From NCBI GenBank assembly GCA_010015805.1, contig ML978136.1, positions 655,082-719,081 on the forward strand: a stretch of DNA of 64,000 nucleotides, in the 5' to 3' direction. Source of the stretch: Rhizodiscina lignyota. Lineage: Eukaryota; Ascomycota; Dothideomycetes; Aulographales; Rhizodiscinaceae. Made by a program: the position numbers and the translations under genes. The notes below the pieces were generated by a model. That model was not told where the DNA came from and ran no database searches. It saw only the letters and a program-made list of their open reading frames with translations. Of this stretch, positions 1 through 64,000 are shown one piece after another (the first letter of the stretch is position 1; the number at the start of each line of letters is the position of its first letter).

Positions 1-1668
1 CATCAGACGTGGGGGATGAGACGAAGTTGGGCAAGAGGTGCAAGGTTGCTAAGTCTCAGCCTCATCCGGGACCCCAGAAAAGAAGTGTGAATATGCAAGA
101 GTCATGCATCCATAGAAAAGCCCAGGGCATTTGCGCTGTGCGCTAAACTCTATGTCGACGGCCACCGAAGACCTCAGCTGTGCCTCACCAGATCCTGACC
201 AGGGGCCAGAAGAGATTGCTTGATGTCATTTGCCCATACCGCAGTCCCGGAGGTCGTCGCGGTCGCAGCCTCGAGAAGTTGTATCAGAATGGTGCTGATA
301 CACCTTGAGCGCATTCAAGAGAGCACCACTTTGCAATTTTGGTATCGAATTAGCTGTTCAAATTCGGAATATGGTGATGCGAGCCGGTGTCATTAAGAGT
401 CGATCGGCCTGTCTGCCAAGTGATGTCCATGTCATGTCGGCGACTTCGCCGCAACGTAATGCGGCCGTTCGGCGGCCGCAGCCGGTGCTTAGCAGACTTG
501 AACAGATGGTTTTATCTCTGTTCTCTAATAAGTATTTTGGGTTGCTGTCAAACTCGCCGATATTTGCTGCAAGCTTCGGTGACGACTGAGGAGATCCGAA
601 CTTGTGAAAACAGCTGGTATCGAGCAAGGCTAAACGGAGTAAAGCATCGTACTCTAAAGACGTCCAAAGTGCAGATAACATCCAAGGCGAGAATCCCAAG
701 ATTTTCTACGACAACGCTTCAATTTGAGATGGAATTAGATGTGAAAGATCAAAATGTTCTTGAACCTTAATGCCTCCGAATCTCTCGCACTAAATTTAGA
801 TGCGAGTGAAAAATGACCTAATCCTATTTCGGCCATGCCCCTGTCGTCGTCCACCAAAGAGTTTAAGAACATCCACCCTGACCTCTGCGATCCGATGCAT
901 CGAGCCGCAAAGTTGAAACAACAATTCTATGCGCTAAGCGTGCATATGGTACGTCTAATACATCAGCAGTCTACAGCCAATCAGCATACAGGAGCGGTTC
1001 AGCCCCAAATTCGTCCATTTTCGGCCGTTGTAACCGACATTAAACAAGTTCGATGCTTAATTTTCACACCGTTCTCCGTTGGATCCGACAGTCCTTATTT
1101 CTCTCATCTCCAACCGTTCGCAGATGCAGATGGCATTTCTTGAACATGTGTCCAACAGTCTGAAGGCAAAAATACGCACTGTAGCTCGGCTCAAAAACCT
1201 CCAATGGAATCTCCCGGCATAGACGCCGATGCCTTCCATCCTCTGCCATGTCATGGCGGGATGGCGAGTGGTGCCCGAATCAGGGACAAAAACCGAACTT
1301 TTCAGTCCTGGAAATGTATCGAGAGGGCATTTATATCTTATTGTCTGAGATTGAGACTAAGGTGGACACCATCCCATGATGCTTGGCGCTCTCTCGTGAC
1401 ATCTTGCAGTAACCCAGGATCGACGGTGCAGATTGTGTAAGCAATTTGGACACTACCCATTCCCATATCGAGCATGTACGCTACGCTATCAGAAAACATT
1501 CTCGGCAGCCGAGTCGAAGCGGTTCCAGCGGCCGGAGCCCGCGGGACTAACAGCAGGAATTTTCAGGGAAACCTAAGCGAGTTCTGGTCTTGAATTTACT
1601 ATCAAATGGGAACATTGGTACTCATGCATGGAAATATCTCTCAAAATCCCTCTCGCTCGTGCGAGAGA
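1..1668. other. Left-end stretch without a supported gene
   Basis: I see no coding region here that shows a recognisable domain, a splice pattern or convincing protein composition. Open frames up to about 110 codons exist on both strands but overlap each other and look like chance. It may hold the far upstream region of the oxidase gene that follows. Confidence 0.4.
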
Positions 1669-1674
1669 TATAAA
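1669..1674 (+). promoter_or_regulatory. TATA box of the FAD oxidase gene
   Basis: A TATAAA hexamer lies about 120 nt upstream of the chosen start codon at 1793, a normal spacing for a fungal TATA promoter with a short 5' leader. It argues for 1793 as the start rather than the in-frame ATG at 1628, which lies before the TATA box. Confidence 0.45.
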
Positions 1675-1792
1675 GGAAAGTATCGAACTTCGGAATCATG
1701 ATAACTACAATTCTCTTTGCAAAGTAAAGGTCCTTTCACACTACCGTCCAACTTCCCTTGAAAATCTTTTTGGTATCATTGTAGTTGCAAAG

Positions 1793-3266
1793 ATGCAGTT
1801 TACGACTAATCTGCTCTTTCTGCAGCTACTGCTGCATGTCGAAATTTGCTTCGGTGAAGCGAAAGAAGCACGTCCGTCCGTCATTATAGCTGGCGGCGGG
1901 ACAGTGGGCCTCTCCACCGCCTGGTATCTTGCGCAATCTAACAAGAACTACTCGTCAATCACAGTTTTAGATCCGTATCCACCACCAGCATATGCGTCAG
2001 CCGGGAATGACATCAACAAAGTCATCCGCAACGAATATGATATGGCTATTTACTCTGTCATTGCAGACGAAGCGTTAGACATCTGGATGTCAAACCCAAT
2101 ATTCAAAGACTATTACCACAATGTTGGCCACCTTAGCGGCTCATTCGAAGGGCCACCGTACTCCGATTGGAACCTAACCAACAACAATACATTCAAGTAC
2201 ACCGACGCGTCACGGTTTGAAGTATTCGGTGCAAATATCTCAACCATTTTTGCTGAGCGTTGGCCCGTTTTCAAGAATGGACCCCCGCCTGACTTTCTTG
2301 GTGCTATTAACGGTAGAGGCGGTTGGGCAAATGCTGCCGGTGCCATGAAAGCGCTCGGAGAATATCTCAAGACAGACAAACGCATTCATTTTGTGAATGG
2401 GGAACAAGGTACAGCGAAGGGACTTATCAAATCTGGAGCAAAGGTCACCGGCGTTCGAACGGCCGACGGATCTGCTCACCACGGTGATCTTGTCATTCTT
2501 TCGATGGGTGCATGGACATCTCAGATCATTGATCTCGAGGGACAAGGATGGCCAGACTTCTCATTTGTCACCAGCATTCAGTTGACAGAGCAAGAGATCA
2601 AGGAACTTGGACAATTTCCGGTTGTCGATTTGATCAATCCTGGCTTGCTACCTTCGCAAACTTCCGGATACTTCTTTCCTCCGAATGAAGACGGGCTTCT
2701 CAAGATTGTTGCCAAAATGTAAGGATCCACGCCCTCATCGTATGTCCATGCCACTGATCTGATCATGAAGTGATGGCCACTTCCGATATACGCGCAAAAC
2801 TAGCAACGGCATGATGTACGTCGTAAAGCCATCTGAAGCTCACGACCCAAAGAACAAACTGCCGCTTCAAGACGCAATTGATTGGCGCCAGTTCATAACA
2901 TACTGGCTGCCTCAAATCGGATACAAGAATTTCACTAAGAGCAGTGCATGCTGGGATCTTGCAACATTCGACGGGTATTGGATACTCGGACCGCATCCAA
3001 GCAGCCCCGAAAGCCTCTTCATTGCCACCGGCGGAAATGGCAACACGTTTAAGAACTTGGTGAATATTGGTAAATATGTTGTGCAGTTTGTTGAAGGCAC
3101 ACTGAGCTCCGAACGTCAGGAGACCTTTAGATGGAGACCAGAGAAGGCAGTCGGAGAAGAATCAAACGCCTTTTACGACGATATTGAGAAAGTTGCGGTG
3201 TTTGTGGACGATGGAGCATGGAATCCACTACCTTTGAACTTTACTCAGGTGTCGATGCATGAATGA
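1793..3266 (+). CDS. Secreted FAD-dependent amine/amino-acid oxidase (sarcosine oxidase/fructosyl amine oxidase family)
   Basis: Two exons, 1793-2718 and 2771-3266, joined by a 52-nt intron give 473 residues. Residues 1-25 form a hydrophobic signal peptide. A dinucleotide-binding motif IIAGGGTVGLS follows near residue 31. The C-terminal half carries CWDLATFDGYWILG, matching the Cys-Trp site where FAD is covalently attached in monomeric sarcosine and fructosyl amine oxidases, then ATGGNGNTFKN, typical of the end of the FAD domain. Enzymes of this family oxidise secondary amines or glycated amino acids and release hydrogen peroxide. The substrate cannot be read from the sequence. The signal peptide is unusual, since many relatives are peroxisomal, and no C-terminal SKL-type signal is present (the end is SMHE), so I infer secretion. 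The start was chosen because it places the signal peptide first and lies downstream of the TATA box. Confidence 0.8.
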
Positions 3267-3333
3267 GCGAATATGCTCCAGACCAGGTGAGACTGCTGAT
3301 TCACCACCGCAAAGAGGTTGTTTGAAAGCACCC

Positions 3334-4126
3334 TTAGTAATATCGGAATGGTCGTTGCGTCTGGTCGATATGTACAATTCCATAATTAGACTCTCGACTG
3401 CGTTCCCTTACCCTTCTCATCTTCCTCCGCCTCCTCACAGTATAAGAGATCCAAGCGGCAAGAAGAACACATACCACAGGTACGACTGTCCCAACCAATA
3501 TATTTACTTTGTCCGATGTGCTCGGGCCTCCACCTTTGCCATTATCCCAAGCCGTGCATGCAAACACCCCTTGATATTTTTCTTCCTTCGTGAGACTCTT
3601 TCTCGCTGACTTTACGCGACATTTCAACTACGGGCAAACACAGCTATCCATTTCAACACTTACAAATTCAATAGAATGCCGGAAGCATTCTTCCCAACAA
3701 CAATTCATTCTCGTGGTATTTGCCTATTTAGCCGGACGGTGAGAAACACCCCGCCCGATCGCGCAGGAAATCCGGGGGCAGAGCGTTCGGTTCCTGCATG
3801 TCAATTCCAGGAACATCGTCATGAGCCTCGTATTTGGAGCTTTTCGTGATCATAAAGAACCTTTCTCCCCGCCTGCCAACCCTAGATCTCGTCAAATACC
3901 CGGCTGGGCGGTACCCACTTACGATCAGGCTATCATCGCAACATTGACCACGGGAGCATTCTCTCGATTCTCTTTTCCTACAATGGATATTGAGACATTC
4001 TGCGAAGACACTGAATGAGTTCCAGAAATCTTCGAAGCTGTAGTGACGGCTGGCCGACAAGTCAAAGTAAGTCTCGTCCCCCCTTGCAGAAAGAATTGGG
4101 AGCAGCAGCTTGCAAAATCCTCTCAT
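3334..4126 (-). pseudogene. Cysteine-rich single-pass membrane protein, possibly decayed
   Basis: The clearest part is the 3' end. An exon from 3708 (start NCCWEECFRHSIEF) joins through a 42-nt intron to an exon ending at 3334. The joined sequence has a conserved-looking Cys segment (GVFACTAWDNG), a transmembrane helix (NILVGTVVPVVCVLLAAW) and an Arg-rich cytoplasmic stretch. Upstream, 3728-4126 contains further cysteine-rich coding-like sequence (CSRGQCCDDSLI; DRAGCFSPSG). I could not connect the two parts without a frame change, and a TAG lies in the frame leading into the NCCWEEC exon. It is either a multi-exon gene whose splice sites I cannot resolve or a degraded copy. I do not recognise a named family. 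Confidence is moderate that the TM exon derives from a real gene and low for the whole model. Confidence 0.35.
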
Positions 4127-4279
4127 AACCTACTCTGGAGGCCGAATATCGAAAAATGCGTCCAACGTCATTACTCGCGCTCCAGGCTGTTCTTATTTAG
4201 CCGGTAGATATCCATAGCTTCCCTCGTAAGAGCTGCGGAATCGTAGAAGTTCTGCGCAACTATTATGGTTATCCAGAGC

Positions 4280-4287
4280 TATAAAAA
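4280..4287 (+). promoter_or_regulatory. TATA box of the GH30 gene
   Basis: TATAAAAA lies 86 nt upstream of the chosen start at 4373, the expected place for a strong TATA element. This supports 4373 as the start and a short leader. Confidence 0.55.
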
Positions 4288-4372
4288 GGCGAGAGTAAGT
4301 AGAAATTTTGATTTCTGAGCGCAGCTACCCCCGTCCCAGGTGTCAATCTCTCATTGTCAAGCTTCCGACACG

Positions 4373-5869
4373 ATGCTTCTTTCCCTTCTCTATGCGGCGC
4401 CCGTGGCGGCTGCCATTGCTAATCAGATCACGGTCGATGTCCGTCAAAAGTTCCAGAAGATGGATGGCTTTGGCGCGTCTGAAGCTTTCCAACGAGCGAA
4501 CCAGATCAAAGGAACATTTGGACCTGGCCCGTATATCTCACCAGACAATAGAACGAAGGTCCTTGATTGGCTGTTTGACCCTCATAAGGGCGCCGGTCTC
4601 ACGATCCTGCGCAATGGCATTGGCTCATCGCCAAACAACACAGCAGATCACATGGTGTCCATTGAACCTGTGTCGCCGGGCTCGCCTCACACAAAGCCAC
4701 ATTACGTCTGGACTGGCGACGACAACGGGCAGGTCTGGCTATCGAAGGAAGCGTACAAGCGGGGCGTGAGGACATTCTACGCAGATGCATGGTCTGCTCC
4801 GGGCTACATGAAGACTAATAATACTGATGACTGGGGTGGACGTTTGTGCGGGGTTACAAACGGACACTGTGAGACTGGAGACTGGCGCCAGGCGTTTGCC
4901 AATTACCTTGTTCAGTACCTCAAATTCTACAAGGAGGAAGGTATTACTGTAACCCATATCGGCCATCTGAATGAGCCGGACATCAGGTATGAATGCCGTT
5001 TCCGTATGGAATGCGAGAACTGACATGGACTAGTGTCTCATACGCCTCTATGCTCGCGGACGGTATACAGACCAAGGATTTCCTCGAAGTTCTTTATCCC
5101 ACACTACACCGTGAAGGCTTCGGCAATGTCAAGGTCGCCGCAGGCGAAGCAACGGGATGGCGCCAATCCGGAGACATTCTTAGTGATCTTGTTAGCACCG
5201 GTGGGGAGCAATTTTACGACTTCTTTACCTCCCACGGATACCAGTACGTATAGTACACACAGTGAACAATGAACCGAAAGTCTGACGTATAACAGGGACG
5301 AGCCACGCCTTCCTTTCGACACACCAAAGCCCGTTTGGCAGACCGAATGGGCGGATCTGAGCGGCGGCTGGACAACCGATTGGGACACCTTCGGCCAGGA
5401 TGGTGAGGGTATCCAGTGGGCGAACAAGATTCAAGAGGCCATCGTTATCAGCAACTGCTCTGCTTTCTTGTACTGGATCGGCGCTGAGAACAGCGGTTCG
5501 AATTCTCCGCTCATCAAGATCAACGGCACCGACATTGAGGTCAGCAAACGGCTTTGGGGCTTTGCGCACTTCGGCCGCTATGTGCGACCTGGCGCATACA
5601 GAGTGTCCGCGGAGAGCACGAACGGCGTGCTCCATACCAGCGCATATGCGAATGCAGACGGAAGCTTGACGGTCTTGGTAATCAATAATGGGCATTATGA
5701 TGCGGTGACCAACTTTGCGGTGAATGGCTACAAGAGCTTCAAGAAGGTGACTACGTGGCTGACGAATAACGACCATGATATCACTCCAGGCAGTGCGAGA
5801 GTTGGAGGAAGAGGCTCATTCGAGGCCAGGATCCCCCAGAGGTCGATGATGAGCTTTGTGATATCATGA
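4373..5869 (+). CDS. Secreted glycoside hydrolase family 30 (probable xylanase-type)
   Basis: Three exons (4373-4986, 5034-5243, 5296-5869; introns 47 and 52 nt) give 465 residues. Residues 1-16 are a signal peptide. The mature enzyme begins with the GH30 hallmark KMDGFGASEAFQRA. The catalytic acid/base is Glu201 in HLNEPD and the nucleophile is Glu292 in WQTEWADL, both at the ends of barrel strands as expected for clan GH-A. The C-terminal part (LTVLVINNGHYDAV) is the side beta domain typical of GH30. The F-G-A-S-E-A-F-Q-R-A signature resembles fungal GH30 subfamily 7 (xylan/glucuronoxylan hydrolases); beta-1,6-galactanase or glucanase activity is the alternative. Cys pairs around GRLCGVTNGHCETG suggest a disulfide. 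It lies next to another secreted enzyme, so the region looks like an extracellular-nutrition arm. No truncation is visible. Confidence 0.9.
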
Positions 5870-6340
5870 AGAAGCGGTCGAGCTTGAATTAAGTGAATCA
5901 ACGGAAAGGTTTTCTTCCAAATTGTCTAACGTGAGAGAGTATACTTGGAACGTGACTTACTACTGCTTGTACAGGCTTATTGCGCAGGGCTACCTGGCTG
6001 GGTCACGTCCATCCTGGGAGCCCAGTATCTTGAGGCTGATACCCTATTGTTTTTCACGGTAGGATTTGCACGCAATGGGAATATCGCAGATTTCATGATG
6101 TGAACTTTTTTGTATTGATCGTAACTCTGATATTGATCCTTTGAGAAATTGCCCAAGCTAAGCTAGTTTCGGCCATGATGGCTGAAACATCAAGCCAGCG
6201 AGAGGATCCCTGATTTCCGTTGATCTCCAACGACACCGTACCCCGATTTTAGAAAGCAGACTCAATGTCAACCGTGGTATTCAACTTTCAGACGCCATAC
6301 AACACCATGATGGGAAGGATTGCACTCGGTCATGTTCAGC
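5870..6340. other. Intergenic, GH30 3' end to first Myb-like gene
   Basis: Convergent 3' flank between the plus-strand GH30 gene and the minus-strand Myb-like gene A. I see no repeat or coding signal in it. Confidence 0.4.
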
Positions 6341-6923
6341 TCAAATACTGTCGTCGGCGGGGGTCACCTCCTTCGACTCCTCCTTGACGTCCTCCTCGAC
6401 CTCTTCCTTCTTGAGCTTGGAGACCTTGCGCTTCTTGGATGGGGTCTCCTGTTCCACTTCACCATTCTCGGGGCTCTCGTCGTCATCGATATCCTCGGCC
6501 TTGACCTTCTTGGCCCTGCCGCGCTTGGGTGTGGTCTTGCCGCCCGGAGAGCTGGTGACAGAACCAGCTGCAGCCTTGTTGGTCATAGAGGCGGGGTCGA
6601 TGCCATGAGCCTTAAGCAGACGAGAATAGCGCTTGTTCCTGTGCCACGGTCGTGTTAGCCTTTTGATGTTTCAAGCGAATGAAATGAAATGAGTAGACAC
6701 TTACGCAGCTCCCTTGGATGGCGAGCCATCGTTGCCGTTGATGGCGCACTCCTCAGCGACTGCGAGCCAATCGATCTGTTTCTGGGGTTAATAGATCGAG
6801 AAGAGCATGGGATGAGTTTGGCTGTTGACTGACGTTGCCGTTGTTGGCGTGCTTCATGCAAGCGATCAAGAGCTTCACATTCTCAGTCGCCTTGTCAGGG
6901 ACAGCAGCCTTGGTGTCAGCCAT
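6341..6923 (-). CDS. Small Myb/SANT-like nuclear protein, cluster member A
   Basis: Three exons on the minus strand (6923-6834, 6775-6705, 6638-6341; introns 58 and 66 nt) give 152 residues. Residues 10-75 fit a three-helix Myb/SANT-like fold: helix 1 NVKLLIACMKHA, a linker into IDWLAVAEEC for helix 2, and a basic recognition-like helix NKRYSRLLKAHG. An intron falls between helices 1 and 2 and another at the start of helix 3. The tail is basic then acidic (KRGRAKK, PSKKRKVSK, then Glu/Asp-rich), with a nuclear localisation signal of KKRK type, a VKEE site and a short AT-hook-like KRGR. Probable role: a nuclear DNA-binding or chromatin-associated protein; the target is unknown. It is the first of three minus-strand paralogues. 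Confidence 0.8.
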
Positions 6924-7055
6924 CTTGAATGGCGTTTAGTATGAGTCGTAGAAGTTGTGATGTTTGATGTGAGGTGTCGGAGCGAAGTGGTGTCCGAGCA
7001 AAAGTTGGGAGTCCGGAGATGTTGAAGGAAAGGAGTTGGAAGGAGAAGAGAGACA

Positions 7056-7062
7056 ATTTATA
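7056..7062 (-). promoter_or_regulatory. TATA-like box of Myb-like gene A
   Basis: TATAAAT on the minus strand lies about 133 nt upstream of the start codon at 6923. Position and strand fit a core promoter. Confidence 0.4.
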
Positions 7063-7554
7063 TTCCAAGACCGCAGCGCTTGTCGCAAGACAAGAAAGTT
7101 TATTTCACGGGAAAGCTTATTCTGGTAAGTGGACACGGTTGTTGAGGTAGCAACTGTGTTAGTCTACTTTGTCATACGCAAGTGGCTGAGTTAACACGAT
7201 TAGAGGAGACACATGTACAGTCACTGCAAGCTCACGAGGACACATACGGGCACATGGCAACGCAGTAAAGCATTGAATTCATCACTTGCTGAATTTTGAG
7301 GACGAAATCGGTTCAATCTGTAGTTGACTGGAGAATGGACATCTCAGTTGATTCCAGTCAATTCCTCCCGCTTCGCCATTTCGCTCGCCCGCAACCCGTC
7401 AATTCATTTGAGAAGAGAGAAATCAAAAACCAGAGGAATCAGAGCACTTGAAACTCCTTTTGCTCCGTCCGCCATACCCTCTGGTCTCCAAATCCCAAAG
7501 ACCATTCAAGTTGCCATTGCTGCCAGAATCAGTGCTTCATTTTCCATCATGAGA

Positions 7555-7987
7555 TCAGAAGTCGAAGTCATCGTCCGTGTCAATGTTCTCTATCATTTCA
7601 ACCTTCACCTTGTCCTCCTTCTCAGTCTCTGACGTAGTTGGCGTGACTGGCGCAGCTCGTTTCGGGGCCTTGGCCTTGCGCGGAGTTGCCTTTTTCACCT
7701 TTGACGGGCTCTTCTTGTCGATGCCTCCAGATGGCGCCTTCGTGTTGCTGCTTGAGGAATCAGAAGAGAGATCGATGGTCTTCTTCTTTGCGCAACGGAG
7801 ACGCTCCTTGACTGACTGGACAGACTTGGACTTCACGTGCTTGGCAACGGCTTCGAAGTCCACCTAGGCTATTCAGCAAGATGTAAAGGAAAGCGTGAAT
7901 GAGACTCACATCTGCAGTCTTTGCATGATAGTATGCTGCGGCCAAGATGATCGTTTCGGCTGCGGAAAAGCCTGGCAGTGTGCTCAT
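7555..7987 (-). CDS. Small Myb/SANT-like nuclear protein, cluster member B
   Basis: Two exons (7987-7910, 7863-7555; intron 46 nt, phase 0) give 128 residues. The N-terminal domain spans residues 5-53: helix 1 AAETIILAAAYYHAK, then VDFEAVAKHVK and VQSVKERLRCAKKK. The intron sits directly before VDF, the same structural point as in members A and C. The tail is Ser/Asp-rich (DLSSDSSSS), then Lys/Pro/Ala-rich like a chromatin protein (SKVKKATPRKAKAPKRA), and ends in acidic DTDDDFDF with a VKVE motif just before. No other domain is visible. I infer a nuclear protein of the same family. An aromatic residue replaces the usual Trp of helix 2 (VDF for VDW). Confidence 0.75.
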
Positions 7988-8481
7988 GTTGAGTTGATTG
8001 AGAGTGGGCTTTCAATTGAGCGGACTGTCAGCTATTGCATTTGTAGAGTATGAGATGAAAGAATTTACCCTTTGAATCGAATTGAAATCGAGTATGCAAT
8101 TGGAGTTTTGTGGAATGAGTTGGTTGTGATTTTGTCGAGAGGTGAAGCTACGTGAGACTTAAGAACGGCTGGGAACAGGCTTGGAGTAACCAGATATTTC
8201 TCAGGCCTGAAAAGAGGCCCGTGCGCTAGGCAGACATAGTAACTCTCTTAAAGTAGCGGTCAGTCTCGCTTAGTGATGCTCGTTGTTGTGCTTTTACAGA
8301 GCGCAGTAAATGAATCGTGAGGTGATGTATCATTTTCAGGGAAGTATCTACACATCACATCTTGAGCCCTCTGCACGGCACCCCGCAGGATCAATAAAAA
8401 GGCAAAATGTCTCCGAACGCCATGTCTGCTCTAAATGCTCCAATATGCGCCAGCCATCTTTCCGTCTGTCTCAAACGGAGG
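7988..8481. other. Intergenic between Myb-like genes B and C
   Basis: Upstream region of gene B and 3' flank of gene C. It is AT-richer than the genes, with no recognisable element. Confidence 0.35.
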
Positions 8482-9133
8482 TCACAATGTTGTCAGTGGC
8501 TCATCTTCTTGAGTCAGGTCCACGATCTTCTCCCGCCTCCACCCCTGAAGTTGATAGGGCAACGCTTCTTCTTGATCCTGCAGCTTCACTTTCACATCCG
8601 CTATCACCTTCGCCTTCATTCCTAGTGGCTCGACCTTGATAGTGTCGAACAGCTCTCGCTCCTGTTTCAGATCGACTGTCTTCTCCTCAAACTTGATCCC
8701 CGCATTTGCTGCCTGGTCCAGGATATTCTCCTCAAGCCTCTCACGCTTCAGCGGCGATTCGTTCATGAACTCCTCATCGTCATCATCGATGCATTTCTTT
8801 TGCTGCGATAGCTTGAAGGCAGCCGCCTTCGTCACCATTCCTTTCATCCCTTCTCCCTTCTTCCCCTCCTTCCCCAGTGGCGTCTTCTCCCCATTCTTCC
8901 GCTTGCGCTTCTTCACGTCACCTGGCTCTCTTCCAGCCTTGAATCGGTGCCATCTCATGCGCGCCGCATGAGCGTTGCTGATCCCATGCTCGCTCGCAAT
9001 GCGCTCCCAGTTGACCTAGCTCTCGTCAGTCCTTGCTCGTGGAAAGGGGGCACTCCTGAAACATTACATTTCTAACTTCAAGTTGCGTGAGGATAGAGTA
9101 AAGGAAATCGCACATCTCCTTGTCGGAGATCAT
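8482..9133 (-). CDS. Small Myb/SANT-like nuclear protein, cluster member C
   Basis: Two exons (9133-9068, 9015-8482; intron 52 nt, phase 0) give 199 residues. The domain occupies residues 3-52: helix 1 KEMCDFLYSILTQLEVRN, then VNWERIASEHGI, then AHAARMRWHRFKAG. The intron again precedes the VNW segment. The tail has a strong basic block (VKKRKRKNGEKTP), an acidic patch (DDDDEEF) and repeated psi-K-x-E sites (IKFE, IKVE). It ends in TQEDEPLTTL. Longer-tailed than A and B. I infer nuclear location and DNA or chromatin binding from domain shape and charge. No enzymatic motif is seen. Confidence 0.75.
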
Positions 9134-9850
9134 GGCTGTGACTGTGGTACTGATGTGGAACTGCGTCTGGTGCGGAAGACATAGATGGTTGGGAAACGCA
9201 ATACATGGATTATATGACTGAGCAATAGCTGATACAAACGACGAGACAACTGCTGTAATTATTTGAGGCCATCGCAAATAATTGTTCGTAAAGTAATCAG
9301 CCGCAGAAACTGAAAGAGTGAACGCGAAAGGCAAATGTGTGGTGATTTGCGCTGGCTTTGCCCGCACGGGCAGCAGCAGCAGCAGGGCGTTCAGAACACC
9401 GATCGTCCAAACCGCCGTAAGGCTCCGTAAGGGCTTGTACACGCACATCCGGCGATAACAGCGTTTATCCAAGAGATGGCGGGATTTCTACCAATGCCAT
9501 CGTAGCACAAAAAAAAGAGGTGGCTGGGAACAGTCAATCGAGCAAGGGTAGCCTGCATTAGCCCCACGCAGTATGGTCGTGATCCTCAGTGTCTTGTGCT
9601 TGGCTCCGTGGAGGCGAGTTAACACCTCACATTTCTCAGAAAAGCCACGGGGAGCAAGGTAGGAAGTAACTACAGTATATTTAAGCGAGTACTTTTCTCT
9701 TCCCCACTTCTCCAAACCTCTTCTTGAAACTTTGCTCGAGTACTTCAACTCCCTCACTTCGACCTCTCCACAATCACTCAAGCATCTACCCGCATCACTT
9801 GACGCACACCTTGTTCAACTGATTAACACTCGAGCACCAACGTAGCAATC
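9134..9850. promoter_or_regulatory. Shared divergent promoter region of Myb-like genes C and D
   Basis: This 717-bp gap separates the three minus-strand paralogues from the three plus-strand ones, so C and D fire outward from it. On the D side a TATA-like stretch (TATATTTAA, near 9677) lies about 175 nt before the D start, followed by a pyrimidine-rich leader (9690-9800). No repeat unit was recognised. Confidence 0.4.
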
Positions 9851-10363
9851 ATGCCGAAGGGTCAGCCTGTTTCCGGCAAGACCAATGCCTGGAACGATAC
9901 CACGGAGAAGCGCCTGCTTCTCCTCATGATCGCAGGCACCTCTCACGCCAGCAAAAACTGGGACGAGGTTGCAGCTCAGATGGGCCCGAGCTACTCTGTC
10001 AGCGCCTGCAGGTAAGTTTCGTATCACTCCAATTTCGCGGAAGAAGGCTCACGGCGGCACAGACAGAAGTTCGCGAAACTCAAAGCCGCCATTGAGAAGG
10101 AGACTGGCGAGACTATCAGCAGTGGCAGCCCCAACAAGCGTGCAGCGCCTGCAGTGAAGACGCCGAATGGTACTCCGAAGAAGCGCGGCCGCAAGAGGAA
10201 GGAGTCTTCTGATGAAGACGATTCCGAGGACGAGATCGAGCCTGAGACGCCACCCAAGAAGATGAAGAAGGAGGGCAGTGCCGCAAACAGAATCATCAAG
10301 GAAGAAGACGAAGAGGTGCAGGACCTCGACGACGAAGAGTACGATAATCTCCTCGACTTGTAG
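9851..10363 (+). CDS. Small Myb/SANT-like nuclear protein, cluster member D
   Basis: Two exons (9851-10011, 10063-10363; intron 51 nt) give 153 residues. The domain spans residues 12-66: WNDTTEKRLLLLMIAGTSHAS (helix 1), NWDEVAAQMG (helix 2) and VSACRQKFAKLKAAIEK (helix 3). The regular Trp/hydrophobic spacing is Myb-like. Here the intron splits helix 3, close to the second intron of member A, while the intron between helices 1 and 2 is absent. The tail contains an AT-hook-like PKKRGRKRK, acidic Ser/Asp runs (CK2-like SDEDDSEDE), KKMKKE and an IKEE motif. I infer a nuclear DNA-binding protein. It has the best match to the Myb pattern of all members. Confidence 0.82.
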
Positions 10364-11211
10364 CAACGTTGCTGACCAGTTACAGGTTCTACACTCTTCC
10401 TTAAGCGAGTGATTGTGAGTGGCCGCGAGAAAGCCTTTCTCCTGGCCTTGATTGTGATTGCGCATGGCGAGGCAATCGTTGGCGTTCCTGGACAGTCCAA
10501 AATGGCATGATGGAGATTTCGGTTCTCTTCCAATTGGTTTCTGACGTTGCTGGGACGGGAGTTTCGATGGTAGAGCGGTCCGCTGCATCCATGCCACAAT
10601 TCCACACTGCAACGTGATTTTGTACAGTAGCTTACGATCGGTTACAAAAATGAGGCGACGACATCAGAGAAAAATGAGAGCACTTCCAGAAATCTGTGAA
10701 TGGCCGGATGGCGTTGGATTTGTACGGTGGTGCGTGGGGCCATCCCTAGTTTCAGTTCCTGCAGGTGGGACAGGCCTCCCGCACGCCCCGTGCACCCTTG
10801 CCAGCCCCCGCGCAGCCAATCAGCGCGGCTCTCGTAAAGTGCTTGCATACACCGCGACTCTGGACGTGAACTCGATCAACGCCCTGTCATGGCAATCCGC
10901 CCAATCACGTCAGACGCGGTAGCAGAAGCTGGACTGAGATGGGGATTGCCCAGCCTACCGTCGTGAACAGTAATGGAGTGTTGCGTAAGTGACTCACTGT
11001 CGGCCATGCACATATCTCCGTAGTGAGGCCATAGAATTATGTGAACCAGGGTCGTTGAATGCCTGATAAGTACGTCTTTGTTGCGTACCTGTCTGCCTAG
11101 CACTCACTCCATCTTCTTTCCCAGCCTCCCCATTTTTCCAACCAGTCATAAAATCTTACTGGCCAGCAACTTTGTCCGGTCTTCAAGCTTTCCACAAAAA
11201 CTCCAGACAAT
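10364..11211. other. Intergenic between Myb-like genes D and E
   Basis: No gene recognised. Overlapping open frames on both strands are short and lack domain signals. The last 200 bp should contain the promoter and leader of gene E. Confidence 0.35.
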
Positions 11212-11845
11212 ATGACTATCGATTGGAAAACTGCAGAGGCGCTTGAACGATTCTTGGTGAGCTGGTGGATGATCGGTCCCAAAGTTCGTTGCTGTCCCAT
11301 GTGCTACACCCAGAGCACTTGACAAGATGCTGACATTAATGCAGCCGGACCTGAAAAAGCTGGCGGAAGCTTATGGGAACGGCGCAACCTATCATACCAT
11401 GGAAGGTTTTAGTCGCAAAATCAAGGCCAAAGTTGAGGCGCGCAAGAGAGAGATTGAGGAAGCACAATCCAGTGGCGGTCAGGCCAGCCCCGCTCCAGTT
11501 AAGAGGGCCAGGAAGAGCAAGACGACAGACGGTAAGTTCGAATGACCCGCCTCTTATGCAAGAAAGGTTGAGATGTCCGCAGGTGTCGTGTCTGGTCGTG
11601 TGGAGAAGACCAGTCCCAGCAAACGATCGCTTCAGCGGAGCGCGACTTTCGTCAAGACGGAATCGAGCCAGGCTTCAACCAATGGCGCCCTCCAGACACC
11701 TGCGCTGACTCCAGGGAGCACATCCGATGCTCTCGACATATCTTTTACGGATGATATGACCATGAGCTTCGAATTTGATGGCCATAATATGGCGAATCTG
11801 CTTGACGTCGGCCATGCCAACAGCTTCCATACAGAGAGCTTTTAA
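11212..11845 (+). CDS. Small Myb/SANT-like nuclear protein, cluster member E
   Basis: My model has three exons: 11212-11283, 11345-11531 and 11583-11845 (introns 61 and 51 nt), 173 residues. The domain is IDWKTAEALERFLVSWWMIG, then PDLKKLAEAYGNG, then MEGFSRKIKAKVEARK. The first intron separates helix 1 from helix 2 as in A-C. A weaker donor (gtgagc at 11257) would remove nine residues of helix 1, so I prefer gttcgt at 11284. The tail has basic VKRARKSK, a VKTE motif and a Thr/Pro-rich end, with DDMTMSFEFDG resembling the acidic Met/Phe stretches near the C-terminus of member F. The Trp of helix 2 is missing. I infer nuclear location. Confidence 0.7.
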
Positions 11846-12460
11846 GGGCCGAAAAGTTTAGAGATCTGGTAAAGAGTCGATTTAATTCTTCTATGAGACG
11901 GTTAATATACACTCCAGCCTCTGAAGAGTGTATAAACATTTGATGAATGGGGATTGGCCGCGATGACAAACATCGCGGCTGTGTCTAGATGGCGTGCCCT
12001 CTACAAGCAGAGGCATCAGACGACGGGACGATTTCGGTGTCTGGCGGCGTGTCGGCAATCAAGGAGGACTTTTGATGAGTGTATTCTGGGGTCCATAGCG
12101 TCAATGAACAAATGGTACTCTCTTTTCTTCTTTGTAATGATCTGACGGCGCCATGACACTTCCGGGTCGGCGTGGATCAGGGGTTTCAACGAGCTATCTC
12201 GCCCATCTCGTCGATTTCTGGCTTCCATGGGAGCCATCAAGATGGAAACGCCAGCAAAATGTTGAATTGATAGGAATCGTGTTTGTTGCGTGTTGCTCAA
12301 GGTATGACGAATAAATCTTTGAAATGTTTGCCTTAGGTGTCGACGGACTAGCAGTTTTGCCGAGTGCTCGAGGCGGCGGTCGCTCCTGACTCAAAGTGCG
12401 CAAATGCCAGGCGCCACTGGCGCTTGGCGTACCGAGCCTACTTTAACGACATGCCGGTCC
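11846..12460. other. Intergenic 3' of Myb-like gene E
   Basis: No coding or RNA signal recognised. The gene-free stretch continues into the repeat-bearing segment described next. Confidence 0.35.
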
Positions 12461-12465
12461 TTCGA

Positions 12466-12925
12466 CCTTCAATAACATCAGAAGTAATCGAAAATCATTC
12501 AGTATCATAACAAGACCCCCAGTTCATTGTATACAGTGCTCACAATGTCTCTTCAGTGTCCTATGTCGTAATACGTCTTGTTTCTTGTGCCCAGGTGCGG
12601 TCTACGTAAAACACCTCAGTGACCGCACACGCGCCAGCATAAACAATTGAAAATCTTCAATATAATCAGAAGATCATCAATTCGATGTGCAAGGTGCTTA
12701 CAATACCTCTTCAGTGTATTCTTCTCGTAATACAAATAGCGTTCGCGTTGTCATTCACGTCTGCTTGAACCTATTGATCAAAACTATTGAAAATCAATAT
12801 CACCCAGAGTTTCTCTATTTTATGAATAAGAAGCATGCTTACCACATCTCTTTAGTATTTATTCTGTGTCGACATGTGTCGTCTTCGCGCCACGTAGCCA
12901 ACGTAAGCCTATTGATGACCCATGC
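12466..12925. repeat. Three degenerate direct repeats of about 140-160 bp
   Basis: Units begin at about 12487, 12646 and 12786, each with AT(C/T)GAAAATC, followed about 45-65 nt later by a variant of GTGCTTACAATACCTCTTCAG and then CGTAATAC-like words. Spacing is 159 and 140 bp. The copies are strongly diverged, with no long open frame in common. Confidence 0.55.
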
Positions 12926-12961
12926 GTGAGAGTCTCCTGGTCCACCTGTTTCCATTCCGGG

Positions 12962-13125
12962 TACAGAAGGTACCCGTGTCGGGCTGCATGGTGCCAGTGA
13001 AAAGCCACACGCCTTCAACGAAGGTAGTGATTTGGGAAATAATGTCCAAGTCCAAACGTCCTAGACAAGGCAAGTAGCTGGCTTTTCATTAGCAAGCATA
13101 TAACCCGACGCGGGCACCCTCTGTA
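12962..13125. mobile_element. Non-autonomous foldback element (MITE) with TA target duplication
   Basis: Two inverted arms of about 46 bp (12962-13007 and 13079-13125) face each other across a 71-bp centre. Each outer end reads TA-CAG, so the element could be 12964-13123 (160 bp) inside a TA duplication, as for Tc1/mariner/pogo-type transposons. In the first 23 positions of the arms every difference is a transition (A/G or C/T). No transposase is present, so it would depend on an element elsewhere. Confidence 0.6.
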
Positions 13126-14172
13126 TTATGGTCGGCGCCTGTCTATACTAGAACTGCCTCTCTGTATCTGCCACAGGCTTCCGTAAACAGAGGATCACCT
13201 CTCTGCTCTCAGTGTGCGTGCTATGGAACAGATTCATGCGGTGCTGTAATCACTGTTTCCTGGATCTTGACTTTCTATTTCCCTAAAATTATCTGGGGAC
13301 ATGTTTCTCCCTAGAGAGATGGATAGATGTGTACTACTTACGGGCTCTCTAGCTTCAATCAGCGGCTGTACTTGCCTTCACAACCACCCAATCACCCATT
13401 CACCCATTCAGTCGTGTCGATCTCTTCACCAACGGTACCACTAGCCAACGCATCGAGAGTTGAAGCGTGACCTGGGTGCTAAAGACCTAACTCCCTCAAT
13501 AAACCCCTGCAACCTCGATGGTCGTCAATTCATCCAACAAGGGCCCTTCAATCTTAATTGCGGTGGCTGGTTGCCCGGGTTGCAGCGCACAACGCCAAGC
13601 CTAGTCGTTTCAAATAGGTCCCTCCGGATCTCTCCTCTCTTCCCTCCTACACTCTTGTCACCTCTTCTGCAATCTGCGCACAACAGCCAATTCACCGCGC
13701 CGGTTGCAATCACTTGCGTCGTCCTCTACAATCAATCTTCCGATCGATTGACTCTAGCCCCTGGGCTTCACAGTCGCGCACCGTGCTCGCACTGTGCAAG
13801 ATCAGACCACTTCCGAGAACGGCTGAACACTCGTACCTGCCAAGCTTTCAGATCAACCAGATTGCCTTTGCAAGGCACCACATCTGGCGGCGTTTGGCAG
13901 TAGCGAGCGAGTGACCAAGTTGGTGACAGAAACTGAAGTTCGTTGTTGCCTGGTAAGCCTTTTAACATTCATTTCATTCCTAGTGATGAACACCTCATTC
14001 AGTCAACTTCCAATCTCGAGACTTTATTCATCTCTTGGCCTTTTCTATCTGGCTCCTACTGCCGTCAATGGAATCGGATCTTACTGTGATCTAGAAACTC
14101 CCAGCTGTTTACGTTACTTCCAATACCTATCATTCGACATCTACCAAAATAAAATCTCAAGATCTCGACACA
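13126..14172. other. Upstream region of Myb-like gene F
   Basis: Pyrimidine-rich from about 13370 onward, with short CACCCATT repeats near 13390-13410. The open frame at 13460-13903 looks like compositional chance in this CT-rich DNA. The last part probably contains the gene F leader, possibly with a leader intron (gtaagc near 13951 to cctag near 13982). Confidence 0.35.
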
Positions 14173-15758
14173 ATGACCGGGCCCAAAATGAAGTGGACAG
14201 CGGATGCCGATCGCCTGGTAAGTGCAACACCACCTCTCATTGTTTCACAAACATGGCTGACTTTCATCCAGTTGCTCATCAGCATGATCGGTGCTCTCAA
14301 TATTCCCGTTACTGAAAATGCGCAAAAGATTGCCAACTTTTATCGTATGTAATCACATCATAGAAGAACATGTACAGCAGCTCACAATACACAGCGCCGA
14401 ACGATAATGGCGAGAAGCCCACTGCTAAGGCAATCACTGAGCGAGTTTACCGCATCAAGAAGCAGTTTCAGAAGCATGGCACCGCAGAACCCCGTCGTGG
14501 CGCTAGAGCAAACAATACTTACGTCAGAGTCGCTAGTTCCACTGCCACTACTCCGCGCAGGGCGCGTGCTCCCCGCCAGCCCAAGACCCCGAAGACGCCT
14601 CCGTCCAGCAGCAAGAAGCGCAAGGCAGCGGCTGCAGACTCCGATGATGACGACGAGTATGCTCCCAACGCCAAGTCCAAGGGCAAGGGATCCAATCTCT
14701 CCAAGGAAGCGGCTGCTCTTATGAAGGACAACCCTGCGTTCGCATTCTCTGGCCGTGCTTCGACTCCAAGTAAGAAGAGGGCCAAGAAGGAGGTTGACTA
14801 TGCTGAGGACATGAGGAAGGAGAATGAGGACGAGTCCGAGAACTTGTCATCTGATGAGGAGCAGATCCAGGTGGACGAAGGTGTCTATGAGGACGATTTT
14901 GGTGAGGTGATGGAAACAAATACCGTCCAGCCTATCGCCTTTACTCAGGCTTCCGGCACCAACAAGAACAATCACGGAATGCATCCTCCAATGATCAACA
15001 CCCAATTGGCGAACAGCAGCTTCGGTGCTAACTTCGCTGGATCTCACCCTGCCGCCAGCTTCCCGGTGAACCAGAATGGCTTCACGACTCCTGTTTCCAT
15101 GCCTTCCTCTATGGGCGCTCACGACAACTACTATGGCATGCCGCACACGCCGTACATGGGCCATGGCAGCAGCTTCCAGTACAATCCAACCAGCTACAGT
15201 ATGCCCACTACTCCTGCCCACGGCAACATGAACATGTCTTCCTTCATGACTGACAACAGCGGCGATGGCGACTTCTCGCGTGGCAACTTCGATGGCCACA
15301 ACAGTACCACAGCGAGTCCTACAGACTATTCCAATGCTCTCTACGGCTCTCCTGACGATGTCTTCGGCCCTGCTCTCACTCGTCCACGCTTCGGTACTAA
15401 CTTCAGCATGGGCGGTACTCCTTATGACAGCATCTTGAAGACTCCACCTAAGCCGAGTACTGTGCGCAGTAACACTCTCTACCAGGGTGACAGCTATCCC
15501 ATGACGCCGCACGCCAGTCCCTACACGACCTCGTTCGGCACTCAAGGCTCTCAGGAGACTCTCATGTCGTCCCTCAGCCCTGAAGACGACTTCAACATGA
15601 CTTTCTCCACCGACGAGATGGATCTCAAGCGTACTTTCCCCACCAACCAGATGGATGTGCAGTACAACGATTCCCGTGGCCGTCTTGAGTCGCCCTCTCC
15701 TGGCAAGGATATCTTGAATGAGTTCTTGCAAGACCGCAACCATGGTGCCATGCACTAA
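14173..15758 (+). CDS. Long-tailed Myb/SANT-like nuclear protein, cluster member F
   Basis: Three exons (14173-14217, 14272-14344, 14395-15758; introns 54 and 50 nt) give 493 residues. The domain is KMKWTADADRLLLISMIGALN (helix 1), VTENAQKIANFY (helix 2) and TAKAITERVYRIKKQFQKHG (helix 3). The first intron, after ADADRL, is at the same place as in member G (after AEADAK). After the domain come a basic region (PRRARAPRQPKTPK, SSKKRKAA), an acidic segment (EDESENLSSDEEQIQVDEG) and then some 280 residues rich in Asn, Ser, Gly, Met, Pro and Tyr with repeated YGMP/YSMP-like turns. This disordered region looks like a transcription-factor activation or prion-like domain. It is the only member with this extension. 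I infer a DNA-binding regulator. Confidence 0.8.
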
Positions 15759-15908
15759 GCAACTACTCAACTAGCGGATACTCGGCTAGCAATTCTACTG
15801 GCATACTCTCACCGGCATATTCTCACTGGCAACTACTCAACTGGCAACCACTCATCTTACAACCACCCAACTGGCAGCCACTCAACTGGCGACCATTCAA
15901 CTGGCACA
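15759..15908. repeat. 15-bp minisatellite directly after the gene F stop codon
   Basis: About ten units of roughly 15 bp, best copies reading CAACYACTCAACTGG, run from the stop codon onward. Units vary from 12 to 15 bp, the later ones being most regular. They would lie in the 3' UTR of gene F. Confidence 0.6.
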
Positions 15909-16773
15909 CTCGAGCTTCTTCAACAATGCTCACTTTCACGAAAGATTCCGTGGACTGCCCACAGAAACTTACACTCCAGCGATGCGACATCCCCGCCTTT
16001 CTTCTTTCAAATCATACGACGACCACGGGCACCTTCTTGTGCAACTATACGTGGGCTCGACTGTCCTGACAAGGCCGTTACAGCGCTTTCTTCAGGCGTC
16101 GATTGCTCTGTCCATAATCACTCGCTCCACTGACATATTAGGGCGTCCGTGATTTGGTCCTCTTCTGGTCAAACCGCGCTCTGTCCCTGATGGCGTATAA
16201 AGGGCTTGGGACACCGACACTCATTCACGGCTTTCCATTTCTTCTTTTCGTTTCCTATTTTCCGGGCGGCTGTCTCAAAACTCTTCTGTTCTCCGAATGG
16301 CGGACTGCGACGAAGATCATTCTGGGCGGCTGTCTCATCACGGTCTGGGTTCTCATGGACATGCTCTGGCGATGTTGCCAAGTATTCAACCCCTCTCGGG
16401 CTGGGCGTTTCGAGGCGGACTTTCAAAACTTTCGGGGCTTGGAAGGATTGTCAAGGGCGGTCTTCTCAGATGGGTACGGAAAAGGCATATCGGGAGCGGT
16501 AAAAGGTTTTCATAAAAAGGTTTCGTAACGGGAAAAAGCGAGGCGTTTCAATGGCATGTGGGATGTACAATAGGACCATTGAATCAACAAAAATCCTCCA
16601 CCAAATATCTTCGAATGGACTTCGTGCGTGAACGTGAGACATGATGATTGTTCTATTGCGCTTGAGTTTACATGTAGGCTGCAACACCAGCGCTTCCCAG
16701 ACATAAGCGCCATGCCCATCAGGATATCTTCCAAGAACCAAACGCCTCCAATGCAAGTATGATGACTGTCCTA
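15909..16773. other. Intergenic between gene F and Derlin, with short duplications
   Basis: Two copies of GGGCGGCTGTCTCA occur about 60 bp apart (near 16264 and 16324), within G/C-rich sequence with other partial echoes. No convincing gene is seen; overlapping frames on both strands look accidental. Confidence 0.35.
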
Positions 16774-17685
16774 CTACATGTGCTGAACTTCCACCGGCTG
16801 TGCGGGCGCTCCAGCATCTGCATTCGCGTTGTCTCCCGCGACAGCTTCGACTGGTACATGTGTGACCTGTGGTCTGCGCTCGAAGAGCCATAACCACCAG
16901 CCGGGAGGATCAAGAGGCCGGTGGTTATTGTAGAGGGAAGGGTAGACGTCGTTGAAGAAGTACCAGACTGGCGAACCACAATCAGCTTCAAGCAATTGTG
17001 AGTAGATGGGAGTGCGGAAAACATACCATGGCCCACCACCACGCCCGTAATCTCATCCTTCGGCACAGTTCCATGCATCACAAGATGAATAATCATCATA
17101 ACCCACGGCAGATACGGCGCCTTGAACACAAACAAGCCCAAGAAGCTCAGCGTGGTATCCGGGTTCTTCCTGCTCCAGATGTACACGAGCGTGCTGGACA
17201 GCGTCTGGCTGAGGAAGGCGATGGAGAAGAGCGGGGCGATGCACAGGATGGACACGCTGATGAAGAGCAGCATCCACGAGAAGCGGGCGGGTGAACGGCC
17301 GGACGACTCCTCGAGCAGGCGCGCGTAGCGCTGCATGAAGTAGACGTGGAAGAGGAGGTCGAGATTAAATGAGCCGAAGTAGCAGAAGGTGGTGAAGAGG
17401 CGCCAGAACTGTGAGAGAGCTTGTTAGTGCCTGCAGTTTGTTGTTTCCCCCTTCTGGAAGATGGAAAAACTGGAGAGGCATGCATACCTGCTTCTTGTGG
17501 AAGACCGCGCGATAGCTGTAGAAGAGCTGGAAGGGTGAGAGGATCTTCGAGTGGACAAGCAAGCTGATAGCGAGCGTTGCTGCTGTCCAGTACCGCGTAC
17601 ATGGCGGCGTCTCCATTATCCATTGCTCGAGCTGGTGCATGATATCACCATCGCCGCCGCCAGGGCCGCCGAGCATGGCTGCCAT
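16774..17685 (-). CDS. DER1: Derlin (Der1-like ER quality-control membrane protein)
   Basis: Three exons on minus (17685-17488, 17408-17027, 16967-16774; introns 79 and 59 nt) give 257 residues. Derlins are rhomboid pseudoproteases of the ER membrane that help move misfolded proteins to the cytosol for degradation. The family pattern is clear: N-terminal PPCTRYWTAATLAISLLVH (first helix), FQLFYSYRAVFHKKQFWRLFTTFCYFG carrying the Trp-Arg signature, LDLLFHVYFMQRYARLLEE, several further hydrophobic helices, and HVWYFFNDVYP before a polar cytosolic tail. Length is normal. The start was placed at the ATG that gives the usual short N-terminus. The CENP-A gene is divergent from it across about 580 bp. 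Confidence 0.9.
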
Positions 17686-18268
17686 ATTGTATCTTACTGA
17701 TTGCAGATTGAGGAGGGAGTGTCGATGCTGGAAGGAAGGTGACAATGGTGTAAGAAGCTGCTTCTAGCCTACAGTTATATGAATGTCATAAGGCTTGTTC
17801 AGTCATCATTCCGCGTGCTGAACAAAGCCACGGAAAAGGCCAGAGTTGCTTGATGAAGCTCGTGTGTCGTGCTTGACGTAGGGTCCCGCCTGCCGAAGAT
17901 GTTCCGGCGGACATTAGCGCAGGATATGGCGCACGGTGCACCGCTCCTGCCGCTGCTCGCGTGTAAACAATGTCCACCATTCCTTCCCTGGCGCCGCTGT
18001 CTCCTTCGTGATTCTTAAAGTTCTGCGCGTCCAAAACCCTCTCCCGGAATCACTCGAAAGCAGTGCGATTTACTTGCATCCAGCCTCGGCTTCCATTGGC
18101 TCTGGATCTTCTGGGATTGCGCACCTCAATACGCGTCTAATCATCCGCTGTCGAAGCATCGCGTCCATACATACTCGCTCAGCTTGATACACGCTTTTCA
18201 CCACAACAAAGCGCAATCTGGAAGCAATTGACCGCCTTTGAACCTTATCGCATTCATCCACTATCGTC
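17686..18268. promoter_or_regulatory. Divergent intergenic region of Derlin and CENP-A
   Basis: 583 bp between two outward-facing conserved genes, so it must contain both promoters. I recognise no specific binding site. Confidence 0.35.
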
Positions 18269-18836
18269 ATGGCTCCCAAACAGCGTCACACTGGCAGTAA
18301 GAAACCTCGCGCAGGCCCATCATCTGGAGGCGCATCGGCAAGACGAGTCGGCGGCAAGACAGCAGGCAAGACATCTAGAAAGACATTTCCTACTACGCCG
18401 ACGCGAGGGCGAAACAGCAATGTCTACCCCGGCGATCCAGTACCGCGAGGCCAGCGCACTCCAGGCAAACGACGATACAAACCCGGCACGCAGGCGTTGC
18501 GTGAGATCCGAAAGTATCAGCGCAGCACGGATCTGCTGCTGTTGAAGCTGCCGTTCGCGCGACTTGTATGTATCCTCTCCCCAATCAGTCGCAACACAAT
18601 CATTTTGATACATCACTTAGGTCAGAGAAGTAGCCATGAACATGGTCCCAACGGGTGAGATGCTGCGCTGGCAATCGCAGGCCATCCAAGCGCTACAAGA
18701 AGCGGCTGAAGCGTTCCTCGTGCATCTCTTCGAAGACACGAATCTCTGCGCCATCCACGCCAAGCGCGTTACCATCATGCAGAAGGACATTCAACTGGCG
18801 CGGCGCATCCGCGGCGCTTGGGGAGGATTGGGTTGA
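18269..18836 (+). CDS. CSE4: Centromeric histone H3 variant (CENP-A)
   Basis: Two exons (18269-18565, 18621-18836; intron 55 nt, phase 0) give 170 residues. CENP-A replaces histone H3 in centromeric nucleosomes and marks the site of kinetochore assembly. Residues 1-75 are a basic tail unlike canonical H3 (start [15 protein letters not shown]). The histone fold follows: [54 protein letters not shown] and [20 protein letters not shown]. Diagnostic features against H3 are the longer, different loop 1 with [23 protein letters not shown] in place of CEAYLVGLFED, and the RGAWGGLG end. The intron before VREV divides the histone fold. The model is complete. Confidence 0.95.
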
Positions 18837-19394
18837 TCTTGTTGTAGATGGGCGTTTGCTGTATTGTTAACAATGCATGATGCCGTCTCATCGCAAGGCG
18901 TTGGTGGGCTTCACGGGTCAAGCATTGTTCTGCATTGGGTGGCATTTTTTATTAGAAGGACGGAATTCGGTGAATACACCTTTCAGGCCAGTTCGGCTTG
19001 CTGTCGTGATAGTAAGAATAAGATGATAACTCTGACGGACAAGTCGAATGATGAGTGAGAATCTGAAGCGACGTTGGTCAGCTCTGCGACTAAGAGCTCC
19101 GCAAAATCGCTCGCGACTCTGCATTCGGCATTATGACTGCCTTGTCACATGGAAAGAACCAAGTACGGAGTAGTTCAGACACAATCCTCATGAAGAAGAT
19201 TAAAGAGTCGTTTAGAATCATGGCGAATGGTATTAATATCGAGGTTGGGTATCCCATAAGTCATTCTGATACTCCAAACATGCATCGATCAACAGTCCCC
19301 ACAGTCCCCTGCAGTCCAATCATTTCACATCGCCATCGTCACTTCGTACACTATCCTTCAAACTGCTGGACGCCATTCCATTCGTTATTTCTCC
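18837..19394. other. Intergenic between CENP-A and the histidine phosphatase
   Basis: Tail-to-tail gap between convergent genes. No repeat or gene recognised. Confidence 0.35.
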
Positions 19395-20914
19395 TTATGC
19401 CTTCACAGCTGCGCCAGTGCCAGCTCCATTCGGCACACCCGCACCCGCAAGCCTGCTCTTGCTAACCAGCCTGAGTCCACCGAGCAGCAGAATCAACGCT
19501 TCCACTCCCAGGATCACACCCAGCGTGACCATCGCGCCAATGACGCCGCCGACCGCAGTCGAGATGTGGCTTCCACCACCACTGCTGCTGCTGCCGCTAT
19601 CGCTGCTGGACGAGCCCGACGACGGCGCAAACGCAGCGCACGTACCGGTGAAGTTGCCGCACTTGGTGCACCACTCCTGCGTCGTGGTGACGGAAATGCC
19701 GCTCATGTTGCTCACAAAGTCGGGCCAGCTGACCGTCTCGCTCTTCTGGCCGAATAGTGGGAAGGCCGTGGGCTCGGTCTTGTTGTCGCTCGTGCCATTG
19801 TGGTACAGGAAGCGCACGTTGATCTGATCTTGGCTCGGCGCACCCTTGCTCACGTCCGCAGTCGTGACGAGCTCGAACACCATGCTGCTGGCGTAGTCGG
19901 GCACGCCGAAGAAGTTGGGGGATGCTTCAGTGAGGTTCGCGAGCCCGAAGAAGCTGAAGAAGGTGCCGTACGCGCCGAATTGGATGCCCAGCTTGTTGTT
20001 GTGCTTGGCGAAGGAGGTGATGCTGCTGTTGAGGTAGTCGAGGATCTCGCCAGCAAGCTGCATGCCTGCGATGGCACGCATGTCATCCGATGCATTGTAG
20101 GCGAGGCCGTACTCGTGTGAGTCAGCGAGGGTTCGTAGTTGGAAGAGGGTTGGAGTGTCGAGGAGATTGGAGGAGTTGATGGTGCGGTTATGGATTTCGG
20201 CAACGTTGATCAGGTCGAAGACTGACGGCGGAGTTAGTACTCGCAGGTTGAATTGGTATCATGAGATGACATACTGGTATAAGCATTCTTGAAGCTGGTT
20301 TGAGCAGCACTGAATGAGCCATTGACCACTGGATCAAGCCTGTCGTAAAAGCTCTGTGTAGATTTCAACAGGCTCTGGTACTGCGCAGAGTTGAAGTAGT
20401 TGTTGCTGCTCGTCTCCGCATTCGCGCAGCTCGAAGCATCCTGCAACCAGCCATTGTCCTCGCTTCCAGCGCCGCCATTGCTCACGATATTAATTGGAAT
20501 GATCTGGAATCCGCCCAATGGGGGCTCTACGCTGGTGCCGTTCCTCAGCGTCTGGGAGGCTGCGTTTCCGGCTGCTGGGTAGAGACCCTGCACAAAGCCT
20601 GCCGCGCTGCTCTGGAGGACATTGTCGACCGGCGCGGTGACTGCGAGTTGCGCAAGACGAACGACGTCTGTGTTCAGACCCGAGATCGGGTTCGTAGCAT
20701 CAGACGCGACATAGCGGCTGCGATAGTATTGCCCACGTTCGTACACCTCGCGGTAGCCAAGGTCGGTCAGATTGGCGGGAGGAGTGGCTTTAGCTGTGCG
20801 GTCGCCGTGACGATGGAAGATGTATACACCCAGTACCGTTTCTGATGACTGGGCGACGGTCGTGAGAGGCAGGGCGAGAAGGCTGGAGAGAAAAGCGGCG
20901 CTCTTGAAGCCCAT
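19395..20914 (-). CDS. Membrane-anchored histidine acid phosphatase family protein
   Basis: Two exons (20914-20275, 20221-19395; intron 53 nt) give 488 residues. Residues 1-22 are a signal peptide. The phosphohistidine motif is FHRHGDR with RHG at 35-37. A second conserved region, FAKHNNKLGIQFGAYGTF, occupies the place where classical members have a His-Asp pair, here His-Asn. A Ser/Gly-rich linker (SSSSDSGSSSSGGG) leads to a transmembrane helix (GGVIGAMVTLGVILGVEALI) and a short basic tail, so the enzyme domain should face outside or the vacuole lumen. Potential N-glycosylation sites are frequent. The family removes phosphate from monoesters or phytate. The missing acid makes activity uncertain. 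Confidence 0.8.
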
Positions 20915-22190
20915 GATGCCGATTAGACAATACTCAGACAAAATACAATTGTGATGGCTCAATTGCTCCAGAAACAATTGAGGTGCGCGTCTGAAGATGA
21001 AAGAGAGCAGTCACACTTATCTCCAGCACACTACTCCGCGGGGATGCAGGCCTTTTGTTCGGCGACCTTGAGAGCTTCTTACTCGTACGAGTGGGGTTCG
21101 CGCAGCGGGGCGCCTCTCCTCGCTCTAGCTTATCAACAACAGCGCCTTAGACGGGCAGGTCGGCGCGCTACTGCACGCTGTGGAAGCATTCCTCAGGGCC
21201 AGTCCCATGTGGTTGGAGGCGACATGCACTGGTCATCGCTATGCTCGCTTGGGCAGGAGAACGGGCGGTGCGGTTTGGCGGCCATCGTCAGATCTTGGTG
21301 CGGCATCGGAAGAGCCATCCTCATACGGAATGTGAACCAGCCAATGCGGAGGTGTCCGCCGGCGAGAACTGCTGATCGCGAAAGTGACAAAATGTTTTAC
21401 TTGAGACCTGCCCAGAGCGGCTCTAGATGATCTAATCTTGCACTGGGACAAGTGAGAGTGTCGCTGAAAATTTGACAACTATTTGATAGGACTAGTGAGG
21501 TTTTACGGCAAGCAGACTTACCCCAAGCAAAAGCAACGAGAGTGGAATGCTATCTAGAATGTAATTGGTGGCGGCGGATGAAACGATCGGGATCTACGAA
21601 AGCGCAACTCAGGACGATGAAATAGTTGAGCGCCACTCCATACGCCGCAACGTTTCAAGACAAGCATAGCTTGGTCTCGTGCAGGAATTGCGAGATCTCT
21701 AGAAGCTTGACACCGTTTGCGATTTGATGCCTGTGCAAGGCTTTAACAGCTATTCTTGGTATTGGCGACATCTTGAAGAAGTTGCGGTGCAATCTTTCAT
21801 CGTACTCGATTCGCTTCTGGTTTTCGTTAGTATTCACTTATTTGAAAGATAGAGTTGTAATTACGAGGCCTTCGGTCGAAGCAGCTGAAGCATTCCATGA
21901 AAAGTCATCAAGTGTTCATTGATCGTGAAAGCCGGCTATCTCCCTGTCATACTAAGCAACGTCGTGTGAGCGCATGACGCAGAGCTTGGTAAAAGCTAAC
22001 CGACAACATAAAAGAAAACCCTGTCCTCAGTGTGTGAAGTGGCCCTCAAAGGAAAGCCGTGAGAGATCCCATCGCCAATAACACGCCAGTGCAGCGCCGA
22101 GCATTTCCAAGCAGACCCTGATGTTCCTCAAGCATTTGACGCCATAACCACCCCAGAGTATGACATCCTTGAGAGCACGCCGATGCTTGT
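20915..22190. other. Intergenic upstream of the phosphatase
   Basis: 1.3 kb between the start of the minus-strand phosphatase gene and the 3' end of Myb-like gene G. A 60-codon minus-strand frame at 21655-21837 has reasonable composition but no domain. Nothing else is recognisable. Confidence 0.3.
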
Positions 22191-22837
22191 TCAGCAAACG
22201 CTCTCACCCATCTCGGAGAAGATTTGGTTTTGAGCCTCGACATTGCTGTCCTCACGCTTAACCCTTTTAACATCTCCCTCCTCGGCGTCGTGGAATTCGT
22301 CCTCCTCACTGCCATCATCCTCGACATCCTCCTCATCAGTAATGTCGCTCTCAGCGTAGCTGCGCTTCGTTCCGCGGCGGAGACTGGAGCGATCGATGGA
22401 AGGAGATGAGTCCACATTGCTAGCAGGGAGATCATCATAGTCGTCTTCGGTCACATCCTCGACGTCAACGAATCCCTCCTCCTTCTTCACCTTATCAATG
22501 CCGTTGGCCTTGTCGGGGCGCTTGACAGAGCCACCGCTGGCGGCGGGGGCACGACGACGCGGAGTGGCAGGGCTTCCACCATTGGCGCCTTTACCATTGG
22601 CACCTTTAGCACCAGCAGGCCCTTTGATTTTACCAATTCGGTGCATGATGGCTTTGGCAGTGCAGTCCGGGCCCATCTCCCGAGCGAGAGCCTCGTAATC
22701 GATCTTGACATTATGCACCTTTATGAACGCGGCGAAGAGCTGAGCTCTGTTAGCGACTGCATGTTCGATAAGGTTCAACCGCTGTCAAATATTAGTTGCC
22801 TTACCTTCGCATCCGCCTCAGCATCCCACTTGACCAT
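22191..22837 (-). CDS. Small Myb/SANT-like nuclear protein, outlying member G
   Basis: Two exons (22837-22805, 22739-22191; intron 65 nt, phase 0) give 193 residues. The domain is VKWDAEADAKLFAAFIKVHN (helix 1), KIDYEALAREMG (helix 2) and TAKAIMHRIGKIKG (helix 3). The first exon is only 11 codons and splices after AEADAK, the position used by member F. The acceptor chosen (gctcag) is the one that keeps helix 1 continuous. The tail has ATPRRRAP, DKVKKEEG, RRGTKRSY, long acidic runs (DITDEEDVEDDGSEEDE) and VKRVKRED, giving VKKE/VKRE-type motifs. I infer a nuclear DNA-binding protein of the same family, separated from the others by Derlin, CENP-A and the phosphatase. Confidence 0.8.
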
Positions 22838-23041
22838 CTTGAAGTGTGCGAAGTGGCGTCTGAGTCAATGTCAGTGACTTCATGAGTGGGGATTAGCAGG
22901 GAAGATCTCATTAAGACTTAGCTCTTGGTAAAGCTCTTGACGATCGTGAGAAGAAGTGGGAAAAGGGGTGGAATTGAGGAACCGTCTTCCAATATTTGAG
23001 TGCGTTGTGTGGCAAAGTAGAAGAAAGAAGCTGGATGCGAA

Positions 23042-23077
23042 GGGAAGAAGTGTGGGAAGAAGTGTGGGAAGAAGTGT
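23042..23077. repeat. Three copies of a 12-bp repeat upstream of gene G
   Basis: GGGAAGAAGTGT is repeated three times in tandem, about 205-240 nt upstream of the gene G start codon, inside a purine-rich (plus strand) promoter or leader region. Confidence 0.6.
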
Positions 23078-23499
23078 GAGAGAAGCGGAAGAAGAGGGGA
23101 AGCCTGGGAGCGGAAGATATAGAGGAGGCAAACACGCAGCAGCACCAACTGCTGAAACATCGAAGGGCAATTAAGCTTTTCGACTCAGAGCAAAGGGGCG
23201 AGACTATTTGAGTTGAGATACGTCAAGAGCGCTGCTTCTGAATGAAGCGGTACCAGAGCCTGCCGCCTTGCAATGGAGATCAACCATTCAGGCTGTCCAG
23301 TGAATTTGTAGAGACTGCGGCGATTATCCATTGGGGCGGGCGGCAAAGGCAAAGATTGTGTGAACGCGGGCATGCTCGTATGCACGCTGTGCGATCGTCA
23401 GGAACCTGCAGATTGCCATAGATCAACATGTGTATTTTCTGGGAGTTGGTGAAGGTGTCGTATGTGGCTGCAGAAGGATCGGGATTTGCTGCATTATCA

Positions 23500-24380
23500 A
23501 TTGTGCATGTGAAATGTGAAATGCCCTAAAATGTGATCATGCGCGAGATAAGTAAAAACCAAAGAGTCCGCCCCATCGATTTCAACGATCCAGCTCAAGT
23601 GGTTAACGGCAGTCGTGGTCCCCACCTCATTAGTGCTTTTTTAATTTTTAAAATTAGTAAGTATATATACGCTTTGCCATTTACTTGCTAATGCCTTCGG
23701 GCATTTGGTGAGATTCGGTGATGTGGTCGAGTTGGGAGACATATCACATAAAGATAATCTTGTGGGTTTAAACGAAAAGAACAGATACAGGTTAACCATT
23801 GGCAGTGTAAGAAGAGCTATGTTTTTTTTTTCGGCCTCAAGTTCGAACCCCACCCTGGTCGTTCACCTTTTTTTTGGTCGCTAAGAGCAAAGCCTAATAT
23901 CACATGCCTTACCTACTATCTTTCAACCGAACGTAACTGAAGGTACAGTTATTGACAGCTTTTTCAATCTGCCATTTTTAAAGGTCTCCGAAGGACCAGA
24001 ACGGGATTATTGACATGGTCATGCCCAAATTTCTTTTGCACTGCTGAAGCGCGGCGGACCAGTTCGCAGCACCCGGGGAAGTGTTAACACATCGCACGTA
24101 GACACATATTGGCGAAAGGGAAGAGAGCATGATTATCGGATTGTGTAGGATACTCATATAGACAAATCAAAAAATGTAGAGAGAATAAGAGCAGATCGAT
24201 CTCAATGTGACTTGTCACATATTCATGAACAGACATCTGCAAGGAAATGGTAAAGGGGTTGGGATCTGGCATCAGTTCGGCATATAGGGGCTGCAAAGTT
24301 GATCCATCAAAATCCTCTACAATTCCTGTACATGATTGAAGACAATGAATGATTTATCGGCGGAGAGAAGTGCGATTACT
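23500..24380. other. AT-rich gene-free stretch with tRNA-like box motifs
   Basis: Contains an A-box-like TGGTCGAGTTGG near 23722 followed about 38 nt later by GTGGGTTTAAACG, which looks like a B box with transitions, and another B-box-like AGTTCGAACCCC near 23849 ending in a T8-9 run (near 23868). No complete cloverleaf could be folded by eye, so I do not call a tRNA. The remainder is AT-rich without genes. Confidence 0.3.
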
Positions 24381-24578
24381 ACCTGCTGAAGATGAGACGA
24401 CGTTGGAGGCGAGACGAATTGGCGCGCGGCAAGCGCCGCGTCTGCATGCGCGACACGTCCAACGCGACTCTATTCGATAATGAACTGTATCAAATTCACA
24501 CTGCTATCTACAAGCCGCATTTCACTGAACTTCCTTCTTTCCGGCTTCTTGCCATGTTTCAAACACTGTCTGCAAATC

Positions 24579-26336
24579 ATGAAGCGCAAAAGAGCTGGCA
24601 ATGATGCTAAAGAAACTCCCACCAAACGCACTCGCGCCGCAGCCGCAGACGACCTTCTTGATGAAGAGCAAGAACAGGATGAAATCGCCATTCAAACCCC
24701 CTCACGACGCAATAGAAGCGCGAAACCACCTACCATTTCCACGCCCACAAAATCCATTTTAAATGGACGCCCTAAAGCTCCAACTTCCACCGCAGCGACA
24801 CCACAATCTAAGCGCAAAGTCCTCTTTGAGACACCCTCGAAGCAACAGGAAGAATTGGAGGATGAGGCTACGCCAACGACCACCCGCAATGCTGACAGGT
24901 CAGCAAGGCGCAAAAGTTCTCGTCGCTTAATTGAGCGAACGCTGGCAGAAGACGGTAGTGAGGATGATGTCTCTGAAGACGACCTCGCGCGTGAGATTCT
25001 CAACGAGGACGACGAAGAGGAAGACGATGAGGAGGAAGAATTGGTGGATGAAGAGACACAGGCAGAGACGGGCACACCTTCAAAACCGCGGCGAGGAAGA
25101 CCAAATGCCCGGAGACGTAAACGATCCCCTACGCCGCCTGAAAATCTCCCTCCACACGAGCAGTATTTCTGGCACAACAAGCCGGGCGGGACAAAGACAT
25201 CAGACAACAAGTTACCTTCAGATGCGTTGCTGAATCACGATGAATACTTCCAGCGGATGCTGGGTTACGTAGAACCACATCAAAAAGAGCTGGACCATCT
25301 TCTTTCCCTCCATGCCCGCTCATACGAACAGTGGATATTCGAGCTCGAGTGCGACTTTAATATCTGCCTATACGGATACGGCTCAAAGCGCCAGCTTCTG
25401 ACCGACTTTGCTTCTTACGTGCACTCGACGCAAGACGATCCGCCCAAAATCATCATCACGAACGGCTACGCCCCTGGAATCACGATTCGCGACATCCTCA
25501 ATACGATTGCTGGCGTCCTTCTGCCCAAACATCTCCAGCTTCCGACGCAACCACAAGCTCTCCTTGACATCATCCACGAAGCGCTCTCTGCTCCGGTCGC
25601 CCTATCCTCATCCAAGAAACGGGCCCATTCCAACCAAACAGCACGAACCACACGAATCCTTCTCCTCATCAACTCCATCGACTCCTCCTCCCTCCGCCGA
25701 CCCACCGTCCAATCCCTCCTCGCATCTCTCTCATCTCATCCGCAAATCTCCCTCCTCGCGACCGCCGATACGCTCAACTTCCCTCTCCTCTGGGACACAT
25801 CCCTCCGCAGCACTTTCCGCTTTCTCTTCCACGACTGTACGACCTTCGTCCCTTACACCGCCGAGATTGAAGTTGTCGAGTCAGTCAACGAGCTGCTGGG
25901 CAGAAGCAGTCGACGCATCGGCGGCAAGGACGGCGTCGCGTTCGTGCTACGCAGTCTGCCTGCGAATGCGCGAGCGCTGTTCCGCGTGCTGGTTGCAGAG
26001 CAGGTCGCTGCGGCTGCGGAGGGCGATGACTTTGGTGGGGAAGAGGGTCAGGCCGGTGCGGGCGCGGATATGGATGAGGACAGACTGGCACCAAGTTCTT
26101 CGAGAAGGCCTCTCGATGCTGGAGTGGCATCGGAAGGAGTGGAGTATAGGTTGCTGTACCGCAAGGCGCATGAGGAGCTGATATGTACAAACGAAAACGG
26201 TTTCAGAACTCTTCTGAAAGAATTTTTTGACCATCAGATGGTAGAGAGCCGGAGGGATACGCTTGGGAGTGAGAGACTTGTCGTACCATTCCGGAAGGAG
26301 GAATTAGAGGGACTGCTGGAAGAGCTCGTTGATTGA
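24579..26336 (+). CDS. ORC2: Origin recognition complex subunit 2
   Basis: Single exon, 585 residues. ORC2 is part of the six-subunit complex that marks replication origins and loads the MCM helicase. The start is the ATG opening MKRKRAGND, which gives a typical disordered, basic/acidic N-terminus with cyclin-kinase-like sites (KETPTKR, QTPSRR); the upstream in-frame ATG at 24480 would add an atypical hydrophobic leader. From about residue 190 the conserved body begins: LPPHEQYFWHNKPG, then LLSLHARSYEQWIFELECDFNICLYGYGSKRQLLTDFA, the AAA-like core whose degenerate P-loop region is YGYGSKRQ. The C-terminal winged-helix part includes RLLYRKAHEELICTNENGF and FFDHQMV. It is convergent with aminopeptidase P, 160 bp apart. 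Confidence 0.93.
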   Translation: MKRKRAGNDAKETPTKRTRAAAADDLLDEEQEQDEIAIQTPSRRNRSAKPPTISTPTKSILNGRPKAPTSTAATPQSKRKVLFETPSKQQEELEDEATPTTTRNADRSARRKSSRRLIERTLAEDGSEDDVSEDDLAREILNEDDEEEDDEEEELVDEETQAETGTPSKPRRGRPNARRRKRSPTPPENLPPHEQYFWHNKPGGTKTSDNKLPSDALLNHDEYFQRMLGYVEPHQKELDHLLSLHARSYEQWIFELECDFNICLYGYGSKRQLLTDFASYVHSTQDDPPKIIITNGYAPGITIRDILNTIAGVLLPKHLQLPTQPQALLDIIHEALSAPVALSSSKKRAHSNQTARTTRILLLINSIDSSSLRRPTVQSLLASLSSHPQISLLATADTLNFPLLWDTSLRSTFRFLFHDCTTFVPYTAEIEVVESVNELLGRSSRRIGGKDGVAFVLRSLPANARALFRVLVAEQVAAAAEGDDFGGEEGQAGAGADMDEDRLAPSSSRRPLDAGVASEGVEYRLLYRKAHEELICTNENGFRTLLKEFFDHQMVESRRDTLGSERLVVPFRKEELEGLLEELVD

Positions 26337-26496
26337 GAAGAGAAGAAGAAACTCGACGTCTTATGAGAGTCGTTATTCTACGCTAACCAATATACGGCTT
26401 TGAAAGTAGTTCGTACATATACGTATGCCAAACGCTGCCAGTGGTATCTCCCAGTCTATCCGAATCCGGATGCATGTGCAGATTTAAGACGAAGCA

Positions 26497-28495
26497 TCAG
26501 AGTCCCGCAACACCCAACCTCACAGCGTAGTAGGGCTGAGTCTCTCTTTTCAGCCAGTCCAACGCGACTTTGTCGCTCTCGCCATCCTTCCCTTCGAAGT
26601 AACCCTTCGTCTTCTCCAACACCTCTTGATGGTAGTCGTTTAAGTACTTGATCTCAACATCTGTCAGCATCTTCGCGTCGATGAGCTTGCGGCACATCGG
26701 CACCATGGTGACATGATCAAAGCCCAAGAAAGGCTTGTCGCCGAAAGTGTGAGCTGTCTTCACCTCGCGCACCACAACGATGTTTTCAATGCGGATACCG
26801 AAGTTGCCGTCTTCGTAATAGCCCGGCTCGTTGGAGATGACATTGCCCGGAGCGAGTGAGACCTCGGAGTATTGGAGGCGCGTGCCGATACCGATAGGGC
26901 CTTCGTGTACGTTCTAAGATTACAATTAGTAATCCTCAGCTGCATGGATGGAGGGACATACCAAGAACGAGCCGACGCCGTGCCCGGTTCCGTGACGATA
27001 ATCCAAGCCTTCCGCCCAGAGGAATTGTCGCGCGGACATGTCGAGCGCAAAGCCACTTACGCCCTTTGGCCATTTCATGAGCTCAAGCGCGATATTGCCC
27101 TTAAGTACCAGCGTGTATGCCTTGATCTCCATCTCTGAGGGCTCGCCGAAATGCAATGTTCGCGTGGTGTCTGTCGTTCCATCTTGATACTGGCAACCCG
27201 AATCGCAGAGGTAGATCGCCTTCGGATCAATTATGCTGCAATTGCCCTTCTCAGGCTTATAGTGGATCACAGCGGCGTTTGCTCCGGTGCTGGAGATTGT
27301 GTCGAACGAGAGACCTGCAAAGTATTGGTGCTTGGAGCGGATTTGCTCTAATTTGTCGGCCGCGTCGACTTCGTCGAGAGTGGCTTTCTTGTTGATGAGT
27401 TGGTCCTCTAGCCACGCAAAATACTCGATTAGAGCAGCGCCATCGCGGATGTGGCATTGACGCATGCCGTCTAGCTCGGTATCGTTCTTGACGGCCTTGG
27501 CGTCGCCCACTGGTGATCTGATCTCCTCCACCTTGTCCTCTCCGCCAAGGCTTTGCGAGAGCGCCCATGACGCTCTGTTCGAGGTGAGGAACTTCTTTGG
27601 CTTTGCAGCTGGAGTAGTGCCGTTGGATTCTTCTGCTACTGAGGCGGAGAAAGATTCGATTTCCTCAAAGATGGCATCGTATGGTCTAATTGCCACCGAG
27701 TCACCAAGGTGAAGCTTAACCTCCGGGCTCAGCTTCTTCTCCTCGACATAGAGAGTCGCCGTTTTTGGCGTGATCACCGCGTATGAGAAGAAGACGGGAT
27801 TATAGGGAATGTCGCTGCCGCGAAGGTTGAAGAGCCACGCGATCTCATCCAACATGGAGACAATGATGGCAGGGCTCTTCTTCTTGTCCAGTTCTTTCCT
27901 GAGATCCTCGATTTTGTCCTGAAATTTCTTCCCGGAAAACTCTAGTCCCAAAACCTTGACCTTCTCGTTCGGCCTCGTGGGTCTGTCGCCCCAGATCTGA
28001 TCCACGAGATTCTGCCTCACAGCCTTCAGCTCCTTGCCCCCCTTCTTCTTGATCTTATCCGCCAGTTTCCTGGCATCTGGGGCAGTTATTAGACTCGGAT
28101 CGACCCCCACGACCTTGCCTCCTTCAGATTGATCTGCCGTCCATTCCTGCCATGTCGGAACATCTTGCATGCCCTGCTTCAAGAGCTCCCAATTGTCATC
28201 CAGCTGCTGTGCGGCCTGGTTGAAGTACCGTCCATCAGTCGCTAGCGATGCCTTATCGTGCGTGATGACAGCTGTGCCTGCTGAACCGGTGAAGCCGCAG
28301 ATGTATTCGCGTCGAGCGTCGCATTGTGCGATATACTCGGACTGGTGGCTATCTTCGGAGGGGACAACTGAATTCTTATTAGCTCCAGAGGGCAGTTCAT
28401 AGAGGGAACCGGTTATTACTGTAGACATCGACGTTGTTCTGCCTCATCAACTGGCGCAATTGGCTCAAGCGGTCTGTGGTATTGATGGGCGCCAT
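26497..28495 (-). CDS. Cytosolic Xaa-Pro aminopeptidase P (M24B)
   Basis: Three exons on minus (28495-28420, 28367-26962, 26913-26497; introns 52 and 48 nt) give 632 residues. The enzyme removes an N-terminal residue that precedes proline and needs two metal ions. The N-terminal creatinase-like domain includes [19 protein letters not shown] and [12 protein letters not shown]. The catalytic pita-bread domain shows the metal ligands in order: Asp in [17 protein letters not shown], His in [14 protein letters not shown], Glu in [11 protein letters not shown] and Glu in GIRIEN. Length is as expected for the large AMPP form. A longer in-frame N-terminus exists upstream (from 28756) and could encode a mitochondrial isoform. 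I chose 28495 because it gives the family's usual start, [10 protein letters not shown]. Confidence 0.93.
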
Positions 28496-29110
28496 GTCGG
28501 CGAGAAAAGAGCTCCGAAATGAAGCAGAGAAAGAGAAAGGGCGGTGAAATTGGAAGATTCCAGCCCCTACATGTGAGCGGCAGCTAGTAAAGCTTGAAGG
28601 CCGCACAAAAAGGAGCGAGATGCGCATGTAATGGGACAAATGCTGCTTGGAGGGGTCGTCGTGTGATGCTGTAAGGATCAGCGGCAACAGCTGTGATGCC
28701 CAAGGCCGTGGAGCTAGGCCGCATTGGACGAAAATGCAGCTTCTACAGAGCTTCACGACATGCTTCCTCCATTGAAAGTATTATATTCATCAAATATCAT
28801 ACGGTTCATGCTGCTGCCTACAGTTGGAAGATAGTTATGATGTCTTATCTTGAGCGTGTGACGGATTTGCAAGGTTCCAGCTTCATCTCCGCCGTGTGAA
28901 TGTCGTCCAACACTCGAACAACACGAAGCCCCAAAGCATAGTGCATTCCCGTGGCAACATGATCCGCTCTCTACTCTTCTACCTAACACGCACTCCTGAC
29001 TCAGACGCATTTTCAACTTCTCACAACTACCCATCCGCGTTTGAAAATATTCAACACCATCTCTTCTCCCTCTCTCTACCTCACGTTACCAGTCGTGAAA
29101 TTTCGTCAAG
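28496..29110. promoter_or_regulatory. Divergent intergenic region of aminopeptidase P and karyopherin genes
   Basis: About 615 bp containing both promoters. A pyrimidine-rich leader precedes the karyopherin start (near 29040-29100). No specific site is recognised. Confidence 0.35.
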
Positions 29111-32100
29111 ATGAACGTCGACGAGGGCGGAAAACCTCCTCCGATTTACGATGGCACTCCGACGCCTAGTAACGCCGCTGCATTTGAAGAGGTACTGTTA
29201 TTATTCAACACTTCTTGAACTTGCCTAACAATCTACAGCTCGTCAAACGCCTTTACCAACCAGGAAATCCTGCCCTGCTCACAAGCATCGAGAAGCACTT
29301 GCAATGGTGGCAACGCTCAAAAGATGGGTGGCCCATGGCAAACACGATGCTCCAAACTGCGGACCCCAACGTTCGGTTCTTCGGCGCCCTCACCTATGTG
29401 GTGAAGTTGAATATGGAGGGGTGAGTGCTTCATGCTATATTTGGGACACCGAGCCCTGACGTGATGTAGGTCAAAAATCAATCATCAAGGCATGCAAACG
29501 CTATCTCAGCAGCTTGTTGCATGGGCTGCCAGATTGTGCGAAGACAAGAAAAGCATCTGTCAGAAACTGAGCACTGCGCTGGCCATATGCTACTTGCAGC
29601 CCGAAGCTTCTGCAGATGATTGCCTGGGTATTCTGGCAACAGCTCTTCATACTGGCAAAATCGTTGATAGCCTTTCGGCAGAGGCGCTTTCTGTGGATGC
29701 GGTCCTGCCTAATCTAAAGCCGGCGCAGCTCTTGATGCTGGTGCGGTTCTGTCGAGCACTTGCCGAGGAGGGTCTTAGTCGGCTCCGGTCTGATGATAAG
29801 AAGTAAGTTCCCTATACCTTTTCAATACTATGGTGTTGACTTCTTATGAAGAGCTGCAGCTCGGTCTCAAGATCAAATGGAGTCAAATCTCCTCAGTGCA
29901 GTCCAAGTGATTGGCTTTGCAATACGATTCTCCGGCGACCATAAAGGATTGATCCAAAATCTCGCTGTTGACAGCTTTGTGGTATGTATATCGAACTCTC
30001 CTTGATGGCTTTATACTTACAAGCATAAAGAAATGGGCACCCTTCAGTATCATGGGATCCACTCCGTTGGAGAGTTGTGACAAAGTCCGTGAACTTCTCC
30101 CATCTGTTCTGATCTGCATATCGGAATGGGAAGAACCCGAGATTTCCGAGGTTGGGGAGCCTCTTGATCTTATGAGCGAGCTACTTACGTCGCATCCCAT
30201 TTTCTTCAGACCGGCGGATCTTCGAGAAGTCGCTGAGCTGATCTGCAGTCCCTTTGGCCAAGCTCGTATTGCAGCTGCACATGACGAAGCAGACCGGGCT
30301 TTTATTCAGTTCCTCGTCGCGTACGGCGATGTTGAAACTGCGAAGATCGCAACGTCAGTGAACGATCCACTGGTGGAGCAGTTCCTTGAGATGATGCACA
30401 ATCTACTCAGATTCGAAGGTTACGCTGCCGTTGATGATGATGTAATATTGGAAGCTCAGCAGTTCTGGGCTGGTTACATTGACTTCGTTCTTGACTCTAT
30501 GGAGGATGAGAAGAGAAGAGACTGGCAAGGATGGGGCGCCTGCACAAAAGGTCACATCACACGCATGGTTGAAGAGCTCTGGGTTAAGATTCAGTATCCA
30601 CCGTCGGTGGAATACGATGCCTGGAATATGGAAGAGAAGAAGAGCTTTGGACAATTCCGTGTCGACATCAGAGACATACTCCAAGCCGCATACCGCGTAC
30701 TGGGTAGCGACCTTTTGCAAGCGTTTGTCAGAATCGCGCTTAGCTCTACTGCAGAGCGCAATTGGATTCAGGTCGAAGCTGCGCTCTACGGCCTCAATGC
30801 TGTGGCAGAATGCTTGAATGAGAGGGAACTTCGCGACGATGCTATCGGTAATTTGTTCAATTCGTCGCTGTACCCTATGCTGAGCGGGGATGATCCGGTC
30901 CCATACTTCCTACGCCGCACAGCCATGAACACGATCGGACAATACGACTCTTACTTCGAGCACCATCCGGAGAATCTGCCCGGAATCCTGAATTTCCTCT
31001 TCAAATCTCTCGAAGGCAAATCGATCGCGGATATCGCTGCTAAGTCAATATGGTCGTTGTGCAAAGCCTGTCGAGGCTCGCTTACGCCTGAGCTCAACAC
31101 CTTCTTTCAGCAGTATCAGAACTTCCTCGGTTGGGAAACAGCCAAGAACTTCACGAAAGAGAAAGTGATAGGTGCGGTGGCGGCAATCGCACAAGCTCTA
31201 CCAGCAGATGCAGAGAAGAACGGTGCTCTCAATCACTTGCTTGACTTCGTGTCAGCTGATGTGAAGACGTCGCTCGAGCAGGCAGCCGCAGGAGAAACCG
31301 ATCTAGGTCACAACACTGCCATCGATGCTATGCTGTGTCTTGCTAGCATTGCAAAGTCATTCCAAGAAAGCATGGAAGTTGTGGACCTGGACGGTGATGG
31401 TGTGACGCAGAGCTACTGGGACACTGGCGCCGGCGCGGCGACCCAGCAGCATATCATCCAAATGCTCAGTACCATGATGGAGGTGTGGCCAGATTCTGGC
31501 TCTGTCCTGGAGCCCATCTGCGCGACTCTTCGAGCTGGCTACATCGAGACCAGCCCTGGTCCATTCGTCCTTCCGCCTTCAGCGACTGTCGGCCTACTTA
31601 CTCGCACCAATATCACCACGAAACTTATCGAACAAGTTCTCCATACGGAATGCGCGTTCCTTCGCGCGCACACCATGAAGACGTCAAAGTACATCGAAAA
31701 GGAGGCGGAGGCTGTGCTCAACCATGTCATAAGTATGATTCGCGACCTGGGAGAGCCTCGCAATGACCCCGAGTTGGCACAATCCCTTGTTGACGTCCTT
31801 GTACGCTACATACCGCGCTATACGCCTGTCCTTGCGAACCTTCAGCCCCAAGAAGCACTTGAAGTGGCCTTGCAGTTCACTATCCAGTGTCTTAAGGCGC
31901 CGGAGCCACTGCCAAAGAGATCGGCTTCTAATTTCTGGGTATGTTGTCCTTCGAATCTTTTCATGCTTAAAATTTCACTAAATGTAGAACAGAATACCTT
32001 CCTAGCACAGACGTCCCAGCCTCAACCCCTCCAGCAATCACTCGACATGATAGCCACGCACTTTGGCCCCCTCCTTGCCACAACTCTCACTGCTCAAGTT

Positions 32101-32433
32101 GGCGGAATTTGCATGCGCTCCGATGTTGAGTTCTTGGCCGAGCCCCTCAAAAAGCTGTACGGACGGCACACGCGCGCCAAAGCCTGGTTTTACGACGCGC
32201 TCATGCTGAGCAACGAAGCCGCCAACTTGAGCCAACGTGAGATCGCAGAGGCTGAGCTGGAAATGGTGGCGCGCATGCCAGTAGAGGAGAGGAAGATGTT
32301 CGTGAGAACTCTGGGCCTTACTGTGGACTTGGGAACGGTGAGGAGGGTATGTGGAGAGTTCTGGCAGCGCGCCAGGACTGCGGCTTATCAGCCGGATATT
32401 GCGGAGCCTGATGTGCCAGTGTATTTGGACTAA
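29111..32433 (+). CDS. KAP122: Importin-13/Kap122-type karyopherin
   Basis: Six exons in my model: 29111-29191, 29239-29420, 29470-29802, 29852-29981, 30031-31938 and 32011-32433 (introns 47, 49, 49, 49 and 72 nt). The product of about 1,018 residues is an all-helical HEAT-repeat protein. The N-terminus, VKRLYQPGNPALLTSIEKHLQWWQRS followed by RFFGALTYVVKL, is the importin-beta N-terminal domain that contacts Ran, in the form seen in importin-13 and yeast Kap122/Pdr6. Such receptors carry proteins across the nuclear pore. The closest alternative is transportin-3/Mtr10. The last intron (31939-32010) is a multiple of three without stop codons, so retention would add 24 residues. The first two exons were fixed by phase and by gtactg/gtgagt donors. 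Confidence 0.85.
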
Positions 32434-32704
32434 GAGGTGTATGGGAGAATTTTTCTCTCTTCTGGGATCCTTGCAAAGGTTCGCAAGGAATAGGTACCTA
32501 GATGGTCTGATGACGGATGATGCATGGAGTCTGATGGACTCCCTTTGATACGATACACTTCGATTCTTTAAAATGATACGACTCGCTCATGAGCCAATAT
32601 CCTCGTCTCGTCTTCCACTTTCGCTCATGTGTCTGTCTCTTTTCCGTCTCTTATTATCGTACAATCCCCCCCTTTCAATTGCATGCCTTTCCCCATCTCC
32701 CCTA

Positions 32705-33196
32705 TCACGCCTCGAACCTCGCGAACCCTGCCAACGCAAACGTGGCACCAAAGCTCAGCTTAAACGCCACATTATCCAGCACTGCGCCGCGCAGATCCGT
32801 CTCGTTGACATATCGCTTCAACCATCCGTACGGTATAATTCTTATCCCTCTGCTCTCGAGCGCCTGCACTCCAAACACCAACAACCCAATCACCAGTGCT
32901 AACGGCCGACTGAACAGCGACACAGCAAGCCCGCAGCACAGTCCTGTGATGCTGCCGAGCGAGATCTGGCGGAAGGCGGCCGGGTTGACGCGCTTGGAGG
33001 ATGTGAGGACAGGCGTCGAGACGTCGCGTGTGTAGGACCAATCGCTTTGGGATGGAGACGCGGAGGATATTGGGGTGGAAGAAGAGTCAGCGTGGAGTGT
33101 GTAGCGCTGGCTGCGTTGGAGGAAGAGAGGCGCGACGAGGGCGGAGGTGAGGCATAGGGTTGGCACGAGGCGTGGGTAGAGGATGCCAGATGCCAT
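32705..33196 (-). CDS. FUN14-family mitochondrial membrane protein
   Basis: Single exon of 163 residues. After an N-terminal hydrophobic segment (LVPTLCLTSALVAPLFL) and a polar linker come the FUN14 hallmarks: FRQISLGSITGLCCGLAVSLFSRPLALVIGLLVFG, rich in small residues and GxxxG-like spacing, then a second hydrophobic pass near the C-terminus (NVAFKLSFGATFALAGF). FUN14/FUNDC proteins sit in the mitochondrial outer membrane and in animals act in mitophagy; the fungal role is poorly defined. I see no LC3-type motif. It is divergent from PDX1 and convergent with the karyopherin gene. Confidence 0.85.
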   Translation of the reverse strand: MASGILYPRLVPTLCLTSALVAPLFLQRSQRYTLHADSSSTPISSASPSQSDWSYTRDVSTPVLTSSKRVNPAAFRQISLGSITGLCCGLAVSLFSRPLALVIGLLVFGVQALESRGIRIIPYGWLKRYVNETDLRGAVLDNVAFKLSFGATFALAGFARFEA

Positions 33197-33297
33197 TGCG
33201 GAAGCTTTTGGGTGTGAGCGAAGACGTCAATTGGTTAGCAGCAAGAGCCAGTTCATCGCAGGAAGTTCATGTCAAGCTTCCACGCTGTGCAACGATC

Positions 33298-33442
33298 TGG
33301 AGGTACGGCATGCCGATCGATATCGTCACTGACCCGCCAGTATGGTCGACTGCAGTGGAGTTGGTGCCACGGACAAGGATACGGAGCGGCATTGGACCAG
33401 TGCGGCTACTGGCGGGCCTGCCACTCCGATATCGATCCTCCA
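33298..33442. repeat. Imperfect inverted repeat in the FUN14-PDX1 promoter
   Basis: Arms at 33298-33342 and 33407-33442 share TGGAGG, GATCGATATCG and CCCGCCAGTA in inverted order, separated by a 64-bp loop; the left arm has about 9 extra bases. They lie in the divergent promoter between FUN14 and PDX1. Confidence 0.5.
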
Positions 33443-33559
33443 CTTCCAGGGTCCAAATCCCGAGTGGCATAATTTTTTTGCGCTGCCGTGGAGTGAGTAT
33501 AGGGCGTGGAGTGCGGCAATTGACTCATCTCCTCACTTACACCTCATTCCTAATCCCCG

Positions 33560-33566
33560 TATATAA
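33560..33566 (+). promoter_or_regulatory. TATA box of PDX1
   Basis: TATATAA lies 97 nt before the PDX1 start codon at 33663 and is followed by a pyrimidine-rich leader (CTCTCTCCTTTCTC), as in strongly expressed fungal genes. Confidence 0.5.
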
Positions 33567-33662
33567 CTCTCTCTCCTTTCTCTGTATCATTACATTGCAT
33601 TTTCTGGCGGCACTCTCGACCTTTCGGCTTTGAAGAGCATTGGAGAAAGAAGAATAAGCAAA

Positions 33663-34083
33663 ATGGCATCGGAACTTCCAGTCGCAAATGGCAATGGCCA
33701 CGCATCGCAGGACATGTCGCAGAACCAGCAGGCCGTGAAAGAAGGCCTGGCACGCATGCTGAAGGGTGGTGTGATCATGGACGTCGTAAATGCCGAGCAG
33801 GTGAGTCTCTCGTCTATGTTCATCTGATCCGTTCGCCTTCCGCAACGTAATTCATCAATCGCATTGGACCACAGCTAACCGACTCCACAGGCACGCATCG
33901 CCGAAGAAGCTGGCGCCTGCGCTGTCATGGCTCTCGAGCGCGTGCCCGCCGACATCCGCGCGCAAGGTGGCGTGGCACGTATGTCGGACCCGCAGATGAT
34001 CCAGTCCATCATGGAGACCGTGACCATCCCCGTCATGGCGAAGGCACGCATCGGCCACTTCGTCGAGTGCCAGATCCTCGAGT

Positions 34084-34114
<31 letters not shown>

Positions 34115-34685
34115 GGTGCTGACGCCCGCCGACGAGGAGTACCACGTCGAGAAGGCCGGCTTCAAGGTGCCGTTTGTGTGCGGGTGCCGCGATCTAGGCG
34201 AGGCGCTGAGAAGGATTGCGGAAGGTGCGGCGATGATTAGGACGAAGGGCGAGGCGGGTACGGGAGATGTCGTGGAGGCGGTGAGGCATATGCGCGCTGT
34301 GACTTCGCAGATCAACAAGGCGAAGGGCATGTCCGATCCGGAGCTCCGGGCGTATGCGCGGGAGATTGGCGTGCAGTACCAGTTGCTGAAGAAGACGGCG
34401 GAGCTGGGACGCCTGCCTGTCGTCAACTTTGCGGCCGGAGGTGTGGCGACGCCCGCCGATGCAGCGCTCATGATGCAGCTGGGTTGCGATGGCGTCTTTG
34501 TGGGTAGCGGGATTTTCAAGAGCGGAGATGCGAAGAAGAGAGCGCTAGCGATTGTGCAAGCTGTCACGCACTACAAGGACCCGGACGTCTTGGTTGAAGT
34601 GAGCAAGAACCTCGGAGAGGCCATGGTCGGCATCAGCGTTGGCAAGATGGCAGAGGGTGAAAAGCTGGCAGGCAGGGGATGGTAG
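33663..34685 (+). CDS. PDX1: Pyridoxal 5'-phosphate synthase catalytic subunit (Pdx1/Snz)
   Basis: Two exons (33663-33800, 33891-34685; intron 90 nt, phase 0) give 310 residues. Pdx1 builds pyridoxal 5'-phosphate from ribose 5-phosphate, glyceraldehyde 3-phosphate and ammonia delivered by the glutaminase Pdx2/Sno. It is a (beta/alpha)8 barrel. Key elements are visible: [30 protein letters not shown] with the first catalytic Lys, [22 protein letters not shown] with the second Lys and phosphate loop, and [30 protein letters not shown]. The N-terminal 25 residues are a variable polar extension. No Pdx2 gene lies in this window. Very strong family identity and normal length. Confidence 0.97.
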
Positions 34686-34900
34686 TGGTATCAATGGTCC
34701 TTGAACGCATTCCGGGGGCGTTACTTGGGCGTTCTTGCTGCATATCTGCTTTGTTAGATCTGCATTGCGCTGATGGAGGCTAGAGACTGTTCAGCTCATC
34801 CATTGCATTTCGTCACGAACCTCGAGATCTTGTAACATCTCTAGCAATTATCATCTTAGGATTAATGAACTGAAAATGCCAAAGAACATCGATCAACATC

Positions 34901-37900
34901 TCAACTCACGCCCATGGCCCACCATATCGCCCCCAAACCGTAACAACAGACAAGTAAATGCCATCCCAAACTCCATGCCATGGCATACAAATACTTGGGA
35001 CTGAACACCGTCCAAATAAACAGGTGCGTCCTCAGCGCCGTGCAAGCAACCATTATCGCGAGCAGGCTTCCTGCAATGAACAGCGTCTGTAACGCCAGAT
35101 ATCCGAACAGTGCTCCCTCGTCGTCCTCTTCGTCCGACCCAGAAGCAGGAAACTCGACCTCTGGGAACGACAGCAAATGTGGGCTCTTCGGAGTCGCTGT
35201 CATCCGTAGCCTCTCGCGCTCCTCTTGAATCCACGCCTTTTCATGGCGCTTCTGATCCCTGATCAAAGCCTGATTGCGGCCGGAAACTTGAGACGCTAGG
35301 AGACAGATGCCGCCCCACGCCCACCATACAGGGCCAGACCAATTGCTCAGGAAGACAAGCAGACCGACGACGCCGACATCGTAACCGGCGACGCCGTTGT
35401 AAGCATTCGAGAGGTCGATGCTCGAAATCGCGTTCGTGTTGCCCAGCGCGAAGAACGATGTATGCGCGAAAAGCAGCGTGGATATCGTGATTTGCGTTTG
35501 CGTTGACTGCAGTCCCAGTGCGTCGCGGAGACAGAGAAATTGCAGGCTGAAGAGTAAGAACAGAGGCACGTTGTGCGCACGGGTTTGCGTGATCAGGAAG
35601 ATGGAGAGAATCGCATGGAGAGCGTCGAATAGTTCTACGCCACGAGGCGCATTGCGCTTGGCCGGGCTTCGACCCCATACCTCGAGACTAATGACCCAGA
35701 CAGTGCCCAAGGCGCACAATAAGAACACAGCGCGGGCTATGAGAACCAGTGATAGGCCTTCAAGTACTCGCATACCGCTCTCCCCAACGACTGGGCGCAC
35801 AATTTCCGGAGCATCGCGCGCCGTGAAGCTGAGTTTGAAGATGAATGCTGGGATCGCAATACCCGCTGCCGCAATATGAGTGAGGACGTGGTAGGTCGGT
35901 GGGATGTGACGGCAAAGGTGGCTGCCCAGAGAGAGAGAAAGCATGAAATATGTGACTCCGACTAAAATCCAGACCGTGTGAGGATTTGGAAGAAGGAAGG
36001 AAGTCACAAAATCCGGTTCGCCGGAGTGCTTTTGGCCGGTCTGGTTCCAGGCTCGCACGAGTCGGTGGAACAAAAGCAGAGCAGCAGCTTTGAAGATAGT
36101 TTTAGAGATGCCTTCTCTTTTGATATACGACCCCAGCAGTGTCTGGAGGCAGAGAAGGGCAATCCAACCACAAGTCGTCCAATACCAGAAGTGGTGCTCT
36201 TCCTCGACGTAGCTGCTGGCAAACATCAGGATACCGTAGAGGACTAGCACAAGACCGAAATACAGGCTAGCGGCATTTAGACGGAAGATGATAGAGCGGG
36301 CTGATGTCGTTGTGAGAGCGACAGATAAGAAAGCCAGAGCAATGCCTGAGAGGAGGTATGCCATGTTGTAGTTACTGGCAGTGCTTGACATGATTTCTTG
36401 AGCAGATTTGCAGAACTGTGGTACGATTAACATTTCCATTCGAGGTTGTTATATTGGAGAAGAAAGTGGGAATACTCACATCGATCAGGGCAGGTAGAAT
36501 AACTGGCGGAGCTGGCTCTCTACCGTCTGAGACACGAATTATATCAGTGATCCTGCGCCATTTGCATACAAGCTTCATTCCACTCGACGATGGATCGGAG
36601 CAGTCAAGTTGTGAATAAGGATGTTCGTAAGCTTCATGCGGAAATGCTGTTTTCACGAGTGTATGCATCTGCCAAACGTTGTTGAGGAGCAACAGGACAT
36701 GATGCCTCTCTGGAATCAACTGTCAGTACGGCCATGATACGTCGGAGTGAGCGATTATTACCATTCTTCCACAAGGGTAGCAGTTCCGATATGAAGACAC
36801 CAAGGTTATTCAAGGATACTGGGAGGCCGAGCAATCCTGCGATTGTTGGCACGATGTCCGATTGTTCGACTTTCGTATAGAAATCAAAATCTTGGTGCGG
36901 TTCGACCGGTGAGTCGAGCCCTGTTGAGATGGATTTGAATTTGGGCGAGATGAAGACCAGAGCGGGAGATGTCTCGCCAGGGGCTGATCCACCATGATTG
37001 CCACCATCAGTCATTCCATGATCACCACATAGAACAAGGAGCGTGCTTTGAAGATGCGGATCATTTTCAATAGCTTCGAATATTTGCTGAACAATCCCGT
37101 CCATTTCCTGTTGCTTCGGTATCATGTTGGGGCTGCTAAGAGTTAGTTTTAACTCTGCTGAAACTGAGAGTCTGTGTACCTCAGCGGCCCAGCCTTATGT
37201 CCGATATGATCCAGTCCAAGATAATGCATTATCAAGGCATTCCAATCATTCGCACGCAGCTCATCAGGTACATGGCGTGTCACATTGTTGTCCACTTCCG
37301 TGAAATCCTACAAGATTCATTCAGCTCTATATGCCTACATACACTCATGCAAAAGGCATCACTAACCGAGACGAAAAAGCTCGTCGTGCCATCTGCCCGA
37401 TAGAACGTCTCTGGAAACAGCTTCAGCCATGTATCGTCCCCATGCATAACGAGATTTCCGCCCTTGGCCTTAATCTGTGCGAGCCAGGTATCTTGATATG
37501 CGAGGGTCGAGGTTGTATCCGACTCTGCGAAATTGAGGATCACATCGAGGAAGGATGGAATAGATCCAGTAGTGATCGCCTTTACCCGAGGCATCGTGAC
37601 AGTGGGAGACGTAGCGTGAGCGGTAAAAGGCAGGGCGGCGCCATTCGCGATTAAACTGTTACCAATTAGTTTCTGAACAGCTGAAAGATATCATGGGCAT
37701 ACCTTTGGGTGAATTTGAAGCCTGAAGACTTTCCGAATACAAAATCGCTGGGTGGGGCGTTAGGACTTTTTTTTTAAAAGCTGTTGACAGATATCACATA
37801 CCTCCTCAACGCATCCACCACCATGAGGATAACCTTGTCAAATTGCGCCGGTGGCATCTCTCCACGCTCAGACACATCATGCTCGGCTAGACCAGGTAAG

Positions 37901-38001
37901 AATGGCTTATATGGAAAGAAGCCTGCTGCAAAGGTTAGGACGGCCGCTGGTATCAAGAGGTTCGCGATGACCAAGGTGGCCATCTTCCAGAGTGTGGTCA
38001 T
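34901..38001 (-). CDS. LAS21: GPI ethanolamine phosphate transferase 2 (Las21/Gpi7)
   Basis: Seven exons on minus: 38001-37802, 37747-37703, 37655-37367, 37307-37180, 37132-36762, 36709-36480 and 36415-34901 (introns 47-64 nt), 925 residues. All phases agree. Las21 adds ethanolamine phosphate to the second mannose of GPI anchors in the ER. A signal anchor (MATLVIANLLIPAAVLTFAAGFF) leads to the alkaline-phosphatase-like lumenal domain: VVDALRSDF, HATSPTVTMPR with the nucleophile Thr, GDDTWLKLFP, HYLGLDHIGH and LCGDHGMTDGGNHGG for metal binding. The long last exon encodes about 10 membrane helices. Exon 2 has only 45 nt. It is convergent with PDX1, 215 bp apart. Confidence 0.93.
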
Positions 38002-38541
38002 CTCGCAGGTCGAAGGGAATCAAGGGCTGACGATTCCAAATGCAAATGTTGTAGATCACGAAGCTCCATAGCTTGTTAGAAACAGCTACTAATTCCCTCA
38101 GAACACATGATTGGCGGCGGTGTCGAAGTGGGCAACTTTGCTTGCTCTCCGCCAGACGCGTTCAACCTTGCAGGGACGTGTACCTGTTTGGCGCGCTAGC
38201 TGTTCTTAGCTGGTAAAATACAGGCGTAGGAAGGCTTTGCAGTATCTACGCAGTTAGGAAGCAAAAACATATTAAATTTGTCTGAGTGAGATGGTAATTT
38301 TATTTCGACTTCATAGAGTTCGAGTTTAATATACTTCGGATCCTCAAATGCAGACGCCTCGCTATGGTAATTTTACACTAAGTAGCAATGCAGAAATTGG
38401 TCAACGACCCAAGACTTTCGAGCCATTTACGCAACTCAATCCACAACCAGGGAGGGATACGACTTCCGAAATGACGAATTTCGAAATCCAAGAGATTACC
38501 AGCGGGGCCACATTGTTCGTCACACCTTCTCTTACGGGTCT
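38002..38541. other. Intergenic between LAS21 and the ricin-like gene
   Basis: Contains the LAS21 promoter on one side and the 3' flank of the ricin-like gene on the other. No repeat or additional gene seen. Confidence 0.35.
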
Positions 38542-39575
38542 TTAATCACTCAGTTCATTTGGATTTTTAGCTGGGAGTTCCTGCACCTGTTGCTGCGCGC
38601 TGTGCCGGTCCAAGAGCTCCACAGGCGGATGCCCATCCATCTCATATCGCGCTTCGTTTGAAACCTCCTGCACTCGTGTGGAAGGCGATCCATACTTGTA
38701 GTCTGCAAAATTCTCTCCCGATGTTGGCGCATGCCCATTCTCATATGCTGGCGGAGGCAGACCTGTACCTCTATTTCTCTTTCTCCACCGGAGGAAAAAG
38801 AGGAGGGATAGTACCGCAGCTATCACCGCAACTGCAACACCGATGCCGATGCCCGCTGCTGCACCAGGTGAGAGTCCCGAGCTTGGTGAGGAGTTTGAGG
38901 GGTTCGTTGGTGTTGATGAGGAAGAGGTGGATGTTGATGAGGAAGACTTAGAGGATTTCGGTGATGTGGATGATGTGGATGATGGTGGTGATGCGTTGAC
39001 GCTGTTCTGACCCTGCACAGAGTTAGCATGCACGGAAATGCTGGCCAGAAATGGACACTCACTGCTCCTGCCGTGGAGTATGTCACATCGTTGATGACGC
39101 CGATTGACGAGAATTCCCAGTGCTGTGCGGGCTGGATTGGTTCCTCCACAGTCGTGCTCGACATGAACAACGGGTTTCCTCTGTGGCAATCCAAATTATA
39201 CCTCGTCCCGTTCCCGATATTCTGTAACTTCTGAAACTGGTCTGAGTCCCAATTCGAGATATCCCACTTTTGCGTTGGATCATCAGCCGTGTCGACCATG
39301 CACGGGTGCGTCTTGCTCGCATCTATCTCAGTTGGCGCGGCGCATACTCCTAGCTGTTTCCCTATTCCAGTGCGTTGGTTGCGCAGTATGGCGCTGCCGT
39401 TCTTGAGGGTAAAGATCTGCCAGTTCTGGAAGTCGGTTGGGCCCGCAGCGGCCATAACCAGTGCGGTCGTCGGATTACCATTCCCATCTTTGACGATCTG
39501 CAGCGAGGAATTGAAATCGACGCGCGACTCTGTGATTTGGTACCACGTATTGCTGTCAAAGTTTGGTGCGGACAT
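38542..39575 (-). CDS. Ricin-B-like beta-trefoil protein with C-terminal membrane anchor
   Basis: Two exons (39575-39063, 39012-38542; intron 50 nt, phase 0) give 327 residues. Residues 1-165 look like a ricin-B/beta-trefoil lectin: WYQITESRVDFNSSLQIV, FQNWQIFTLKNGSAILRN, DPTQKWDISNW, RYNLDCHRGNPLFMS and QHWEFSSIG, with the recurring Q-x-W signature about every 40-50 residues. A Ser/Thr/Pro linker (SSTSSTSPKSSKSSSS) follows, then GAAAGIGIGVAVAVIAAVLSLLFF as a transmembrane helix with RWRKRNRG just inside, and a cytosolic tail. No N-terminal signal peptide is visible, so the C-terminal helix may serve as signal anchor. I infer a surface carbohydrate-binding protein; ligand unknown. Confidence 0.78.
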
Positions 39576-41915
39576 GATCGCGGTGGAATAACCGGCCGAG
39601 TCTTACAGCGCAAAATCGAAGTAGAGCTGTAAAAGGCGCAGCCGAAACTGCTGCGACGCAAAGGAATATGCGCCAAAGCTATAGAGAACAGAGCATATTG
39701 GGCACGAAAAGAGGTTGACGGGAAGGGGAAAGGAGGTGTTGGAGAAGAACTGAGGAATGCCCTACCATCGCGTTCGGACATGCTATTCTTCTTCTACGAT
39801 TTCCTAACGAATAGCGTTGCCAAGGGCGCCTGGTCGATAATTTCCACCACAGCCCGACTCTCCAATACGTTGAGGCTCCCGGACCCCTGCAACCGTTGGA
39901 GATTCAGGGCTGGCTGCTATTTAAAGTAGTCTCATGCGGCTTGGTTCCAATCGGCAACTTTTTGGCCCCCAACTCCGGTCAGTCACTTGGAATTCTGAAC
40001 TGCAGTTCTCAATTTATTTCTCAGGCCTCTCGGACGAAAACGATCTTGAAACCGGAATGCGAGGTTGGGGTACAAGATTCGGTAGCTTTGTTGTTGGTCA
40101 GCGTTCTCGCGACAGACTCCTCTTCCAGCCCTCGACACGGCAACAACCCTCCTGAGCGATAGTTGACAACAAGGCAGCGAGCGACGTATAAGGAAGGACG
40201 CCTCTGGAATAGGCAGCAGCGAAAGATGAATAAATTCGAAATGGAAACCCCGCTGATCTTAATAGAAGAAGAATGTGTAAGGACTTAGTCGCCATCTGGG
40301 GCCATGTCGATGGCGTAGCAGTAACGTGAAAAGGACTAAGTCTTGCCACTCTGTCATCCTATCGACTCATGGGCCCTCGCAACCTCACCATGCGGACATC
40401 GCTTGTCTTTAAATCCTCTGGTCACAACTGATATGCCGGATGCATTATAGATCCGCTACTGCTATTAGTGCACCCACGCGTCCGAAGCTTCGACGGGGGC
40501 TTGCATTCTGGATGAGCCTCTTTCCTATGCACAGTCAGTGTGATTCCAGATTCTACTTGGTCGATTTCGGTTATAGAATAAGCCCATAGGCAGGCCGCAG
40601 ATGCCATCTACTGCACTGGTTGCGAAGGTGTTTTGTTTTGTCACGTTTCCTGCCTTCTAAGGAAACTAGCGAATCAGTTGCGCAGACCTGTATCTCTGAG
40701 GCGCGGTTGCCATGGAGAGTTCAAGAGCAAGGGCTGAGTGCAAACTCTTTCAATTCTGGAGGATCCGAGTAATAACTGCTGCTTCTTCATATAAATCGAC
40801 GAGACACGATGGTGAGCATTTAATCGAAGCTTTTGTTGAAGCTGTTGAAGCCTTTGTCAGGCCGACGAGTTTTGCGCCAAGCTTTGGGTACCCTGGACCG
40901 CTTAAGCTACCAGTTTCCGGGTGGGGTAAGGTACCTGCGGAGCACTGCCACGTACCGAATATTTCGCACTGGCAAGTCGCTTTCTATATAACGTCAATCT
41001 TACATCGACACTCATCGTAGGCACTCAGATAACAGTGTGAAAGTCGGGCTAACCTGATATAGTATAGTACAAGCCATTCTTCCACTCACTACATAAGACA
41101 GAGCTGGGCGCAGGGTTTAACTTTCAAGAGCTGCTACTAACCATAGATAGTATAATCGTTGAGGCTTTGGCTTATGGAGCTAGTCTGAGTTCCTGAGGTA
41201 AATCCATGCCAGTTGTTTGGTCTCAGTTGAGCGCAGACAGCTGCGCACCCACCTTGCGAGCCTTGCGAATCTTGCGAACATCGCCAAGCCCCGGTGCTTA
41301 AGGAATCCCCAGTGTCTGAGGCGGGCTTATCTGCTTGGTCACTCATTTTCGATCATGCATTTGCCAATTGGGACGTCGACGTCGCCATCAACCGTTAGGT
41401 TAGAGTCAGAAGCGCTACCGCAGAGTACAGGAAGCATGTTATAACCGGAACCGCCCCACTCCATCCGCAGTTGTCTGTCGTGTCAAAAGTGTCAAAGCAT
41501 TGGGGGTTCTTTATTCTGGGGATGACGAATTTAGATCATCTTTATTGTACTTTGCTGTACTTATTATCGTGCGCCGCGTGCGACTTGTATATAGAGGCCG
41601 TCTGCATTGCGTTACCGCTAGTTGACTCTACTAGGTTCGTACATGTTTCTTATTATTCTACTTTTACTATACTAGCCTCTTGAAATCTCACCGTCAATTT
41701 CACCGCTGCAATCGTGATTTGCACGAAATAGCATCCATCGTTGTTGGAGTGCTCCAAGTTTGAGCCGCTCGAGTGGATCAGATTCACGAATACGTTTATT
41801 CAGCTCAGCCAGCCTGTCCGACCTGCTTGCCCTTAATATTATCATTTATGTCATATATTTGATTCCTTCGTCCTCCAATTGTGGTCTGCGAATCGCCCTG
41901 CGGCGTGGAACGAAG
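39576..41915. other. 2.3-kb gene-free stretch
   Basis: Flanks the 5' side of the ricin-like gene and of the S28 peptidase gene. Short open frames have no domains and overlap on opposite strands. No tandem repeat was recognised. Composition changes to AT-rich near 41500-41690. Confidence 0.35.
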
Positions 41916-44052
41916 ATGTACAAGTGGATAATCACCCTTCTGGCTGCTACGGCTGTCATACGACATGTCGATGCAATCAATGGCGGACATAGCGCCAAGT
42001 ATCGAATGATGGCAAACGTGGGCCTAAACCCTGATGGCAGTCCAGCCGCCAAAGCAGTGAGGTCGATTGGAAGATAGGATAGCGAGGCGAGACGTCTACT
42101 TGTCCGACAGTCGTCCAACTCAACAGAGAACATTAGGCCTGAGTTCGTCCGCATACCACTGAATCATTTTGTGAGTAATCTTTCTTACGTTTGCAATATT
42201 CCTTCGCTGGGATCACGGAATTCACCACTGTCCGTGTTTTCAAGCTCCTCGGGAGTTTCAGCTCAGTTGCAAATGCATTTATTCCACCATTAGATCCTTA
42301 TTGATGACAGCCCAAACTTAGAACTCTACTAACATTGTCAATGTGCCTCAGGCAGATGGCACAGCCAGTGGCGAGTTGTATTCCAATCGTTTTTGGGTTG
42401 CCGAGTCTGGGTACAAACCAGGAGGCCCAGTTTTTCTCTTCGATGTCGGAGAGAGCGAGGCGGCGTCAAGCGTACAATCCCAACTGCAGGACCCAACATC
42501 ATTCTTCAAGCAAATTGTAGACCAATTCGGTGGCATTGGCATTGTTTGGGAGCATCGATTTTACGGCAGTTCCACCCCCTTCAACATAACCACCAGTACG
42601 CCTGCCACGCACTTCAAGTATCTCACCATCGAGCAAGCGCTAGCAGATGTTGTATTTTTTGCATCCCAGTTTTCGCGCCCTAGCATGCCGGACGTGGACC
42701 TGACTCCTACTGGAACTCCGTGGGTCTTCCTTGGTGCCAGCTATTCCGGCACTCGTGCAGCGTTCATGCGAAACTTCTATCCAAAAACAATAACTGCATC
42801 ATATGCGTCTTCCGCTCCTGTTCAAGCGTCTATCGACATGTCTTTTTACTTCGAGCCTGTATGGCAAGGTATGAACCACTACGGATTTGGCAACTGCACC
42901 AAAGATATCCAGGCCGCAACGCAAGCAATGGACATGATCATGGAAGATTCCACCGCTGCTGCGGATCTGAAAGAGACGTTCTTTGGTCCTGAAGCACGAA
43001 ATAACTCCAATGCCGGCATGGCTGATGCGCTTGCGAGTCTCTTTCCCCAGTTTCAGAGTTTCGGGGTCGAAGGCGGTTCTGAAAGTTTACGTTCCTTTTG
43101 CGAATGGATGGAAACAGACCCCAAGACAAACGCAACCGCTCCATCGGAGGGCTTTGCTCCGTCGAAAGGCGTGAACTATACGATCAATAGATGGTCGTCG
43201 TGGCCATTCATGGTATCAACGGTAAACGATAACCTCGAGACTAACTGCAAAGGTAAGCCAAACTATTCGCGGCATACAATGTCCCTTACACTTGCTACCT
43301 CTTGGAAAGTTCGAGAGCGTATGAAGTCTATCGGCACTGCATTGGGAGGATGTTCACAAAGAAGTGTCGTAGTCTGCTTCACTTTGAGAGACCTCAGGTG
43401 TACTAACAAAAGTCTCCCATTAGGCACCGACAACACTACCGCCACGAGTTGTCTGTTTGAATCCATAGCCACTGATGCTGATAGCATTGCCTGGGCATGG
43501 CAGCATTGCACACAATGGGGCTTCCTCCCGTACGCCAACCTCGGTCCACATCAGCTGATTAGCAAATATAACGACCTTCAGCATCAGCTTGATATATGCC
43601 AACGTCAATTTCCCGACGGCAAAGCCAGCGGACTCCTTCCATTGGTCCCACAAGCTGACAAAACAAATGCTTTCTTCGGCGGGTGGACGATTCGGCCGTC
43701 GAATACATTTTGGTCCGGTGGCGAGTTCGATCCATGGAGGACGCTTTCTCCGCTATCTGATGAGTGGTTCGCACCGAATGTAACCGAGGAGCAGGCCATT
43801 CCAAGCTGCGGCGCGGCGACGTCTGAAGATAAGATCTTTAGCTACACCATGCCAGATGCTGAGCATGGTTTTGACCTTGGCCGTGGCACAACATTCCCTG
43901 CAGATGCACCCTCGCGAGAGTTTTTCACCGATGCTTTGAGTCAGTGGTTGGAGTGCTGGAAGAAGGGAGTGCAACCAGAAGATCCGGCCTCCATCTTACG
44001 CCATGGGGGGAGTGGATTTGCGCTGCAGAGAAATGTCACTGTTAGGGCTTGA
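41916..44052 (+). CDS. Secreted S28-family serine carboxypeptidase (prolyl carboxypeptidase type)
   Basis: My model has four exons: 41916-42056, 42111-42170, 42352-43252 and 43424-44052 (introns 54, 181 and 171 nt), 576 residues. Residues 1-20 are a signal peptide. The S28 start, EFVRIPLNHF-ADGTASGELYSNRFWV, spans the second intron. The catalytic Ser is near residue 197 in LGASYSGTRAAF, the Asp is in GGEFDPWRTLSP and the His in PDAEHGFDL, all in the expected order. Many N-glycosylation sites suggest secretion. S28 enzymes release residues after proline, often in acidic surroundings. The first intron removes an in-frame TAG at 42075. The third has a perfect TACTAAC branch site at 43401. Relatives include tripeptidyl or dipeptidyl peptidases, so the exact specificity is open. 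Confidence 0.85.
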
Positions 44053-44572
44053 AGATACAGAGTCAAAGTGAAGAAAGTAATAATAGAGTGTGCTATTGAT
44101 CAGGAAGAATGAACAGGCGTTCCGGATGCGGTCCTTGCTAGATTTAGCTTAACTTTAACTGGCAGACACCCAGAAGAGGGATGTATGATGTGAATAGAAG
44201 CTTATGCTTACAACAGTCAACAATAATGTCCAATTATCTGAAGAGGTTCTGATATGGTTCAAAATTACTTCTGCTAAACCTTAATCTCCATTGTCCTCAA
44301 TATAATTCCCCGACTGGCCGCGCATTGATGGAACCAGCTACAATGGCATCGGCACCGTCCGGGTTCCGAGTCGGACAGCCCCGAAAACGATCGCTGAAGC
44401 TCTGTAGTGGACTATTCCGTCTCCCCGGAGAATCTCTGAAGGTATCTACGCAAGCTCCACTGCGCGACTTCTAGGTCTTGGATACCTAATGTTTAGCGCT
44501 ATAAGAGCGCTGACTGCAACCCTCTCCCGCCTCAGCTACACCATGCTCGTAATTTGGAATCAAATAAGCATC
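44053..44572. other. Intergenic between the S28 peptidase and RMP1
   Basis: Tail-to-tail gap between convergent genes. No feature recognised. Confidence 0.35.
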
Positions 44573-45035
44573 TCAATCGTCCCGTGATATTCCCAGCATT
44601 CCAGCAAACTCCGCCAACGCCGCCAGCAAGGTAACGGCCAACGCCGCGAACTGCCCGTCAGCAGTTAAATGTGTAAATGCACTAAGTCATCGATATATTA
44701 GACATGGCTTCAGCAAACTTGAATGTGTGACTGGGTGCCGGCTTAACTTACAGATACCACTCCTCGACACTATGATCCCGAAGAACCACCACCATCTGCC
44801 TTGCCCGTTCTGTTTCTTCTTCCTTATTCACACCGTTGCTGGAGAGTAGAAGAATCAGGCGTGAAACGCTCTTCCGAAACGACGCAAAGTGTGTGTACCA
44901 GGCACTCCTCGAATGTTGATTCCGACTTCTAGAGTGCAGGGTGGCCAACAGTTCTTCAAGATTCCGGAGGCGTGGGATGAGCGTCGGTGCTTGTTGTTGC
45001 AAGTCGATGGCCGGGATCTGTGATGTTTGAGGCAT
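44573..45035 (-). CDS. RMP1: RNase MRP subunit Rmp1
   Basis: Two exons on minus (45035-44752, 44681-44573; intron 70 nt) give 130 residues. Rmp1 is the protein specific to RNase MRP, the RNA enzyme that cuts pre-rRNA. The signature is seen in LEELLATLHSRSRNQHSRSAWYTHFASFRKSVSRLILLL, parallel to the family's H-R-N-K-N-Q-H-R pattern followed by W and a basic helix (described, not aligned by computer). After splicing, WYLAFTHLTADGQFAALAV continues into a hydrophobic helix, matching the A-F-x-x-L-x-x-D-x-Q-F segment of Rmp1. Splicing after TAT-CT is needed to obtain it, which strongly supports this exon pair. Small size is normal for the family. Confidence 0.8.
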
Positions 45036-46009
45036 TTTGAAGGCCTGCGCGTTGAAAGATGGGAAATTTCCGAACCTCGTGCTGGTGCTTGAGGTCTTCG
45101 CCGGGAACTCGAGTGCTGTTGCTCCACGAAGTGATAGAAGTAACGGACAGCTTTGAGGGCGAAAAGCGGGTTAGTGGGGGGTGTTGAGAACAGATTGGCG
45201 GGATACACAGATATCGCAGGGAAGCGTGTTGAGCATTGATGCCAATAGGTTGCGCTATGTGGTATTGTCCACCCCCAAGTTGAACTGTTGTTACAGAGAG
45301 CCCCTCTTTCCGGTCACACAAACCACCCACAAACTGCCAAAAATATACCAAAATTTTGATGTTTGATCGTTGCGGCCTATTTGAGTCGATACGTCTCGAT
45401 AAACTTCGTCAGCAGTTTGATGACGAGGCTTTACTAATATCGTATGCGCTTCTGAAGAGTGCATGAGGCTCCCTGCGCTAGATGGTGACTCCAAACTCGA
45501 AAGCTACGCACGCCGGTAGGGGCACAACAACGACGATATGGTAGCGAGAATTGCTGAGGAGAGATTTGAAAGATTTAGAGAAAAGCGAGACGCGAAACCC
45601 AGGGTTGATGTGAGCACCGTCGCCACTGAGGGTAGAAACTTGGATGGAATGTCGGTCACCCTCCTTCTTGCGCACCCCGCTCTAGCGTAGATCTTAACGA
45701 CGACAGCGATCCTCAGGCGATCATCTTCCTTTGCCACGCAGATGAGTATAGTTGCTCTGGATAGAGATTGAATTGCTTAATTGCGATGTGACAGGGTGGT
45801 GGAGGTCGGCAAATCGGACGAACTGCCGAAGGAGATCCACTTTAAATCTCGACGCGACGACGACCCCTTTCCTGCCATTATCCATCAAAGATACCACCAC
45901 AATTAATGAAACGGCTCCCTGGTGCTCCTGCTGGATGTTACGTTGTTCAAGCTGCACTCTCGCTGAAGCTGTAGCGTAAAAAGAGCTTGGAATTAGAAAG
46001 CAAACGGAG
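45036..46009. other. Upstream region of RMP1, no gene recognised
   Basis: Several overlapping frames of 60-130 codons occur on both strands. None shows a domain, TM pattern or splice structure I trust. It passes directly into the 55-bp repeat array. Confidence 0.35.
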
Positions 46010-46015
46010 TGTCTG

Positions 46016-46905
46016 ATTCCCTCAACGACCACCGGCCGCTGGACGGAATCCGCCTGTTGTCAACTGTACGGCTCTACGAGCACCTGCTGGTGTGTGGCTT
46101 AAAGCTACACGATCTAAAGCGCGACGACTTTGAAGCGTCGATTATACTCTGAGCGGAATCTCCACGAGTCTTAGAACTTAGACATTCGAGCATTAATAGC
46201 GCAGCAGGCAGAATATCCACATCACCGATCTGACAGGCTTGCGAGCATTCCCTATACTCTGGACGGAGTTTCAAAGGCCTTGGATGTACACCTGTTTGAG
46301 CATCAATTGCAAAGTAGACGGAATTCAGACGACCTGGAGTTTCACGGCTTCTGAACATCGATCTAAGGCCGACCGGAATCCCCGAGGCATGAAAGATATA
46401 GGAACTATAGCCAGCACCGGACCGGATGAATCTGTATAGGCCGAACCCTGATGACGCATGAGCATCTATGCAAGGCGAAATATAATCTCCAAACCGCAAT
46501 AGCATTACGACTACGGCTCTAATACGAGGCTAAATGGAACCTGCCGAAACGCAAGGCCCATGACTTCCGAGCATCAATGACAGATTGGATCAGATCTCCA
46601 GGCCATTAAGTGCACAGGAGTTGCAGCACCGATGCTACTATGAGCAGAATTCGCACAGCCACAAGATTCATGGCTTCTGAGCCCCAGCGCGAAGCCGAAT
46701 GGAATCTCCAAACCTCCAAGCGTACAGGGCTTCAGGTATCGATATCAGCATCAACAGAATCCCATTTGCGCCAAGTTTAGCGGCCTCAAAGCTTCAATAG
46801 CAAGCTCGATAGGATGTACACACCCTGAAGCACACAGATCGTCGAGCGTCAGTGGCACCCTCAGCGGAACATCCAGCTCTCCAGATGCACAGGCAATCCA
46901 GCAAC
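46016..46905. repeat. Degenerate minisatellite, about 16 units of 55 bp
   Basis: Recurring anchors GAGCATCAAT and CGGAATCTCC lie about 20 bp apart within each unit, and units repeat every 52-57 bp. Unit starts by eye: 46134, 46189, 46244, 46299, 46353, 46408, 46460, 46514, 46569, 46624, 46679, 46736, 46789 and 46844, with two more diverged units before. The period is not a multiple of three and stop codons are frequent, so it is not coding. Confidence 0.7.
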
Positions 46906-47677
46906 AACAGAAGAGGAAGTGGCATCCTTAATGCCTTGATTCCTATTGTTTCCTAGCATCTATTGTCTCAGGGCATGCCGTTGTACATCCGCATTTCCCA
47001 TGCCGTTCGAGCATCGAGCACAACCCTAGTCGTATCCATTCAAACCCAGTTACCCTGATATTATATCATCAAACTTACGTTGCATAGACCATCTTCGATC
47101 CCAAGTATAGCAGAAGTCCAAACAAGGGCATATTAATGCCAGCGTGCTTCAAGGACTCTGGCGACAATGTTGAAACATATATTCGCCGACGAATTCGTAT
47201 CAGTAAATGAAAGAATGACTTTGCAAATGCGGAATGAGGAACAGGTAAACGAAAGGACAGACAAAATGCTTACAAAGTTGTAGGAGAAACTGTCTCACGG
47301 CTTGAAAACGTTCATGAAGACAAGACATACGCAAGATTGTATGGAAAACTGTCTCGCAGGCTGTCTGAATGGCCTGCGATGTGACATACATATTGCGACA
47401 CACAAATTTATATGAGAAATCATGTTGAGTCACATTTCAAAGCATTTTGTGCACGTTTTTTTTGTCATTGATTTCCTGTATTTGAGTCTATCTACGAGAC
47501 TCATGTCTCGTCGTGGAAATTCTGGTATTGTACATGCAATTGCCCACCATGGGCACATTGATTCGTGAGTCATCAGCAAAAATGTAAGACATCAGCAAAA
47601 ACAGCGCAGGTTAGCTAGCCATGCAGTGCAGAAAAAGAAAGAGAAGGGGAAAAGGAAAGAAGAGAGAGCGGTGTTCG
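46906..47677. other. Gene-free stretch 3' of the Mei2-like gene
   Basis: AT-rich, with a T run near 47457-47463. No coding or RNA feature recognised. Confidence 0.35.
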
Positions 47678-49358
47678 CTAGAAGTTGAAGCGGGCCAGCA
47701 AGCGATCCAGCAGGTCGTCGTCCATCTGGGCGCGGGCGACCAGGTCGCGCAACCTGTGCATGCGCTCGGCGCGGGTTGGGGGACGCGAGGAGCCAGCAGG
47801 GTGGCCGAGGTCGTACATGTCGTTGTGCGGGCGTGCTCCGATCGGACGGGCGCGCGGGTACAAGCCCTCGGTCTGCGCGCGCTGCATGCTGCGCTGGTGA
47901 CGGGACTCGTTGTTTGGTGGCGGGAATTGGCATTCCTGGCCCGCGATCTCTGGGCCGTCCAGGTAGGTGAAGAATAGCTGTGCACTGGGATTAACTGAAG
48001 CAATAGTTCGAAAAAGATTGAATGAAGGGGAAGCTTACGTGTGGGCGATGGGCAGGGTGCTCGTCCATGATGGCACTGTTGCGGAAGTGCTCGACAAGAC
48101 TCTCCTGTCCCTGGAGAGTGGCGTAGGACATCTGGAGGACCTTGTGTCCAGGGAAGCCGGGCATTGGCTGGCCCTGCCAGCCGCGCAGGAAGCTCATCAT
48201 GTCTTCTGGCGAGGCGAAGTCGATGAAGGCGTAGCCGACATTGTTGCCAGTCCTGAAGTCCGTGCGGAGATAGACGAAAGAGAAGCGGCCGAAGCTGGAC
48301 GTGCGCAGCAAGCCCAAAACATGCTCAAGTGTGGCATTGTTGGGGATGTTGCGGAGCATGACCGTGGTGCGGACGTCTTGACCACTCACGATCGCCGGCA
48401 GATAGATGCTGTTGCTGGCGTTTGCAGCCCGGTTGTTTCGGCCGTAGCCACGGCTTGACTGGACGAATGAGGTGCGAGTTGGCGTGCTTGGCAACGAGCT
48501 GAAGTGTGAAGGGCGTGTTGGTGTCTGCGGGAACGAGGCGCGGGCCGGCGAGCCGGAGCCGGAGCCAGAGCCAGGGCGGACGTTGAGGGGATCGTTCATG
48601 TCCGCGATGCGGATTCCGGCGTGATTCTCATGGAAGTCCCTCCTGAGCTGAGCAATCATGGTTGGAGTTGGGATGGCGTCGTCGAGATTGGCAACGACCA
48701 TGCCTGGGGGAGAAGCCCTGGAGCTTGATGCGACAGCCGCGGCAGTGGAGCTTGGTCCAGCTGCAGTGCTGGGGCGCGAATTGGCAATGTCGTCGTCCTG
48801 CTGAGCTGGGCTCGGATCGGCGACGAAGAACCAAGAAGGATCCGGGCCATGGAAGCGAGGAAGCATCACTTCCGGCTGGTCGGGAAGAAGGCAGGCCTTG
48901 TAAGAGCGCATGAAGTTGACGGCAGCGTCCTTGTTCGGGAAGACCAGCTTGGTGACATAGATGCCATCTTTCTCGCAAAGATAGCGGTGATGGACTTCTG
49001 GATCATGGTGGTACCGCAAGATACCGTTGTCGAAGAGCGGGGTGGGCATGATGGTCTTGTTGACGTATTCGAAGACGAGAGTCTTGGACATGACATGATG
49101 GTGGTAGCGGACCTGGTCGCGCCAGTCTCCAGGCTTGCGGAGCTCCCTGGCTGCGTCGCCTTGGAGCTGAGAAGCGTAGGGAGGATGGCCGACTTTGTAG
49201 TACGCCGCGCCAAGGAACTGGTTGAATGCAAGGGGCTCGATGATCGCACCCTCTTCGTCGCCGTCAGTGAAGGTGACTGCGACGGTGAGGCATCCGGTGT
49301 CGGGAGAAGCATAGGTGGTGAACGCATCGGCGGCGTTGGGAACGAAGCGGTAAGCCAT
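47678..49358 (-). CDS. Mei2-type RNA-binding protein
   Basis: Two exons on minus (49358-48039, 47977-47678; intron 61 nt, phase 0) give 539 residues. The C-terminal Mei2-type RRM is clear: TTVMLRNIPNNATLEHVLGL (RNP2 region), GRFSFVYLRTDFRTGNNVGYAFIDF (RNP1 region), VLQMSYATLQGQESLVEHFRNSAIM and HRPHLFFT. The joining of HRPH to LFFT by splicing restores the family's R-P-x-L-F ending. The N-terminal half has FTDGDEEGAIIEPLAF and other segments perhaps derived from further RRM folds. Low-complexity Ser/Gly/Ala stretches lie between. Fission-yeast Mei2 controls the switch to meiosis by binding a non-coding RNA; the role here is inferred only by family. The in-frame ATG at 49415 is an alternative start. 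Confidence 0.85.
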
Positions 49359-51178
49359 GTCGACAGAAGATGCTGAGGAGCAAAGTACGGTGCAAGAAGT
49401 GGATGGCGACTGCATTGTCCAAACAGACCGTCAGTAAGCAAGAACAAGAAGATGCCCAAGACTCAAGAGGTAAATGCAAGAGTGATGGAGGCAAAAGATG
49501 TTGCAGGCCAAATTGGAGTAAGTGAAATGAAGAGAGGAAGAGACGGAAGGGAGTGTGGTGGGTTGAAATAGAAAGAAGAAGAGCAAGGTTAAGTGATGTG
49601 TGAGTGGTAGACGACATTTAAAAGAGAAGGGACAAGTGAGGAGTGGGTCATGGATGTGGGCCATGGATGATGCAAGACATGGAATAGGGAAGGGATGAAC
49701 ATGGTGTGGCGAGGCAAGATATTGAAGACGGAAGGGCCAAGTGATGGACGACATGGTGAAGGGAAGGGGCAAGTGCGGGGCGACATGGAAAGAGGAGGGG
49801 CCTACAGGGGTGTGCATGGATGATGTTCAAGAGGGAAGGTACAAGAGGAGTGCGACGGCAATGGAAAGAGGGAAGGGACGACAATGGGAGACTGCAGCGA
49901 CGAAGAAAGAAATGACGAACCTCGATAGCAAGTTCAGGTCGTGGCTTAAAGCTGCGCAGCGAAGATGCTTGGTGGAGAAGCTGATAGTGCGTAAAAGAGC
50001 AAGGGTAAGCGATTGCTGTTTTAGGTACTGACGAAGAAGAGAAGGAACGAGGGTTCGAAAGACGAGCGAAATATATATACTCTTGCACCGACAGGGGTCG
50101 TCTCCGCATCGTCCAGGATCCCGGGGCTATTCGCGACCAAAATCGTACCATATGGAACCAGCCTAGCCCAGAACGAGATGATGTGGGCCCGTTGAATATG
50201 GTATGAACTTTGTTCAGACTTGCTTGGAGTCGCTGGAGTGGACAGCGACGGTCTGCCTCACGACTCTTCCCTCGCGGTATTCCACCACACCACGCAACAA
50301 CCGCAACGTCTTTTTTTGTGTACTCGACGGGGACAGCTTTATAAAGGTCTGGGAGTTTTTCTACTATTTATTTTCTCTATACAATGGTTGTGGATGGTTA
50401 TGGCAGGGTGGTGGTTTTGACGCTGGCAGACAACTTGGAACTTCATTTGGCGTCTTCTTCAGATCGTCTTGAGAACCACGCTAGATCTGCAACGCTAATG
50501 CAAGGTACACGCCACTAGTATACCCTGCTGGCTTTCGGTCCAATTTCCCATTCCCAGAAATTTCACGTCCTTGTGCAAATGAGCAGAATGCTGCAGAACG
50601 CATCCGATTTACCAGACGGTAGAACGTAGCTGGCCATTCCAATTGTCCTGCGCCAAAATTGGCATTGGTTAAAATGCAATTGCGTGTAAATATCAAGCCT
50701 TTCATCTCTTTTCGGCGTCGTCCTGCCATGAAATGGGATTGGAAGTGTGGTGACAGGGATTATGCAATGTGCTCTTAGCGTGCAGGCACCGTTGGCGCAT
50801 GCGGTTATGCACGTCACCTGCTCGGCGAGATCCGAGCCGCCGCTTGCACCCCTGTCGGTGGAGGCTCTCGCAAACGTTATTGCAACTTCAAGATAGCAGC
50901 GACATCAAAGTTCGCATTTGACGTCCACCCTCTCAATAAAGACTCTCCCATTTGTTGGTGTCGAGCTTCTACATGCTTGTCTCATACCCACGACGTTGAG
51001 CACATCCCAATTACCCTTTTCTACATCGACCTATCGCCACTCGAACAAGAACCGCGATTTCAAAAGTAAAGTGAGCACTGCGAGCGATCCCAGAGACCCG
51101 GTCCAGAGCACCCGTCCCCTGTACGATCGCCCGGTACTGGTGTCTGTGGCGCTTTTAGCGTCCCAACAACTGGTCACG
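49359..51178. promoter_or_regulatory. Long divergent intergenic region of the Mei2-like and SEC15 genes
   Basis: 1.8 kb. The part next to the Mei2-like gene (49420-49930) is strongly purine-rich on plus, thus pyrimidine-rich on the coding strand, with many GAAG/GGGA words, typical of a long fungal 5' leader. A TATATATA stretch at about 50071-50080 could be the distal core promoter. The SEC15 side shows no clear motif. Confidence 0.4.
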
Positions 51179-53978
51179 ATGCCTTACGCAATTGACCCGC
51201 CGGACGAACTGGCGAATGCCGTCCAGCAGGTATTGAAGGCCGTGTCGAACGGGCATTAGACAAGGTGCTGACATTTGGAACTAGATTGCCCTGACATCCT
51301 CAGATGCGGACTACATCGATCAGCTCGTGCCCGTTTTGCGCGATGTCAGGCGTTCTGACCGCGCAAACAGGCTGGTCCAGAGCCTCGATGCCCTCGCTGC
51401 TAGACGTGAGGCAGAGATTGAGAAGATGTGCAATTCAAACCACCAAGAGTTCGTGTCCAGTGTGAATGCATTACTGAGAGTCAGGGAGGGCACGGTAGAG
51501 CTCACCTCCGATATTCTCAACCTGAACCAAAGTATCCAGGCCAGTACGGAGAAGCTCGCTGAGCAGAAGAAGGCCCTCGTAGAGTCGCGCGGTGTGAGAC
51601 AGAATATCGATGAGGCCAATCGTGCGCTGGAGTCCTGCCTTGAGGTGCTGAGACTCGCCAATCAAGTTCATGACCTGCTGGCCAAGAAGAAGCACTACGC
51701 AGCTCTGCGAGCGCTGGACGAATTGCAAAATGTCCATTTGAGGGAGGTAGCACGCTACAAGATTGCTGATATTATTGAAAAGTCCGTCCCTGCTACTCAG
51801 AAAATGATTGGCGATGCTGTCATGGCGGACCTCAATACCTGGTTGTACCGCATTCGTGAAGCGTCACAGTACTTGGGAGAAGTGGCTTTCTATCACACGG
51901 ATATGCGCCGCACGCGTCTCAAAGAGCGAATGGACAAAGACTCCAATATGACAAAATTCAGGCTCAATTCTGCCATTGACCTTGTTGCCGACGAGGCCGA
52001 CGAGTTCGACATCCTCAACAACGAAGAGACGGAAACACAGGTCGATTTCTCGCCCCTCTTTGAATGCATCCACATTCACGAGACGCTTGGCCAGATCGAT
52101 AGGTTTCGCCACGAGTACGCCGCCACGCGCAAGTCGCAGAAGGACCTCGTTATCCCTGACTCCGTGAGATTACTGGATGAAGACGAAGCCGACCTGAGCA
52201 GCTTGCTTGAGAGTATTGCGGGTTTCGCGATTGTGGAGAAAGCAACGATGAGGAAGATGCATAACTTCCGTGCGCCTGCAGATGTATGTTGCACCATACT
52301 CTCACCCATCCGAACACTATTTAGATTCCCCTTCAGCAATTAACTTGAGTGACTCGGACAGGTCGACGAGTTGTGGCAATCCATGTGCCAGAGGACAATC
52401 ACACTTATAACCAAAGCTTTACCGGCAGTCAATGATGACGAGAAGTTACTCAAGATCAAGAGCCGTATCGCCTTGTTCATTCAAACGATGGACGTAAGTT
52501 GCGCTCTTTCCCACTCTCTTTATCTCGGGCACTAATAGAGCGATTCAGAGTTGGGGATACAATGTCGCGTCTCTCAACGCCCTTTTGCTTAAGATATTCG
52601 ACAAGTATGCTCAATTGCTCAAACAACGGTTCAGCGAGGACTTTCAAGAGGTAAGGCATATGCATGATGCCTATAATATGACTCGGCTGATCCGTACCAG
52701 ATTGTCTCAACCGACGATTACATGCCCATGCCGATCAACTCTATCGATGAGTACGACAAGGTGGTCAATGTGTCGTGGTACACGCCGGAAAAGTCGCGTG
52801 AGGAATTAGAGTGCGTTCGAAGCTTTCCCCTTATGGCTCTCCCCCCTTTCACTCCTCTGATTCCTAGCTCTCGAATTACTCTATTTTCTTCACTTCTAGG
52901 AATATTTTTAAAGCATACAACCAACAAAAACCATCACCATACAGATTCCCCTGCGTCCTCCCTTTCAGCCAGATGTATCCGCTTTGCTGTATCGACATCC
53001 GGAACTTCCTCAACCAGATCTACCTCTTCTCCGATGAGCACTTCCAGCGCTCTGCCATCATTGACGACACCCTGCGCGACTCGCTCGACGAACTCTTGTC
53101 CGAGAAAGTATGCCAGTCTCTGGTCGATCGCCTCTCGAGTCAGTACCCCGGCCAAATCGTGCAGATTCTCACAAACTTGGGCCACTTCGAGATTGCGTGC
53201 TCGGAGCTGCAGAGCTTGCTGTACGAAGCAAGGAGCAATAAGAGTGGAGGTAGTGCCGAAATTGAGTTGCATGCAACGGAGAAGTTTAAGGAGGGGAAGA
53301 AGATGGCTGAGAAACGTATCTTCGAATTGGTTAACAGCAAGATTGACGATTTGATTGAGATTGCGGAATACGACTGGTATGTACTAGTCTTTTCATTATT
53401 GTGGCGCTTGTTTGAAGCGCATTTCGGATGCCATGAAGATGGTGGAGAGCATAGTGCTGACGAGAGACGACAGGACCGCGTCAACGCCTCTCACTGTCCC
53501 ATCGAATTACATACAAGAGCTGACACAATACCTGTCCGTCAATATGGACTCTGTCCTCCTCGGTCTGCCCACCGAGATTAAAGAACTGGTCTACTTTGAC
53601 GCCCTCTCTCATGCCGCTACTATGATCCTTGCCCTGCCTCTCGACCTTAACGTCAAGTCAATCTCCGCCGCCGCAGTCAAGACCCTCTCCAACGACGTTC
53701 AGCATCTTAGTCAATTTGTCGAAAGTCTGGGTAATCCGATCCTCGACGAGAATCTCGACGAATTGAGACAGACAGTCATGCTGATGGGCAGCGAGAATGC
53801 GGAGGAGGAGTTCTTCGATGTCGCACAGAGGAACAGGAAGTTTGGCAAGGTGGATAATATGAATGGTGCAGTGCTCTTGGAAAAGGTTCAGCAGGGCGCA
53901 GCGGTTCCGGTCCAGAGCCCGACGCGCACGGCGGATAGGTTCGCGAATATCGGCTCAAGATTTGGTCTAAACCGGTAG
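51179..53978 (+). CDS. SEC15: Exocyst complex component Sec15
   Basis: Seven exons: 51179-51229, 51285-52283, 52362-52493, 52549-52650, 52701-52810, 52900-53376 and 53474-53978 (introns 50-97 nt), 791 residues, all phases consistent. Sec15 links Rab GTPases on secretory vesicles to the exocyst at the plasma membrane. The N-terminal half is coiled-coil (LNQSIQASTEKLAEQKKALVESRG), followed by the helical CorEx rods. Conserved stretches include HYAALRALDELQNVHL, ENIFKAYNQQKPSPYRFPCV-LPFSQMYPLCCIDIRNFLNQ, AEYDWTASTP and SVLLGLPTEIKELVYFDALSHAA. The last intron needs the acceptor at 53473 (branch CTGAC) to keep the frame; an earlier AG at 53417 would break it. The C-terminus FANIGSRFG is typical. 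Confidence 0.92.
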
Positions 53979-54437
53979 ACGCTACTCAATCCTTGTTCAT
54001 AGAATTGGAGCACTGGAGGCACCTTGGCTTTTGTGTTCAATTGGACAGCGAATTTTTTATATATTAAAGGTAAAGGTGCCTAATAGCACACTTCTCCGCA
54101 TTGGTCGTTTTAATGGGATAGAATATTGAGTCATTTCTTGAAAGGAATTAGAGCTGTTTTACACAAAGCACTTGCGCTTTGCACCGCTTCTGGTCCACGT
54201 TGCCACTGGATTCCGCTTCTCTTCGACTTCCGCAACATGCATTCACCCGCCTCGCCCCAGTATCGCAGCGAGACTGAGAGATATGGCAGTGAAAGAGCAA
54301 TATGGACGAGTGCGCAGAAACCACTGCATACTCAATTTGTGAGTCTGTCACGACATGTTCAAGCAAACAGCGTATTCTCGGCTCTCACTTCTCAAAAGAA
54401 ATGATCTAGCCATTTCCCCTTGTCATCACTATCGAAT
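53979..54437. other. Intergenic between SEC15 and the F-box gene
   Basis: Tail-to-tail gap between convergent genes. Nothing recognised. Confidence 0.35.
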
Positions 54438-55978
54438 CTACAGGTTGCTCTGCGGCCGCATGCTCTCGCGCTCGTTCATTGTAGCATCAAGTTTCTTCAA
54501 CAGCTGACTCTGGAACCCCTCTTTATCCTTCATAGTCAAGTTCGCCCTCGACTCTGTTGACTCGAACATAGACTCGTCGAATACCAAAACCTCCTTATAG
54601 TCTTCCATCCTGCTAATATTACCGCCGCGAAGAAGCTGGTCGACGAATGTTCGAAACGCGATATTCCTGCTCCGAAGCTCGACCATTAAGTTCTGCATCA
54701 TCGGAAGGAGGTCGAATACGAGCGAAGCATACGCCCACGGTTCGGATACGTCGAGCAGCCAATTGCTGGGAACAAAGTCGAAATTGCGCAGGGAGTCTGG
54801 CTTCGGCAGCTGAGATATCTCTCTGAACTCGTCTTCTGCGGCGTCTCGAGCTTGGTCACGGCCCTTGATCGTCAAAGTGGACGCTACTCGCAAGGTCTCC
54901 AAATTCGGCGGTGCAAGCCCTTCTCGAATGCAGTTGCACAATGCAGACTGTGGGGAGATTTGGAGGCAAGATAGAGCCTCAAATTCCAACAGTGCTCCGT
55001 GCCACTGTGTTGTGTTTTGGAGAGTATATATGTCCCCGAAGGAAGCATGGTGCTTGAGATATTGAAGTGACTGTGCTTGCTGTCGGAGTGCTGCGAAAAA
55101 CTCTATGGGTGTCTGGCCAGCCATTTCGACGCCCCAAGCCATAGATTCTTGCAAGGTGAAGTTTGTGAGTGCCTTGGGGAGCGACAAAATAGGGAAGAGA
55201 GCTGCAGCAATTATCTTGCAATCCTCGAGTACTAGATTCTTCAATGGCGTGCTCTTTGGAAAGTTACTTGCAATAGTGAGGCGCTTGGTGTCTTTTTCGG
55301 TCCCACTCACTCTGGAGAGATGGATATACTCCAGGGTTTGATGAAAGAAAATCGCTGCCATGTCTCTTATATTCCAATGTTTCTCCCGTAGTCCATGAGA
55401 GTGGAGAGTGACTGGAGGACAGATGAGTTTTTCAATCTTCGAACGGTTCATATTGACTCACAAGACCGTAAGGCAGGCAGTGCTTCCGGATTTCTTTGAG
55501 GATTAGATATGGCAGCTTCTTGGAACGCTTTCTCGAAATTCGTAATGTCCTCTTGCCACTTATCGCTCTCCTCCTCGACCCAGTGCGGTGTCGTGTGCCA
55601 CGATGACTGGACATCAGGTGTCTCACCGCACCACGGAGATTCGATCGACCAACTTCGCAGATTGGGTATTTGCTTAACCCAGGTGGTTATCGCTGATGTG
55701 CTTCTGTACTCATGATGCCGTATCTTAAGGCGTAGAGAATCGACGGCATCGGCTCTTGCTGGTCGCGAGGTAAAGGCGTGGACGACTTGCTCAAGCCTTG
55801 TACCACTTTGGATATAAATCTGGTTGTAGATAAGCGGTTCCGCTATCTTCTGCATACGAGAGCAGCTTTGTGCAAGTGACAGGAGAGCATGGGTGTCGTC
55901 TCTGAGAGATTCGACGATATCGAGCAGGAGTTCATTGGAAAGATCAAGGAGACTGCGAGAGTTGGACATCCTGCTCAA
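54438..55978 (-). CDS. F-box protein, substrate unknown
   Basis: Two exons on minus (55978-55462, 55411-54438; intron 50 nt) give 496 residues. The F-box is at residues 10-55: LLDLSNELLLDIVESLRDDTHALLSLAQSCSRMQKIAEPLIY, the Skp1-binding pattern of SCF ubiquitin ligase receptors. The rest has leucine-rich-repeat-like segments (TPLKNLVLEDCKII, LTNFTLQESMAWG, PNLETLRVASTLTIKG) that would recognise a substrate. The second exon cannot simply begin at its own ATG, since the 50-nt intron in between gives the natural read-through. Fungal genomes carry many fast-evolving copies of this type. Its start overlaps no other gene, and TRM6 is divergent from it. Confidence 0.75.
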
Positions 55979-56580
55979 GGATCGAAGGAGAGATGAACTT
56001 CTGAGTTACAACGTCCTTTGGACTTGAAAAGATTGAGTCTGGAAACTAGGCACACGATATACTCCTACCAATTTCCAAGAACACCAAGAAGGGCTGAGTT
56101 CAGCCGCAAACTATCGGCCCCGTATCCAGCCACATCTTCCCTTGGCGGTGAGCACTGCAAGATGAATCAGGCACTAGGCATGAATAGAGAAAATATGGCC
56201 AGAGCAGAAAATCGTAAGTTTTGAACTCTCCTCACGTTTGAGTCTCGCAGACATCGATGTCGATACGACAGCATGAGACAATGTCAAGACCACAGGCCAG
56301 AAGCGGCGGTGGAGACAATATCTAAATGAAGAAAGCCATCTGCACGTAGACGACCCTGCATAAATATTTCGTAATGCCACTCAATTGAGAAATATCAAAT
56401 CGCCAGACGAGAACATTGAATCTCTCCTCTTGTATCGCGTGAGGTGGCGCCCACTTCGTGCGGGACCGAGCAGTGGAAAAAAAAAGTGGGCTTCCAATTC
56501 GCGACACAACAGTACTCTCATTAGCAACTTCGTTCGTTTGCAATTTACGACGATGCGACAATAACATTTAACTATCAAAG
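55979..56580. promoter_or_regulatory. Divergent intergenic region of the F-box gene and TRM6
   Basis: Contains both promoters and leaders in about 600 bp. No particular motif or repeat was recognised. Confidence 0.35.
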
Positions 56581-58691
56581 ATGCATTCGCGCATCTTCCC
56601 TAATACTTTTGTGGTCCTCCACTTTGCCTCTGGCCACCAGCGTCTCGTCGAAATAGTCCCCAACTCGTAAGTCCGTTTGTGCGCGTCATTCCCCAAAGTA
56701 AAAAGCACGTTGCTGAGTTCTAGAGCAGGACGATATACGTAGGTAAATTTGGATCCTTTCCAGCGAATCTCCTGCTCTACCGTCCATACTACCTCACCTT
56801 CGAGCTCCTCGACAAGTCCGACGGGCAATCGCAACTGCGTCTTCGCATCGTCCCACCACATGAGATCCATACGGACGCGCTGAGCAATAACCAACTCAAC
56901 CCCGCCGAGTCTCGCGACGATACCGATACAAATACACCGAGAGCAGGGAAGGAAGATGATACGGGCGGTGTCGAGTACGACATTGTTGGTGAAGACGGCA
57001 CTCTTCTCATCCGGAGCAATCGCCTTACCGTCGATGATCCATCACGGCAGAAGCTGAGCCATGATGAGATTGAGGCGCTGAAGAAGGCTGAGAAGTCGGG
57101 CGGGAAGGAGATCATTGCAAAAATCTTGGAGAATCATAGCGCATTGGGCGAGAAGACGAGTTTCAGTCTGCAGAAATACACAGTTCGGAAGGCGAAGAAG
57201 TACTTGCGCCGATTCACTGTGCTGCCTGCTGATGTGGAAACTGTGCTCAATGTGCAGTCGGAGGGCAATGCGCACAAGCACTTGGAGTTAAGAGAGGAGT
57301 CGTTGGGGCTCCTCATGAGTTGGGCAAATGTGAGAGCGAGTGGTGGGAGATGGCTGGTCGTGGATGATACTGGTGGCGTCGTGGTGGCCGCATTGGCAGA
57401 GAGGATGGGCATACTGCATCCTCCAGAGCCAGAAGATGATAGTCCAGATGGGCAAGAGGAGGACGAGGACATGACAGACGCTCCTGCACACGACCAAGAG
57501 CAAGCCGAAGAGAACACTCATTCGGCGAATTCGGCTACAACTGTAGGGAAACCTCCAGATACCACATACAGTGAAGCCCCGTCTACAACTGTAGATATGA
57601 CCGCTTCAACTACCCCCTCGGAAAATAAGAAACCTCAGCCTAAAGACGCGACATATATGTCCGCAAACTCCAACGCCATCACCGTACTCCATCCAGGCGC
57701 GCAACCGAACACGTCATTCCTGAAATACTTCTCCTTCCCTTCAGAAGACCCACAGCCCTTCCATCCTCTTTACGCGCATCTCAAAAGCCTCAGTTGGCTC
57801 GCATTTCTCGATCCCGCTACCGATCCCGCCCTCCAAGAACCGCAAGAAGTCTTGCAGAGCGATTTGTTGCAATGGAAGGGCAACAAGAAGAGCGCTTATT
57901 GGCGGAAACGACGTCGCTGGGAGCGGATGAAAAAGGTGGTTGAAGAGACGAGAGAGGGTGGCTTTGATGGGCTTGTTGTAGCGTCTGGCGGGATGGACGT
58001 GGGTGGCATATTGAGACGCCTTGTTCCGTTAGTGAAAGGTGGCGGGCAGGTTGTCGCGTATAGTCCGACGGTTGAACCGTTGGCAGAAGTTATGGATTTG
58101 TATTCGAGGGAGAGAAGGGCGGCGTTTACGCAGAAGATGAATGAGCAGATGGCCAATGAGGTCACTGCAGGATCTAAGGATGGCCAAGAAAATGAGATGA
58201 ACGACGCAGAGACCCCGTCGAAGGAAACGAACGAAGCCGAAGAGGCAACGGATGCTTCGCTGAATACCAAGTTGCCACGACCATACCCGGTCGGCGAGGA
58301 TGGTTCGCCTGATCTCGAGGATTTCCCAGTGAATCCGTCACTATTACTTGCGCCAAACCTCCAGACCGTAAGAGCCCGACAGTGGCAAGTCCTACCGGGC
58401 CGGACACACCCTGTCATGATGGGTAGAGGAGGAGCAGAAGGGTACATTTTCACGGCTACGAGGGTCATTCCCGCGCAAGGCAAAGTGGAAGCCCGTGGGA
58501 AGTTTGGAAAGGCAGCCAAGAGGCGCAAGATGGAGGCCAATGCAGAAGCAGCTGCGGGAGCCGTCGCAGAGAGCGAAGTGAAGACCATGGAGAATGGCGT
58601 GGAGGATCAAGCGATTGTCGATGCTGAGACTGGGGGACTCGGAACGAATGGGAAAGGAGCAAAGAGGAAAGCAGTGGAGGAGAGCGGCTAA
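56581..58691 (+). CDS. TRM6: tRNA (adenine-58-N1) methyltransferase non-catalytic subunit Trm6/Gcd10
   Basis: Two exons (56581-56666, 56729-58691; intron 62 nt) give 682 residues. Trm6 pairs with catalytic Trm61 to make m1A58 in tRNA, needed for stability of initiator tRNA-Met. Conserved stretches: TIYVGKFGSFPANLL, VEYDIVGEDGTLLIRSN, KTSFSLQKYTVRKAKKYLRRFTVLP, WANVRASGGRWLVVDDTGGVVVAALAERMGIL and, near the C-terminus, LQTVRARQWQVLPGRTHPVMMGRGGAEGYIFTATRV. The Rossmann-like fold lacks a good S-adenosylmethionine pocket, as usual for this subunit. Long acidic and Ser/Thr-rich inserts (near residue 280 and 500) make it larger than the yeast protein. It is convergent with ARPC3, 200 bp apart. Confidence 0.92.
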
Positions 58692-58891
58692 GGAGGGTAA
58701 ACCGTCGGTGCAAAGGGAACGGAAGACTTGATACCCATTTGAATACAGCCTCTGGCCAAGTATATGCCTCGAAGATTTGCAGTCCGACTCGAACCCTGCT
58801 CTCTGAAGACGGAGAGTCTCTTACGCCGTGTCGCGTGATCTTTCGCTCTGGTGGTATCATTCCATCATGTGCTTCATTGCTAGGCATTCAT

Positions 58892-59622
58892 CTATAATGC
58901 CTTTCCCATGAATTTCCGCTTCGTAAAACTCAGCCACCACTAGCAATGCCAGTTAGTAATGGTCAAAAATTGACAACCTTCTCCGTGCTTGAACGTACCT
59001 TACTAGGCGCATTGCTCCCATCTGCATACACCCTATTGAGCAACCTCTGCGCTAGTTCCTGCCTCATCTGACCAACATATTGCCTCAGCACCTCCGCCTC
59101 ATTGCGGTCTTTCGGTGGCTCGAATGCCTGGTTCAACGGGAAGCCCGCATCGCCCGGAATCGCAAAGTTCGTGTCCAGCGCGCTGTTCATGACCGCCTTT
59201 TCCGCGTCACGCCGACCCATATTGGGCTTGATCTTGGTAATCAACTCTGATACATAGAGAATGCCATAGATCAGCACGCGGTCGGCGGGGCCCTTGATCT
59301 CGAAATTGCGGAAGAAGGTATTCGCGCGGAAGAGCTGGAGGACTTCGTCTAGAGGGTCGTACGATTCGGAGGATGCGTCGATTGTGAGCTCTGTTACACC
59401 TGCGGGAAGGGGTGGGAGTTGGAGCGCCGGTCCTCTTGTGCGCGTCCGGAGGGGTAAGAGCGCAAAGTTGCCTGGTTGAAAGATTAACGAACGTTATAAG
59501 GCGGAGGAGCGAATCAAGGTACCAATGAGGTGTTGGTTCGGCTCGTCTAGGAAGACGGAGTGATAGGCCTGCCTACAATTAGCTTCAGAAGGGTTTAAAG
59601 GCTCCAAATGACATACCGGCAT
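58892..59622 (-). CDS. ARC18: ARP2/3 complex subunit 3 (ARPC3, p21-Arc)
   Basis: Four exons on minus: 59622-59617 (only ATG CCG), 59568-59523, 59471-58999 and 58939-58892 (introns 48, 51 and 59 nt), 190 residues. The subunit is part of the seven-protein ARP2/3 complex that nucleates branched actin at endocytic sites. The family sequence is almost continuous after splicing: AYHSVFLDEPNQHLIGNFALLPLRT, LFRANTFFRNFEIKGPADRVLIYGILYVSEL, FAIPGDAGFPLNQAFEPP, EVLRQYVGQMRQELAQRLL and the final WWLSFTKRKFMGKAL. The first exon of six bases and the last of 48 would be missed by automatic prediction, but both complete conserved ends. A longer frame upstream (to 59784) is probably leader. Confidence 0.9.
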
Positions 59623-62304
59623 GGTGAAACGCGAAAATCTGCCTTCCTCGTGCTCATTTGAAGCTCGAGGTGGGATGTCGTCGTAGGCGCTCGTAGGGCT
59701 GAAGTTGCGATCAAAAAACATTTTTCCGCTCCGATGCTTTGGAATCGCCCCAGCCTCCAGCCTCTCATGTATGCCAGGCTTCATATCATCTCATCTCCTC
59801 CTTGCGATTTTCAATTTGTGGCTAGGAAATCGTGTGGTCCGAATGAAGATGACGAAATGATTAATTAGGCTTTAAGATGAACGGCACTGAGCCTGCGTCT
59901 TTACCAGAGAAGATAATCGAGATGACTCCAATCCCAAGCCATGATGACGGATTGCATGAACTCGAGTATATCGATATATTCTGGCTAGGGTGGGGTTGAG
60001 CAGCGCCTGCTCACTATACTTTCACCCTCGAAATGCTAATGGCACAGTTTAATACGGCACTTTCGAGCGTACATGGACATTACTTCATTAATCGTTACGG
60101 ATGACCACTATGTACGTTGAGTGTCCGTTACTCCATCCGCGCCGGGTACAGGCCTTTAGCACAACCGACCTGGTTACCGACTGAAACACTGTCAAACAGG
60201 AAGCCGTGGTAGGCATTGGTGAGCAAAGTCATGAGACAAGAGCATGGATCCTGGAGAGTTTCCGAGAGTCGTGTTGCTATTAACGAGGTTTGGTTCTCTT
60301 GAGCATTGGATCTATGAAGAACTATTCACGGTATACCTCCTGAATCTAGGACGAAAGTTAAGAGCTTTGCACTCAGGATCATAATCCCTCATTCGGGGCT
60401 CCGAGACGTTATCACGAGATGTAAGCTTGGAGTTCCGAACTTTGATCTGGTGCTTCCGTGAGAGAATGTCAAGTGGTCGACGAGATTGGCTCGTTAGCTA
60501 AGTTAGCTTCGTAGAAACGCTGGGGAATCCGCAAAGTTTTCACTCGTTGCGGCGATGACTCGAGAATAGGAAACTGTCAGAGCTTGCTCATTCGGCTATG
60601 CCTAGGTGGCGTGCTGATCAACAAGCCTTATCCGTTGCCTTGTTGTCCATTACGGAAAATATTGGAATTCAACAGTGGCATGGATTGCTATATCTTTGTT
60701 GCTTTCGGTCAAATTCCCGAATCCAGTCTTTATCCGTCTGGACCCAGGAGATGATAACACGTCCCTGCTTCAGCCGCGCCGAATGTATTATATCTACTGT
60801 AATGGCAGTCTTACAGCAGCCCGACGCAGACCGCGGCTTCTCACTGAGCTTACCCGCTTTTTACTCCTAATGAGACGCTCTGGGTATGTCTACATAGTGG
60901 TGCTCTATCGAAATTCAATAGGAAAGAGCATGTTGATCAATATATTCAGCTATCGACAGCGATCCGATGCTGGCGTTTATCGGAAATCTTCTGTAATTGA
61001 TTATCGAATTGCTGAGAAATGTAAAACCCATTTCTTCCAGCTCTAGAAAGTGTTGCCGTGCCTTTCAGCCTCCCAGCGCGCTGAGCAGCCTGCCTCCGCC
61101 CTATCGAATCAGATGGCTGGAGCATGAATGCAGCATTGCCAAGCTCCTCGACCTCCAGCCATACAGGAGTTGAATCGTGGAATACAGGCTTCAGAAACTG
61201 AAATATCAGAATACAATAGAAATTTTTTTCTTCGCCATTAAAGATCGGAATTTAAGGGCAATTCCGCTATGGAAGCGTCTCTATATGGATAAATTCCATG
61301 AAGCGACAACCATGTCCCCTCCCAACTAACTAGTGACTACTTTGGATGGCACTTTATCCCGCATTCACTAACTTCCAGTTTTTCCATACCACCAAGGTCG
61401 TCCGCTCCGCCTGTGCCAAGCAAGTCGGGAACGGCCAATGGATTGAGCATCTGTGACTATCTCCTCGAATCGAGCCCTCTTCCCCCAGACTTTCTCCATC
61501 CACCCCCGCCGTGTGCTTACGGCTGATAAGCAAATGAACGCTCCGCCAAGAGCACTTCACGCAGAGAATACGAAGTATGTATCCATCGGTGCATGCCAAG
61601 TTTCCACTAACAAGGCCAGAAGGTACTGATGTCGCCTAGGGTGCATTCTTCTCTGATGTACCCAGCGTGACTTTGCACGAGGCACTATGTACCACATAGC
61701 GTGAACAGGTCTCCTCCGCATTCCTCCCCGTCACCACAGGTCCGCCAGCCTGGGCACAACGCCGCTTTGCTCGGGACACCTGTAAGAGCCTGGACTTGGA
61801 TAACTTTCTACCAATTACTGGCTAGAAATGACCTCCATACTCACCAGACCCGCGGCGACGCTCAGTAAAGCTGGCCATTCTCGTCTCGGTTTACGCAATG
61901 CTCGGTCCATCGTTTGGCTCTCAAAGCATCGTTATGGAATGGAACTTGTAGATCGAGACTAATTACCGTTAATTATCAGATTCGAGATGAGGTATCTTGC
62001 ATATGCGCCCTCCTTACCTGCGCCTGCAACTTACTGTGTCCATTGAGAGCACATTCGCACAGTCTTTGACCAAGACAGCTCGGGCCTAGCCACGATGGCC
62101 TCGCAATGGCCGCGTCACCTTCTAGAGTTTCAAGATTCCAAAGAGACGGGATAGAAGATCTTCAGAGGAATCATAAATATGGGACGTTATTCGAGCAAAT
62201 ACAAGTTTGAAGACATCCACAGCAGATCACAAACTTCCAATCGTTCAACTCTAGCACGAACAGAAGTCAACAAGACTTTACGCTCGCTCTTCCTCATTAT
62301 CAAA
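59623..62304. other. 2.7-kb gene-poor stretch
   Basis: No supported gene. Frames at 60598-61046 (plus) and 61354-61599 (minus) have no domain and irregular composition. No tandem repeat was recognised. The last 100 bp should contain the leader of the small secreted protein gene. Confidence 0.35.
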
Positions 62305-62813
62305 ATGAAGACCTTCACGTTCATCGCCAGTGTCGTGGCTCTCACGTGCGTGGAATACTCTGTATATTAGCGGCAGCCTTTACATACTAATACGAAGTGT
62401 AGGTCTGTCGCCAGCGCTGCCCCCAAGCATGGCTCGGATGACAAGTCAGTCACCACTTCGTTCAGCACAAAATCGCACCACTCCAAGCACCATGATGACA
62501 TCACAATCACCTGCACTACCACCACTTCTTTCACCACTACTCTCAGCACCTTCACAACGTTCCCAGCGTCAAATTCGACATCTCTGTTCCCGACTGAAAC
62601 TCTGATCACCGGCACAGGACCAAGACCTCCACTGTCTACATAACTATCACGGCTCATTGCCCATCAACATCCAAGTCGGCTAACCAAACCGTGACGGCCT
62701 CGACTACCTCCTGCGAGGACAACGGGACTGACGTTTGCGTTACGAGCGTGACGTCTTCTGCTCCTCCCACAACGACGACATGCGAGGATAATGACACAGA
62801 CATCTGCGTATAG
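62305..62813 (+). CDS. Small secreted Thr/Ser-rich protein with repeated CEDN motif
   Basis: Exon 1 is 62305-62345 and exon 2 begins at 62403 (intron 57 nt). The product starts with a signal peptide (KTFTFIASVVALTSVASAAP), then a His/Ser/Lys segment and Thr-rich sequence. In the simplest frame it stops at 62643 (93 residues). However, coding-like sequence continues in another frame to 62813 (TSTVYITITAHCPSTS, then two CEDN(G/D)TD(V/I)CV repeats). A 50-nt intron with a weak donor (62568-62617, gtcaaa...cacag, branch CTGAT) would join it and give 133 residues; a one-base loss near 62617 is the alternative. The product resembles fungal cell-wall or effector-like small proteins. No homologue is recognised. 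Confidence 0.55.
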
Positions 62814-63904
62814 ACATGAGCCTTACGAATGAAAAGACTTAGACGCTCCTTTTGGGTTCCCTTTCTGCTCGCGTTTCCTTCGCTTCGAATTATGTTGGCA
62901 ACGCCGAAACTCTGTATATGGGAGAAAGTTGCATTCATGCAACATGTAATGGAGGAAGTCTTCTTCACAATATCAATGGACAGTCAAGTCCGATTCACGG
63001 TACTGGGTGACTCATGACCTCGCCTCTTGTGATTGCTGAAGCCTTGATTGGCCCTGGTGCACCAACTTTGCATGTAGCTGCATTGGAGTACCTCTCGACG
63101 GACTGAACAAAGTGGCGGAAACGTTGCAGCAGTGTATCAACTAGCAGGCTGACGTATGATGGCTCGTATGACCATTAGAACGGGAGAACGACACAGATGA
63201 TCGCCGAACTGCAGCGGATAGGTACATAAGCCTCTGTTTGTTACATATGTTCCCGCAGTGCATCTTGGTTGGTAGAACAAATGCGTGTATTCAAGCTACC
63301 GTGAGTCAGGACTTGGTCACTCTCGAAACTTTTCCTCTGAAACTTTTATAAATGACGCATGTGATGAAGTAGCGACCCACAAATCGATTAGCACTTGAGT
63401 CGAGCGAAACGTGGGAATTCAGAGAGATGGAGATTTTGCCATAGTATTTCCTCCGTTAGCTACAGCTAGATATTAAAACCCATCGCTCCAGGCCCAGGCC
63501 AAGACATTTTGGCGACATTGTGGGTATACTAAGTTGGTTGCGCGGGTAAGGCAGGCTAGATTTGGTTGGTGCGGATCGGGACCTGGAATTAACTAGAGGA
63601 AGGACCCGCCGTACGTAGGTAGGCATTTTAGAGATAATTACCTATCGTGGAGGAATTAGTGTCAGATTCTTGGCAGACATGGACAAGAGTACATACCTAA
63701 GGTTGCTCTTCGCTGACCCTCATTCTGGCATTGTTAGCGTCGTTCCGATTGCCCGTGGTGAGCACTGAACATGCTCTTTGGCATATCATCTGATGATTTC
63801 ATAATTTTCACAGGATTGTGGCTGCTACATGCTTGCTCCGTCGCTGGCTGGATGGAAGGCAGTGACCTCACTTTATGAGAGTAACTAATTTGAGGGATGC
63901 GATG
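62814..63904. other. Right-end stretch without a supported gene
   Basis: No gene, RNA or repeat recognised up to the GA microsatellite. Confidence 0.35.
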
Positions 63905-63925
63905 CGAGAGAGAGAGAGAGAGAGA
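63905..63925. repeat. GA microsatellite
   Basis: About ten uninterrupted GA dinucleotides, of no known function here; useful as a polymorphic marker. Confidence 0.8.
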
Positions 63926-64000
63926 TTTTCATTCGCCCTTTTAGGCCATTTCTGGCCCACGTGGGGGTTCCTGCCTGACTAATCATACAATATGCCTTAT

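Follow-up and report, generated by a model that had tools for sequence, protein, structure and literature searches.

Seven clustered small proteins of Rhizodiscina lignyota, mostly from one presumably very old Myb-like family, with candidate SUMO-acceptor motifs in six of their tails

The end of a scaffold of Rhizodiscina lignyota, analyzed here as a single window of 64 kb, holds seven genes, A to G. All seven could be modeled at the starts named in the original prediction, with short GT-AG introns and a start and a stop codon each, and six of them (A, B, C, D, E, and G) match annotated R. lignyota proteins in three protein searches, whose length limits did not extend to the 493 aa of F. CENP-A and ORC2 are neighbors of the cluster. 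The genes are as follows.

Gene A (NA57DRAFT_61210), 6341..6923, minus strand: 152 aa; Myb_DNA-bind_8 domain at residues 13-66; two introns, both within the domain, the common phase-0 intron being 6776-6833.
Gene B (NA57DRAFT_81006), 7555..7987, minus strand: 128 aa; weak Myb_DNA-bind_8 match; common phase-0 intron 7864-7909.
Gene C (NA57DRAFT_81007), 8482..9133, minus strand: 199 aa (public model); Myb_DNA-bind_8 domain; common phase-0 intron 9016-9067.
Gene D (NA57DRAFT_81008), 9851..10363, plus strand: 153 aa as modeled here; Myb-like domain; phase-2 intron 10012-10062.
Gene E (NA57DRAFT_81009), 11212..11845, plus strand: 173 aa, with the common phase-0 intron at 11284-11344 (both public model); no profile link; three helices predicted at low confidence.
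Gene F, 14173..15758, plus strand: 493 aa as modeled here; G-type domain and long tail; phase-0 intron 14218-14271.
Gene G (NA57DRAFT_81014), 22191..22837, minus strand: 193 aa from the 22837 start; phase-0 intron 22740-22804.

The public model of gene D has 151 aa with other C-terminal residues than the model made here, and that of gene G has 237 aa, with one more exon upstream of the 22837 start. The expectation that annotation would list these genes as unrelated hypothetical proteins holds for NCBI, where every annotated member is named "hypothetical protein," but not for UniRef, which already labels A and C "Myb-like DNA-binding domain" and D "Myb-like domain-containing," with B, E, and G as "Uncharacterized." Common promoter words of 7, 8, 9, and 10 bases were discarded, having been equaled in 39, 22, 4, and 11 of 300 random draws, respectively. 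The window contains the word GGCTGGGAA three times, each time upstream of a cluster gene; its four-gene count uses one site twice, so it is a lead only.

Myb_DNA-bind_8, the family that had been named, was confirmed by a Pfam scan of the seven proteins, in which the curated PF22980 cut-off of 27 bits is exceeded by A, at 65.0 bits, and by C, at 46.4 bits (52.6 bits for its public model). D (19.5 bits) and B (13.5 bits) fall below it and the scan gave no PF22980 match for E, F, or G, so that B, D, E, F, and G are best regarded as relatives of the family rather than members. An outside profile made from 18 domains of other species only, orthologs of A, C, and G among them, gave 62.3 bits for A, 52.4 for G, 51.5 for C, 22.7 for D, 8.7 for B, 6.1 for F, and -1.1 for E, with a negative control at -1.4. 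G drops to 6.7 bits once the G-type sequences are left out, and its link to the A/C type is therefore weak by this test. Profile-profile comparison linked A with C at 96%, F with G at 95%, D with G at 69%, and A-G, A-B, A-D, and C-D at 34-37% (A-B at 37%), with C-G at 5.5%; the top pair involving any of four control segments reached 3.0%, and the top pair of E 2.2%. The G-type domain is present in three other fungal genera (Venturia, Exophiala, and Aspergillus), yet three proteins of this type from other fungi that were scanned (P0029, P0004, and P0005) have no Myb match in Pfam. Judged from sequence, domain homology can be taken as demonstrated for A, C, D, and G, while B and F belong to the family less securely and E presumably belongs to it on the evidence of its gene structure. 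The proposal of one shared domain family thus stands for A and C through Pfam and for D and G through profiles, is weaker for B and F, and lacks a sequence link for E. An aromatic residue at the start of helix 2, expected in all seven, is found in A, B, C, D, and G but is absent from E and F. The low pairwise identity (10-32% among the seven) and the charged tails are as predicted.

Gene structure adds a second line of evidence. A phase-0 intron after alignment column 27 is common to A, B, C, E, and L002, the alignment of E being weak, and a phase-0 intron after column 12 is common to F and G. The phase-2 intron of gene D lies one codon from the second intron site of A, and the second intron of F (phase 1, column 39) has no counterpart. 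Gene structure speaks for one family, with intron site and phase shared inside the domain, and such common sites join members that sequence comparison alone would miss. It is rather unlikely that the grouping is partly due to chance, with a real core of A, C, and perhaps D and G lying beside an unrelated E and perhaps B and F, with a likeness that arises since many proteins pair a small helical N-terminus with a charged tail. The missing sequence link of E and the outside-profile scores of B and F speak for such a mixture; the intron position shared, phase included, by A, B, C, and E and likewise by F and G, together with the F-G and A-B profile links against at most 3.0% for control pairs, speak against it. 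The seven look unrelated, but mostly they descend from one family, presumably a very old one.

The age of the group is suggested by comparison with other fungi. Protein A is 57% identical to a protein of Purpureocillium and 53% to one of Usnea; C is 59% identical to one of Aspergillus saccharolyticus and 54% to one of Phyllosticta; and G is 64% identical to one of Venturia and 57% to one of Exophiala. Locus tags are EG328_011494 for the relative of G in Venturia inaequalis and HDK77DRAFT_490875 for that of C in Phyllosticta capitalensis; R. lignyota apart, each named species contributed a single tag to the protein hits. Purpureocillium, Aspergillus saccharolyticus, and Exophiala belong to other classes of Pezizomycotina, and their proteins are about twice as similar to A, C, and G, respectively, as any cluster neighbor is. 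Since A, C, and G are nearer to these relatives than to their neighbors, the duplications that separated the three appear from sequence to predate those classes. The original prediction of local expansion and rapid divergence, if recent, is not supported for A, C, and G, at 57-64% outside the cluster against 10-32% within it; the age of the duplications of B, D, E, and F is undecided. A recent tandem expansion in the Rhizodiscina lineage, in which one fast-changing gene gave rise to all seven, would explain the physical clustering and the common intron sites, and no relative above 32% from a named species turned up for B, D, E, or F among the proteins returned and compared. The outside identities of A, C, and G argue against it, as do relatives of E that occur elsewhere, in unnamed metagenome contigs, and we consider it very unlikely.

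An intron-aware profile scan of the window recovered A, C, D, and G, whereas the 200 kb of left flank yielded no credible family member by the same scan. Two flank candidates were rejected (reversed-sequence control, 11.5 bits): one of 13.3 bits lacks the domain likeness, and one of 12.7 bits overlaps, by eye, a putative HSP60 gene on the opposite strand. In the part of the genome that was searched there is one clear further member, and with none in the left flank the family members still cluster. Single-protein genome searches had little sensitivity, since the domain is interrupted by introns: the A-type query found nothing and missed gene A itself, the G-type, D, and E queries each returned only their own gene, F returned itself and three matches at E 0.29-3.5, and B itself and one match at E 5.75. 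A loose-threshold family search also gave matches in two of 14 control genomes. L003 (21.7 bits, E 0.005) is by eye a Myb-type repeat that could be a further relative, and was left uncounted, as were L007, which by eye sits in a zinc-finger reading frame, and L004 and L008, which look like chance.

The predicted model of gene A has helices at residues 11-24, 33-39, and 51-64 with block-mean pLDDT of 87-97, and among its best structural matches are Cdc5 and further Myb/SANT domains, with some bacterial DNA-binding folds ranking level; the three-helix Myb-like fold proposed for this protein is thus upheld. Its tail beyond residue 72 is of low confidence and contains no helices. For gene E, a three-row alignment gave helices at 5-21, 27-35, and 43-66 with block-mean pLDDT of 55-68 in the first 80 residues and a tail likewise of low confidence; Foldseek matched this low-confidence model to no chain, though gene E may have a Myb-like fold all the same. 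By sequence, no solved chain reached E 1 or better with either of two family profiles. All seven proteins have a basic third-helix stretch (net +3 to +6), a feature that would favor DNA-binding Myb over SANT. It is possible, though doubtful, that these are SANT-type modules whose domains have histone tails or partner proteins, not DNA, as their ligands and whose tails serve as SUMO-dependent scaffolds. Histone-binding SANT domains are usually acidic in the third helix, and the basic stretch in every member argues against that reading.

The tails share a feature that was newly observed here, an excess of the SUMO-acceptor motif psi-K-x-E, counted as [VILMF]KxE, that is common to the cluster and to its relatives. 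In eight Rhizodiscina tails the motif occurs 14 times against 2.3 expected, with one occurrence of the reversed motif used as a control, and in 21 related tails from other sources 55 times against 4.0 expected, with two of the reversed motif. Seven of the eight Rhizodiscina tails bear it, as do six of the seven cluster proteins (one to four each; none in F). At least two acidic residues follow within the next six positions at 10 of the 14 own sites and 35 of the 55 elsewhere, as counted without a control. With acceptor motifs in a predicted disordered region, the tails are candidate SUMO substrates. No report of SUMO modification of these proteins turned up in the literature searched. C alone showed a SUMO-interaction-like motif (IVDLTQE), by a rough pattern without a control, for which reason no claim is made on it.

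The reading that we hold slightly more probable than not sees in the cluster a group of long standing, made up of small nuclear proteins that belong or are related to the Myb_DNA-bind_8 family of Pezizomycotina and that SUMO switches through a disordered tail. Most likely, the N-terminal three-helix domain would hold DNA or nucleosomal DNA through its basic third helix. The tail that follows would offer basic patches, joined in six of the proteins by acceptor motifs that acidic residues often follow, and SUMO attached there may recruit or release chromatin partners. Each protein would then act as a small regulator under SUMO control, probably a repressor; for the group we infer nuclear location, DNA binding, attachment of SUMO, and repression, and likewise its great age. 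The data hint at a set of little-studied SUMO-controlled chromatin proteins. A bolder version, which we consider distinctly unlikely, is that the cluster has stayed together from a time before the Pezizomycotina classes diverged and that its Myb-like chromatin proteins work jointly, their SUMO tails assembling them on DNA; if so, adjacency to CENP-A and ORC2 could reflect a common role at special chromatin.

Among known systems, the cluster is closest to PF22980, to which A and C belong by score and with which it shares a similar length and layout, the basic third-helix stretch, and, in A, B, and C, the [ILV][DN][WFY] opening of helix 2. It differs in that B and D lie under the cut-off and E, F, G, and the three scanned G-type proteins of other fungi lack a match, and the short family description does not include SUMO-motif tails. 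Nothing on Myb_DNA-bind_8 by that name or accession turned up in the literature searched; the motif excess across the family would provide a first concrete function to test and suggests that small DNA-binding proteins under SUMO regulation are numerous in filamentous fungi. The spliceosome protein Cdc5 is long and has several Myb repeats, and in contrast to it and to solved Myb/SANT domains the cluster proteins have 128-237 aa (F, 493 aa) and one recognized domain. Psi-K-x-E is the acceptor motif of SUMO substrates, and its strong over-representation in the cluster tails is a feature they share with such substrates.

The seven clustered genes, here called A to G, belong to Rhizodiscina lignyota, a Dothideomycete of the order Aulographales, and the product of gene A is identical to a public protein of that species. 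The window covers bases 655082-719081 of a 719081-base scaffold in the 33.4 Mb assembly, so the window runs to the right-hand end of the scaffold. Spliced models of the seven genes contain introns of 46-88 bases and predict proteins of the following lengths:

A (NA57DRAFT_61210): 152 residues
B (81006): 128 residues
C (81007): 196 residues
D (81008): 153 residues
E (81009): 164 residues
F: 493 residues
G (81014): 193 residues

Public models are available for six of the seven genes. Compared with the spliced models, that of C has three extra residues (VRN), that of G has an additional upstream exon, that of D differs at its end, and that of E contains nine extra residues ahead of the first intron, which restore the domain length; C and E were taken from the public models for domain comparisons. 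From a divergent gap at 9133-9851, A, B, and C are read leftward and D, E, and F rightward, while G lies 6.4 kb past F, beyond a Der1-like gene, a histone gene, and a histidine phosphatase gene. The histone gene (18269-18658, plus strand, exon 1; Pfam Histone, 41.5 bits) has a different N-tail, and we read it as a CENP-A look-alike. Adjoining the cluster is the gene for origin recognition complex subunit 2 (ORC2; 24582-26336, plus strand; Pfam, 284.7 bits). The word GGCTGGGAA has three copies in the window, at 8167 (upstream of B), 9522 (between C and D), and 11118 (upstream of E), and a single copy in the adjoining 200 kb on the left; it is possibly a shared control element.

Among the seven, only A and C pass the test for Pfam Myb_DNA-bind_8 (PF22980), an N-terminal three-helix Myb-like domain. 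A profile built from 18 domain sequences of other species gave clear scores for A, G, C, and D, marginal scores for B and F, and none for E, but the high scores of A, C, and G mostly restate orthology, since the profile contains their orthologs. Without the G-type sequences, the scores are lower, at 6.7 bits for G, 12.2 for D, and -0.5 for F. In a profile-profile comparison of the seven genes with four control segments, the links A-C, F-G, D-G, A-G, A-B, A-D, and C-D reached 34-96%, whereas every pair that included a control segment stayed at or below 3.0%, under all seven of these links; the comparison gave no link for E. Gene structure is an independent line of evidence for kinship: A, B, C, and E each have an intron directly after one and the same column of the domain alignment and in the same phase, with E's column the least certain owing to its weak alignment, and F and G have a second intron site in common. 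On this evidence, A, C, D, and G are relatives of one another; B and F very probably belong with them, and E is probably a relative as well. The seven-gene Myb-like cluster of the original prediction is real but uneven, and the Pfam family that it named is correct for the core.

Searched exon by exon with the Pfam family, the whole genome yielded eight matches with E up to 10. A and C account for three of these, and a clear fourth, L002, lies elsewhere; the remaining four were not counted, among them L003, which is possibly another relative. The two loci are as follows:

L002, 1501-1590 (G000:C2:3068990-3069079), minus strand: Myb_DNA-bind_8-like gene outside the cluster
L003, 1501-1593 (G000:C3:300389-300481), minus strand: Myb-type repeat within a 93-aa open frame, 21.7 bits against PF22980 (below the cut-off of 27 bits)

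The intron of L002 shares its column and phase with those of A, B, C, and E. A protein search whose query included the L002 product brought back no R. lignyota entry for this locus, so the gene may be missing from the public annotation or modeled differently there. A and C, two of the three clear loci that the Pfam model detects genome-wide, sit within 2.2 kb of each other, for which the chance was estimated by hand at about 1 in 2500 (three pairs, 4.4 kb of 33.4 Mb), or 1 in 1300 with L003 as a fourth locus. An intron-aware scan of the window and the 200 kb to its left gave 56 bits for G, 53 for C, 41 for A, and 24 for D, with 28 for L002; no other match exceeded 13.3 bits in the flank or 11.5 in reversed sequence. 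F (11.3) and B (10.7) scored near or under this noise and E was unlisted, so similar members elsewhere would escape the scan.

The cluster was originally held to reflect local expansion and rapid divergence. Domain identity within the seven is only 10-32%, whereas the A domain reaches 57% (Purpureocillium), the C domain 59% (Aspergillus saccharolyticus), and the G domain 64% (Venturia) and 57% (Exophiala) in fungi spread over Sordariomycetes, Eurotiomycetes, and Dothideomycetes. Rapid recent expansion therefore fails for A, C, and G, the testable members. At least these three, closer to other fungi than to their own cluster, resemble old paralogs, and the evolutionary account needs to be reversed. 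In a FastTree tree of the 50-residue domain, in which support is modest, C and G each group with outside proteins (0.75 for each closest pair), A adjoins outside A-type proteins, and the nearest protein to B is from a metagenome (P0026, about 21% identity). For E, two close relatives lie in metagenome contigs (identities of 57% and 42% in the aligned stretches), and a third, P0012, matches its C-terminal part. Four returned proteins from Venturia, Exophiala, and Aspergillus (P0004, P0005, P0009, and P0029) carry the G-type domain, W-x-x-x-A-D-A-K-L-F ... M-G-x-D-C; Pfam gives no Myb match in the three scanned, and P0009 has no precomputed domain. A single gene model of Didymella pomorum (P0006, SLS61_004442) contains a tandem pair of Myb-like domains, the second with an insert at, or a few residues from, the shared intron site, and is possibly a fused or mispredicted neighbor pair.

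The most useful new fact on the cluster is an excess of SUMO-acceptor motifs in the disordered, charged tails that follow the domain. The acceptor consensus is a hydrophobic residue, Lys, any residue, and Glu, searched here as [VILMF]KxE. Rhizodiscina tails contain 14 sites (seven of eight tails; 2.3 expected), 13 of them in six of the seven cluster genes and none in F, and tails from elsewhere contain 55 (19 of 21; 4.0 expected); neither count was reached in 5000 shuffles. The 21 outside tails come from returned proteins with a markable domain end, excluding R. lignyota proteins, P0010, P0012, and P0030. The reversed motif is not enriched (one site in Rhizodiscina tails, two elsewhere). Coupling of the hydrophobic residue with Glu has an odds ratio of 13 (p 2e-6) in Rhizodiscina, whose tails were taken as nearly independent because they diverge strongly from each other, and 22 (p 1e-23) elsewhere, a p-value that is too optimistic since this set includes close relatives. 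Across 57 background open frames of the same scaffold, some possibly not genes and with a small matched low-complexity part (nine blocks), there was no excess (15 sites vs 16 reversed). In the part of the literature reached, four papers mention R. lignyota but none gives Myb_DNA-bind_8 by name or accession, and searches that paired Myb or fungi with SUMO or with expansion turned up nothing on the family, which is not proof of absence in print.

In all seven proteins, one or more basic clusters ([KR][KR]x[KR]) follow the domain. The third-helix stretch carries a charge of +3 to +6 in each, and the remaining domain is neutral or acidic. Since DNA-binding Myb repeats show this charge pattern too, the proteins are taken as putative small DNA- or nucleosome-binding factors. 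SUMO, if attached at the predicted tail sites, would set the partners of each factor; on transcription regulators, this modification is frequently repressive.
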